Positions 1-64,000 of a stretch of DNA of 64,000 nt are shown piece by piece. Position 1 is the first letter of the stretch; every line of letters begins with the position of its first letter. Where the stretch lies: assembly GCA_037355855.1 (NCBI GenBank), contig CM074758.1, forward strand, positions 7,041,001-7,105,000, given 5' to 3'. Under the pieces are notes generated by a model. That model ran no database searches. It was not told the DNA's origin and saw only the letters and a list, made by a program, of their open reading frames with translations. The position numbers and the translations under genes are program-made. The DNA is from Pseudo-nitzschia pungens (lineage: Eukaryota; Bacillariophyta; Bacillariophyceae; Bacillariales; Bacillariaceae).

Positions 1-60
1 TTTATGCCCAACTCACTCCCGATTTTTCCAACATGCTTTCATCAATATCGTAACCACCAG

Positions 61-1178
61 ATCCTAGTGGAAGAATGTAAAGATGCGATTTTGGAACTCA
101 GCGCGAAGGAAGAAACGTTTCACGGACCTTTCGAAATGCCTCTCCTGAACGTACAGTTAGATGACGAACCCGATGAAAACGAAACGGAGGGTGAGGGAGA
201 AGAGGAACCGGAAGTTGGCAAAGAGGAAGATCGATTGAGTGATGGAAGTCATGGTGACGCTAATGTCGACGCTGTCGGAGACCAACAGGGGCACCTGATG
301 CCTTCGGATGAGAGTCGAGAAATGCTTGCGAAACTTGAACCGCTTCCCCCAATGTTGGACAACTTCGATTTGGACGAACATGTGGGACTGATTCAGAAAG
401 TATTGAAGGAGGATCCTAAGTTGGTCGAAATGCAGGCATATCTCTCCGGTGCGTTGTTGCCTTTTTACCCATTGTGTTGTCTTTTATAAGGAGGGATCGA
501 CGTTCTGACTTCGTAAGGAAGAACTTTCCTCTCGCATCCCAAAAGTAAGAAGGCTCTGACCCACTGTTTTCCGATTGTTATTTACTTCGTATTTGTTTAG
601 GAGGAGGTGTTCGTGAAAAAATCTTTTGGCGCAATTATTTTTTCCATTGTGCTTATACTCGATACAAGGTAAGTTGAGAAAAATTATGGTGCAATATTAC
701 TTGCGTGGTGCAGGAGCGGGTCAGTAATGAAAGAGTATGTTTCACATTGCAATTGAACAGGTTTATATCCTCATCAAACCGTGACTGTACCACATTGCCC
801 ATTTTTCCCCATCGCAATTCTCAGTGTGGACTGAGTATCGATGAAATCTGGTCTTATCAAAAAGTATCAAACGTTACAAACAACGTCGATACCACTTTCA
901 CCGAATACGACGACTCCGAGGTTGCGGCAACCTCTGTGAGAAGTACGGTCGAAGAAAAGGTCATTGCTTTTGATGGTTCAGATATGGAAGAGTTGGCAAC
1001 AATATCGGATACTGCCAACGATGAGAACGTTGACAGCACTGGGAATAATGACACTGCAGCAATTTCTCTAGAGACTCCAACTAGTGGCTTCGAACTTGTT
1101 GACGATATCGGTGAAGTTAACGAAGACCCAGAGCTGGACGAGCTAGAAGCAGAAATAGCAAGAGAACTAGAAGATTGA
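61..1178 (+). CDS. BSD-domain protein (SYAP1-like), 5' partial, three exons visible
   Basis: I infer exons 61-448, 601-668 and 825-1178. The first begins after an ACCACCAG acceptor, donors are GTGCGT and GTAAGT, and acceptors are TTTAG and CTCAG; phases 0, 1 and 0 join without a stop. The joined protein has a helical stretch (VGLIQKVLKEDPKLVEM), then the hallmark FWRNYF of BSD domains in the 68-bp exon 2, then CAYTRY and GLSIDEIW. The N-terminal part (LVEECKDAILELS, GPFEMPLL) and the long acidic linker resemble the SYAP1/BSD-domain family, whose molecular role is poorly defined (trafficking or signalling adaptor). The C-terminus is very acidic, ending LEAEIARELED. Upstream exons lie outside the window. 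It is convergent with the CSP41-like gene, 192 bp away. Family confidence is good; exon borders are inferred. Confidence 0.8.
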
Positions 1179-1370
1179 TTAGTTGAGTCCACAAATGAAT
1201 TTCGTAGTCGATACCATTTCATATTCAGAGGAATGATGTTCTTCAAGTCATTTTCGTCGCAATGTCTGTCGTGGGTTTTCGAGAGGAGGTCTGTTGTAAC
1301 GTTTCAAGAATTAAGCTTTTAAAAACTATGCAATAGGATATTTGGTTTGTTCAACTCTAGTCATTAGTCA

Positions 1371-2837
1371 TCATAGCTCGGCCAAGACTTCTTCATCTTT
1401 AGTGAGGTCAATCTCCTTTTTGGCACGGGCCTGATAATTCTCGTAGTACCACTTTAGATCTGTTTTCAAATCGTTCATTGCTCCACTGTATCCCAACTTT
1501 TCCTTCGCCAGGTCGGGGGCGACATAAAAGTCAGTTAACCGAAAGGGAAAATTGACTTTACCGAAAGTCTCACCCGAATAATGTTGGATTTTCACATCTT
1601 CTTTTGCGATACCTGCGGATTCGGCACACAAGTATGCAACTTCGTCGTAACTAAGCAGTTTATCCGTTCCGCAGTTGAAATATCTTTGTTCAATTGCAGC
1701 TTCTTCGTCATCAAGTGGTGCAATCAACAGCGACGCAACGTCTGCAGAGTTCGTAAGGGACACTTTTTGGGTTCCAGGACTTGGAATCAACAAGGGAACA
1801 TCACGAGACAGTCTGTCGAAGTACCAATCGATGTAGTCGTGTTTGTTCGATTTTTCGCCATAGATGTACTGGGGTCTAAACGAGACCAAGGGAAGCTTGC
1901 ATTCTTCCGCGATGTAGTGGTCCATCTTGGCTTGACCCGCCGATTCTTTGATTGGGGTTGTTGCTTCTCCCATGGGAAACTCTGTTTCGTCAGTAGGTTG
2001 ATACATTCCAGCCGACGAAACGTAAACATAAAGTTTCAAACATTCCCAGTCTTTTGCAATATCACATAGAGCCTTGCTGGACCCTTCCGGGCCTTTGGAA
2101 TAGTTGTCCCAAATATAGTCAAACTCTTCGCCATTCAGTAACTCTTTCATGCCCTCGATGTCCATCGTCTCGTCACCGAGTTTAGCATAAATAACATTAA
2201 CGTCCGGAAGGTCTGACGAATACGATTTGAATGGCTCTGCCTCCACATTGCATGAATCGTCTTGCAATATGGTAATCTTGTCAATCTTGTCGCCACCAGC
2301 TAACTTTTTCGCAAGTTGAAACCCTGATAGTAAATCATTGCGTGTCGTAAAACAACGTGAAAGATTCAATGGTAAAAACAATAGCGGAGGCCAAATCGAT
2401 CGCGAGACGAGACACATAGATCGTGAGAAACGGTTTGTTGCTCTTCTGGTGTGGGCGGAGAAATGTATGATAACTGAGTTGCTTACCTAATTCTCCATGG
2501 CCACCTCCTTTGTTCTGAACGATGAGGGCATTGGCCATGAAGAGAGAAGTTGAATCAGACCGAGCTGTGGAAAAGAAAAAGGAAAGAAGAAGATATCATA
2601 AGAAATGAAATAATCGAATCGAGATCAGGACGTTGACACATGCCGCATGTCAGAATGCTTTGAATGAATCGAGCATTGGGTAAAGAAAAGGACGCAAGAA
2701 ATGGACGTAATTCGATGACAAAATACAACAAAACCGAATTACCCACCGTTTGATGAGACAGTGTTCGTGCCGGGAGCAAAGGCTCCGACGCACCCGGTGA
2801 ATACGGCTCCCACAAGCAAGCGAAATGATCGAACCAT
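1371..2837 (-). CDS. Plastid CSP41-like NAD(P)-binding epimerase-family protein
   Basis: Exons 2837-2747, 2564-2487 and 2323-1371 join in phase (donors GTGGGT and GTAAGC, acceptors CCACAG and ATCAG) to 373 residues. Residues 1-22 form a signal peptide ending in GAFAP, the diatom plastid-import motif, so import into the complex plastid is likely. The nucleotide-binding loop GGGHGELG (about 50-57) is split by the second intron. Later motifs are YVSSAGMY, the FRPQYIYG segment typical of extended SDRs, and NCGTDKLLSYDEVA. Known relatives, CSP41a/b, are chloroplast stem-loop RNA-binding proteins that stabilise plastid transcripts; a sugar-nucleotide epimerase is the alternative. The catalytic YxxxK of true epimerases is not evident (GQAKMDHY instead), which favours the RNA-binding CSP41 group. 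Confidence 0.85.
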
Positions 2838-3608
2838 CGTTAATATTTGCCTTTGAAACGATGGCTACCGAAAGTTACCAATGTTGTTTTGCTCCGATGT
2901 CAAAGGTTGTCGAGCTATCGTTTGAAACGAAGCCGAGCGGTTGATAACAGTGTGCGAAATCACAGACACGTACTGTAATTCCATTGTACCGTACGATTGC
3001 GAACGTATTCAAAACAATTTTTTTATCGCATTGTACCGGTACCGGTATCATCAGTTAACGGAAGAAAATCTTTTCCTCGATCTTTCTCATGAAAAGTAAG
3101 GTTACGAAATTTGAAGTATCTACACAATACGTACGTATGCGTATTTGTAGAAGTAACTAACCTTACTTCGTAAGAGTCATGAAATGGTAGGGTACAAACG
3201 TATGATAATGCACATGTATGTTCATACCCTATTAAAACAGATTCCCATTTTTGACGATTGAAAACCCAACCCTCAATCCTAGTGCACGCAATATTGCCCT
3301 GGTACTGTTACTCAATACTGATTGGCGCCTCCGGTAAGCGTGGGGAGTTGTTTATGTCCGTAACGTCCTTTTCGGGGATTGATTGTACAGTAATAATTTA
3401 TTTATTAACGTATATTCAGTCATGCAGTTTTGGATTAACGTGTCAGAAAGTGAAAAGAAAATGTTGATCGTCTGGTATGGTATCTGTGTGACATGACACA
3501 TAATAATATGTGTGCCACGTCACGAATAATGTAATATTACATGTGCATATTAGTTTCGGCTCATTAGGCCCCTCAAGTAGGATTAGTACCAGATACTAAT
3601 AGTAGAGG
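2838..3608. other. Intergenic, no gene recognised
   Basis: This stretch holds the 5' flank of the CSP41-like gene. It is AT-rich with short palindromic runs of ACCGGTACCGG and GTAAGGTTA type (about 3030-3170) that recur in other intergenic parts of this window. A 69-codon open frame at 3258-3467 has no recognisable features and is not called. Confidence 0.5.
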
Positions 3609-4131
3609 GCAGTCACTACTACTAATAGTAGAGGGTGCTTTTAGTAGTTGATTTGTCTACTTCTATTAATAGTAGAGGGTGCAATTAGTAGTTGATTTGT
3701 CTGGAGACTAGCCTAGAATCAACTGAGGATAGATCAACTACTAAGATTACCAGTCACTACTACTAATAGTAGAGGGTGTTATTAGTAGTTGATTTGTCAG
3801 GAGACTAGCCTAGAATCAACTGAGCATAGATCAACTACTAAAATTACCAGTCATTACTACTAATAGTAGAGGGTGCTATCAGTAGTTGATTTGTCTGGAG
3901 AGTAGCCTAGAATCAACTGAGGATAGATCTACTACTTCAACCACCAGTTACTACTACTACTAGTACTAGTATAAGGTGCTATTAGTAGTAGATTCATCTG
4001 AGGACTAGCCTAGAATCAACTGAGGATAGATCTACAACTAAAACCACCAGTCACTACTATTAGTACTAGTAGAGGGTGCTATTAGTAGTTGATTTGTCTG
4101 AAGACTAGTCTAGAATCAACTGAGGATAGAT
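3609..4131. repeat. Tandem array of ~100-bp units
   Basis: About five degenerate copies of a ~100-bp unit. Each contains CAGTCACTACTACTAATAG, AGAGGGTGCTATTAGTAG, TTGATTTGTCTGGAGACTAG and TAGAATCAACTGAGGATAG. Several words are partly palindromic (CTACTACTAATAGTAG). Divergence between units is roughly 5-15% by eye. No coding potential was seen. Confidence 0.85.
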
Positions 4132-4950
4132 CGGTGCATTATAAGGTGCATTTAGAAGTGCATTGTACAGTGCATTATTGATACAGGCTTATGTATAAGA
4201 TTTGAAATCAAAAGTGATTTCAAGTACGGTAAAACTTAGTTCATACTTTGTATTGGTGGTATTTGTAGTAGTACATTTCATTGTGCATTTTAGGTTGAAT
4301 TATACCGTGCATTTTGTTGTGCATTGTACGGTGCAATATGGTGCATTTTGAAGTACACTGTACGGTTCATTCATTTTAATGTATGTTGCATTATATGGTA
4401 CATTTTACTGTGCATTTTACATTGAATTATATCGTGCATTTATTGTACAGTGCAATATGGTGCATTTTGAAGTGCATTGTATGGTGCATTATTTTGCATT
4501 TTGAAGTGCATTGTACGGTGCATTATTTTGCATTTTGAAGTGCATTGTACAGTTCATTATTGATACAGGCTTACGCATGAGATTTGAAATCAAAAGTGAT
4601 TTCAACTACTGTAGTTACCATACCGTAAACCTTACTTGTTCATTTTAATGTACGTTGCATTATACGGTATGGTACATTTTACTGTGCATTTTACATTGAA
4701 TTATATCGTGCATTTATTGTACGGTACAATATTGTGAATTTTGAAGTGCATTGTATGGTGCATTATTTTGCATTTTGAAGTGCATTGTACGGTGCATTAT
4801 TTTGCATTTTGAAGTGCATTGTATGGTTCATTATTGATACAGGCTTATGTATAAGATTTGAAATCAAAAGTGATTTCAACTACCATACCATACCATAAAT
4901 CTTACCGTAAACCTTACTTGTTCATTTTAATGTACGTTGCATTATATTAG
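4132..4950. repeat. GTGCATT-rich satellite with higher-order duplication
   Basis: Short degenerate repeats of GTGCATTTTGAAGTGCATT and TGTACGGTGCATT type fill this stretch. A longer block starting TGATACAGGCTTATGTATA and running through AAATCAAAAGTGATTTCAA recurs at about 4178, 4561 and 4834, so the array has a higher-order period of about 270-380 bp. AAATCAAAAGTGATTT is itself an imperfect palindrome. It lies directly downstream of the degenerate Ulp1-type gene. Confidence 0.8.
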
Positions 4951-4954
4951 TTGA

Positions 4955-7900
4955 TCACGATCCCTTGGAATTATCTTCTTCTGATCGTTTCTTTTCTTCC
5001 ATAGTCAATCCACCGGAATTGTCTTCTTCTGATCCGTCCTTTTTGTTCTCTTCCATAGTCAATCCCCCGGAATTATCTTCTTCTGATCCGTCCTTTTTGT
5101 TCTCTTCCATAAACGATGTCTTGTTGACTTCCAACAATCCACCAATCGGCCCCCCGGATGTCATTACCTCCAAATTGATGCGCTTTTCTGTGTCAGATCT
5201 ATCGATTATTTCATCCTCCATTGTAGATTCCTCTGATTTTGTTTGTTTCGGTGTGTCTTTGATTTTTCCCTCTTGTTCTACTTTTTGTTTTCTCTCAAAT
5301 ATTCTCTTTTTCGATTTTTTGCGTCCGATGTCATGTCCTACGTCCTATCCACGTAGTTCCTTTTTTAGTAGTTGTGCAAATTTCATGAACTTATCACAAA
5401 AATCACTGACCGCCAGTGTTGGATCAAAATAATCAAAAAGATTAAGCGACAACGATTCTGCCGCCGACACTGAAACTTCCTCCTCCGAGAAATCTTTAGA
5501 TGGTTTTGGTTTTGGGTGGTTATCTACTGCCCATATTATATCAGCTGTTTTCTTAACAATCCAGTGGGCATTGTAGCACATATATATTCCACAGCTGTGG
5601 CTTTCAGTCTGTTGGTGAACTGTCTCGAATATCTCCTTTATAGCCCGGTGTGGATGATCGTTATCACAGTATTTTATTCCTGGATAGTGTTCGGTGAAAT
5701 ACGACCGCAACATTTCCAATTCTTGACAGTTGGGGGGTTCCCAGGAGTCTTTTTGAGAATCGATTACTGTCAGTGACAGAGTCTCGTCTTTCTCTACGTA
5801 ACCAAGGATGAGTTTCCAATGAGAATCATCGCACTGTGGAATTACAAATATTCTCTTCTGGCTTATATTGTCGTATATAAAATCAACTTTAAGCTCTTTT
5901 TTTTGTCAAACTTTTGTCGTGATTTCATGTCATGGTGTATTTGCAACTGCGTGAAAAATTGTGGCAGGAACATGTGTACTTCTTTTGATGCACCAATGGA
6001 AATAAGAAGACAAAAGAAACCAACCACCACATCATTCAACCAGTTGTTTCCGAGTAGCGTTTTATAATTGTCATTTGTGAATTCCAGCGTGGCCCAGTAT
6101 CAGTTCTCGTTAAATCTAGTCCTGTTGTATATAACGGAGTAGGTTTCGGAAAAGTCTTTGTCCTCATATAAGCTTTCTAGCATCCACCATTGTTCGGCAA
6201 AACGTTCTCTGATCATGAGTTGGCAAATAGGAAGTCCCATTGTCGACACAGAGAAGAAACGACTGCTACTCGCATTGGATTGTACATTGAATTTTACAGA
6301 ACTTGGATTTTCCCAGCTTGGTGTGTCGACAAAGTGATCTACCGTGGTATATACCAAAACAACGGGCAACATCGTCCGACACAACAATCGCTTCAACACA
6401 CCCAGTGTCAAGCATCGATTTATTGAAAGCAGATATATCTTCTTCACTTCCCTCGAAATACAAACGACAGAGACTCCTGTCCTTGTCAGTAGGCAGGGAA
6501 GAGTCCAATGAGTACCAATGTATACCGCAAATCAGAGATATGCCTTTAGGTTCGATCAAAGAATATGCAACGAACACTTCAGAATTTTCCGTAATTGGGT
6601 CTTCACAATTTTCCGTACTCGGGTTGACATTTATCCCGGTTAAACCAACAGTAAAAAAGACCTGGTTGTTTTGTAAGTCGATCAACTGTAGCTTGGGACA
6701 GTTGGCTTTCCCAATCAGAATGGTCATTTGATTGCCATAGAAAGTCCCATTGTGGTGTTCTATTGGATCTACCCGACAGAAGTAATCATTGTGATTCATC
6801 GTGACTTCTGCATATCCTTCTGAATTTCTTCGTATCACATCCTGTGGTAGGAATGTTACGGAAAATGAGTCTGTCCGTATTTTCAAAACTGGGGTTTGTA
6901 TCAACGGCAGTTGTTTATGGGTCTATTCTTCTTGTTTATGGGTCTTTTCTTCGGTAGGAAGATTATTGATTTTCTCAAAAAATGCGTTGGAAGCTTGAAC
7001 AAATGCCTCTTTTAGACGCATCTCCCGCCCTTTTTTATATATGTTTATATATGGTTCAAAATCGATCGGAGCACAATTTGAACTGCCCACAACACCTACA
7101 TGTGCTTTTTCTAAAGGTAGAGCTTCCCAGTTGACGTTGCACTGCCCCAAAAAAATACATTCTTCCTGGTTAAGGGGGTTAAGAATTTCAAAATCTTTCT
7201 GTTCATTGGGATAAACACGTGTTTGAGACCGGTCTTCTTGAATTGTTAAGGTTAAACAACCAGTGACTTCGTTTTTATGATATATCTCTGCTCTCACTGC
7301 TTTCTCTTTGTCCTCCTCATCTCTTTGATAATAGACGAATTGATTGAAACTCCTTGTAAATTCTACAATGTTTTTGTTCGAACGTTCTTCTTTCCCATTG
7401 TCCACTTCATTCTTCCGTTTTTTTCCCGTCATCCGTAAACAAACTGCACCTAATTGGATTCTTGAAACAAGGATCGCAATAAACCGTGAACTTTGGTTCG
7501 GAAGTACCATTTTTTATCGGGACTGGATCAAACATGACTTGACAATGCAAGCATTTCGTCATTGGTACGTCCGGTAACGTATCAACACAATATGCGCACA
7601 ATCCTCTATCATCAGAACATGAAAAATAACCCTTTCTTCTGTGATAGAAATTTTGACAAAATGTGCATTTGGTCTTGATATCATCATGCCAAATAGTCAT
7701 GTTTCCAAAGAAACAGAATGATTTTGCACAACAGACTATAGTGTCATCACCCAGACCTCTTCTGTGGGCGACGCTGTCGAGGTTGGAAATCGGAGAATTG
7801 TCTGTTAGATAATGTGATTTGGAGTTCAACTTGGACTCCATAATATCAGAAATAATCTCCTTTGGACTGTTAGATATTTTTTTTTCCCGCGCTTGGTATG

Positions 7901-8842
7901 CAAAATTGCTCTTGTTTTTATCGTATGGTAATGTGGATGTTTTACCAGGTTTTGTGCCATTCCGTTGTAAACATCTTTTTTCAAGTTGCTTCTGTATCTC
8001 ACGTCATGAACAAACAAAACAGCCAACAGTTCCGTGCTAGTAAACTCGCACATCACCTCACTTGGACACTGCAGTGTAACACAGAGAGTTCTTTGATCAA
8101 TTCGTTTTGGCAGTTTTTGTTTCTTCACCTCTGTACCCATCCTTTTATTCCTTTCTGGTTTTTGTTTTTTCGCGCGAAGCATAACTTTGTTTAAACCCAA
8201 ATTTTTCCTCTTTGGACTCCCATTCAAACCAAAATCACCTTCTTCCGTTACTGTAGGTGCGTCTTCAATAATCTCTGTTTTCAGCATTGAAGGGCTAATG
8301 TACGTTCTGAGAATGATTGAAAGAGGGAGGCTCATACAATAAATATTCCTTGGTATCTTCATACCTGCGTTGTTGATATTAGGAATAGATTTCTCCCTTA
8401 TTTTCTCCATCACACAAATCGCAGAATCGATATTGGCAAATTTCTTGCAAAGTGGTAGGGTCTTGTCGTCTGATATCACCCACTCAATTTTCTTTTGATT
8501 TTGCGCCAATAGTTTTACAAGGGATAAATCAAAAAACAGTCTCGTTGATTTCTTACATGATTCGGGGCAATTCAAGTGATGATGTATAAATACCCTTTTA
8601 ACTCTTGGCAATATTAAGATAAGTGACCACCACCTGTGACAGTCCGACTCTGCCGAATTACAAAAGACCGGGAAGAAAATCTGATTTGGACAGAATGTTT
8701 TACCATCCTGATGAAGAGTATATCCAATAGAATAATCAAGTTGGTGATTGTTGCTATCCGCCGATTGGTGAACAATAAACTTAGGCCTTGATTGATCTTT
8801 GCAAAAAGACTGCCGGTTGAACATAACAGAAAATGCATCCAT
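4955..8842 (-). pseudogene. Degenerate Ulp1/C48 cysteine-protease gene, probably transposon-derived
   Basis: Read from 8842 downwards, one protein appears in successive frames. A ~340-residue N-terminal part carries a frame change at a run of nine T (plus strand 7877-7885). It is followed by a Cys-rich zinc-finger-like region (about 7440-7740, CTFC, CAYC, CLHC, CDPC). A second frame change lies at a T6 run near 7424, and an acidic/central region follows (7500-6100). The Ulp1 peptidase core has WLND near 6035, HW near 5817 (catalytic His), IDSQ near 5760 (Asp) and HSCGIYMC near 5590 (Cys). After an in-frame TAG at 5345-5347 the same frame continues to 4955 as a Lys/Glu tail with two MEENKKDGSEEDNSGGLT repeats. 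Ulp1 domains occur in SUMO proteases and in Zisupton/Mutator-type transposons; no transposase core was identified. At least five frame changes argue for decay, although unrecognised introns are possible. Confidence 0.6.
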
Positions 8843-9715
8843 GAAAGAAGGTAATGTTTTGCCCGATTTGCATTCGATGTGACATGTTGACGTAGGTACC
8901 CTACGAGAGGCTCTAAATGATTATTGAATCCCGCATGTGCTCCAATACACAAGAATATATAAATAATATTCATGTACATATACTGAATATTATTCAAATA
9001 TCAAGATAAACAAAGATTCCCATGAATCAACGATTATTGATATTATGCCTGCCGAATAATATATCATTATTCGATCGTTCACCGATACTCAAGGAATCAT
9101 TCCCATCTCGTAAAGTATTCAACCATTCTCTTTTCATAACACAATTTATTAACCTTTCATCTTTAAAATACATACAATTTGCGCGAAGCGCATTTTGTCC
9201 GACGTTCCAATGTTCCAGTACTAAAAATACGTAGATTTCTACACAACTTTACCATGCGATATCTCGCTCCCTTTTACACCCCCAATCACAACCCCAGGAC
9301 CTACATGTATTAACCAAGACCTCCGCTCTTTGTTTCTGCTATCAGTTCAGTTGCTTGCTGCTTTGTTTTGGCTGCTTTGGTGCCTATTCACCATTGCCAT
9401 CGTCGATCGGCAACAGCAGCACCACCACCAAAACCGACACATAATTTTCTACAGCACTTCCAGTACAGATTCTACCGTACAGCACAGCAAAACCGACAAC
9501 AACGTTGTATTTCTGCTTCGATCTGTTTCCCAGCTCCATTCCAAGGCCCTTAAGTATATCTTATACTTAATGTTCTACACTGTTTCCAAGCTGCTTAAGT
9601 GATTCTCACTTAATGTTCTACATTCTTCGAAGTTCCTTGCTGAGTCCTCTTAAGTCTTTTCAAGTCGAAGTTCACGAACAGCCCCTTCCACTGTAGGAAT
9701 CTTTCTACAAGAAAT

Positions 9716-10545
9716 TCTGTCATCTGTTTTCAAGTCCATTGCCCTGCTGGACCCTAAGTGTTTTCACTTATGGTCCTACTGTTTCTTGCCCCAAGCCCCA
9801 AAGCCGCTAAGTACAGCTCGCTTAGGGCTCGACTACCTACATATACCTCCCAGATGTACTGTATAAATGTCATCTGTTTCCACGTCTACTGCCCTGATGG
9901 ACCCTAAGTGTTTTCGCTTATGGTCCTACTGTTTCCTGACCCAAGCCCCAAAGCCACTAAGTACAGTTTGCTTAAGGCTCCACCACCTACATAACCCTCT
10001 CAGGTGTACAGTATAAATGTCATCTGTTTCCAAGTCTACTGCCCTGCTGGACCATAAGTGTTTTCGCTTATGGTCCTACTGTTTCCTTACCCAAGCCCCA
10101 AAGCCGCTAAGTACAGTTCGCTTAAGGCTCCACCACCTACATAACCCTCTTCAGGTGCACACCTCAACTGTCATCTGTTTTCAAGTCTACTGCCCTGCTG
10201 GACCATAAGTGTTCTCACTTAAGGTCCTACTATTTCCTGACCCAAGCCCCAAAGCCGCTAAGTACAGCTTGCTTAAGGCTCTCCTACCTACATAACCCTC
10301 TCAGATGCACACTTCAACTGTCATCTGTTTTCAAGTCTACTGCCCTGATAGTCCATAAGTGTGTTCGATAATGGACCTACTGTTTTTATGACCCAAGCCC
10401 CAAAGCTGCTAAGTACATGTTACTTAACGCTTCACCACCATTATATACCCCTCCAGTTCACAGTACAGCAGAGACCTGTTTTCAAGCCTACAGCCCTGAT
10501 GGTCCATAAGTGTTTTCACTTAGAGCCCCTGTTTCCAAGCTACTA
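9716..10545 (+). repeat. Tandem array of six ~150-bp units, each with paired inverted repeats
   Basis: Units begin near 9716, 9868, 10020, 10172, 10322 and 10472 (the last partial), with CATCTGTTTTCAAGTCTACTG followed by GCCCTGCTGG. In units 3 and 4 the arms GGACCATAAG and CTTATGGTCC (or CTTAAGGTCC) can form a 10-bp hairpin with an 8-nt loop. A second, weaker pair GCTAAG/CTTAAGGC follows about 50 bp later. Preceding sequence (9550-9640) contains looser relatives (CTTAAGTATATCTTATACTTAA). The array makes up the body of the 9174-11191 element. Confidence 0.85.
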
Positions 10546-11117
10546 CAGGAGAGCAAGTTCAAGTTCGAACAGAAGGCCAGCTGTTACGAATTTGAATTTG
10601 GTAGTAGGCTCCACTGCCTCTACGTGTTTTGTGCTACTACGAAGTTCGAACAGGAGGACAGCTGTTACGAATTTGGTAGTAGGCTCCGTACTATATGTAC
10701 CATACAGTGGTAAGGAATGTGTTTGGGGCACTCGCATTACTGATGCTGCAACACAGCATGCTGAGACCAGTTTCGCTTGCGTCAGCTGACCACTTGCATT
10801 ACTGATACTATGTATCTGAGGAAGGGTTTTGCTTGTGTCAGCTGACCACTCCAAGCATCACTGATGCTGTACAGCAGCATTCAAGGGACAGTTTTGCTTG
10901 TGTTTTCCCTTTCACGTTCTTTTTACCCCGTCTCCTGTACGCTTTGCAACAGCTGTGTCTGTTGTGCTCTGGACTGGTTCGTTTTTTTTCCTGTTTCTTA
11001 CCAAGGTTCGTTTGCAAAATAGCCGTCTTTACAACCTGGGGCCTATTCCCCATGGTTGAGGCGGCGCGTCGTTCTACAACTTGGGGCCTAACCTCTCTTC
11101 GATTGAGGCGACGATAA

Positions 11118-11159
11118 AGTCTGGTTACAGACTGAGTAGCTTTTAACCACCTTCGGTGG
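11118..11159 (+). promoter_or_regulatory. 3'-terminal double hairpin of non-autonomous element
   Basis: AGTCTG-GTTA-CAGACT (11118-11133) is followed by CCACC-TTC-GGTGG (11147-11159). The LINE at 17176-17217 has the same first hairpin and TCACC-TTT-GGTGA as the second. This placement, just upstream of the ATT tail, fits an element recognised by LINE reverse transcriptase at target-primed reverse transcription. Confidence 0.6.
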
Positions 11160-11354
11160 ATTTTCCTACTTAAATAAGTATATTATTATTATTCATCTTT
11201 AAAATACATCTATCCCGTATTACTCCATCTAATTCTACCTTAACATGTAACAAAGGATTCTGATAGTTTTGGCCATCCTTTTCCTCAAGCTCCATCATCT
11301 AATTACACCATCATCACCTTCCAAAACATTGGTCCTCAGCGTAGAGCTGCTTTT

Positions 11355-14300
11355 ATGTCCAGGTCAAGGCACAACTCCCGTCAATTTGTCAAGAGCAACG
11401 CCAGTGTGGCGCTTTTTGCTGAGCATTGTTTGAATGAATCCAAACTCCTGCCCTGTGATCTTTTCAATCGGCGCATGAAGAATGTCTGTCCTTCAAGTTT
11501 TTCCTATCTTGCCAACAACAAGCATGAGGCTTCTGACTGCACATGGCTTCAGCCTGGAGGCACCGGTTTTACCATTGACCACTTGTTCAGTTCCCACAAG
11601 GTTGCTCATGGGGCTGATCCTTCTGGTCTTGGAAGATGGTCCTTTGTCAAGTTTCAGGGCAGGGATGGCTACACAGTCACCATGTTTTCTGCCTACTGCC
11701 CTGTTGAAAATGACAGGGATCTTGGCTCAGTCTGGAATCAACAGTACCGCTACTTTCAAGCAGCTGAGAATCTTTTCAGTCCCAATCCATGTATTCTCTT
11801 TCACAGGGATCTGACTGCTGCCCTTCAGGTTTGTCTGGGGGCAGGTGACCAGGTCATTCTTGGGATTGATCAAAATGCTGATGTTAGGACTGATGGCTTG
11901 TCCTTTGAGCTCAAGGCTCTTGGTTTCAGAGAGGCCATTCTTACCCTTCATAGTCAGTCTTCTCCTCCTGCCACCCACAACAGAAACACTACCAGAACAC
12001 CAATAGATGCCATTTGGGTCTCTGGGAATGTTGATGTTCTCAGGGCTGGGTATTGTCCCTTTGGTGGTGCCCATGGTATGGAGTCTGACCATAGAATGCT
12101 CTGGATTGAAGTCTGTAATGGCAGCCTCATGGGCAAACATCTACCACCTCCTGTGAGCCTCTCTAAGTCCAAACTCCAGTCCTCCCACCCTCATCTGCGT
12201 CAACGGTATTTCAAGCGTGTGAGGCACAGCTTTCTCAAGGCTGGAGTGTTTTCTCTCCAAGCGAAGCTGGAGCACCTGCTGGCTCAGTGTCAGTCTGGGG
12301 ATATTTCTGTGCGCGCTGATCTCATCAATACATATGAAGTCCTCCATGAAACCTCCACCTCTCTCAGGCTCTCTGCTGAACAAAACCTCTGCCACACTAG
12401 AGCTGGTTTGGTTCCATGGTCACCACAGCTGCAAGTCTATCGTGATACAATTGACTTTTGGCGACGTGTTGTCAAGTTGCGACAGGGTGTGTCCACCAGT
12501 CATACTGTTTTGAAAAGGTTGGCCTGCAAGCTTTCTCTCTACAAAGGAGAACACAGTAATCTTTCAAGTGCTCTCCTCCATCTGAAACAAGCTTACAAGC
12601 AATACCGGGCAGTGAAGAAGTTGGCCCCCTCTTGGAGAGACTCCTTCAATCAAGGCCTGGTGGATGCACTTCTTGCTGAAGGCAAGCCTCACAACCAGTG
12701 TGCTTCCCAGATCCGTGCCAGGATGCGCAGGGAACGGCTTCAACGAGAGCTTGGCCTTGCTGCTCGGTCTATCCGGGGACGTGTCAACAAGTCAGCTGTC
12801 TTGAGAGCTATTGCAGTTGGCCATGATGGTGTTGAACAGGTCTTGGAGTCCCAGTCTACTATGGTTCCAGCTATGGCTGAATCCAATGTCAGGCGTCAAC
12901 AACAGTGTCTCGGCACTCCTTCCATGCATCCCTCCTTCATTCAAGCTTTCGGATACCTAGGCACAGCCCATGCTTCTGCTCAAGTTCTTGATGGCACATA
13001 CAATCCTCCTCCTGCCACTGACAAATACCTTTCTGAATTTCTTTCCTGTCTCAAAGTCCCTGACTCTATACTGAGTTTGCCCCCCTTTGACTATTCAGTG
13101 TGTCCAGCTGACAATGCTGCTGCCTGGAAATGCCATAGGGAACGCACAGCCAGTGAGCCTTCTTGTTTGAGCTTTGCACACCACAAGGCTTTTGCCCTTG
13201 ATTCCCAGTTGAACAAGTTTGACACTCTCCTGAGATCAGTCCCATTGATTGTTGGCTTCTCTCCTTCTGCTTGGCAGGTTATCACTGATGTTGAGATCTT
13301 CAAGAAACCTGGTGAATATAGAGTGGATAAGATGAGGCTTATCCAGTTGATGTCTCCTGAGTTCCAAATCAACAACAAGATGATTGGCAGACGCATTCTT
13401 GCCCATGCTGAACTTGCCAATGCAGTGGCTGCTGATCAACATGGTAGCAGGAAACACCACAAGGCCATCAACACCTGCCTGAACAAGAAGCTCATCTGTG
13501 ATGTGTTGCAGCAGAAGCGCACATCTGGGGCTGTCGCTATGAATGATGCCAAGGGCTGTTATGATAGGATATCTCATCCCATTGCAGGTCTCACTCTCCA
13601 GAGCTTTGGGGTTCCTGCCCATGTGTGTGAGGTTCTCCTGTCTACTCTGCAACATGCCAAGCACCACATCAAAACAGGTTTTGGTCGGTCCGGCCCTGAG
13701 TATGGTGATGAACCTGTTCCTCTCAGTGGTTGTGGCCAAGGCAATGGTATTGGTCCCACTCTTTGGGCTTTGGTGTCAACAATTGTCTTCCTGAATGATG
13801 CAACAGGCTGGGCATGGTGTCCATCTTATCACTTCTTCGTCACTGCAACTGGTTTCTCTTGTGGGTTTTGCTTTTGTGGATGACACAGATTTGTTTTGTG
13901 CTGGCTCTGGTTCCTCAACATCTGGTGAGGCCTTGGCTGTTGACTTTCAGGAAGCTCTTGACCGATGGGCTGGTGGGATTATTGCCACTGGAGGTGCTAT
14001 TGAACCTGCCAAATCTTTCTGTTATTTGATTGATTTCAAATGGAATGGATCCGGTTGGGACTATCGCTCAATTGCTGACATGCCTGGTGACTTCTCTGTT
14101 GCTGACAAGAATGGCACTCGAGCTACCCTGGATCGGTTTGAAGTTGACCATGCTGACAAGACCCTTGGGGTTTTTATCTCCATGGATGGCAATGAGGAAG
14201 CCCAGATTGCTCACATGAAGTCCCAGTCTCAGTCTTTTGGCTCTCAACTCAAGGCTTCCAAGTGTGAGAAGCGAGCATCCCTCTACACCTTCAAGTATTC

Positions 14301-16943
14301 TTTCATGAAGTCTGTTGAATACCCCATGCCTGTCACGCAACTTGATGAGGCCACTTGGACTAAGATTATTCACCCAGCTCTTGTTCCTGTGCTGAACAAA
14401 GCAGGGATGTCCCGGACATTTCCTAGACATGTATTCTATGGTCCTTCCCTCTATCAAGGCTTTGGTTTCATCCATCCATACCTCCTCCAAGAGTTTAGCC
14501 ATATTGCCACTCTCTTTCAGGAATCTGTCAGGTCCTTCGCAAACTGGTAGGATTCTCAGGCTAACTGCTGAGGCTCTCCGGCTTGAACTTGGATTCCCTC
14601 TTCATCTTGGTGTCACACCCTATCATCCCTTTGCTTCATACGTTACTCCTTGCTGGTACAAACATGTGTGGAAGTTTTTCTCTGTCCACCCTGTGAGCTT
14701 GGTTGAAGACTTCCCAGATCTTCCTCTGCTCCATTCCAATGACTGTTATCTCATGCAAGCCTTTGTCAAAGCTGGCTTCAGAGGTGCTGACTTGTCCCTC
14801 TTGAATCACATTCGAATGTCCCTCAAGGCTATTTCCCTTGCTGATATTTGTACTCCAGATGGGACAAGGCTTACCCCCATGGCTTTCCAGCTGACATCCT
14901 CCAACCACTTGAGAGATCATCTTGACTGGCCTAGATGTCCTCCCCCACCTTGGCCTCCAGCAGCTCAGCGCTTATGGATCAAGGCTCTTCAGACCTGTTT
15001 TCTTCCCCCTTGCCCACCCCCTGCAGCCAGGGCATTGGCTCCTTCTTTTCACCTTGGGCATTGGCTCTCTCCCCAGACAGCTTCTCTTTGGCCTTAGTTT
15101 TTGTCTTTATCCACCAACAAAATATTCTCCAAAACTTCTGCTGGTTGGAATGTGAGCACCTCCCAAGGCAGGGGCAGATACAGGTTCACTTCTGAAATTA
15201 TTTCTGACAAACCAGCCTGTGCTGATGTGCTAGTCTGCCCTGTTATCTGTGGCCAAGTTGTACGCGTGGTTGGGTCCTCTGCCTTTGTTTCTGAATCTCC
15301 TGACATGGATCCTCTGGAGTACAATCCATTTGATTCTCTTCCAGACTCCCCAGTAGATGCCTTTGATGCACTCTGTGAGTCTCCAAGGGTACTTCTCCAC
15401 AAATATTCCCTACCACAGGTTGGCTGTCAGCACATTGTTGATGCTATTCAGAGTGGTACTGCCAGTGCTATATGTGATGGTTCATTTGATCCGGACCTTC
15501 TCAGAGGTACTTCTGCTTTCATCCTGTCACCCAATACCTCCACCAAGACTGCTTCATTGTTCCTCACTGGCTGTAATTTTGTCAGTGGATCCCCTGAGGA
15601 TCAGTCATCCTATAGGAGTGAAATGGCAGGCATCATTGGGGTTCTCACCTGTTGCACTGCTCTGGTGAGTCTTTTTGATATTGCTTCTGGCTCTATCACC
15701 ATTGCCCTAGATGGTGACACAGCTCTCAAACAGGCTCAGGGATCTTGGCCATTGGTTATTTCCCAGAAGTCTTTTGATTATGTTTATGTCATCAGAAACA
15801 TGATTTCTGCCCTGCCAATTTCTGTGCACTTTCAGTGGGTTCAGGGACATCAAGCTGAATTCTTTCTTGATTGGTGGGCACTTCGCAATCATCAGGTTGA
15901 CAGCATGGCAAAGGCATTTCTCTCTGTCCATAGAGCTTCTGCCCATCACTATCCCAGACTTGTTTTTGAGCCTTGGGCTTTTTCTCTCAATGGATGCAAA
16001 TGTTCAAGGTTTGATCAGAATGCTTTGCATGTTGCCATTTCTGGTCCTCCTCTTCTCCAATACTGGCAGACCCACCATGATAGCCCCATTCCACAACCTG
16101 TTTTGAGTTCCATCCATTGGTGTGCTCATCTGTCTGCTTTCAAGCGTCTACCTCCTGGCATGCAAAGGTGGTTTGTCAAGTTTGCTTCTGGCTGCATTGG
16201 TGTTGGCAACCAACTACTTCACTACCAGTATCAGGATCACTCCAGGTGCCCATTGTGTGATGCAGACAACGAGAAGGTTTCTCATGTGTTCTCCTGCAAG
16301 GACCCTGGGGCTGTCACGCATAGTGTGTCTGCCTTCAAGGGTCCCCTGCAGAAAAGGCTTGAGGTTGAGCAGACTGATCCATCATTGGTTGTTGCCATTG
16401 TGGATCTTCTCACCAGGGTTCGGAAGGGTCAGAGCATCTATCCCTCATCTTACTCCATTGCAATTGCTTCTGCTGTCAGGGCACAGAGGACAATTGGTTG
16501 GCACAACTGGCTTCTTGGTAGGTGGTCTCCTCACTGGTACCAAATCCAGGCTGACTACTACTCCCACATTGGAAGCAAGCGCTCTCCCAAATGTTGGGCT
16601 ACAGCTATCATCCATCAGTTCTTTCTTACCTCCTGGGATCTTTGGACCCTATAGGAATGAACGACTCCATGGTCCTGGGGGCACTCTTGATGCTGAACAA
16701 CACCAATCTCTTGATGCTTCCATCTCCTCTGAATTGGCCATTGGTGCAGCCGGTGCACTTCCCCAGTCACACTCCCTTTTACAAACCCCTTTCCAAGTCC
16801 TACAAGGTTACACCCTGACTGCCAAGCGGCAGTGGCTTGCAACCATCCACCTTGCCAGGAAGCAGTATGCAGCACCTGTCCAACCTGTGCAGCCATACCG
16901 ACAAGAGGCTGCTCTCCTCAGAGCCTGGCTTACTGGACCTTAG
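11355..16943 (+). pseudogene. LINE polyprotein: endonuclease, RT, RNase H, zinc knuckle (four lesions)
   Basis: The frame from 11355 holds an endonuclease-like domain (GIDQNAD, DAIWVS and the terminal ESDHRML) and the first RT motifs (MNDAKGCYDRISH, PLSGCGQGNGIGPTLW). Compared with the second copy, an extra T near 13787 shifts the frame, and the FVDDTDLF catalytic motif follows at about 13870. Another extra T near 14539 shifts it again, a TGG-to-TAG change sits at 15095-15097, and an extra C near 16650 shifts the end. RNase H residues are visible as CDGSFD, SEMAG, LDGD and QVDSMA in the 15101-16654 frame. A CPLCDADNEKVSHVFSC finger lies near 16240. The second copy lacks all four lesions, so they are private to this copy and make it non-functional. 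Confidence 0.85.
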
Positions 16944-17175
16944 GGCTGATTCCACTTTGTACCTTGGTTTTGTCTTCTGTTCCTGCTTCTCATCCTGTCC
17001 CATCCCTTTGGATACTGGGTCTTGTCCCACTATCTCCATTCCCATCTCACTTGCTCTCAAGTCCCTAATGTGTGGGACTTGTTTTGTTCCTTTCCCTGTC
17101 TGATGTTCAAGGTTTGTTTGAAAATTTGTCGTTCTACCACTTGGGGTCCTGACTCTCTGATGGAGGCGACGTTAA

Positions 17176-17217
17176 AGTCTGGTTACAGACTGAGTAATTT
17201 AGTTTCACCTTTGGTGA
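17176..17217 (+). promoter_or_regulatory. LINE 3'-terminal double hairpin
   Basis: AGTCTG-GTTA-CAGACT (17176-17191) and TCACC-TTT-GGTGA (17205-17217) lie about 35 bp before the ATT-repeat end. The same pair occurs in the LINE copy ending at 62190 and, reversed, in the fragment 33698-33870. Confidence 0.6.
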
Positions 17218-17255
17218 TTAAATTTATTTCAATACGTATATTATTATTGAGTAGG

Positions 17256-17792
17256 AGCCAAAATGTAATTTTGAACAATATCATGTAGAATTAGTACTGG
17301 AGAGATTTCTCAACGAGTTGCCTTGGAGATGCTCTGTAGAGCCGTGTAGAAAAATCTACTACCAGATGAAGGTCAAAATGCCCTAAACTCCCCGAGTTAA
17401 TCTGATTAAAAATGGGGGGATCAGCTGATAGGAATTCCGTAGTACGTAATTACATAATCATCTAAAAGTCAGTACAGGTAATCTTAATTACGGTAAAACC
17501 TTATTTGTACGAGTTTACAGTAAGTAATACGCGGTAACCTTAACCTTACATGGTACAGTACGGTAATTAATTTTTTACTGTACCGGTATGTAGAATTAAA
17601 ACGGGTTAGGGGTGATGGTGATGGTGCGGTGAAAGACTGATGTTTTCAGAAATGGTTGAGGGGAAGGCAGGAAATGGAGCAGAATTTTCAACAAAAAATT
17701 AGCATAACTTTTCGTTTCTTCTGAGAGCGAGATCGATGATGATGGTAAATAACCTTACAAGTAAACCTTACGTAAACCTTACTTGTACGAGT
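17256..17792. other. Intergenic, with half of a small MITE
   Basis: No gene was seen. Bases 17410-17446 contain GATCAGCTGATAGGAATTCC followed by GTAGTAC, matching one arm of the small inverted-repeat elements at 39855-40116, so this is probably a MITE remnant. GTAAACCTTAC-type words are frequent near 17470-17790. Confidence 0.5.
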
Positions 17793-17797
17793 CTCAC

Positions 17798-18052
17798 TGT
17801 TGGGATATGCCTTATTCCTCTAGGGACAAGGCCATACACATACATGGTATGAGAGGGCACAGAGCTGGGCGGTGGATGACAGACCGATTCCCGACCACAT
17901 AAATAATGTGTGGTGACAAATCTGTGATACCGGACAGCCAAGTTACCATTCACCAATTTACCGACATACACATAGTTTAATTTCTTGTATCTAACCAACA
18001 GAGTTTATTTGATCTCTTTAAGGTTTTCGTAGAACTCCTACTGAATTTAACA
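17798..18052 (+). repeat. Copia 5' LTR
   Basis: It starts TGTTGGGATATGCC and ends CTGAATTTAACA, with TGTT/AACA inverted termini. It contains a TATA-like CACATAAATAATGTG (about 17897-17911) and the site TAGTTTAATTTCTTGTA (17973-17989) that is complementary to the bases directly after the LTR. Confidence 0.95.
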
Positions 18053-18069
18053 TACAAGAAATTAAACTA
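18053..18069 (+). promoter_or_regulatory. Candidate self-complementary primer binding site
   Basis: TACAAGAAATTAAACTA sits exactly at the LTR boundary, where the primer binding site of an LTR element belongs. It lacks the TGG expected for tRNA 3'-CCA priming. It is a perfect reverse complement of 17973-17989 inside the LTR, as in the self-primed Tf1 group. Confidence 0.65.
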
Positions 18070-18186
18070 CGGTGTTCGGACAACCGAATCGAAACCACCA
18101 TAGTGTTTCCTCACCAGCACGTCGAGTAGATACACATCCTCCGAGCAAAACAAAAAGCGCTGTAGCAGTTGATTTTATCCTCCAGC

Positions 18187-21100
18187 ATGGACCAACTCAA
18201 CACACCCAACACACCAAAGAGCCCCGATGCAACGAGCACGCTCACCAGCAACAACCAGTCGAGCGGCAGGTCTCGAAATCACAATCGGCGCGGCAACAGT
18301 AACAACTCCTCAACAGGAAGCGGATCAACCGAGCGCAAAGCGACTGATTGCAAAACTGATCGCAAGTTTACAGGTCTCGACCAAGATGAATTGAAGGGAA
18401 CTGTAATTGATGGATCTAAATCAGGACAGTATGACAAGCTATTTGAGGGACTAAAGATTGTGGCCGGAAAGAACAATCCAAAGGTCAAGACCACTCTCAT
18501 CAACATGAAGAAACTCACCGAGGAAGATTTCCAACCACCCATGCCGAAGCCTGAACAGTACAGCACTTCAAGCCCAGATGGAACAACCCTGGTCGACCAA
18601 GATAAGAAATGCCTCCTAGAAGAGTTGTGGATAAAGAAAGGAGAACGATCGGCAAAGAAGTTTGAAGACTACTGTGAGGATCTAACAAGTTTGTTCTCTA
18701 CCATCGAGGGACAGCTAAGCCCCAGAGTAAGACAACAACTCAAGACCAATGAGCAATGGGGAGACGCGGAGCTCAACCAAGACACCCTGAAATTGCTTGT
18801 CATACTCAGAGAATATTGTTACCGGGACAGTGCAACCAAGGTGCACCCAATGGTTGACACCATAAACAAAATATACAAGTTCTTCTCCTGCTGACAGGAT
18901 GGAACCAAAGATGCAGCAACATATGCTGAAGAAACCAAGGCACGGCTAGACGTACTCACCTCAGCTGGTATTTCCATCCGATCGAAAGCCATGATCAAGC
19001 TGGCTCTCGCAAATTCGTTCCAAGGGAAAACATATGAAGACTATGAGGAAATGAGCACCGACGATCAGTCCAAGGTGCACAGAGTGATGGAAGAGATGCT
19101 ACTCTCAGTTGTCATCGTAAATGGAAGCAACAACAAGTTGCACCGAAACCTTTCCGGAGTACTCAAGGACAACTACAGTCTCGGAAATGACGTATATCCA
19201 ACATCCCAGCCCAAGGCGTTGGAATTATTGAACCAATACAAGTCGACCCGATCATCTGGCGGCCAAGGCAACAACACCAATACCGGTCGTACCGACAAGA
19301 AGAACGACGGGACAGCTGATGGAGCAGCCCTGGTAACCAATGGAATCGAAACCAGTGCGGCCGAGGAAGGTCACAGTTCGGATGATGACAGCACAAGATC
19401 AGAACCCTCGAACGGATGTAATATCTCTGAGGCAGCTCAAGTCCTCATGGCGGCTTTGGATGACGACTCGGACACCGAGGAGGAGCTCTGTTTCGTACAG
19501 ACCTTCTCCACTGTGGAGTCTAACAGCGCCGATCAAAACCCCAGGAGTGAAGGGAGTGATCTAACTCCTGAAGACTCCAGGAGTGCGGCGCGGATGGAGG
19601 AATCCACCGCAAAACCCAGGAGTGGGGAAGGCCACGAGGCGCACCATCAGGGAGAGCACATATTCTCCCAACATGCCGCCGGGTTCATTAACCCATATTG
19701 GGTCCTGTTGGACAGTCAAGCAACATGCAATTGTGTCAGTAATCCAGACCTCCTTAAAAACATCCAAGTACACCCTGATGGCAAGAAGATTCGTATACAC
19801 TGCAACGCGGGTGTAGTACTTGTCGACAAAATAGGAGAGTTACCTGGGTTTGGAACAGTCTGGTACCAGGAAGGGGGAATGGCAAACATCTTGTCCCTGA
19901 GCCTAGTCTCCAACATGTACAGGGTAACCCTGGACACGGGCATCGCACAGTCTTTCTTTGTCCACAAACACGATGGGAGCACTCGCCAATTTCGCAGAGC
20001 CGACAGCGGACTGTACTACTGCGATCTAAGAACCACACATGGCACAGTATTAGCCATTACCTCCGTGGAAGGCCAAAAGGAACTGTACTCGGACCTGGAT
20101 GTCCGACGCGCCACCAAGGCACGAAAGCTCCAAGACATCCTTGGCTTTCCGAGCAAGAAAGAGTTCCTCAAACTTATTGATAACAACATCCTTCTTAACT
20201 GCCCGGTCACTCGCCGGGACGTCCTAATTGCAGACGATATATTTGGGTCAAACACAAACATCATCAAAGGCAAATCAGTGCGCTGCCAGCCGGCACATGT
20301 CCGTGAAGACATTGACCCAGTGCCATTTGCCATTCTTCACCGGTACCGTGATGTGACCATCAGCATTGACATTTTCACTGTAAATGGAATCAAGTTCTTC
20401 CGAAGCGTGTCCCGACACCTATACTTCCGGACTGTCTCAGCGATTGAGGACGCTTCCCAATCCACCATTGAGCGCACACTGAACGCAATAGTCGGGCTGT
20501 ACTCAGGGAGGGGGTTCGTGGTCACGTGCATCTCCGGGGACAACGAGTTCAACTGTTTAGCAGAGGGGTTGCTCGCGAGGAACCCACCCATCCGGTTCGA
20601 AGGGGTAGCCAGAAACCAGCATGAACCATACGTTGAGCGAGACAACAGAACCTGCAAAGAGCGAATCAGATGCCTATTCGCATCGGTGCCTTTTAGGCGA
20701 CTTCCTCGCCGAATGACCATTGACATGGTCGCTGCTGCTATATTCTGGTTGAATAATTGGTGCAATTCAGTTGGGGTGTCATCAACTATATCCCCCCGAC
20801 AACTGATGACCGGCGTGCATCTGGATGCCGGGAAGCACTGCAAGTTCCAGTTTGGCGACTATGTCCTAGGGCACGAGGATGCAAGTAACAACACCATGGA
20901 GCCGCGCGCCCGGGACGCTATATATCTTCGGCCAACCGGCGACCGTGGTGGGGCAATATACCTATTCGACCTCAAGACCGGACGCCGCATCCGGCGCCAG
21001 ACAGCCACAGCTGCACACATGACTGATACCATTGTGACCAGGGTCGAGCAAATAGCACGGGAGCAGAACGCACCGATAGGGGTGGTGTTCGGCAACAAAA

Positions 21101-23638
21101 ATGGGGATACTACCATCCTAGACCTAGAAACAGAATCAGTCGGATCCGATGATGGAGCTTCAGACCATTCTTTCCAGCCAGACGACGACTCCACTGTAGA
21201 CACTGATATTAGTGGGTCGATCGATGACGCTGAACTTACCGACATCCGTCTGGATATGGACAACAACCACGAGGAGGACTCGTCGGGGAGCGACACCGAG
21301 AGCATATCAAACCACGACCACAATGAGCCACACCATGGTGATATCAGCATTGCCAGTGTCCCGAATGAAGTGAGTGATGGGGAAAGTTATGGTGATGAGG
21401 AGAGTTGTATTGAAAGTGCCAGCTACGCGACTAAGGACGATGAAGCGTTGGATCACGGCACTGCGTCGGTTGGAGCGGCAGACGCAACCGGCGGGCGCAG
21501 TCCCGCACTGCCAGTGTGTAGCAACGACCGTGTGGCGAGCCCCAATGCATGTGACATGACTAACAACATGCCGGACGGCGATGAAATGGACGCGGCCGGC
21601 GACGGGACACCATGCGGAAGCGAAAACGGAGATCCACTCGCAGAAGCGAGCGAAGATATCGACCACCACAGTATTACAGACAATACGGAGGAGCGCTCGA
21701 CAATGACGCTAAGACCGAGGGTTACCCGAGGACACAACAAGTTCGGCACAGCAGACGGATTCGAATCCAACGTACATCACAGAGCCCACACATCGGTGCA
21801 CGCCGAACATCTTCTCTGGGGGATTCAAGCGGGCCGTGAAGCGCTTGGAAAGGGTGCACGCCCAGTATGTCTTCATTTCAAATGCTATTGCATCATACAA
21901 CAACATTGACGCATCCCTAGTCACCAAGCAGTACAGCATCAAGGCGGGCTTGAAGCTGTTCGGAACGGCCGGGGTCGAAGCGGTCCTAACTGAGCTGAAG
22001 CAGCTACATGAGCGACAAGTGGTGCACCCGGTGGATGTCAGAGGCCTCACTTGCGAGGAAATCAAGCGAGCACTTCCATACCTAATGTTCCTGAAGCGAA
22101 AGCGATGTGGGAAAATCAAGGCAAGGGGTTGCGCTGATGGTCGCACACAGCGCGACTTCATCTCTCGGGAGGATACCTACTCACCAACCGTCTCCCTACA
22201 TGGACTCATGTTGACCTGCCTTATCGACGCAATTGAAGGACGCGATGTTGCCACAGCTGATATACCCGGGGCTTTCCTGCAAACGCCAATGCCAGAAGGA
22301 GAGATTGTCCACATCCGATTTGATGGTCCAATGGCAGAGCTGCTGGCCAGAATCGATCCAACCACGTATCGAAAATATATGCTCGACCGCAAAGGACACA
22401 AGGTCCTGTACACTCAAGCCGACAAGGCCATATATGGAACACTCAGAGCGGCGCTACTGTTTTGGGAGCGCTTATCTGGACAACTCACTCAGTGGGGGTT
22501 TGAACTTAATCCATATGACTCGTGCACAGCAAACAAAATGATCAATGGACACCAGTGTACAATTGTCTGGCACGTTGATGACCTAAAGATCTCTCACAAG
22601 GACCCAAAGGTTGTGAGCAAAATCCTGGATGATTTGAACAGCGTGTTTGGCATTGAGGCACCTCTGACAGTAACGCGTGGCCGAGTCCACGACTATGTGG
22701 GGATGACAATCGACTACAGTGACCCGGGCAAGGTAAAGTTTAGTATGTTTGACTACTTGGAAGGGATCGTCAGCGAGATACCGAAGGAACTCCAAGAACA
22801 GAGAGTGATCCCAACACCAGCCTCAGACCATCTGTTCAGGGCCAACCCAGATGGAATAAAATTGAAGCGCCGAGACGCTGACACGTTCCACAAACACGTG
22901 GCACAGCTCCTGTTTGCAAGCAAGCGAGCACGGCCCGATATACAAACAGCGATTGCATTCCTCTGCACTCGCGTTGCTGACCCAGATGAAGATGACTGGA
23001 AGAAACTCAAGCGCGTTCTGGGTTATGTGAAAGAAACCATCTTTCTACCTCTGGTCTTGGGCTGGGACAACACCGGCAGCGCCTACTGGTATGTGGACGC
23101 ATCATTCGCTGTACACACAGACATGAAGAGCCACACCGGTGGTGTTTTAACATTCGGACAAGGGGCTGTGCTAGCAGTATCAACAAAGCAAAAGCTAAAT
23201 ACCAAAAGCTCAACAGAGGCCGAGTTGGTGGGAGTCGACGATACACTACCATACAACCTGTGGTGCCACTATTATTTGGAATGGCAGGGATACGCTGCGC
23301 AGGTCGACCATGGAGTTAACAAGGACGCCACCAACTATCTTGGCAAGGACAATATCCTAAATCAAGACAATACAAGCGCGATGAAGCTGGAGATGAACGG
23401 TAAGTCATCCAGTACCAAGCGCACCAGACACATTGATATCCGATACTTCCTTATCACAGATCGAGTGAAGAATGGAGAAATATCCATACAGTATTGCCCG
23501 ACTGGGGACATGCTGGCAGATTACTTCACAAAGCCCCTCCAAGGATCTCTTTTCCGAAAGTTCCGGATCACCATCATGGGTGTTAGTGAAAAGGAATTCA
23601 TGGCCTACAAGAGACAATATGAGGAAAGAAAGGCATAA
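18187..23638 (+). pseudogene. Copia gag-pol, interrupted by an in-frame TGA and a frame change
   Basis: Gag begins at ATG 18187 and is open to TGA 18892-18894. The same frame continues past the stop (QDGTKDAATYAEETKARL) to 21909, so the TGA lies inside gag. Further on are the protease motif LLDSQATCNCV (about 19695), and integrase acidic residues SIDIFT (about 20365), SGDNEFN (about 20540) and an E in VERDNRTCKERIR (about 20635). An acidic Asp/Ser-rich linker follows. RT and RNase H lie in the next frame: from about 21830 there are GRTQRDF, ADIPGAFLQTP, WHVDDLKISH (catalytic HVDD), YVDASFAVH, KSSTEAELVG and the terminal ADYFTKPL, to 23638. The +1 shift occurs between about 21765 and 21835. 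Because the LTRs are identical, programmed recoding is an alternative to decay. Confidence 0.85.
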
Positions 23639-23694
23639 TAAGTATTATCTATTCGATGATGTGTTTATGAACACATCAACGAGTAGCAGGAGTG

Positions 23695-23949
23695 TGTTGG
23701 GATATGCCTTATTCCTCTAGGGACAAGGCCATACACATACATGGTATGAGAGGGCACAGAGCTGGGCGGTGGATGACAGACCGATTCCCGACCACATAAA
23801 TAATGTGTGGTGACAAATCTGTGATACCGGACAGCCAAGTTACCATTCACCAATTTACCGACATACACATAGTTTAATTTCTTGTATCTAACCAACAGAG
23901 TTTATTTGATCTCTTTAAGGTTTTCGTAGAACTCCTACTGAATTTAACA
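23695..23949 (+). repeat. Copia 3' LTR
   Basis: This 255-bp direct repeat is identical by eye to the 5' LTR. It is followed by target duplication CTCAC. No strong polypurine tract is visible just upstream; the closest is GAGTAGCAGGAGTG. Confidence 0.95.
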
Positions 23950-24234
23950 CTCACCACAAAATCAGTAAGATTTACAATACGACTGCAACATCTCTCTTTC
24001 CTCGTTGTCGACCACAAGAAACTTGTGATCAATCAATCCGATCTAAATCCACTTCGTATCAACATCAAACGAAGAAATCCTGTGTACGGACTGCCTTAAC
24101 GGACCTCATCCACCATTGACAAAGGAGATCGAACCTTACCAACCGTACCCATAGATAGCCTACTCGAAGCATAAATTAGTGGAAGAAGATCGACAACAAT
24201 CTCCTATTTCCGCGCGTTTTCCGTAGAGACGAAA

Positions 24235-27200
24235 ATGACGAGAGGGAAGAATGATACGACAACTTTCACGCTTGAAAATCGAATGAGAGCAGATAGAGAT
24301 AGAAAGGATGTCGTTCACAGCAATCAGAAGAGATTTCGGTCTGTCTTGCCCCACGAACCTCTACCAAACGACAGCGATGGCGTCGACAACAAGGGATTTG
24401 TTCATCTTCAAGGAGCATTTGAGCCTAAGCGAAAACCTTCGCCGCAGAGCACAGAATCGGAATCCACCCCTGAACCGAGCCCTTACTGGAAGTCTACCGA
24501 AGCATTAGAAGAAGCTATTCTTTTAGCACTTCGCGATCAGCACGAACGGCTTCGATTACCGTTTCCTGTTTCATCGATTCATGTTTTGGACCCCAAAAAC
24601 TTCTCGAGACTGCGGCTGGTATATGATTGTCCCTACGAAGCTCTTCAAATTCAGTATGCATTCAGAGACCAACGAATCTCCCCGCAAGATATCTTGCTTC
24701 CTATTGTGAAAAGTCGTGATTGGAGTGAACAATATGAATCTGACGGTTCTATTTTGTTTGGATCTCGTGCCTGCCAAGCTACTTTGATTACGACAAAGCC
24801 TTTGCCCGAAGACACCTCTACTTATTGGCCAAGGTCTAATCCGCCTCAGTTCAGGCGACTTTTGCACGATCGAGGGAATGATGAACGGGAACGAACCCAA
24901 ACTAGATTCGTGTACGTCACTGGTCTAATCGACAACAACAACAAGGTGAAGACAACGTTGAATACAACAGATTGGTGGAACGACAAACCATTCGCTGTTT
25001 TCCGTTCTATACGAGAAGTCTTTGGAAATGATGTCGAAATCTTCCTCCCAAAGAAACAAAGTCGTCAGCAGCATCAAATTCAATCCTGTCACTTAGGATT
25101 CAGATCGGCAAAGGATGCTCAACGAATCGTAAGAGAATATCAGGGTCGCGTTGTGGCTTGGAAATTCCACGACAGCGCGAAGAAAGCTGGTGATGTGCAA
25201 GAGGAAAAACAAGAACAGTCTTTGACCAGCGGGCAACTGTTTCTTGATTACGCAACCATTACGCAGAAATCAAAGGCCAAAGAAAAGGGAGAGTACGAAA
25301 AAGGTCAGGGAGACATATCTCGACCAGAGTGCACATCAACTACCTCTCACGTTCAAATACCGGGACTAGTAGTAATCGAAAACTTTCTTACCGAAGCAGA
25401 AGAAAAGATTCTAGTAGCAATATTGTCTGGTCCTCAAGCACCATGGGCTCCTCAGCAAATCAATAAGAGCCAAACAGGCACGGTGAAAAGACTTGTCCAA
25501 CATTACGGATATGTTTTCGATTATCAAACGGCTGATGTGCTGCGGCGACACGAAAACACACCGTTTGCCGCCGACTGTCCTCCCCTGCCAGCTATCGGAA
25601 CGAAAACAGAGAACGATGATCTAACCAGTATCGATGATTTAGTACAAGAAGGGAAAGGGTGGGAAGTTTTGGCACGTGTAATCGAAAAAACTAGACACCA
25701 GCAATTTGAAACAGGGCCTTTCACATCCGATGAAGGAAAAAGCGATGAAGAAAGCTGCCAAGAAGCAACTACAAAGACGACGTCCTTCTCTCATTTGAAC
25801 CAAATGACAGTAAATCAATACAAGCCGGGAGAAGGAATTGGCTCTCATGTAGACACTCCATCCGCGTTCGGAGATGGCTTGATAAGTATTAGCTTAAATA
25901 GCGGGATCGTCATGGAATTCACGAAAGTCACAAGAGAACACGAAGATACCGCTAGTACGTCTTCCATGCGTACCAAAAAACTCGTATACCTACCGCGCCG
26001 ATCTCTGGTTCTCATGTCAGGTCCAGCACGTTTTGAATGGGAACACCAAATCGTGACACGACGAACGGACACACATAACGGCGTGGTATTACCTCGAGGT
26101 TTGCGCATTAGTCTAACGTTGCGAACAGCATTATCATTGGGTGGTGAGCCTTTGCCTCGTTTTGAATCCGATAAATTTCCACCAGTATGGGGAGGAACTT
26201 CCGAGAAACTACACCCATCCAGCTCAGAGAGCAATGCATTGGTTACGCCGAGTACAGAACGCGATCACGTCCATGCGGTCTATGATGCGATTGCAACGCA
26301 GTGGCATCATACAAGGGGAAAACGGGGAGTTCTTTGGCCAAGTGCCACACAGGCAAGTTAGAGTTGTTGCAAGTGATTAGACCTAGTGCAGTGCGCAAGA
26401 CATCTTCCAAGCCGTGAATCTTACTTGGTGCTTGCTTTCCGTTGTTCTCATTTGTTTGACGACGGTGATTTTGAAACCAGTTCGTTCAAAATTTGCCCGA
26501 AGGTTCCATTGTTGCTGATGTGGGCTGTGGCGATGGTAAGTATTTTCCTGCAATCTGGGAGGCTGGCTCCTATGTCATTGGAACGGATATAAGCCTTCCA
26601 CTTTTGGAAAGTTCATTTGATGAATCGAGTGGCAGTACTGTACCAGATACCAGAGAAGTCAGTGGCTACCGACAATCTCTGCAGAAGCGACCTGCAGTGG
26701 CAGTTGCCGATGCAATGACGGTGCCTTTACGGAGGCAATAGTTGCGATGCGGCTATTTGCATAGCGGTCATGCATCACTTGAGCACAACTGATCGCAGGA
26801 TACGATGTATCGAGGAATTGTCTCGGATTGTGAAGCAAAGTGGTAGGATTCATATCCAAGCTTGGGCGATGGAGCAAGCTGCTGATAGCAAACGACGATT
26901 CGCAGCACCTGATGTGTTTGTACCTTTCAATGCTCAACCCAAATATTTGGATAAAATATCTGAGAAGATGAAGGGTGCCGAATCGAGGAGAGATCAAAAT
27001 AAGTCGAGACAAGGTGGGTCTGATTCCACACCAGTATCTCATTCGTCGAAAAGTGTCGCTGAGCTGTATTCTGAAGCTTATGATAAAGCAGATTTCGACG
27101 AACGAAAGGGTCTTGTGGTTTTCCAGCGATATTGCCATATGTACCGAAAGGGAGAATTGGATGATCTCGTCTCTCAAATTCCCAGCGTCCGACTAATCGA

Positions 27201-27255
27201 GAGCGGATACGAGAGTGGGAACCATTACGTTATCCTAGAAGTTATAGGGAAATGA
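24235..27255 (+). CDS. ALKBH8: ALKBH8-like tRNA wobble-uridine modification protein
   Basis: Exon 1 (24235-26352) has a poorly conserved N-terminus, an RRM-like region (RFVYVTGL to HLGFRSAKDAQRIV, residues about 222-305) and an AlkB-type 2OG-Fe(II) domain. Iron ligands are HVD (near residue 538) and the His in EWEHQI, with the 2OG-binding arginine in RISLTLR. Exon 1 ends in TRM9-type sequence (HAVYDAIATQWHHTR). It joins at a GC-AG intron (donor GCAAGT at 26353, acceptor AACCAG at 26480) to a methyltransferase with the SAM loop ADVGCGDGKY, AVADAMTVP and AICIAVMHHL. Known ALKBH8 makes and hydroxylates mcm5U at tRNA wobble uridines. A 1-nt frame change near 26730-26736, inside the methyltransferase, has no intron to explain it. 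It is either a sequencing error or a lesion that would remove methyltransferase function. Confidence 0.85.
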
Positions 27256-27541
27256 TTTTTCAACCTCAATGCATTTAGATATCAATGATTCATCGCAGCC
27301 AAGCATTCTGCAGAACTCCGATTCACGGTTTTTGATGTGTACAAAATAATAACGTATCGCTCTAATTTACATAGCAAAGAGATAATTTTGCTGTCGAATT
27401 ATCTAATGTAAAGCACTAACGTTTTTTGGATTGTATGAAAAGTGTATATAATAGAGAAGCTGGTGGATAATTGTGTGAAAAATTTGCAAAAAGTTTTAAT
27501 TCAGCTGTCATGGCGTTTTTCATCTCGATATCACTTGAGAG

Positions 27542-30500
27542 TTATTGCTGCAAGACATTCTTGGGAAAATGCTGATCTGATCCGTATTTCGAGTTTGATG
27601 TGTGGCCACCAAACCATTTTGGCATACTCTCTAGAGTATTACAGAGTATTTCAACTTCTTGGGGAGTATTATAGTGGGCCAGGGATACCCGCAGTACACC
27701 GTTTTTGTGCTCGTCAATATTCAAGTCAGAAGCTAGTTGCTTCGTGCAGAGAAAAAAACCATAGCGACACACAATTCCTCTTTCAAAGCAAAAATTGTAG
27801 ATATCATTGGATGCCACAATTTTGTGCACGAACGACACCGTTGGAAGGCGAAAATCGCAATTCGAGTAGCTTCTGTCGGAATCATCATCCTTTTGGGACC
27901 CATCTATCATCACCAGTAGAGGACAACGACATAGCCTGCGTAGCAGAAGCTTGAGTAGCGATTCTTCTGCTTTGCGGATCATTCTGTAAACAAGTTTTAC
28001 TTCTGTTGACGTGACCATTTCGTCTGTTCGGTTAACGTTGTACGCAACACATGGCATTTTCGTAATTGCGATATCTTCCGAAAATTTTGCTTGTTTTTGA
28101 TGCCATCTGGACAACGATTTGAAATACATCCCTAGCCCAATAATTCCAGCACATCCTTCGATATTTGCAGTACCAGCTTCGATCAGAGCTCGAAGTCTCT
28201 CTTCTCTGACAAAATGTTGAGAAAAAGACGAATCGGTCGCCCCGATGAATTCCTTCACTGATTGACTCCATCGCCCCAGTAGTACGCCAATGTGAGGACC
28301 AAATAACTTATGCATCGAAACAACGTACCAATCGACATTTCCTCCAAAGTTTTCGTCAAAGCCTACAAATTCGTGAGGAGCAACTGCGACACCGTCTACA
28401 ACGATATGAGCATTTCCTCGGCTGCGATTTTTTATCATTTTACAAAGGTCCTTAATCGGTCGAATGGAACCCAAGAGATTGGATGCATGAGGAATGGCAA
28501 CCAGTCGGGTTTGTGGACTAATGAGGTCTTCCAAATTCGAGGATGTGGCTTCCGAAGAAAGAGTATGATGCTGTGTGGAATAGTGTTCTGTCTTGCGGAA
28601 GGGTGCCCAAAGCTTAATTTTTGCACCTGCTGCCTTGGCGGCCATTATCCAGGGATCAAAATTTGCCAAGTGATTCTCTGTGCTGATGAGAACCTCATCG
28701 GCTGGAGTTAGCATCTTGGCATATTGTTCGGCGATCGATTTCAAGAGAGATGTAGCATTCAATCCAAGGAGAACAATCGACGACGATTCCGTCTTTTTTT
28801 CTTCCCCGCCAACCAATAGACTACGAATCGTTTCACGGGCGAGAGCCTTTGTTTCGCTTCCAATTTTCTCCCTGTGTCTTTTCATTAGCGATGCAGTGAC
28901 GTGATCAATTACGACCTTTGGAACTTGTGCCCCACCAGCATTCTCAAAGAAAATCTGCTGTTGCTGTTGTTGGTGGGGAGGATGAGAGGATGTTCCGTTT
29001 TGAAAGAAAGGAAATTGAGAACGTGCAAATTTTGAGAATTGAATTGCAAGCGTGTCCGTGTTGTCGTCAAATGCTTTGTCACTTTTTTCATCAGCTCGGT
29101 GTAGCGTACCCTTCTCATTACTAGTTTGTACCCTGTTTCTCAAACAACTGTCCACAGCACCAATTGTATCAGTGGGTCCCTCTACTTGGATCTGTCTCTG
29201 TCTCTCCGACAACGCCAGAGATTCACTCTTTTGTACCTTTCGCTCGAACAGTGCCCATCGAATCTTGTTCAGCAGTGCTGCCTTGGACGGTAGAATTAGA
29301 TCCGTGTCAGTTCGCTCTGCAGCGACCATCTCACTGTTCGTATTCTCTGTTGACGAAGCTAAGGAATGCTGCTCATTTTGTTTTATTTCACATCTTTGCC
29401 ATCCGCCGATACATGCTGGATACTTGGGATTGATTTTTGGGATCACCCAACAAGTCATCCAATCCCTCAAAACTTCGTTGTGTAAATGTTCTGCATGGGG
29501 TAGTGACGAAGCCGTATCTTGGCTTGGTGGGGAGTTGATTTCTAGCAAGTAGGCGACCGGTTGCAACCTCGGTTCGTCAGAATCGGAAGTGTTGTTGTCG
29601 TTGAAGTTCTCGTTGACCTCCTTCTCTTTGTACGAGAGCATGAAATCCATACCGCAATATTCGAATCCGTGGTTCTTCTTCCCTCCATCCAATAGTCCAA
29701 GTCGGAAAGTTTTTTCCACTACAGCGGAGACTGTCGCTTGGACGGAGGGGAAGAACTCTGCCAACGGAACAACCGGTTGTTGGTAAGCTTTGTCGTCGTC
29801 ACTCGTCCATGTGGTGTATTCGTGTTCACCAAAATCGGCAAGGATTTCGCCGGCAAATTTAGCGTCGTCGTGGCTGTTAGCGCAACAGTTTGTGATGTGA
29901 ACACAGTCGTCAAACGCAGCAACACCGCCGTTGCAAACAGTAAATTTATCATTGGCTACGTGCAGGAAGGCACGGCGATGGACAAAGGCCTGGCCGTCAT
30001 GGGTTATCGTCACATAGACTCGAACGTGACATTTTTTGCCGTCGTAGAGGACGGGTGGCCAAACGTACTGCTGTGCGATGTACTTGTGGGATGGCAGGAG
30101 AGGAGACCCACGAGAATCTCCGAACATCTCGGCGTTGTCGGGTCCCACAACCCATACACCACCGGCTCCGTTTGCACCGGCGTCCTTTACAACCCACCAA
30201 TTCAAGAGGTCGATGGGTGGCCGCTCGATTGTAGCGGGTGTGGGTCTTGGTGAATCCGATCCCTTTGCAATGTCAGGAAGAGTCTTGATGATTTCTTCGA
30301 GTCGGTTCAATTTTCTTCCTTGCTGCTGCTGCCGGATGTAGACTTCTTCGGTTGATAAAGAGACAGGACTGATATTGCTGTCGTCCATGACGCCATTGTT
30401 GCAACCATTGCCACACGTAGACCGAGTGAGAAGTTTCACGGACCGTGCAAAATCCGAAAAGCCATCGAGACCCGAAAAGCAGTGCGTTTCACAAGCGGCC

Positions 30501-30925
30501 AATACCGGATTCTTCTCGATCTCGTGGTTGTCACAATTCGCGAAGATTCTACCTAGTACCCACTTCGAGTCAAGGATGTTTATCCCATTTGGAAGGTGAG
30601 AGTACACCTTTACATGATCACGAATGTCTTTGGTTTCGTGCCGAGGAGAGTTTTCCCATAAAAAGTCGGGGATCATTTTTCTTGTTCCACCCATTGATTC
30701 GGCATCTAGTGCGTCATTCGCAACAGTTTTCACTCCCATGTTGTTACCATTTTGACCGGTAATGTCCACCCAGTCGATTGGAAGGAGCGGCGAGAGTCGA
30801 GCATTGGCAACAACGCCCGTCGCCACAAAGCTACAAGGATTTGTACTCGCTGTATTTGTTACCGTCTCACGACCGTCTGTACCAATGTCGCCATTTTTTC
30901 TGTCGGTAATGCAACTATAAGTCAT
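27542..30925 (-). CDS. Fusion of tubulin-tyrosine-ligase-like and class-V aminotransferase domains
   Basis: A single intronless frame of 1127 residues. Residues about 80-500 are TTL-like: WVVKDAGANGAGG (244-256) is the ATP-grasp loop, then QQYVWPP (285-291), CHVRVYV (299-305), FEYCGMDFML (420-429) and LLEINSPPS (459-467), which holds the metal-binding Glu and Asn. A Ser/Gln-rich linker ends in six glutamines. Residues about 657-1110 are a cysteine-desulfurase-like PLP domain: FFENAGG, a stacking His in ENHLANFD (751), the PLP Asp in VVDGVAV (843) and the Schiff-base Lys in SMHKLFGPH (872). TTLs ligate amino acids to tubulin tails; class-V enzymes act on Cys, selenocysteine or kynurenine-type substrates. 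No targeting signal is clear. The substrate pairing is unknown. It is convergent with the ALKBH8-like gene, 286 bp apart. Confidence 0.85.
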   Translation of the reverse strand: MTYSCITDRKNGDIGTDGRETVTNTASTNPCSFVATGVVANARLSPLLPIDWVDITGQNGNNMGVKTVANDALDAESMGGTRKMIPDFLWENSPRHETKDIRDHVKVYSHLPNGINILDSKWVLGRIFANCDNHEIEKNPVLAACETHCFSGLDGFSDFARSVKLLTRSTCGNGCNNGVMDDSNISPVSLSTEEVYIRQQQQGRKLNRLEEIIKTLPDIAKGSDSPRPTPATIERPPIDLLNWWVVKDAGANGAGGVWVVGPDNAEMFGDSRGSPLLPSHKYIAQQYVWPPVLYDGKKCHVRVYVTITHDGQAFVHRRAFLHVANDKFTVCNGGVAAFDDCVHITNCCANSHDDAKFAGEILADFGEHEYTTWTSDDDKAYQQPVVPLAEFFPSVQATVSAVVEKTFRLGLLDGGKKNHGFEYCGMDFMLSYKEKEVNENFNDNNTSDSDEPRLQPVAYLLEINSPPSQDTASSLPHAEHLHNEVLRDWMTCWVIPKINPKYPACIGGWQRCEIKQNEQHSLASSTENTNSEMVAAERTDTDLILPSKAALLNKIRWALFERKVQKSESLALSERQRQIQVEGPTDTIGAVDSCLRNRVQTSNEKGTLHRADEKSDKAFDDNTDTLAIQFSKFARSQFPFFQNGTSSHPPHQQQQQQIFFENAGGAQVPKVVIDHVTASLMKRHREKIGSETKALARETIRSLLVGGEEKKTESSSIVLLGLNATSLLKSIAEQYAKMLTPADEVLISTENHLANFDPWIMAAKAAGAKIKLWAPFRKTEHYSTQHHTLSSEATSSNLEDLISPQTRLVAIPHASNLLGSIRPIKDLCKMIKNRSRGNAHIVVDGVAVAPHEFVGFDENFGGNVDWYVVSMHKLFGPHIGVLLGRWSQSVKEFIGATDSSFSQHFVREERLRALIEAGTANIEGCAGIIGLGMYFKSLSRWHQKQAKFSEDIAITKMPCVAYNVNRTDEMVTSTEVKLVYRMIRKAEESLLKLLLRRLCRCPLLVMIDGSQKDDDSDRSYSNCDFRLPTVSFVHKIVASNDIYNFCFERGIVCRYGFFLCTKQLASDLNIDEHKNGVLRVSLAHYNTPQEVEILCNTLESMPKWFGGHTSNSKYGSDQHFPKNVLQQ

Positions 30926-31619
30926 TTCGGTCGATATTGAATACAGAATTCTGTTTTGACGAAGTAGGGTTTGTTCAGATGAGCATAGAGTCTAGCGTCT
31001 AGCGATAGATATAAGGCATTGGTTTCGGCTGCAATAAAATCTTCGTACCGGTACGGCTTTGTGACTGTGTTTCAGTATCATGGGGTAAGGCTTGCGTTAC
31101 AGCACGAGTAATTAAATTACCGTAATCTTAAAAGGTTACTCCTTGCCTGATTCGGTATCAGAAAGTTCCAAGTAAGGGGCCCAACCAAAATTCAAATTCA
31201 AAATTATTGAAAATAATGGCTTCTACTTCGTATTGGGACAATGCGTTTGTATCGAACCTGTAAAATACAGTAAACTTTACAGTAAGGCTTAGTTATGTGA
31301 TACCAGTGATCTACTTCTATGTTTGTTCAATACTCCACAACAGTACGAAGTACGAAGTAACTCGTAATTACTGCAGTAGACTTTCATACTGCCTTGAGCG
31401 GAGAAAATAAATCCCGACGGGACCTCTTAGCGCCACGGTGCGTTTCGATGCTGGTTGGTAAACCTTAGCGTAATTACTAATTACTGTGTGGACAGTGGAC
31501 AGCCAGACTCGTATGGTACGTTACGTACGTTACGTAAACAGAAAAAATGATTCGCGCGCCACTTTTTGGAAAATGCGAAACGAAAGTGAAAGCAAAAATA
31601 GAATAACCTTACTTCCAAT
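30926..31619. other. Intergenic, no gene recognised
   Basis: This is the 5' flank of the TTL fusion gene. It contains GTAAGG/CCTTAC words and TACGTACGTTACGTA palindromes (about 31514-31538). No reliable promoter element could be picked out. Confidence 0.4.
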
Positions 31620-31983
31620 GAGCCATTCCCGGAATTACATTTTACGTTTTTAGGCGTCCATATAATATGTAAATTACAATCCCGGAATAACCAGACTCGT
31701 ATATCTGATTCAAACGGACATATAACCTTGTAGTGCCGTCTGTCCGACTACAAAGGTGCATAAAAATAAATGGAATTTAAAAATCGAAAATTTCAATCAC
31801 TCAACGCATGCCTACACGTGTAATCAAACATGTGCTATTTTTGGCGATCTTTTTTGTCGATCAAGTTTTCACTTGTACCAGTTACTACTTTGATCCAGTA
31901 CAAACTGTCCCCTGTTGTTGCTGCTGTTGGTGTTTTAACAGGATTTTTTAATTTTACAACCACACGTACTAACAAACTCGACC

Positions 31984-33003
31984 ATGACAGGACAAGGACA
32001 AGCGTCATCCAACAAGCCAATGTTCACTGCTAGCCACACGTTTACTCGACAAATAAGGCTACCACTATCGATTCGAAGCGGCACTCTGACTCAGCAGATT
32101 TTGCGGAGAGAGAGAATGGAGGAAACAACAAGCAGCGCATCCTCAGTTTCTTCCATTTCCGGGGGATCTCATAAAATACCAATACCATCGATCATAACAA
32201 TCATCATGCCCGCCGGTGTTGGAGGAAGAAGAGCTGGTTCGGCCAACTACACGGACGCTGAACTCAGAAACCTCTTTGCTGTGTTGAGGGAAGTGTTGCC
32301 TATTGGACCAGATGAGTGGCAAGAAGCTTTGGACAAACACTCTGAAAATTATCCAGGAAGAGATTTGGATTCCATTCGAAGGAAGTATGCATCAAGCCAC
32401 AGAAAACAAGTCCCCACTGGCGATCCGACTTGTCCCTGGCATGTAAGGGAGGCAAAGGCTATCAAGTACTTGATTGGTCAGAAGGCAGAACTTGGAGATG
32501 GTGAAGAAATCTTTGACATTGAAGCAGGAACCTTTGCTGATGCTCCACCACTTGGTCAACCTTCCCAGTTGACACAGACCACTGATCCTGACGACGAGGA
32601 TCCTCCTCTGTTGACGCCCACGCCTATGACGTCTTCTTCTTCTTCTAGGAGGAGCAAAGGATCGAGTGCGAGTGCAACCACACTTGCTTCTTCTGTCGAA
32701 ACTCCTCCTGCCCCTTCTTCTGTTGCTGCTGTTCGGGCCCCGAAGAAAAGGAGTTACAACAGAAAGGAGAAGGAGAGCAACGACGATCGATTCTTTGCTG
32801 CTATGAAGAATTCTGCAGACGCTCAGAGGGAAGCAATGAAACTGGTTTGTGAAGAAGCTAAAGAAGATAGGAAGATGTTGATGAACGCGCTTCAAGCCTG
32901 TATCACCGGTGCTGTTCAGGCAATGGAAGCAGGAGCCAGGAAGAAGAGCAAGAAGAGCAAGAGGCGCCGTGTAGACAGCGATAGTAGTGATAGTGACTTC
33001 TAA
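31984..33003 (+). CDS. DUF6818 (Myb/SANT-like) DNA-binding protein of Harbinger element
   Basis: 339 residues from ATG 31984; a start at 32116 is also possible. The conserved core runs from GSANYTDAELRNLFAVL through LPIGPDEWQEALDKH, RDLDSIRRKYAS and KQVPTGDPTCPWHVREAK to KAIKYLIGQK. This pattern matches the DUF6818 family known from oomycetes and diatoms, a trihelix/Myb-like fold. A Ser/Thr/Pro-rich spacer follows, then a basic tail with KKSKKSKRRR, a likely nuclear localisation signal, and a Ser/Asp end. By analogy with the Myb-like partner of other Harbinger elements, it should bind the element ends and recruit the transposase. The frame is intact. Confidence 0.8.
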   Translation: MTGQGQASSNKPMFTASHTFTRQIRLPLSIRSGTLTQQILRRERMEETTSSASSVSSISGGSHKIPIPSIITIIMPAGVGGRRAGSANYTDAELRNLFAVLREVLPIGPDEWQEALDKHSENYPGRDLDSIRRKYASSHRKQVPTGDPTCPWHVREAKAIKYLIGQKAELGDGEEIFDIEAGTFADAPPLGQPSQLTQTTDPDDEDPPLLTPTPMTSSSSSRRSKGSSASATTLASSVETPPAPSSVAAVRAPKKRSYNRKEKESNDDRFFAAMKNSADAQREAMKLVCEEAKEDRKMLMNALQACITGAVQAMEAGARKKSKKSKRRRVDSDSSDSDF

Positions 33004-33213
33004 AATAGTAGTAACTTGTCGTCGACTTTAATTTTTCTTTAATCTTTAATTTTTCTTTATTTTTTTTTTTCGGTTTCGCACCTCTATCGAACGATTAAGA
33101 ATTAATTTGTCAGGAGGATAAGTGTGCTTGTTGTTGCTGCTGTTAGGGGTTTTTAGGTACATTTTTTTTTAATTTTAAGACTATTTTTTTAATTTAATAC
33201 TACGATTAAGCGA

Positions 33214-34577
33214 TTAAGCGAACAAGCCATCGGCTGTAGCAGTCGGAACGAGACCGTAAGAGAAGAACCCTTTCGTCTCACTCATGAACGTGTTCAAGAT
33301 GGTATTGATTTGCACTTTGTTGGTTTGGAAATTGTATAGAAGAACCATGAGATTGAGAATAACTTTCCTCTCTCCACTCTCCTCTAGAAGCATGTTGTCC
33401 TTAAGTCGGGGAAAGCCACCTTGGATCTGTCTCATACCCCACTCAGAGAGCTGTCGACAGCTAGTCGCGGCGTTGTTGAGTACAATCGCTTCTGCAGTGT
33501 CCGGATCCGACTGGCTGCTTTTGATCAAGAACTCTTTAGAAGATAAGTTAAACGCAGAGTCGACAACCACCTTTGCTCCATACAACTCGTACATCTCCTC
33601 CATCTTATCATACATCCCATAGTCTGCCTGGGTGCTGTCATGCCAACACCCTGGAGCATTCAACGTACAAGCCCGGATCCTACCATCCGGACAAAAATAA
33701 TAATAATATACGTATTTAAATAACTTTAATCACCAAAGGTGAAACTAAATTACTCAGTCTGTAACCAGACTTTAACGTCGCCTCCATCATAGAGTCAGGA
33801 CCCCAAGTGGCAGAACGACAAATTTTCAAACAAACCTTGAACATCAAGCAGGGAAAAAGACAAACAAGTCCCATCCGGACAAAAAACAAAGACACAGTTG
33901 ACATACGTTCCATTAGTCCATCCATTGTAGAACTTGTTCTGCTTTGTCCAGTTTCCAGATTTCTGGATTGGGAGTTTAATCCCATCACAAGCAGCCCAAA
34001 CTCTGTGGGTACCCAAGACAGGGTACTTTGCAGCAAGAGCATCGATATACTCCTCAGTTTTTTCTTCAGATGGCAATTTTACAAGAGCAACAGGATTAGT
34101 TTGCAAGGCGCAAAGAAGGATCTTCCGACTGAACTTAAGCCATTTGTACATTGGAGTTGCAGTTAGCCCGAACGCCATAGCCAATCCCCTTGCAACAGAT
34201 CCGCGAGTGCGGAACCAGAACAAGACTAGTCCAAGACATCCAGTGGCATCGATCTCTCGCTTCCTTCCTCCCTTGTTGTCTCTATACTTTCGCGTTTCTC
34301 CGGTTCTGTCGTCGTATGTATACATGTTGTAGAAGGGCTCAAACATAGACAACAGCTCTCTGAATACCTGGTGGTTCACTCCACAGCAGTTTAGAAGAGC
34401 TTGCTCATCCCCAGATCGGAACATGAAGGTGAAAGGGGAACAAATATATCTTCTAATTGCGATTCGAGGGGTTCTTCGATCCCTGTTTCTTTTATCTTCA
34501 TCCGACAGCCTTGGTCGATTGTAATCCACAGCTATATGCTTGTCGTAGTAGTAGTAGTACAGCACTTCAAGGGACAT
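33214..34577 (-). pseudogene. Harbinger DDE transposase (HARBI1-like), interrupted by LINE tail
   Basis: Start ATG 34577 gives a helical N-terminus (RSGDEQALLNCCGVNHQVF), a DNA-binding-like segment (GCLGLVLFWFRTRG) and the first catalytic Asp in VWAACDGIKLP. The reading frame breaks at CPDGT where 173 bp of LINE tail plus a 15-bp duplication intervene (33698-33885). It resumes below 33683 with NAPGCWHDS, VDSAFNLSS (second Asp region) and the third acid in LSEWGMRQIQGGFPRLK, to the stop at 33214. Apart from this insertion no other lesion was noted, so inactivation is likely recent. Confidence 0.85.
33698..33870 (-). mobile_element. 173-bp 5'-truncated LINE tail with 15-bp TSD
   Basis: On the minus strand this is the last part of the LINE 3' UTR, with TTGATGTTCAAGGTTTGTTT, both terminal hairpins and the ATTATTATT end. 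It is flanked by CCATCCGGACAAAAA (plus strand 33683-33697 and 33871-33885), a perfect 15-bp target duplication. Confidence 0.95.
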
Positions 34578-34914
34578 GTTGTTGTTGTTGTTGTTTTCGA
34601 TCGAAAAAAGAAAATAAAAAATTTCTATTGGAGAGCAAACTCCCCCCTGTTGTTGAGGATAGCAAATTTGCAAACACCGACAAAATTTCAAAGAACACAA
34701 GATTGCTGGCGCGCAAAAATGAGACCCGTAGAGGTTCGGGTTGGCGGTTAATAGACAATTTTGGTTTCTTTGGACAAGATTCCAAATTCCAAAATAGGCC
34801 TTGTGCGTTAAGACATATGTAGTTCTTCCGTTGGGTGCGCAATTTTTATATGTGTTCTATTATTCCGGGAATGCTAATATGTAATACTCCGATATGTAAT
34901 TCCGGGAATGGCTC

Positions 34915-35460
34915 AATAATGAAACTGTCCTAATTTTCTACGGTAAGGTTAATGCACGACTGGATCGTTTAGTAAAAAATCAACTCGGTATTTCGTATTT
35001 TCATTTTGAGGAAAAGAACACGTCCTGTTATGCACGAAATAATTGCACGTGTGGACGGTTCGTCCCACCGGTACGAGGACGTACAACGACGACTTTCTGT
35101 TTTGCACGTATGAGATGAAAGGATGTTGGAGGTAAACCTTACGGTGACGATACTGATACTCGTAAAACCTTACGTGTAATGAATTTTGAATTTTGTCTCA
35201 TTGGCCTTCGAAATATTCAGGAGTCGAAGATCATCATCGCAAAAGAACAGGTGTCATACTTGTAGTCTTTAGCACGGAATTCAAAATCCTCATTCCAGGA
35301 AACCAATTCCAACCAAGATTTCGCAAAGCAGTTGACCAATTCGATGATCATTTGGGGCGGAATATGCACTTGAATGAAACTGCAGCGAATCTCTCTCTCG
35401 ACGAATTGGGCGCACCTATTCGGTGCCAAAAAATGGATCGTCTCCAACGGTAGTGGAATA
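34915..35460. other. Intergenic upstream of the helicase gene
   Basis: No independent gene is supported. The plus-strand frame that leads into the helicase is open upstream of ATG 35461, so an earlier start cannot be excluded. Confidence 0.4.
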
Positions 35461-37716
35461 ATGGTAATAAGCAGAACTCGACTACGTGCATTGGAATCAT
35501 TGGCAATTGCAACGCGAAATGTGTGCTCTAGTGTCTTGGAAAATGATATCATCACTTTCCACCCACCAAAAAGATTGATGTTATCATCACTGTCGCCAAG
35601 TTATTTTTTTCATTCTTGTTGCAGAACACACAGCACGAAAATCATCCACGACGACCCGCTACGATTTGAAGACTTAAACTTGCATCCGAGAACACTCGAA
35701 GCTCTGAAAAGGCAAGGCGTACATAAATTGACCGAAATACAAGAAAGAACATACAACACCATTCTAAATGGGAACAATGTTGTTGCTAGATCTCGAACCG
35801 GCACGGGAAAGACACTAGCGTTTTTGGTCCCCTGTATCGAGCGCATATTGCAATCGGAACGCAACAGCGGAAACAACAACAGCGATAAGAGAATCCCTAT
35901 TCTGATTCTTGCTCCAACAAGAGAATTGGCAGCTCAAATCAATGCGGAAGCTCAGAAAATCTTTTCGTTGCACCAGAGACAGCATCACAGTGTTTTTCAA
36001 AGCCAAGAAGGTGGTACAACATTATTATCCTCACAAGTAATTTTCGGTGGATCATCAAAGAAAGAGGATATATATCGGTTTCAACGCCAGTTACCAACGA
36101 TACTTGTAGCCACGCCCGGAAGACTTAAGGATCATTTGTAAGACAAACATGATCGGCTGGATCTTTTTTGAGTCACTTGATACCTTGCAGTGAAGAACAG
36201 CACGTCATAGTACTTCGCGGTTGACCTTGACTCACGTTTGGCTGCCTTCTCTATTACCTTATGGTCTAGGGCTAACACCACGTTGGCAATGCCACGCATT
36301 CAAGGCCATGATTCTGGCAAAGGCGGAAATGATGCTGCTGTCAAAGACGAGGTCGTTTCTTTTCGTTCGCTTTTCCAGGGTGGAAAACTAGAAACTTTGA
36401 TATTGGATGAAACAGATCGATTGCTTGAACTAGGATTCCGTAGAGACATCCAGGAAATTTTGTCGTGCTTGCATGCATGTCCCACTGCCGAGACTCAAAC
36501 ATGCCCGACGCAAGCAACACATAGCCGGCAAACTCTTTTGTTTTCTGCAACTCTTGCACCAGGTGTCATGGACGTTGTAGATATGGTAATGTCAACATCG
36601 CCGTTAGATGGCAAGGCCGGTACACACCAATGCATCGAGGACAACAAAAGCTATCAGATGGTAGACTGCGTTCACGAGGAAGATCCTGCAACTCATACGA
36701 ACATAAGTACAACGCAATCATATGTTGTACTGCCAGCAGAAAGATTTTGGACAGGAACACTAGAAAGCATCTTGAACTTTATTGCAACAACGAGAGGCAA
36801 TAGATCGTCAAAGAAGAAAAGAAACAAAGTAATTGTGTTTTTTGAAATGACGCGACTGGCACAACTGTATTCCAGGTTTCTGACATTGCGACTGGGTCAC
36901 ACCGTAGGAGTGTGGGAGATTCATGGAAAAATGCATCAACAGGAGCGAACAATGATTTCCAGACGCTTTCGCAATGCCTCACATGGAATATTGTTGACGA
37001 GCGATGTTAGCGCCCGTGGTGTGGACTATCCTGACGTCTCACATGTGATCCAGGTAGGAGCAGCGCAAAATAGAGAAACGTACATACATCGATTAGGTCG
37101 GACGGGACGAGCGGGGAAACAAGGCCAGGGCATACTAATTATTCCTGAGCCCGAGCTTAACTTCGTCGAAGACGAGTTGAAAGGACTTGGCATAAAACCA
37201 GACCATTCCATGCAACAACAGCTGCTCTCCAAAAATAAGAAATCCGCAGGGTATGGGACCCGCAAGGTTCTGGAAAACGAGTTGGGGATGCTAAGGCAAG
37301 ACATAGCAGAGGGCACAGACTCGACAGGTATGACCGAAGCGCTACATCAAGCATATCATTCTCTGATTTCGTACTACTTTCAAACTCGCCGCCGTCTTGA
37401 TACTGGAAAACAATCATTGAATGGCTTCGTTGCTCTCATCAATCAACTAGTGAAAGATTTTGGACTGCCGGAACTACCAGCTATTGACACCCGGCGGGCC
37501 AAGAGCATGGGGATTGAAAACCTTTCGGATCTAAACATACGCAAAAACTGGGAAGATCAAAGCTTGACGTTCAACGCCAACCATGATTTTCAGTCAAAAG
37601 AACACGACAATTTCAACGAATGGTTTGGTCTGTCTCAAGGTCCAGAACTGAATAGGAAGAAATCGACTCCGGTTCGTACCAAATACAACGAACGCCGTCG
37701 AGATCGAAAGGGTTGA
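35461..37716 (+). CDS. DEAD-box RNA helicase, mitochondrial MSS116-like
   Basis: Exon 1 (35461-36137) and exon 2 (best acceptor GTCTAG, exon from 36270) join in phase. The N-terminus is rich in Arg/Ser/Ala with few acids (MVISRTRLRALESLAIATRN), compatible with a mitochondrial presequence. Helicase motifs in order: Q motif ending LTEIQ, motif I SRTGTGKT, Ia PTRELA, Ib TPGRL, II DETD, III SAT, V TSDVSARGVDYPDV, VI HRLGRTGRAGKQG. Motif II is DETD rather than DEAD. RLLELGF after motif II and the long C-terminal domain recall Mss116-type organellar helicases, which act in group II intron splicing and mitochondrial RNA metabolism. An alternative splice using TTGCAG at 36190 and a further intron ending at 36304 is also in phase. 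Confidence 0.85.
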
Positions 37717-37915
37717 AATACTGACTCGAGGCAGAGAACAAAGCCACGCGTCGATGGCATCGCAAAAGATAGAAAATAAAATAGTTCAATGAGATAGAAC
37801 GCTGACGTCCACACACGAACTTGCTTTGCGTCAGTTTAAATGCTCTTTGGGTCAGCACACTCAACCACATGTTTCATGACAATTGATGCTAATTAAATCC
37901 CAACGTGATGATATT

Positions 37916-39347
37916 TCAACTGACGCGAGGCCGTTTGGTGCTTTCCGAATCAGATGGAACCGCTTCACCTTCCGTTGATGAATCGAGCACTTCTTTTGTA
38001 TTTAATTCGTCTGTTGTACGTGTAGGCAATACTGCTGCATTATTCTTGCCATCACAAAGGCGAAAGCAATCATACTCGATTCCGTTGGTAGATTTGTGAT
38101 TCTTTTCCCATTGAATCTGAACGTTTCCTCCTTTCTTTGATGATTTTGTGATCGTCTCCATTGGTATTTGGCATCGCAATTCTTCTTTGGAATTTTTGTC
38201 TCCTAATGGCCATAAAAATTGTTCTGTTGTATAAGTGGCATTAGATGAAGGTTCTTTTCCTGTCTCGGCATTCATCTCGGTTGCTTGGTTGGATCGGATC
38301 ACTGTCTTCTGTACGTGCAACGCACTTGAAGCTTTGCTTACCGAGGGATTATCGAACTCCAATTTTTTGCGATCATCTTCCTTGAAGCCGCTCATTTTGT
38401 TTATCATGGACTCTGGGAAGACATGTACATCGTAGGGCTTATAATTTAGCCTTCAGAATCAACATGTGTTCGGTGAGGAAGATAATGACAAGTATGAAGA
38501 GGGGCGCAGTTGTTAAAAAAACTTACCAGACGTTTACCAAGAACGTCACTCTGCGACGACGTCTAGTTTGCTTTTTCGAGTCGCCGTCGTCATTTTTAGA
38601 CGCCAGTTCCAACTGTTTCTGAAAGGCATTCTTTTCGCCCATAAGATCGGGAGGCGCTGCATGTAGGTATCGTCCATCAAACGACGTGTGTTTCCCGACC
38701 GACGGCCACGAGACGAAACCTTCGACTGATTCATCAGGAACGATCCATTCTCCCGTCAAGGGATGAACTTGACAATCCATAATCAGTGTTGGACTACCTA
38801 AATCGGTCAAATACGTTATTGTGGAAATATGCGGATGAATGTAAGTGGAACCCCCCGTTAGAATCCTCAATTCTTCATCCTTATCTACGTGGAATGATAT
38901 CCCGTTGGTGAAAGGATCTTCTGCATTGTTGGCATCATCGCCACCACAATCTTGCTCGGAACAACAACCGGCATTATGTCTCCCCATAACTGGAGATGGT
39001 CGAAGTTGACACCACCATTCGGCCCCGCTCGACTCGCGGTCGTAATCGAAACCGTTCGCAGGAACATGCCGGTGAAAGATATCTAATGCAAATTGTTCGA
39101 GACTAAAGCGCGCCTTTGTGCCATCAGCCGGCATCCAGTAGGTTCGTGGCATGATCAAGTTGTCACTGATTTCACAATCCAGCAAAATTTCGTCCATCAA
39201 TTCGGATTCTGAGAATTCAATCAGGTTCGTCATTTGAGTTTTGAAACCGTAATCGATACCATTATTATTGTCTTCCGCACCTGAATTGTTCTTTGTGTTC
39301 GCGGTTCTTCCATTTTCGTCGAAACGGAAGTTGATCTCTATTTCCAT
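37916..39347 (-). CDS. 2OG-Fe(II) oxygenase-like protein
   Basis: Exons 39347-38527 and 38450-37916 join in phase 2 across a 76-bp intron (donor GTAAGT, acceptor TCTGAAG), giving 452 residues. Without splicing the first exon would stop at once after FLVNVW. Candidate iron ligands are HVDKDE (His and Asp) and the His in GRYLHAAPP, about 80 residues later; a candidate 2OG-binding Arg lies in the RRRRVTFL strand. A Cys-rich insertion (GCCSEQDCGG) precedes the HxD. The second exon adds a hydrophilic tail of about 180 residues with no recognised domain. The substrate is unknown. It is convergent with the helicase gene, 199 bp between stops. Confidence 0.7.
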
Positions 39348-39854
39348 CGTGTTTTCGGTCGTATGTTGCCCTTCATGAAGACTTTCGACAATCGACTATT
39401 CCCGCAATATCTGCAAGAAGAAGTTTTGAGAATTAAACGCCGTTGAAAAGTGTAATCTGTGCGTTCCCGATAAAAAGTGATCGGCACTTGCTGATTCTTC
39501 GCAACTTCTGAAACTTTGGACTGATACTTTACTCGCACGAGGAACCCACTTGATCGGCACAAAGAGCAAAGAGTGTTATTATTTGTACCATCACAAGTTC
39601 ACTCCTCCCATAATGAGATACGGTGGAACGTACGGTACAACTTGATTTTGAATTATATTATTTTGATTATCAAAAAATCAGACACATTTTTGATCGAACA
39701 TTTTGATGAGATGATTTTCAATTTGTTTTTATGAAAGAATAGAATTTGATGAATGGACGAGAAATAATACAATGCTGTAATGTTTACTTCGTACTTTACC
39801 GAACCATCGATTGATTCACGGTTGCTTAAATTTCAAATTTCTTTTCTCAGAAAA

Positions 39855-39956
39855 AGTAATACTACAAAATTCCTATCAACTGTCCCCAGGTTCTACATCC
39901 CCAACTACTAATTTCTACGGAAACCTGGGGACAGCTGATAGGAATTCCGTAGTACT
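39855..39956 (+). mobile_element. ~100-bp MITE, copy A
   Basis: The arms AGTAATACTACAAAATTCC and CTATCAACTGTCCCCAGGTT on the left pair with AACCTGGGGACAGCTGATAG and GAATTCCGTAGTACT on the right, around a ~30-bp loop (TCCCCAACTACTAATTTC). No coding capacity. The outermost bases are themselves palindromic, so the exact target duplication is unclear. Confidence 0.75.
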
Positions 39957-40017
39957 ACGTGTACGTACGAAGCAAGTCTTACTCGTACTTCAGTACGAGT
40001 AAGATAACGTATTACGA

Positions 40018-40116
40018 AGTACTACGGAATTCCTCTCAGCTGTCCCCCGGTTTCCGTAGAAATTAGTAGTGGAGGATCTAGAACCAGGGGACAGCTGATA
40101 GGAACTTTGTAGTACT
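40018..40116 (-). mobile_element. ~100-bp MITE, copy B, inverted relative to A
   Basis: The same arms occur here (AGTACTACGGAATTCC, AGCTGTCCCCCGGTT, and AACCAGGGGACAGCTGATAG on the right). The loop GTAGAAATTAGTAGT is the reverse complement of the loop in copy A, so the two copies lie head to head about 60 bp apart. Confidence 0.75.
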
Positions 40117-40519
40117 ATGTTGAATGTACCGGTACTGAAAAAACAATGGATTTGTGGGATCAGTTTTTCAACTTTTTACGAAGTTTCAGATTTTGACTGA
40201 ACAAGGCAAGGGTAAGGTTACCGGTAACAGTACAGTATTAGTACTGTAACAGATGCTCAATACTGGGCCATGTACTGCAAAGCTGATCACTGCATGTTCA
40301 AATTGATTCCGAACTCAGATTGCCTTCGTGTCCCATCGTTACATCACTCAAAATGAGCTCTGTTCACTCCATTGGGAGAGAAATGCTCAAAATGTGAAAT
40401 CTAGCAGAAACTTTTCCTCAACCTTGCCCGTGGTTCTCTCAACTGTGGACACAATTAAACTCGTTTTAAAGTAGAGTCATCGTCGCTGACATTAGAACTA
40501 AGTATCGAATGAGAATACT

Positions 40520-42344
40520 ATGCCGTGTCCTTTTCGCCCCTCGCTTCGCACCGTTGAAAGTATTGAAAGTACGGCGAGTTGTTTTACCGTCACTAAAAGC
40601 CAAGATATCCCATTTCCAATCACCGCCACGTTCAGTCACGACGAACAGCCAACAATTAGCACTATAACTGCTTTCATCAAACTCACAGAAGCCGATTTTG
40701 AGAAACAATCACGTTATGCTTTGTCATCATTTCCTGTTCTGGGCAAGAAAATCGACACCGTAGTTGAGAAATTGAAAGAACTCGGAAATAGATATGAAGA
40801 GAAGGGGTACATTGTCTCTTCACTGAGAATTGCTACTAATCCCTTCGGTACCTGGCTATTGCAGAACGATGAGTTCGTTTTGGCGGATCGCCTTGAATTT
40901 TTAGATTTGCTCCTACACCGCCATGGAATATTCGGTTGCTGCCTTGGTCCAGCCAGAAATCTAAGAGAGTTGGCCTGTGTGCGTCAAATCATTGCCGCGT
41001 CAGAAAGGTTTCATTGCTTCTTTGTACTAGATGCGAATGACATTTCTGGAGCAAGCGAGGTTACAGAGGTTATTTATGCGGTTTCTTCTCTCGATATCCT
41101 AGGCCTTGCGAATACACGATTTTGCATCGCCGCGAAAACATGCAAGCCGTGGAATCCGTTCTTTCCCGTGGCGTACTATGACGAAGAGAATGGAAACGGG
41201 GACGCGAAAGAAAAGATATCACGTCAACGTGAAACAATTATGGACAGAGAATGCAGCTATCATGGTATGGTGGTTCGGTTCGCTCTTGGACTTGAGAATG
41301 GCAACCTCACGCATCATCTTTTGCGTATGTCTGGTTGCATAAAAAATCTACACACTGTCTTTCGAAGAGGCATGATAGAGGCTCTCGTACCTATTCAACA
41401 AATATCAGAGAATTTCTGTTCCATCTCTGAACAAAATGAAGAGAACGATACTACAAAAATCACAAAGATAGAAGAGATTGACAATGCTTTCTATGACACC
41501 ATGATACATGCACTATTCCCTCCCTCGATTTACCATGATTGCTTGAAAAACAATCTCGATGATGTTCATCAATCTAAATCACCAACACGTATGAGGTTCA
41601 TGGGTATCGATACAACCATCGGGGTTCCTTCGAAAACCAGTTCATTCATTCAAGCATTAGAGGGCCTCGAAGGCGTTGATAGATTCGGTGATAGTGAAAG
41701 TTTGGTGGCGTGCACTGCTATCAGAGAGGTTTTAGAAAATCTGGACGGCATCCATTCAACGGGATTTTGTGGGATCTCGCTGCCTGTTTGTTCGGATGCA
41801 CGCTTCATTCAATTGATAGAATCATCGACTTCACCGCGAAAGCTCTTGACTATCACCAGTGCATGTGGGAATGGGTTGGATATGGTAGGTCACATCCTTT
41901 CAATGATTATTATTATTGTTTGATGCCGACGCCTTCAAATGACGCCAGAAGTTTTTTTCTGTGATCAGTATCCCCATGTGTAACATTTTGAACACAATCG
42001 GTCTCATTTAAAAACTTCTTCATTCCATCATGTTTTGCAATCCTTTTTCGCGTTTTTCGCGATTGCATGTGCAGCTACCTATTCCTGGACTCGATGTAAA
42101 TTTCCATGAAAAATCAGTGCGACAGGTGCAATCACTTCTCTTGGAAGTGATGGATTTTGCCGAGGAATCAACTAGACCAATGATGTGTCGCATCTTGCCA
42201 GTTCCTGGTAAAAAGAGGGGCGACTATGTTGATTTCAAAAGCTTTTCTCATCTGCGGAATTGCAAAGTAATCGATTTGGGCACTCAAAAGGTTTTACAAG
42301 GAACTAGTCGCGGTGTTAATCTTAGGGGCGAAAATAATTTGTAA
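40520..42344 (+). CDS. DUF711 / UPF0210 family protein
   Basis: Exon 1 (40520-41884) and exon 2 (42075-42344) join in phase 0 (donor GTAGGT after GLDM, acceptor TGTGCAG before LPIPGLD) to about 544 residues. Features matching DUF711 are the Arg-Thr start (SLRTVESI), an RFCIAAK motif followed by a PFFPVAYYDE segment, the GNGLDM-LPIPG junction, and the late motif RPMMCRILPVPGKKRGD. UPF0210/PFL proteins are widespread in bacteria and archaea with a solved fold but no settled function. The Ca or metal site residues were not verified. Two Lys/Glu-rich insertions near residues 225-240 and 310-325 look lineage-specific. It ends 52 bp from the convergent zeaxanthin epoxidase. Confidence 0.75.
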
Positions 42345-42396
42345 AGCCGTCTTTACATGTTGTTGGTCGATGGACTTATTCTACGAACGATATTTG

Positions 42397-44973
42397 TTAA
42401 AAGATCTTGAATCTGCTTTTCAAGCCTGCGACCAATGGTTCAGGTTCAGGTTCTTCAACCTCGGCTTTCTGGAAGAAAGATGGCCCTGATTCTCGTACGA
42501 ATCCCTCTTCGGCTTTCTTGAATGCTTCTTCGCTGGCATCAAAATGTCTAGTCTTCCATTCATCGCTAAGTTTCTTGGCAACATCGTCCATCCTATTCAA
42601 AGCGTGAGTTGTGCACCGAGTAATAAAGAGCGAACTTGTTAGCTTCCCAGATATCAACAAGGTTTATCAGTACTTTCTCCACGAACCAAATATGAATAAA
42701 CTTACCTTCCCGACGGATAATACGAATACAAAAATGCAAATTGCGCTGGGAAAATAGCGTATTGCAAGATCGGCTAGAATTTGATCGATTTGTTTCATTC
42801 AAATTCAATGCATTGGTGAGCACTCACAGGGTATTGTAAAAAACATACTGATTATTAAACCATGACGTCCTTGACAAGAAGTACTTTCACTTACCTTCCA
42901 GAAGAACGTCAAATAACTCTTCCAAGACTTTCCGAGGTTGTCGTGAGGACTCCATGGTGTATCAAATGCGTTAACGATCAAGTCACTCGCTAACCGACTC
43001 AGGAACTGAACCGCGCTTACTCTCAAAATGCGTTTTCTGTAGAAATCTTGAAGGGAATCTTCGATTTTTTCGGTAGACTTCGTATTTGCGAGATTCTCAG
43101 TGAGGACAAATGCATCTTCAATAGCTTGGCATCCTCCCCTGTGACAAGAAACGTCATGAGGAGTTAGTTGGGCATGATATGAGCGCAGTTTCGAAATCGC
43201 ATCAAAACGAGACGAAAAATCGATTATACTTACTGCCCTAAGTTTGGCATCATGGCGTGGATAGCATCGCCCATAAGGACGACGTTACCATCAGCCCAAC
43301 TTCTAAAGAACTCTGGTGATCTATCGTACAGATCGCGTTGTTCAACAGAATCAGGTGGCGTAGCATCAAGAACAGTCATGATCTCATCACTCCATCCCTC
43401 GTGCAATGATTTGATGTACTCTACAAGGTTTTCCTCCGGATCACTTTGACCTTCTCTGGTCGAGCCACCCCATCCAGAAGGTGCCTTCTTTGTACCAGGA
43501 GGTAGCGCAAAGAAAGCGTACCATTGAATGCGACCATCTCCGACATCAGAAGTTACGAAGTATCGCTGAGGACCGATGTAAACCTTGTACCCAGTTTCGT
43601 AATAATCCGGAGTTTTCAGAACCGTTTCTCCCGCAAAGACTGTGTATCCCGAATAGTCGCACCCTTGGCGTTTCTTTTTGTTCTTACTCAACGACTTAAC
43701 CCCGCCTTCATTGTACATTTGGTTACGGACCGCACTCCAAATACCATCGCATCCGACCAAAACATCAGCGTCGACGGTGTCTCCATCAGCTAACGAAATC
43801 GAAACTCCGTTACCTTTTCCGAGGTTCTCGTATCCAACCACCGGGTTTCCATTTTGAATGAAATCAGGTTTGATTTGTTTGCATTCATCTAGCAAAATCT
43901 CTTGCAGATCTGGTCGATCAATCACTCCGGTGTACGCTGTCAATTGGTATTTCCAAAGAAGAAAGAACATTAGTTTCAGAACGAAACACAGATGAGCAGA
44001 GTTAAAAAAAATCGAATACAATCATTTGTAAAGAAGTCGGGGACAATTGTCCGTAACAAACACCTTCGACTTACGTAGACCGAATAAATCAGCACATTCC
44101 TTCAAAGGGAACTTGACAAACCAATCGGCCGGCGCATCAGGATTCACGAGGTAATCGAGAGAATCATCAGTCATACGAAACGATCCATCCGATCGGAGAC
44201 CTAGTAAGATAAAACAAAATTTAAGACATTCGAAAAGGGGAATCGGATGATTAGAGTTTCCGTGAAAGGTGAACATTGACGTCTCGTACTCCATTCTTCC
44301 AGTGGTCCAATTCAGCGAACGATCATTGAATTTCTGTCCTCCTTACCGTCTTTAATACCACAGGTACGAATTCCTGTGAACGTAAATTTTTCCATAACAC
44401 GGTCAAATAGCCGGTCGTCAATCTCTTTCAACACAGACAACGCATTTGAGGCAAATTGGATAGGACCACCGAATCGAGCGAATTCCGATGTTTTTTCGTA
44501 AACTGTCACATCGAAGCCCTTGAGTTGTCAGATTATTATATAACAGAAAGAGTGGAAATGGTGAGTGCGTTTAAGCTACCCAAGTTTTCAGAAAGAACTC
44601 AACTGGGTCGCCGACTCTTCGATTCATCCGTGGGAACGTCGATAAAGTTTTGGACGCAACTTGATCCACGTACTTTCTTAAGCATGTAGTAGGCGGCCGT
44701 CAAACCTCCTACTCCTCCACCTGCAATGGCAACTTTCAGAGGTCGCCCGGGTCTGGCTGGAAGCCCTAACAATTCGAAATCGGTCTCAATGGTGTCCAAA
44801 ACGCCATTCGCCGCCTCCGCATCTACGGATTCCGCATTGAGCTGGAAAGAAGACGTCGAAAGAGCGCCGTGACGCGAAGTTGTAGGCGTTGCCACTAAAT
44901 TGGGCGATGTTGTTTGAAAAGAAAACGCCGCCGCTGGCGCTAGAGCGAGGAGACAAGATGCAACGATCTTCAT
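42397..44973 (-). CDS. ZEP: Zeaxanthin epoxidase-like FAD monooxygenase, plastid-targeted
   Basis: Seven exons join in phase to 602 residues: 44973-44674, 44518-44347, 44200-44075, 43936-43234, 43138-42895, 42773-42706, 42592-42397. All introns are GT-AG. Residues 1-20 form a signal peptide ending in AAAFSF, an ASAFAP-type plastid-import junction. FAD-binding GGGVGG lies at 85-90, the DG motif is GCDGIWSAVR, and the second FAD motif is GDAIHAMMPNLGQGGCQAIED. Known ZEPs convert zeaxanthin to violaxanthin in the plastid, and in diatoms the family also reverses the diadinoxanthin cycle. No FHA domain follows the monooxygenase, unlike plant ZEP; the C-terminus is a short Glu-rich tail. Diatoms have several ZEP paralogues and the subtype cannot be assigned. 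No de-epoxidase neighbour is present. Confidence 0.9.
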
Positions 44974-45233
44974 GGCAGTTCAAGGTTTTGTCCGACAGTC
45001 AATGGCAAGGGGTAGTCTAGATCCTCCTCTTGCTCAGTTTCCTTCGGTTTTCTATGAAAAACCGATCGAGATTTCATCTTTCCTCCACTGGACATGGTCT
45101 TACTGACGACTTCAACATCATTCCTTTACGATATCAGATGGTCTAGAACGATGTCTTTGCTCTTACACGTGTATCTTAATGTGCATACGTAGTAAAGGTA
45201 TATAACGTATTGTGATAGGAATTCACGATTGGA
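44974..45233. other. Intergenic upstream of the zeaxanthin epoxidase
   Basis: 5' flank of the ZEP-like gene. ACACGTGTAT (about 45164-45173) contains a CACGTG E/G-box core, which is suggestive of light or bZIP/bHLH control but is not evidence by itself. Confidence 0.35.
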
Positions 45234-45241
45234 CCTCGGGG

Positions 45242-45972
45242 CAGGGGTCATAATAAGAAGGGGTACGCCACGATCACTAAAAATCGGCAATTCATATTCC
45301 ATGTGTGGTCCAAAATAGAAAAATTTCCCTCAGTCAATTTTTTTTTTCTCATAATTTACTGCATATCACTAGTAAAAGTGTACCTGATAAAGCAACTTAC
45401 CAAGTACACTTCCAATCACTCTCCAACTTTTAAATTTGATATGCAGTTCACGTATATAGTTGAGAGTCAAGTAGTAAGTACCTTTTTCAGTTTACATCCA
45501 TCTGCTGTCTGATATTGCTGATTCAAACTACCAGTGATCTGTGCCTTCCACCTGGAATATAAAGTACAAAATCGGATCGTCCGTCCGTCATCCGTTTTAT
45601 TTTTATTCAATTAAAAGCTTCCACTTGGAACCAAAATTTGGACCATCCATCCAAATAAATTACTTTATCTTCCATCCATCTAGAGTGAAAAGCAGTTACA
45701 TATTCATGATCCTTGTAAAAAATTGGGCTAGATACAATATTCAAATATTGTTTTGTTACAATTTTTGATGGAGTTGTTATAGATTGAAGTGTAATAGTTT
45801 TTGTTAGTATTATGCAGTGAAAGTGGAAAAAAAAAATTGAGGTTGAGGGAAATTTTTCTAAATTGGACCACACATGGAATATGGAGTGCCATTTTTTTTT
45901 TACTAGTATTTGTACGTCGAACACGGACGACGGACAGACGTCGTGGCACACCCCTTCTTATTATGACCCCTG
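45242..45972. mobile_element. hAT-like non-autonomous element with 8-bp TSD
   Basis: Terminal inverted repeats start CAGGGGTCATAATAAGAAGG on both sides, followed by GGGT and a less exact GCCACGA. The perfect 8-bp duplication CCTCGGGG flanks the element (45234-45241 and 45973-45980). The CAGGG terminus and 8-bp duplication are hAT hallmarks. A second inner pair of inverted segments (ATTCCATGTGTGGTCCAA and its complement) extends the hairpin. No transposase is encoded. Confidence 0.85.
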
Positions 45973-45980
45973 CCTCGGGG

Positions 45981-46364
45981 GGGGTAAGATTAGTGGAGTT
46001 GTTTTCGCGATCAGTGCCTCTATTTAATGCCAATTTTTCATTTAAAAACAGTTTTTCTACACTTTCGTATTATTGCCAATTTTTCATTAAAAACCACTAC
46101 TATTATTACACTTTCGTATTATTTAATTTTGCTTGTTTTTTAGGGATTTTTTATTTAATATCATTGGATAAATCGGTCACGTTTAAAATCCCTTGTTTTT
46201 TAGGGATTTATTTTACCGTATGAAATAATTGTATGAGTACTAACGTTACTATTATTAGTAGTAAGAGAAGAACGAGTTATTGATCACCAAATGTACTACA
46301 TCTGGTACAAATTCTACTAGAACAGCCCAGCATCATGCTTAGCACCATCATGTTCACTATCCCC
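45981..46364. other. Intergenic AT-rich, no gene recognised
   Basis: The phrases CAATTTTTCATTTAAAAAC and TATTATTTAATTTTGCTTG recur as short direct repeats. Nothing coding is supported. Confidence 0.4.
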
Positions 46365-46462
46365 CTTAGCCCCAGGGCCATCCGATGGTTTTATTTTCGC
46401 GCGGTTTTTGAGGACCGCGCGAAAAGTTATAACCGTTAAAAACCGTTAATGACCGTTAACTT

Positions 46463-47290
46463 TAGACGCATAACTATGCGTCTAAAAAAGTTTTTAGACG
46501 CATAACTATGCGTCTAAAAAAGTTTTTAGACGCATAACTATGCGTCTAAAAAAGTTTTTAGATGCATAACGCGTCTAACTTTAGACGCACTGTGCGTCTA
46601 AAATTTTTTTAGGACGCATAATTATGCGTCTAGACGCATTGGTCCCGTATAATGGTACGCAGGCTAGTACAAGTTTTAGACGCATAATTATGCGTCTAAA
46701 AATTTTTTAGACGCATTGTCTTGTATAATCCTACGTAGCCTGGTACAAGTTTTAGACGCACAAGAGTCATTCTCGAAATCGTGACACGACCCAAGTAACT
46801 GAAAGTTGACTACGAAAGGCTTCTAAATAATTATTGAATCCCGCATCTACTTCAATATGATATTATGTACGCATAACAAACATCTACTGAATATTCAACG
46901 TACAGGGAAACACATACAGTTCGATACTGATTGGATATCAAGATAAAAAAGATTCCCATGACTCGCTGATTATTGATATTATGCCCGACAAGCGTTATGC
47001 GTCTAATAATTTTTCAGTTTACTACTGAGTTCTACGCTAATTTGGACCAGTTGTGCGTCTAAAAAAATTTTAGACGCATAACCCTGTAGAATTGTACACA
47101 CGTTAGTACATGTTTTAGACGCATAAGTTATGCGTCTAAAAAGTTTTTAGACGCATAGTTATGCGTCTAATATTAGACGCATAACCCACGATTATGCGTC
47201 TAACTTTAGACGCATAGTTATGCGTCTAAAAAAGGTTTTAGACGCATAGTTATGCGTCTAAAAAAGTTTTTAGACGCATAATTTTAACGT
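46463..47290. repeat. Clustered palindromes TAGACGCATA-NN-TATGCGTCTA
   Basis: More than ten copies of a palindrome with half-site TAGACGCATA are spaced by poly-A/T runs (AAAAAAGTTTTT). The first three full units are about 32 bp apart near 46463-46560; more lie at 46620, 46680, 47060, 47115, 47150 and 47205-47280. Unlike CRISPR arrays, the spacers are not unique sequence. Confidence 0.8.
46765..46987 (+). repeat. Partial gypsy-type LTR-like insert inside the MITE
   Basis: Similar to the 5' half of the LTR at 8878 (ATTATTGAATCCCGCAT, ATATCAAGATAAA, GATTCCCATGA, GATTATTGATATTATGCC). ACAAG flanks it on both sides (46760-46764 and 46988-46992) and could be a 5-bp target duplication, though the insert does not begin with TG or end with CA. 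Confidence 0.5.
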
Positions 47291-48169
47291 CTAATAACGG
47301 TTTTAACAGTTATAGTTACGCGCGATCCTCAAAAACCGCGCGAAAATAAAACCATCGGATGGCCCAGGGGTGATAATAGAAAGGGGTGCGCCACGATGCG
47401 CGCTCCCGTACAAAAATTCCATTCAAATCTGAAAAAAAAATTACCTATGCGTGGCACAACTAACAAAACCTGTCTCAAAAAAATTTCTCTGTTTGTTTTT
47501 AACTAACAAACACTAGTTAAAATACCTTATCTTCAGATAGTAATAACTCAGTCAAAAATCAATTCTAATCTTTATTTCAAATACCTGCATTATGGTTGAA
47601 AGTGTTGTAAACAAGAATATACAATAAAAATGAGGTTTTGAATGAGTCTAAAGTCATCTATTACTGATACAAGAATGTAGGCCATTTTTAGGCTTTTTGA
47701 GTGTCAGATACTCTCACTAGGTATGAAACATATGATAAGTTTACGGCCTTTTTGGGTGCATGACTGGCGAATTTTGGTGCATGACTGGCGAAGTTGGGTG
47801 CATGACTGGGGAAGTCGGGTGCATGACTGACAATTTGTACGTGGTACCAAGCACATCTGAAGAAAAAAATGGCCTACAACCTTGTATCAGTAATAGATGA
47901 CTTTAGACTCATTCAAAACCTCATTTTTATTGTATATTCTTGTTTACAACACTTTCAACCATAATGCAGGTATTTGAAATAAAGATTAGAATTGATTTTT
48001 GACTGAGTTATTACTATCTGAAGTTAAGGTATTTTAACTAGTGTTTGTTAGTTAAAAACAAACAGAGAGAAATTTTTTTGAGACAGGTTTTGTTAGTTGT
48101 GCCACGCATAGGTAATTTTTTCCTTTGCGCAGTGGCGCACCCCTTTCTATTATCACCCCTGCTTAGCCC

Positions 48170-48487
48170 TGTAACATGCTAGCGTACGCTAGTAGGTTAC
48201 GACTGAATAATTAACCGAATCCCACATGGGAATCGAATATCTTCAGTCATGAATACACTTTTATATGTGTTCTAACTAATACAGTCGAGTCCCAGAATAG
48301 AATATATGCCTAATCGTGGGAACCGACAATGAATCAACATTTATGGTAGAGCATGCCAAAATGTGGCTATGCTCACGACTCCAAATTTTATATGTCTCCA
48401 TTCTCAATTTCGCATAACAATATCTCGTAAAGTATCTAAGCACACAATTTTATATACTACTCCGAATTTCTACCTTAGAGTGTTACA
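48170..48487 (+). repeat. Gypsy 5' LTR
   Basis: Starts TGTAACATGCTAGCG and ends GAGTGTTACA (7-bp inverted ends TGTAACA/TGTTACA). The first 31 bases form a hairpin: GTAAC, CTAGCGTACGCTAG, GTTAC. Confidence 0.95.
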
Positions 48488-48625
48488 CAGTAATTACTGT
48501 CCGCTTTCACATAGGAACAGTAGTAGAATTCAGTACTGAACTCTCAAGAAAATTAAAATACAGAAAGCCTCAACAACAGAGGCACCTTTATCCCCAGCAA
48601 GCAACAGCAATCGACGCAAGCAACA

Positions 48626-49618
48626 ATGGCAGGCATCTACAGAGATCCACCAGTGGCATACAAGAGCTCCTTTGACAGCTCCAAACCCAAGCTCGTAACT
48701 CTATCGGTCTACGACGAGGAGGACCATTCCGATAGCGTCAAGGTCCCTCTATTCACAGACAAAGGAGGACTAGAAGAACTCCTCTACACCGAAGAAGCCT
48801 TCCTAAACGCCGCAGAAGATATCTCCATTCCGGACGCCTCCCTCATTCGATACTTTGGTAGATGCCTATGCGTCGATGCCCAGACCAAATGGAGGGCACT
48901 AACAAGAGCAACTCGCGCCAATAATCAACGAGTATATCCACTCACAAAGGAGGGATACACCTCAGCGTTTCAAGCATTCATCAAGCTGTACTGCAACGCA
49001 GAAGATGCTAGAGACATCATGCATGTCTATTTGCGCAGCAGTGCCTGCAAGAAGAAGATCGAATCCACCTGCAAGGACCACACCGACCGGATCACGACCT
49101 TAATCAAGTACTCATCCAAGCTACACGGATTCGCATCCAACCTGGACCACTTACAAACTCTAACAATCCTCCTCCACAGCTACCCAAACAGCTGGATTGA
49201 AGACTATGTTCGAATCCATCTAAGGCTCACTCCGGAAACTACTTCTCAGTTTATTGTGGACCACATGAGCAGTCTCGATCGCCTCAGCAAACAAAAGAAT
49301 AACAACAAGAATAGTGGAAGACGCGCAAACAACTCCAACAATCGAAAGCGCTCCAACCCAACCAACAAGTCTAATCAAAACAAAAACAAGAAGAAATCCA
49401 ACCCCTGTCGGATTCAAGGACACAACCATGATTGGTCAGAATGCCCGAAGAACAAGTTCTCCAAGAATTACAACAAGGGCTCCAGCAACAAGAGCAATAA
49501 CAGTCCTAACACCGAAACCTTCTTCTCTCAATGCCACGAGATCCCTGGCAGCAACGAATCATTCCAAGCCCACATGAAGGCAGCAATGGAATCCTACCAT
49601 GAAGAACATGGCGGTTAA
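48626..49618 (+). CDS. Gypsy Gag
   Basis: 330 residues beginning 139 bp after the LTR. A capsid-like helical region (residues about 60-215) is followed by a strongly basic Asn/Lys/Ser-rich segment and a zinc-knuckle-like CRIQGHNHDWSEC (C, H, H, C spacing not classical). No stop interrupts it. It should package element RNA into virus-like particles. It is separated from the pol frame by about 280 bp of out-of-frame sequence. Confidence 0.8.
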   Translation: MAGIYRDPPVAYKSSFDSSKPKLVTLSVYDEEDHSDSVKVPLFTDKGGLEELLYTEEAFLNAAEDISIPDASLIRYFGRCLCVDAQTKWRALTRATRANNQRVYPLTKEGYTSAFQAFIKLYCNAEDARDIMHVYLRSSACKKKIESTCKDHTDRITTLIKYSSKLHGFASNLDHLQTLTILLHSYPNSWIEDYVRIHLRLTPETTSQFIVDHMSSLDRLSKQKNNNKNSGRRANNSNNRKRSNPTNKSNQNKNKKKSNPCRIQGHNHDWSECPKNKFSKNYNKGSSNKSNNSPNTETFFSQCHEIPGSNESFQAHMKAAMESYHEEHGG

Positions 49619-49894
49619 ACAGAAAGAAGCATCGATGGTGAGCTTATTTGGCTCCCCTGATTGCATCGGCAATCCTCCAAGAGACCCAAGGGTCCACCAA
49701 AACCAGCAATCACCTTGCCTCCGGCACCACAGGCCCTGGATGCCAGTCCAGCACAGCTGACTGGGATGACGCAAGGAGGAGATCTCCCGAAGAAAGAGGG
49801 GAAGGAACCTACAGGATGGAATCCTGTTGAGCGCTCAGCAAAGACTGCAACAGCAGCAACAACAAAAACAGTTTGATTCTCAGCAAAGAGCAAT

Positions 49895-52800
49895 ATGAAC
49901 ACCACGGATTCGAATTGTATACCGAATCGATCCAAGGGTACAGACGCATCATCGATTATAACAATCGATCCAAATAAGACAGCAGTAACAAATGGATCAA
50001 CCTTGTCCCTGGCAAGGAACTGGTCTACCGGTACAGCAAAAAATCTCTATTGCAATACCCAAAACTCCAAAGACTACACCAAAGGAGGTGCGCTGGAGCA
50101 AAATTATTTGAAACTGCTGTCGACTACTGGAAATCCAGTAGAACAGGCATCCAATAAGAGCAACGTGGCTCCTATTAAGAATACGAGCACCGTGGCTCCT
50201 ATTCTTCTAACCAACGTACAGTACATACAAGGCATCCCCATGAAATCAAGACCACTACTAGCTCTGCTAGATAGTGGATCCTCCGGAACTTTAATTAATA
50301 AACGAGCACTACCATTTGGCACAATGCTAATCAGAAGCAAGCACCAAGTCCTAACCACCACAGCGAATGGAAGTTTCGATACAACAGAGTATATCATCAT
50401 GAAAAACATCAAACTACAGGAGTTTGGCAACTACAACATCGATCGACAAGAGGCAAGGCTCTTCCATTCACCTGACTGCAAATATGATTTGATACTAGGC
50501 AGAGACTTCCTCCACCTAGCACAAATCAATCTCCTATTCAAAGAAGGAGCAGTTCAGTGGATGGATCGAACCATCCCTATGAAAGATACCTCCTTATACC
50601 ATGACAACCATACCATGCTCATGGAAGAACTAGAAGATCCTGAACTCTTTGCTGATGTACTATCCTTCGCCAATCCATACAAGTCCAAGCTAATATTGGA
50701 CCGAGCCTACCAAGAAACAGATCCATCCACAGTCGCGCAACAACAGAGCCACATGTCCAGAGCAGAACAACAGCAGTTCCAAGCAATACTGAGCAAGTAT
50801 CCGAATGTCTTTAATGGAGAACTAGGAAAATATCCACACAAGAAGATATCTCTAAGACTCAAGCCCGGATCCAAGCCCATCCACAAGAAGCCCTATCCAG
50901 TTGCATACAAAAGAGAAGACCTATTCAAAAGGGAGCTCCAGAATCTTTGCAATGATGGAGTCCTCAAAGAGTTGCACTGGACCAGCTGAATGGGCGTTTC
51001 CAACCTTCATAGTACCAAAGAAAGACAACAGAGTTAGATGGGTATCAGACTTCAGGGAACTGAATGAACTCCTTGAAAGAAGACCTTATCCCATACCAAG
51101 GATACAAGATATCATGAACAAGCGTGGCAAGTATACGCATTTCACCAAGATCGACTTATCCATGCAATACTACTGCTTTGAACTGGATGACTGCAAGCAA
51201 GAAGCTCTGTACCATAGTGACACCATATGGTTGCTACAAATACCAAAGACTTCCAATGGGAGTGAAAGTCTCTCCGGATGTAGCGCAGCAGCTTATGGAA
51301 GATATTCTACAAGACACTGACTGCACTGTTTATATCGATGATATTGGTATCTGGACCAATGGCTCCTTTGATCTACACATGAAAACTATCGACAAGATAC
51401 TAGACCGGCTCAACCAGAATGGACTCAAATGCAATCCACTCAAGTGTGATTGGGCTGTACAAGAAACTGACTTCCTAGGCTACTGGATGACTCCCACAGC
51501 AGTTAAGCCATGGAGAAAGAAGATTGAAGCCATCCTGCAAATGGATAGACCTCGAACCATAACTCAAGTGAAATCATTCCTAGGAGCAGTAGGATACTAC
51601 AGAGATATGTGGCCTCGCAGATCTCATGTACTAGCTCCTCTCTTCGATATCACCGGAACCCCAAGCCAAAGACTCCTCAACCAGCTGCCATCAAAGGCAA
51701 GCAAAGAAAAGCCCCTTCGGCCTTCACTTGGGGACCTGCTCAAGATAAAGCCTTTCAAGAGATGAAAGCAATGATAGCAGCGGATGTGCTGAATACCTAT
51801 CCAGATCTCAACAAGCCCTTTGAACTGTACACTGATGCCTCAGACCTACAACTGGGTGCTGCCATAATACAAGATGGCAAGCCCATTGCATATTGGTCTA
51901 AGAAATTATCTGACGCCCAAAAGAATTATACTACCATGGAAAAAGAACTCCTAGCCATAGTACTCTGTTGCAAAGAGTATCGCAAAATGTTACTTGGTGG
52001 TGTTATCAATGTATACACCGACCATAAGAACCTTACCTTCCGAACCCTATCGGTCCAACGAGTCCTCCGCTGGAGACTATTCCTAGAAGAATTCGGTGTC
52101 AACCTCACCTATGTTGAAGGCAAGAAGAACGTTCTTGCTGATGCCTTCTCCAGGCTCCCCCGGATGGATCCACCTACTGAAGGGAAGAAAGCCCTTTCTA
52201 AGGGCACTCTTATTGATTTTTTAAAACTTAAAGTCCCCAAGCACGACGAAGAACTGTTTTTAGCAGAGTTCCCGAACCTATTCCAGCACTTGTGCAATGA
52301 CGCAGACCATGAACTACAAGCTTGTCTACTGAACAACGAGTGCCTAATCAACCTACCCAATACAACCGACATGGAATGCCCGGTGAACTACTCAACTATC
52401 TATCTCCATCAACAAAAGGACCCTACCATCAAGTTCAAGACTCAATCTAAGGCCTTCTTCTACCAAGAATTAGAAGGCAATCGAATACTATGTTATGCGA
52501 ACCAGTCTAACCCAGACAATTGGAGAATTTACATCCCTTCAACACTTATTGCTGATACAATCAAGTGGTATCACCTGCTGTTGGGTCATTGTGGATCCAC
52601 CAGGCTATATCAAACTATCTCTTCAAGATTCTATGCAGATAATCTATCCAATCTTTGCAAGACCTACATCTGCCCCGACGACTGCATTAAATACAAGAAT
52701 CAACACTCCAAGTATGGGAAGCTTCCACCAAAAGAAGCCCCACTAGCGCCATTCAACGAGATTCATGTGGATCTCATAGGCCCATGGAAAATTACAGATC

Positions 52801-53165
52801 AGGGCAAGAACTATAACTTCAAAGCCCTAACTTGTATTGACCCAGTCACCAACTTACTAGAGATCATCCGGATCAGAGACAAGTCCTCCCAACATGTCTC
52901 AGACCAATTCAAGAACTGCTGGCTCTCAAGATACCCAAGACCCATCAGATGCGTCCATGACAACGGTGGAGAATTCCTAGGAGCTGAATTCCAGACCACA
53001 CTCAAGCAGTATGGGATTCAGTCCATTCCCACTACAGTGAAGAATCCCCAATCAAATGCCATCTGTGAAAGAGTCCATCATACAGTTGCTGATATTCTCA
53101 GAGTTCTAGTCCATGTCAATCCTCCTCAAATTCGTTCAATCATGAGGCACTATGTAACATGCTAG
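49895..53165 (+). pseudogene. Gypsy Pol: protease, RT, RNase H, integrase (frameshifted, truncated)
   Basis: Protease motif LLDSGSSGTLINK lies near 50265. RT begins in the 49895-50989 frame, continues in the frame of 50901-51320 (TKIDLSMQYY), then in 51124-51765 (LPMGVKVSP, catalytic YIDD near 51335), and RNase H and integrase occupy 51609-53165 (FELYTDAS, AIVLCCKEYR, HVDLIGPW, VHDNGGEFLG and an E in NAICERVHH). Three frame changes, near 50970, 51200 and 51720, disable the polyprotein. The integrase stops just after the third catalytic residue, where the 3' LTR begins. The identical LTRs suggest the element was copied in defective form, presumably by another element's proteins. Confidence 0.85.
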
Positions 53166-53470
53166 CGTACGCTAGTAGGTTACGACTGAATAATTAACCG
53201 AATCCCACATGGGAATCGAATATCTTCAGTCATGAATACACTTTTATATGTGTTCTAACTAATACAGTCGAGTCCCAGAATAGAATATATGCCTAATCGT
53301 GGGAACCGACAATGAATCAACATTTATGGTAGAGCATGCCAAAATGTGGCTATGCTCACGACTCCAAATTTTATATGTCTCCATTCTCAATTTCGCATAA
53401 CAATATCTCGTAAAGTATCTAAGCACACAATTTTATATACTACTCCGAATTTCTACCTTAGAGTGTTACA
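53153..53470 (+). repeat. Gypsy 3' LTR
   Basis: 318-bp direct repeat, identical by eye to the 5' LTR; followed by target duplication AGCCC. Confidence 0.95.
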
Positions 53471-53558
53471 AGCCCACCAGTACGGTTCAGTTTATCAGTT
53501 AGCATCGTGCAAATCTCCCCATATTGATCTGCTGAGAACTGGGGCATGTACATTCTAC

Positions 53559-53615
53559 TGTGACGGGCTAGCGTAGCTAGCAGTCACGATTAAATAATTA
53601 ATCGAATCCCACATG
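53559..53615 (+). repeat. 5' end of a related, diverged gypsy LTR
   Basis: TGTGACGGGCTAGCGTAGC, then TAGCAGTCACGATTAAATAA and GAATCCCACATG, mirrors the first 57 bases of the 48170 LTR. The outer hairpin stem is GTGAC/GTCAC here instead of GTAAC/GTTAC. Similarity stops after 53615. Confidence 0.75.
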
Positions 53616-53690
53616 TAAGCCACCCGGCGCGACATACTGACCGGTGTTAATAATCTGGGTACCGACTCCAGAAAGAACCCGCCACCAAAA

Positions 53691-54293
53691 TTGGCGAATA
53701 AGAATAACGACGGAAGGAATGGGGGCAAAAATACCAACGGAGAAAACGGCAGAATTCAAGGAACCAATGACTCAAGTCAAAGAAACAATAATCCGGGTAC
53801 CGACTCCAGAAAGAACCCGCCACCAAAATTGGCAAATCGCGACGAGAGTAATAGGGACAAGCATACCAACGGTCAAAACGACCATGGTGAACAAGGCCAA
53901 ATCTCCAATTCAGATAGCGAGGTGAGTACCAATTCCAACCATAGCAAGACAGGCAACCCTACTAATGAAGAATTTGACAGAAGTCACGAAACCAAAAAGC
54001 GAATTGCAAATTCCGATGAGAGTAGAGGTGGCAAGAAAACAGAAAACTATGACGATGTAAAGGACGATAGGAAAGAAAAGTGTACCAACAGGGAAAACAA
54101 CGACAATGAAGCAGCTTTGGGCAACCCCGGATCTGGAACCACCTTTGGTACAATCGGAAAAACAACTCTCACCATCGTATCAGAGACACCAAACGGCAAA
54201 GGTAGAAAGAGGGTAGATTTCGAAATTGATTTTCCAGATGAATACAAAACCTGGGAATACACCATCAAGTTCAAAAAAGATGAAGATATGTGA
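53691..54293 (+). CDS. Asn/Asp/Lys-rich hypothetical protein, possibly element-derived
   Basis: 200 residues, extremely hydrophilic and low in complexity (Asn, Asp, Gly, Lys), with no known domain. A more ordered stretch at the end (GTIGKTTLTIVSETPNGKGR to YTIKFKKDEDM) alternates hydrophobic residues like a beta-rich domain. At DNA level the words GGGTACCGACTCCAGAAAGA and CCCGCCACCAAAATTGGC occur at about 53658 and 53798, so the start region is duplicated with a ~140-bp period. It lies directly after an LTR fragment, so it may be a gag remnant. Coding status is uncertain. Confidence 0.35.
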   Translation: MANKNNDGRNGGKNTNGENGRIQGTNDSSQRNNNPGTDSRKNPPPKLANRDESNRDKHTNGQNDHGEQGQISNSDSEVSTNSNHSKTGNPTNEEFDRSHETKKRIANSDESRGGKKTENYDDVKDDRKEKCTNRENNDNEAALGNPGSGTTFGTIGKTTLTIVSETPNGKGRKRVDFEIDFPDEYKTWEYTIKFKKDEDM

Positions 54294-54570
54294 GAACATG
54301 GGTGAACTGTCGTACCTAAAGTCGACCAAAAAACAATTGGAAAAAAAATCTGAACATTATCGCAGACAAACAGACCGGCAAAACTACAACATGCCCCCAA
54401 AAACCGGTAATTCAAGATCAAGTTGAAAGGGGGAAATGTCAACACGCGGGTGAGCAATGCAACAAAAGCATAACACAAAAATGGCGAAACGCGAAAGAAA
54501 AGAAAGCAATTGAAGTGCAAGTATTGGTAGTAAAAATGGTAAAACGAAATAAAATAGTGATAAAAATATA

Positions 54571-55456
54571 TTAACCTGAAAAAGAGGAATCATCATAGGG
54601 CGACCTCGGTGGTGGTGAGGGTGGTACAACATGACATTTTGTTGTCGACGTATCATGGGGAAGAAGAACACAATGATCTCCCCAGTACAATTTGACTTTT
54701 GGAGTGGATCGAGAAGAAGTAGGAGGAGGCAGCTTTGTAGACGACGAATCGATAGACCGCTGATGTCGTCCTCGGTGTCCATTAAAGAGTAGAACCGACA
54801 ACATATTTCGATACTTGCCCACCCAACCAGAAAAAATTGGAGACCAATGAGAAGCACAAAAAGGACAATTGACAGACCCGAGAAGAGATGTGTGAAAATG
54901 GTGAAATGTAGAGTACCACTTGTTGCAAAGGAACATCGGAGAATTGATAGTTCATTTTTCACAGTAAACACATGGTTTCCGAAGAAGAGAATTGCACATA
55001 GTAGACGTTTCAGTGTCAACTAATCGTAGAGATTGATGTTTTTTGAGGCGACTCATGATTGTAAATGACGAACGAGAGAATTCACCAGGGGAGAGTGAAA
55101 ACCCGACGTCAATTAGCAAAAATAACACATGTTTACAGGTGAGAACAGGAGAAACTCCGGGTTGAAAATCCGGACAAGAACAGATAATGGAAGACATTGA
55201 TATCACGACACTGTAGACGTTGCCAGTAGATCCCAAAACTTGAATGACGCAAGATGATGAGTTCACCCGATACGGTAAAATGGAAAAAATCTGTGTCTTA
55301 GCGAGCCACAACCGTCTCGACTGGACAAATATTGCGACTGGTGGTGTGGTGGAAGATAAATAAGAAGAGAGGTTTGAGATATCAAGGGAAAAAAGGACAA
55401 CAAAAACAGAGTTGAAGTTATTGCTTACCCCGTGACGGAGAATTGACCGAGGACAT
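54571..55456 (-). pseudogene. SWIM zinc-finger plus RING-like protein with in-frame TGA
   Basis: Exon 1 (55456-55429) and exon 2 (55337-54571) join in phase (donor GTAAGC, acceptor CACCAG). After SRRLWLAKTQIFSI and VLGSTGNVYSVVI comes a SWIM finger CSCPDF...CKH (CxC, CxH). A RING-like set follows: CVYC, then in the same frame CNKWYSTFHHFH and CPFC. A TGA at 54952-54954 falls between the first Cys pair and the rest of the finger, while the frame stays open and domain-consistent to 54571. SWIM-RING proteins of this architecture bind DNA, RNA or partner proteins and may act as ubiquitin ligases. Either the gene is recently broken or the stop is recoded or an assembly error. Confidence 0.7.
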
Positions 55457-55945
55457 CATGGCATTGACATCATAGCGTTGTAATAATCTTATCAAAATTA
55501 ATGGGCTAAGAGGGTAAGAGGCTAAGAGGATAGGATTTTTTATGCACAAGAAGATGCAAACACAAAGAGGCGGACGCTGGAAAAAAAAGTACAAACAATA
55601 TGGTAATTAGGATAAAGACTTATTGGATACGACACCACAGTTAACATAAAGTTAAGCAATATTTTATGGCAGTTAACAGGACATAAGCAATAACCAATGG
55701 AAAGTAATTCTACTACGAGTAGTAGTAAAAATCAAATCCATTAGTACTATTTTTTACTGTCATGTCCTGCCGTAGTACGATTATCCTGCTTTTCAGCATA
55801 AACGAGCTGTGGATCACGATTGCACGGTGTAAGCCGGACTTGACAGTAAGAGGAGGAATCTCACCTATCTACCGTATATCTATTCCTTCACCTGCCCTAT
55901 ATTTGCATTGGAGTAAGACTCATTGGAGTAATCACCATTACCACC
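55457..55945. other. Intergenic between divergent genes, no gene recognised
   Basis: Shared upstream region of the SWIM-RING and SGNH-like genes. GTAATTCTACTACGAGTAGTAGTAA near 55707 is a short palindromic stretch. No other feature was seen. Confidence 0.4.
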
Positions 55946-58130
55946 ATGAGTATCGACACAGCGCAAACGCAACCTCGCAGGCAATTGCAAACGGCAATGT
56001 TCGCAACAATTGCCATAATTGCTCTCTTTGTTTTCTTTTCGGTCGTATCGGAATCGGAAACTTTTGCTGTAAAATCAGATATTGCTCAAGTTCGACAATC
56101 GGGGGGAGGCAAAGCAAAGAAAAAGGCCAACGGGATTTGCTTGAAATTGTGTGAGAAGCGACACCAGAAGCGGGTCGAAGTTTTCCAGGGTAATCTACTG
56201 GATCCCAAAGGTCTTTTGGAACTTGCATCTAGAGAGAAAGAGCGACTTCTGGAAAAACTTCGCAAGGATTATGGAAAATATTTTGAGCCTATATTCGTGG
56301 ATGATACGACGGGTGGGTATCGACCCTGCAGTGGTGTGACGGAGGATGGACCATCTTTTGAACGCCTCAAGCGAAAGCTAAAGATAAAGATTTTGTCGAT
56401 GCAGTCGCAAATCCATCAACAGGATTCCGATATGAGCGGGTGTGATTGCACCGATCCCGCGGGAAAAGCTGTGCGAAATGATATCACAGAAATAGATGAT
56501 GAATCTTTGTTGTTCAAAGGAATCGATACATCATCTCTTTTCGAAAAGTATGTTTGGGCTACAGGAGGCCATTCGGCCGCTGCGGGTCATGGAAATTTAT
56601 ATAATGAATCGTATACAGCCTACATGGAGAGTGATGTGAAGGACATTTTCGCATCAATCGGTATTGAGTTCGAGGGAAGAAATTACGCAATGGGAGGAAC
56701 AGCCTCAGGCACTGATGTTTCCATGTGTTGGAAGCAAATATTTGGCGACGATGTTGATTTCTTTTCTTGGGACTATGGAATGGTAGATGGCAATAACCCG
56801 GACAAATTGTTTCATTATTCGTATCGGGGTGGTATTTCTAGTAGTCGACCCGCTGCTATGTTAATTCATTACGGCGGGAGAGCTCTTAAATCACGATTGG
56901 GAACATATCAAACACTGGAACAGATGGGATTGGCTGCATTTCACTCCAGCGAAGACATTATGACAGCCATGAGGGATGAATTTCCGGATTCCGCTGGATT
57001 TTCGAGTGACGAAGCACTTGCTGAATTACCGGAATACGTTAGAAATTACAAATGTGGAACTTCGATTGAAAAAGGAGACCCGTATTGCGGCACGGCGAAA
57101 TATACAAAGTGGGGTTGTGAAAAGCGCATGAAGCAAGCTAGTTGGCATCCTGGATAGTAAGTTCGGAACGACAACTGCAATGTTTTGCATCCGGTGGACT
57201 TGGTCGAATCCTTGGTAACTCAGAATGTTTTTTCTGCTTTACCACAATGATTTCTCTAGTAAGGAGAATGCACTTACTGGGCATGGACTTGCTCTCTTTT
57301 TGACTGATGCAGTACTCAGTGCCCTTCAGGATCTAGTCGATTACAACGATGGAGACACCGAGCTGTTGTTGTCACAACTAGAACAAGAAGATAAAGAATT
57401 GCACGCCAGTTTTACAAACGCTGAACTACCAGATATTCACAACGAGGTACTGCACAACCTAGGAGATCTGAAATTTTCCGAGAATGAACCGAAATTCGAT
57501 GCGTCGTTATTTTTCAAGGGCGAAAGCATCTGCCACACAGGAAGACTCCCATCTCAATCGAGATACAAGGGGATTCTAACGAACACTGACAAGGTAGGTC
57601 AGCCAGCCCCGGTCGGAGAGGAGACATACGAACTTGGGTTCGACAAGGTCGTAGCTGCTAAAACAGCTTCAGAGAATCAGGAAATACGACTCGTTTATGA
57701 CATAAATAAAGAACGGGAGGTAAAGTGTGTGGGCGTGGTTGTGAAACCTGACTACCCAGATTCGTTCTACGTAAATGCTCTCGATGGATGGGCAAAATTA
57801 ACATTTCCGAACGAAGCCGAAAAAAAGGCCTACGGGTATGATCCAGCTCGGTTTGAGGGTATTTTTATCATTCATGGGAAAGTTTGCGATTGGGGAAAAT
57901 GCCCGCCCGGCTTCTTGTTGCCGGAAGAGGACCATGCGGAAAAGAATTGGGAGATGAAAATTAACGGTGAATCCGTAACAACGGTGAAAGACCTTGGAAA
58001 CAGAGCTGTTATTCTTGGAGGGGAAAATGGATATCGTTTTGCTCCTAATGCGGATGACCAGTACGAAATCGAAATCAAGGTGAACAAAGAGAATCATTAC
58101 TTCCAACTAGTTGATTTCGTTTTGTATTAA
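55946..58130 (+). CDS. SGNH-hydrolase-like type II membrane protein (diatom family)
   Basis: Exons 55946-57156 and 57260-58130 join in phase 2 (donor GTAAGT, acceptor TCTCTAG) to 693 residues. A short basic N-terminus and one membrane segment (about 16-34, AMFATIAIIALFVFF) predict a Golgi or ER type II protein. A basic/coiled stem follows. The catalytic-like core begins ATGGHSAAAGHGN, where a GxS replaces GDS, then NYAMGGTASGTD, SWDYGMVDGN and the later WHPGYKENALTGHG spanning the exon junction, which resembles the C-terminal block of SGNH folds. Eight or more cysteines in the lumenal part suggest disulphides. Relatives may modify cell-wall or glycan acyl groups; the substrate is unknown and the SGNH assignment is tentative. 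Confidence 0.6.
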
Positions 58131-58631
58131 TTTTCTGGACATCCGCATAAAAGCTCATACTCCTACATTCAGTATGGTTCGACGTTCCATATACTACTTT
58201 GCTATCAGTAGCATCTTTTCGCCGTAACGAAATTTAACATGAAGTTCTTTCCACAACTTGGTGATCTCGATCTTCTCTGCTATGAGCCGTGATATTCCAG
58301 TAGATACGACTACTGTGTGAGAGTGTAGGATTGATAACAAAGAGTTTTCTTAGATTGTGACATTGACTTGACCCATCTGGGGTTCTTTAATTCACTATAC
58401 TCGTAATTTCTTTCTTCTTTCACATGTACACGAAGATATGCTAATTTCACTTCAACTGAGTTATTCCCGTGTGGAATGTTCTTTCAATCACGAATCGGTC
58501 GATTCTCCCTCTCAAGCGCTGCTCCATTGGATCTTACCATCCCATTGAGAGTTTGCGGTTGCCCTCTAACTGTTTTGGAGACAGGGGCTTTGTTAGGAAG
58601 TCTGCCTTCTGCTTTGCTGTTTCAATAAATT

Positions 58632-61600
58632 TATGAACCTGTTCCTCTCAGTGGTTGTGGCCAGGGCAATGGTATTGGTCCCACTCTTTGGGCTTTGGTG
58701 TCAACAATTGTCTTCCGAATGATGCAACAGGCTGGGCATGGTGTCCATCTTATCACTTCTTTGTCACTGCAACTGGTTTCTCTTGTGGGTTTTGCTTTTG
58801 TGGATGACACAGATTTGTTTTGTGCTGGCTCTGATTCCTCAACCTCTGGTGAGGACTTGGCTGTTGATTTTCAGGAAGCTCTTGACAGATGGGCTGGTGG
58901 CATTATCGCCACTGGAGGTGCTATTGAACCTGCCAAATCCTTCTGTTATTTGATTGATTTCAAATGGAATGGATCCGGCTGGGACTATCGCTCAATTGCT
59001 GACATGCCTGGTGTCTTCTCTGTTGCTGACAAGAATGGCACTCGAGCTACCCTGGATCGGTTTGAAGTTGACCATGCTGACAAGACCCTTGGGGTTTTTA
59101 TCTCCATGGATGGCAATGAGGAAGCCCAGATTGCTCATATGAAGTCCCAGTCTCAGTCTTTTGGGTCTCAACTCAAGGCTTCCAAGTGTGAGAAGAGAGC
59201 CTCCCTCTACACCTTCAAGTATTCTTTCATGAAGTCTGTTGAATACCCCATGCCTGTCACGCAACTTGATGAGGCTACCTGGACTAAGATTCTTCACCCA
59301 GCTCTTGTTCCTGTGCTGAACAAAGCAGGGATGTCCGGGACATTTCCTAGACATGTATTCTATGGTCCTTCCCTCTATCAAGGCTTTGGTTTCATTCATC
59401 CATACCTCCTCCAAGAGTTTAGTCATATTGCCACTCTCTTTCAGGAATCTGTCAGGTCCTCGCAAACTGGTAGGATTCTCAGGCTAACTGCTGAGTCTCT
59501 CCGGCTTGAACTTGGCCTTCCTCTCCATCTTGGTGTCACACCCTATCATCCTTTTGCTTCATACGTCACTCCTTGCTGGTACAAACATGTGTGGAAGTTT
59601 TTCTCTGTTCACCCTGTGAGCTTGGTTGAAGCCTTCCCAAATCTTCCTCTGCTACATTCCAATGACTGTTATCTCATGCAAGCCTTTGTCAACGCTGGCT
59701 TCAGAGGTGCTGACTTGTCCCTCTTGAATCACATTCGAATGTCCCTCAAGGCTATTTCCCTTGCTGATATTTGTACTCCAGATGGGACGAGGCTTACCCC
59801 CATGGCTTTCCAGCTGACATCCTCCAACCACTTGAGAGATCATCTTGACTGGCCTAGATGTCTTCCCCCACCTTGGCCTCCAGCAGCTCGGCGCATATGG
59901 GTCAAGGCTCTTCAGACCTGTTTTCTTCCTCCTTGTCCACCCCCTGCAGCCAGGGCATTGGCTCCTTCTTTTCACCTTGGGCATTGGCTCTCTCCCCAGA
60001 CAGCTTCTCTTTGGCCTTGGTTTTTGTCTTTATCCACCAACAGAATATTCTCCAAAACTTCTACTGGCTGGATTGTGAGCACCTCCCAGGGCAGGGGCAG
60101 ATACAGGGTCACTTCTGAAATCATTTCTGACAAACCAGCAAGTGCTGTTGTGCTTGTCTGCCCTGTTATCTGTGGCCAAGTTGTACGCGTGGTTGGTCCT
60201 CAGCCTTTGTTTCTGAACCTCCTGACATGGATCCTCTGGAGTACAATCCATTTGATTCTCTTCCAGACTCCCCTGCAGATGCCTTTGATGCACTCTGTGA
60301 GTCTCCATGAGTACTTCTCCACAAATATTCTCTGCCACAGGTTGGCTGTCAGCACCTTGTTGATTGTATTCAGAGTGGTACTGCCAGTGCTGTCTGTGAT
60401 GGTTCATTTGATCCGGACCTTCTCAGAGGCACTTCTGCTTTCATCCTGTCACCCAATACCTCCACCAAGACTACTTCATTGTTCCTCACTGGCTGTAATT
60501 TTGTCAGTGGATCCCCTGAGGATCAGTCATCCTATAGGAGTGAAATGGCAGGCATCATTGGGGTTCTCACCTGTTGCACTGCTCTGGTGAGTCTTTTTGA
60601 TATTGCTTCTGGCTCTATCACCATTGCCCTGGATGGTGACACAGCTCTCAAACAGGCTCAGGGATCTTGGCCTTTGGTTATTTCCCAGAAGTCTTTTGAT
60701 TATGTTTATGTCATCAGAAACATGATTTCTGCCCTGCCAATCTCTGTGCACTTTCAGTGGGTTCAGGGACATCAAGCTGGAATCTTTCTTGATTGGTGGG
60801 CACTTCGCAATCATCAGGTTGACAGCATGGCAAAGGCATTTCTCTCTGTCCATAGAGCTTCTGCCCATCACTATCCCAGACTTGTGTTTGAGCCTTGGGC
60901 TTTTTCTCTCAATGGTTGCAAGTGTTCAAGGTTTGATCAGAATGCTTTGCATGTTGCCATTTCGGGTCCTCCTCTTCTCCAATACTGGCAGACCCACCAT
61001 GATAGCCCCATTCCACAACCTGTTTTGAGTTCCATCCATTGGTGTGCCCATCTGTCTGCTTTCAAGCGTCTACCTCCTGGCATGCAAAGGTGGTTTGTCA
61101 AATTTGCTTCTGGCAGTATTGGTGTTGGCAACCAACTACTTCACTACCAGTATCAGGATCACTCCAGGTGCCCATTGTGTGATGCAGACAACGAGAAGGT
61201 GTCTCATGTGCTCTCCTGCAAGGATCCTGGGGCTGTCACGCACAGTGTGTCTGCCTTCAAGGGACCCCTGCAGAAAAGGCTTGAAGTTGAGCAGACTGAT
61301 CCATCATTGGTTGCTGCCATTGTGGATCTTCTTACCAAGGTTAGGAAGGGCCAGAGCATTTATCCCTCATCTTACTCCATTGCAATTGCTTCAGCTGTTA
61401 GGGCACAGAGGACTATTGGTTGGCACAACTGGCTTCTTGGTAGGTGGTCTCCTTGCTGGTACCAAATCCAGGCTGACTACTACTCCCACATTGGAAGCAA
61501 GCGCTCTCCCAAACGTTGGGCCACAGCTATCATCCATCAGTTCTTTCTTACCTCCTGGGATCTTTGGACCTATAGGAATGAACGACTCCATGGTCCTGGG

Positions 61601-62190
61601 GGTACCCTTGATGCTGAACAACACCAATCTCTTGATGCTTCCATCTCCTCTGAATTGGCAACTGGTGCAGCCGGTGCACTCCCCCAGTCACACTCCCTTT
61701 TACAAACCCCTTTCCAAGTCCTACAAGGTTACACCCTGACTGCCAAGCGACAGTGGCTTGCAACCATCCAACTTGCTCGGAAACAGTATGCAGCACCTGT
61801 TCAACCAGTGCAGCCATATCAACGAGAGGCTGCTCTCCTAAGAGCCTGGCTTACTGGACCTTAGGGTTGATTCCACTTTGTACCTTGGTTTTTTGTCTTC
61901 TGTTCCTGCTTCTCATCCTGTCCCCTACCTTTTGATACTGGATCTTATCCCACTATCTTTCTTCCCATCTCATATTCTCTCAAGTCCCTATTTTGTGGGA
62001 CTTGTTCTTGTCCTTTTCCCTGCTTGATGTTCAAGGTTTGTTTGAAAAATTTGTCGTTCTACCACTTGGGGTCCTGACTCTCTGATGGAGGCGACGTTAA
62101 AGTCTGGTTACAGACTGAGTAATTTAGTTTCACCTTTGGTGATTAAAGTTATTTAAATACGTATATTATTATTATTATTACTATTATTAT
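58632..62190 (+). mobile_element. LINE copy 2, 5'-truncated, with 17-bp TSD
   Basis: TGCTGTTTCAATAAATT occurs at 58615-58631 and 62191-62207, flanking the insert exactly. The copy starts inside RT (matching copy 1 from about 13708) and runs to an ATT-rich tail (TATTATTATTATTATTACTATTATTATT). Its 3' hairpins match copy 1. Truncation at the 5' end is the usual outcome of incomplete target-primed reverse transcription. Confidence 0.95.
58634..61864 (+). pseudogene. LINE copy 2 RT (partial), RNase H and zinc knuckle
   Basis: The frame from the truncation point is uninterrupted through FVDDTDLF (about 58795) and the thumb/connection region to near 60195, where one G is missing relative to copy 1. 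RNase H (SEMAG, LDGD, QVDSMA), the CPLCDADNEKVSHVLSC finger and the terminal RAWLTGP follow in the shifted frame to 61864. A TGA at 60308-60310 replaces a codon present in copy 1. The two LINE copies therefore carry different lesions. Confidence 0.85.
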
Positions 62191-64000
62191 TGCTGTTTCA
62201 ATAAATTCAAGGTGTATCTTTCTGGCTTGAATCCAGGATCGAAACCAGTGGAGCCGGAGGGCATAAAACTTTGATCTTACTGTGTGTGGACCTGGTTCTA
62301 ACCTTGCCAGTATGAGTGCGCCTTGGTTATCTTCGTGGACTGTAGCTTTGAATGTAACCTTCTGCGGGTTACTGTACTGGAGACCCTTGAGTACAGACTT
62401 AAACACTTTGAGCATTGGTATGGCTGCTCGCAATGCCATCAATAGGACTGTGTACTCTGACTCCATTGTGCTGGTGGCTATTGTTGACTGAAGCTTTGAT
62501 ATCCACAGGACCGGACATCCAGCAATCTCTATGATGTACCCAGTCCGGGACTTGACCGATTCAGGATTAGTGCAGTCTTCAGTTCCCCAGCCACTGGCAA
62601 ATGCCGCGTCCACATAGATGTCTAAGTCCAGGGAACCTGTTACATTTGGTTTAAGGATCAATCCCTTGTCCATCGTTCCCTTTAGGTATCTCCCGATTTG
62701 TATGAGTGCTAGTTTGTGTGACCATTTCGGTGAGTGAACGTAGCGTGCTACTTGCGAAGTAGCCATGGCTATATCACATCGGGAGTGTCCTGCTAGGTAG
62801 TTTAACTGTCCAACTATGGAGGCATAGTTGAATTCTCTGTGTGCTTCTTCCCCGTTTTCGTTGATTGGCAAGTAGTGTGTACACGGGGTTCCGAGTGGGG
62901 TGATTGATTTATCATTCAGGTGAAGTCCATCCACGATGGTCTTGGCGAGTCCTTTCTGCGTTAGGTGGATGGTGCCATCATCTCTTCGGTCTATAAGTAC
63001 GCCTAGAAATCCTGCAACGTCTTCCTCCTCACAAAAGGGGACCTTTGCATCCTTGATCTTCTGCGTTAGTCTGTCCATTGCCTTGGTATCCTTGTAAAAT
63101 AGCAGTGCGTCGTCTATGTTGATGAGACAAATGACGTCGTCAGAGATAAAGAGACAGGGATCTGCATCAGATTGTTTGAATCCGAACTTCTCTACTAGTT
63201 GATTTCTGGTGTGCAAAAAGAAGTTTCTTGGACTTTGCGCTAGTCCGTATAGACTCTTGTTTACTCACCACACCATGTTTGGGATAGCGAAACCTGCGGG
63301 CATTTCAATGTAAACCAAGCAGTCAATCTGAGCGTGGACAAAAGCAGCAGTGTAGTCAATTTGTTTAGTTTCAAGATCCATAATGATACTCATGATCAGT
63401 AACAATCGAACAGTAATCCACATGACAACTGGTGCAAACGTTTCGAAATAATCGACTCCCTTTTCTTGTTCAAAGCCTCTTGCGCAGTAGCGCGCTTTGA
63501 GCTTCTTAACCGATCCGTCGGGGTACCGTTTGCGTCGAAGTGCCCATACAGTACTCCTGAGATTACCTTTTGATCAGTTGGGCGCTGTACTATATTATCG
63601 AAGACGTTTAAATCGATCAGGGTTTGAATTTCTATCTCCATTGCCTTAACAAATCCAGCTGCCTCTGGACTGGCCATTGCTTCAGGAAGCATAGGGTTGT
63701 CTTCCTTATTTGCCATTGTTGCGAACGCGGCAGGATTCAGGTAGTCAAGGAGGCCATTGCCGTTGCTGTTAAGCTGATGTTCTGCAATAAAGCTGTTAAG
63801 AGTGGTTAGGCTTGTTCCACAGAGCTTCACTGGATGGTGGCCAAGTATTGCTGATTTAGCTTGGAGTAAGGCACGCGAGGAGGCCGGTCAGTCCCACGAA
63901 AGTTAATTTGCCTGGAGCCAGATGGGTTTGGTCGCTGATCCAGCATGAGGCTGATGAGGTCCCGCTGTTGGTCGCGCGGTGTAAAGAGATTGAGCCGTTG

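Follow-up and report, generated by a model that had tools for sequence, protein, structure and literature searches.

How does a Copia element start its minus strand when the bases behind its 5' long terminal repeat (LTR) are complementary to a site within that same LTR? This question is raised by an element in a 64,000-nucleotide stretch of Pseudo-nitzschia pungens DNA (the window; G000:C1:7041001-7105000), and the genome searched for an answer comprises 66.9 Mb in 28 contigs. The element, located at 17798-23949 of the window, can be classified as an LTR retrotransposon of the Ty1/copia superfamily. Its 5' LTR (17798-18052, + strand, 255 nt) and 3' LTR (23695-23949, +) have TG...CA ends and are 100% identical (255/255), indicating a recent insertion, and they are flanked by a 5-bp target site duplication, CTCAC (17793-17797 and 23950-23954), as in Ty1/copia. 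A putative polypurine tract GCAGGAGTG is located directly 5' of the 3' LTR (23686-23694, +), and the same or a similar sequence precedes the 3' LTR in most sibling copies with a resolved LTR start.

The coding part consists of a gag-like frame (18187-18894, +), an integrase-like frame (18991-21909, +) and a reverse transcriptase frame (21836-23638, +), the last of which is read in a different frame from the preceding one. The reverse transcriptase matches Pfam PF07727 (RVT_2; E = 9.5e-12, 45.5 bits against a cut-off of 31.6), which is the Copia type and not the Ty3/gypsy reverse transcriptase of the Tf1/sushi group (chromoviruses). No integrase was matched by Pfam. In an alignment of 21 sequences, D61, D118 and E150 of the integrase-like piece are among nine invariant columns, and by position in the aligned piece they correspond to residues 460, 517 and 549 of the frame. 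One homologue (P0282) is named "integrase catalytic domain-containing", and a PDB comparison gave 13 weak, non-significant matches, 12 of them to chains of retroviral integrase or Gag-Pro-Pol (E 0.79-2.1). The reverse transcriptase profile only retrieved four HSP90 matches from PDB, which were judged to be chance or low-complexity hits, and an NCBIfam search gave no match. The only listed homologue that names an organism (P0052) comes from another diatom, Fragilaria crotonensis.

The gag-like frame was recognized by its position and its conservation in siblings and has no match in Pfam. It ends at an in-frame TGA (18892-18894) that is absent at that place in the siblings L004, L006 and L008, the gag of L006 having its stop further on. 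The frame is broken in the window copy, which may therefore be mobilized only in trans; considering also the two differing pol frames, this copy may be unable to move alone. A host gene adjoins the element (24235-26361), and its product is 95% identical to a P. pungens protein (taxid 37318) and 74% identical to one of P. multistriata, which makes the host a Pseudo-nitzschia species, either P. pungens or a near relative. At the window edge (62908-63552, - strand) there is a second Copia reverse transcriptase (RVT_2) with one internal TGA.

The first-pass annotation of this stretch had claimed an exact self-complementary primer binding site (PBS) with an exact boundary and without the usual TGG start, and all of this was confirmed. 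The PBS TACAAGAAATTAAACTA (18053-18069, +) is the perfect reverse complement of 17973-17989 (+) in the 5' LTR over 17 nt, and it follows the LTR, which ends at 18052, without a gap. TGG is absent from its start and was also not found in 18053-18079. Counting a further pair between 17990 and the last base of the LTR (18052), the helix has 18 bp. Among exact inverted repeats of at least 12 nt with arm starts 40-160 apart, it is the only one in 17000-24500. When the LTR was shuffled 10,000 times with its dinucleotides preserved, the complement counted from PBS base 1 reached 11 nt at most, against the observed 17. The RNA of 17972-18090 folds with this pairing as its closing stem (z = -4.61). The 3' LTR carries its own copy of the primer site at 23870-23886.

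Whether the match is kept by the element can be read from its relatives. R-U5 sequences of the window's group (group 1) are present at many genome sites and were found by pattern and similarity searches. We summarized 57 LTR-like sites, namely 55 LTR sites with no more than two mismatches and the pair at C7:0.93, while sites with three mismatches were taken in only in part. They comprise 27 junctions of a 5' LTR with a PBS, 26 3' LTRs and four sites without an intact PBS. Left out of the 27 were a truncated site (L069), a decayed one without a recognizable LTR end (L086), one with an insertion at the site (L097) and a single LTR (L101). Half of the LTR pairs (13 of 26) are without any observed difference over 236-327 nt, which means that the elements moved recently.

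The PBS is complementary to the element's own LTR at 17 of 17 bases in 23 of the 27 junctions, and each of the remaining four has one mismatch. For the copies at C5:4.22 and C1:3.29, the mismatch exists against the 5' LTR and not against the 3' LTR, indicating a 5'-LTR mutation later than the insertion. In C8:1.95 the outermost base alone differs, and in C7:2.13 PBS base 12 is mismatched to both LTRs; for this single internal, uncompensated mismatch a later mutation is the only explanation offered. Taking the 3' LTR for the two mutated copies, there are ten primer versions with six variable positions. In the 19 distinct segments, 322 of 323 cells are standard pairs and 319 of them are Watson-Crick; the four exceptions are three G-U pairs and one mismatch, and two of the four trace to the 5'-LTR mutations. 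Six of the 17 pairs have changed on both sides, in a compensatory way. The covariation score is 0.221, compared with 0.066 in shuffled alignments (reached by 0 of 500) and 0.006-0.030 with a slid partner. The count of further pair types, one of five covariation measures, did not exceed the shuffles (61 of 500 reach it). These shuffle counts are not probabilities, since the copies are related and their changes are not independent events.

A second LTR set (group 2) was uncovered by the primer search with two mismatches and is not matched by the window LTR as a query. Its TAGTTTAATATCTTGTA matches were first taken for unpaired strays and proved to be a second self-complementary group, which was then collected with a 279-nt query. 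The group-2 LTR runs from TGTTGAATAATT to TTTACAAGA, with bounds set by the target site duplications TACGG and ATTTG in two copies. Its PBS consists of the 15 bases after the LTR and is the complement of a site starting 74-79 nt before the PBS. Among 41 matches listed, 25 were taken as possible junctions and three as 3' LTRs. A PBS is present in 23 of the 25 loci, and it is complementary over all 15 bases in 21 of these 23 and partly so in L151 and L161. In L152 (C1:5051660-5051830) and L153 (C10:131420-131600), which have group-2-like LTR ends, the complementary PBS is replaced by an unrelated sequence TTCCGTTCGGTTCGG that is the same in both; here either the PBS is of a different kind or the elements have inserted into repeated DNA. 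A subfamily (L127, L156, L157) differs from the other group-2 copies read in that its complement is two bases longer and takes in the CA. Group 2 has seven primer versions, 4 of its 15 pairs have changed on both sides, and its covariation score is 0.214 against 0.046 in shuffles (0 of 500 reach it); further pair types were again not above the shuffles (145 of 500). The first-pass annotation had suggested that sibling copies be aligned to see if both halves covary, and they do so in two element groups, with one uncompensated internal mismatch in the 27 junctions of group 1; this joint change strongly supports a genuine pairing.

The assignment of group 2 to Copia comes from one copy, L170, a 1.3-kb piece in which RVT_2 is matched at E = 0.0007, below the cut-off, the piece ending early. 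L170 shares 43% identity with the window pol (residues 8-244), while the best 30 of 150 listed RVT_2 stretches of the same genome are 21-25% identical to that of the window, mostly over residues 86-315. This suggests, short of proof, that groups 1 and 2 are one clade, since different regions are compared and the 30 stretches are the top scorers among 150 listed.

Outside the host, the window pol alone found no relative in viral or prokaryote genome collections. A profile of 16 proteins found none in viral contigs, and the R-U5 pattern had no viral match; an IMG/VR contig (L171) that matched a PBS-like pattern had no matching LTR site in its surroundings by eye and was taken as chance. The same profile retrieved two loci from bacterial metagenome-assembled genomes (MAGs). 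One of them (L177) was set aside, with 62% GC and its sole inverted repeat 1.5 kb beyond the match. The other, L176 (JAJTHV010000262.1), is a contig of 5,336 bp from a MAG that bears the label Flammeovirgaceae, and its reverse transcriptase is 50% identical to that of the window in the best segment; we take it for a stray eukaryotic contig. It contains a single LTR between pol and gag, an arrangement that a circular form, a tandem or a collapsed assembly would give, and with only one LTR on the contig the LTR end is not fixable. Its only exact inverted repeat of at least 12 nt in the 40-160 span is located between LTR and gag. There, by eye and by folding, CTAATTTCTGATAAT (4515-4529, after a CA) pairs with ATTATCAGAAATTGG (4630-4644) over 15 bp with one G-U (fold z = -5.58), a third version of the self-complementary sites, and none of 300 mononucleotide shuffles contained a 13-nt repeat of this span.

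The LTR comparisons also point to a position for the RNA start. Of 30 partial matches to other families in a gapped search with the window LTR, one begins at LTR position 147 and the other 29 at positions 165-171, which lie 3-9 bases before the CA at 174-175 (17971-17972, +). Ungapped identity among 11 group-1 representatives is 0.27-0.30 at -60 to -11 and 0.47 at -10 to -1, with bases -3 and -2 invariant, and it rises to 92%, 88% and 96% downstream, with the primer site as the anchor of the comparison. For six group-2 representatives the values are 29-33%, 47%, and then 94%, 97% and 62%. Such an ungapped profile overstates the drop in U3, because U3 contains indels and some representatives share shifted U3 pieces. 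The CA stands directly before the primer site in 27 of 27 group-1 junctions, in 19 distinct group-2 segments, which were collected by a motif that includes CA, and in L176. The pattern would fit a transcribed R behind a divergent U3, with the CA as putative initiator, the primer sequence (17973-17989) as the probable RNA 5' end and start of R, and 17990-18052 (+) as the rest of the presumed R-U5. This last part is kept between families and includes the blocks CTAACCAACAGAG and CTCTTTAAGGTTTTCGTAG.

On this basis the RNA probably starts at A 17972 or T 17973. In the 27 junctions the PBS base opposite A 17972 is C or G and never T, which leaves two possibilities, an RNA that begins one base later or a capped first base that escapes copying. 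A start at A 17972 thus needs the extra assumption of a first base that is not reflected in any of the 27 PBSs.

From the above, we propose, with a probability of about 0.9, that this diatom Copia element uses its own RNA 5' end as the primer of minus-strand DNA synthesis, in the manner of Tf1. The first-pass annotation had already offered a Tf1-like reading, and it is supported by the covariation in two groups and by the lack of a fitting tRNA in the set tested. In the process envisaged, transcription would start at the conserved CA, giving an RNA that begins with the 17-nt primer. This 5' end would fold back onto the PBS, or pair in trans with that of a second packaged RNA, and would then be cut after 17989 by a nuclease, which the example of Tf1 suggests is the element's RNase H. 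The freed 3' end would then prime the copying of U5 and R. Priming from the PBS edge would also fix the LTR end at 18052. Later, plus-strand synthesis would copy the primer RNA, and the PBS would be rewritten from R in each cycle. Such rewriting would explain why the pairing is nearly always perfect Watson-Crick and why its halves change together. The few G-U cells would likewise be the expectation of re-copying, rather than of slow compensation through G-U steps.

A broader claim is that a large diatom Copia clade is ancestrally self-primed and defined by this mode, which would have arisen independently of Tf1/sushi and of the plant lineage TAR. Its primer would be heritable and would evolve freely, since with the PBS rewritten in every cycle a changed primer still finds its target, and the element would no longer depend on the tRNAs of its host. 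We regard this reading as an even bet.

Among the alternatives, the most probable one keeps self-priming and differs in the source of the primer, which would be supplied in trans by another RNA of the element or by a short R transcript, either abortive or processed. LTR elements normally package two RNAs together. An RNA dimer is also stated in the consulted part of the Tf1 literature (PMC7175516), and cis and trans pairing are not distinguishable from sequence. Nothing speaks directly against a trans primer; the cis fold is favourable, and we consider the trans form a real but rather unlikely variant.

It is very improbable that the stem is instead a structural or regulatory RNA hairpin under selection, acting in translation, dimerization, packaging or polyadenylation, with some other primer in use. 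The stability of the stem (the z-score given above) and a loop with further conserved blocks and predicted stems would suit a hairpin of this kind. Against it, the complement starts at the first base after the LTR in both groups, a place set by the start of the minus strand, and the sequence that follows, up to 18079, is free of TGG. G-U intermediates are also rare, two of the four non-Watson-Crick cells being mutations of the 5' LTR after insertion.

That a host tRNA or an internal half-tRNA primes at 18053-18069, with the LTR match a coincidence, is nearly refuted, because the PBS varies as its own LTR varies, through ten versions, which a constant host tRNA cannot explain. Complete tRNAs or half-tRNAs are the primers reported for most plant Copia groups, with half-tRNAs in Osser, Bryco, Gymco-II and Bianca, according to the part of PMC6317226 consulted. 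A search of the host tRNAs, which the first-pass annotation had proposed, was run on 22 tRNAs (20 loci) tested directly, and the longest complement to the window PBS, which has no TGG start, was 7 contiguous Watson-Crick pairs, or 9 with G-U. In this set, a lower bound, the PBS corresponded neither to the 3' end nor to an internal half of a tRNA, as it would in tRNA-primed Copia. The tRNA list as a whole is also a lower bound, with at least 67 matches and 63 of 4671 candidates scored. By coordinates compared by eye, none of 98 genome sites with no more than two mismatches to the primer overlaps the 67 listed tRNA matches. A reversed-pattern control gave 67 sites against these 98, and chance therefore accounts for many of those with two mismatches; a one-mismatch site (L130) with no complement upstream was also taken as chance.

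Some observations on tRNA-like sequences stand apart from this question. Among those listed, tRNA matches cluster in repeated blocks at C7:4.80-5.22 Mb, C5:5.86-5.98 Mb and C2:7.117-7.157 Mb, which look like organelle DNA in chromosome contigs, through either nuclear insertion or assembly artefact. The CTAACCAACAGAG block of the R-U5 resembles the complement of a tRNA D-arm (L144).

As a contrast set, we took the 5' pieces of four other Copia elements (L172-L175), in which no 11-nt inverted repeat with arm starts 30-240 apart was found. A recognizable LTR end exists in L173 only (G000:C1:138200-138850), which together with L044 belongs to a different Copia family with a 1782-aa frame. L172 shared nothing with its own 3' locus, and L174 and L175 are 5' pieces only. 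In L173 the LTR end TCTCAACA is followed by a palindrome TTCTTCGAAGAA, and its LTR contains no PBS complement of 11 nt or more; the arrangement resembles the Conserved Hairpin Site of GalEa elements. A palindrome without an LTR complement, here in one copy of one family, indicates that self-priming may not be general in this host.

The window contains further repeats of other kinds. Dense inverted and direct units TATGCGTCTAAAAA / TTTTTAGACGCATA fill 46461-47290, perhaps a satellite or a foldback element. Nested inverted repeats of 12-22 nt with the unit GGAATTCCGTAGTAC occupy 39880-40090, and this unit also occurs at 17431-17445 and beside another LTR (L099).

Which of these features are new depends on the systems already known. 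Self-priming has been worked out in Tf1 and, in the literature seen, is a prediction for Copia in one plant lineage. The first-pass annotation had considered the arrangement unusual for a Copia element, and a precedent does exist: the consulted part of PMC6317226 already predicts this mode for the plant Copia lineage TAR (Houba, Osr-1), as well as for the Tcn1 chromoviruses. For diatoms, the open-access literature searched gave no report of self-priming. CoDi elements are, like the window element, Copia elements of diatoms (PMC2806351, PMC8147415). The main text of PMC2806351 contains neither "self-prim" nor "tRNA", and its sole PBS is a wash buffer; the main text of PMC8147415 mentions no primer, PBS or tRNA, and self-priming in diatom elements is not described in the consulted parts of PMC3601003 and PMC5445492. 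Copia self-priming itself is therefore a known proposal, and what appears to be new is a self-priming Copia clade in a diatom that is supported by covariation.

Its value lies in 50 natural junctions, 27 with ten primer versions and 23 with seven, which give genetic evidence of pairing without experiment. From the junctions the RNA start can be predicted with a margin of 1-2 nt and the cut at single-base precision, and whether the PBS is re-copied from the primer becomes directly testable. For annotation, it is relevant that in Cyclotella cryptica only elements with a detected PBS were kept (PMC7466962, in the part consulted). Repeat annotation that requires a PBS could lose elements like these if PBS detection relies on tRNAs.

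Compared with the fungal GalEa elements, the diatom element is likewise a Copia without a tRNA PBS and has an inverted repeat at the PBS position. In GalEa this Conserved Hairpin Site is palindromic, and no complement to it in the LTR was found by the authors (PMC5445492, in the part consulted), whereas the complement of the diatom PBS sits in the LTR. With plant TAR, as far as its priming mode is described in the source consulted, it shares predicted self-priming within Ty1/copia. TAR differs in being a plant lineage and a prediction, while the diatom element offers exact complements in many copies and compensatory change. In Tf1 of Schizosaccharomyces pombe, a Ty3/gypsy element of the Tf1/sushi group, the first 11 RNA bases pair with the PBS and RNase H cleaves between bases 11 and 12 (PMC7175516, in the part consulted). 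The diatom element resembles Tf1 in that the PBS adjoining its LTR is complementary to the first bases of its RNA, whose start is predicted here, and that apparently no tRNA primer is used. It is distinguished from Tf1 by a Copia reverse transcriptase (RVT_2), a primer of 15-17 nt instead of 11, a diatom host and a cleavage predicted by analogy; it probably works like Tf1 and is not a member of Tf1/sushi.
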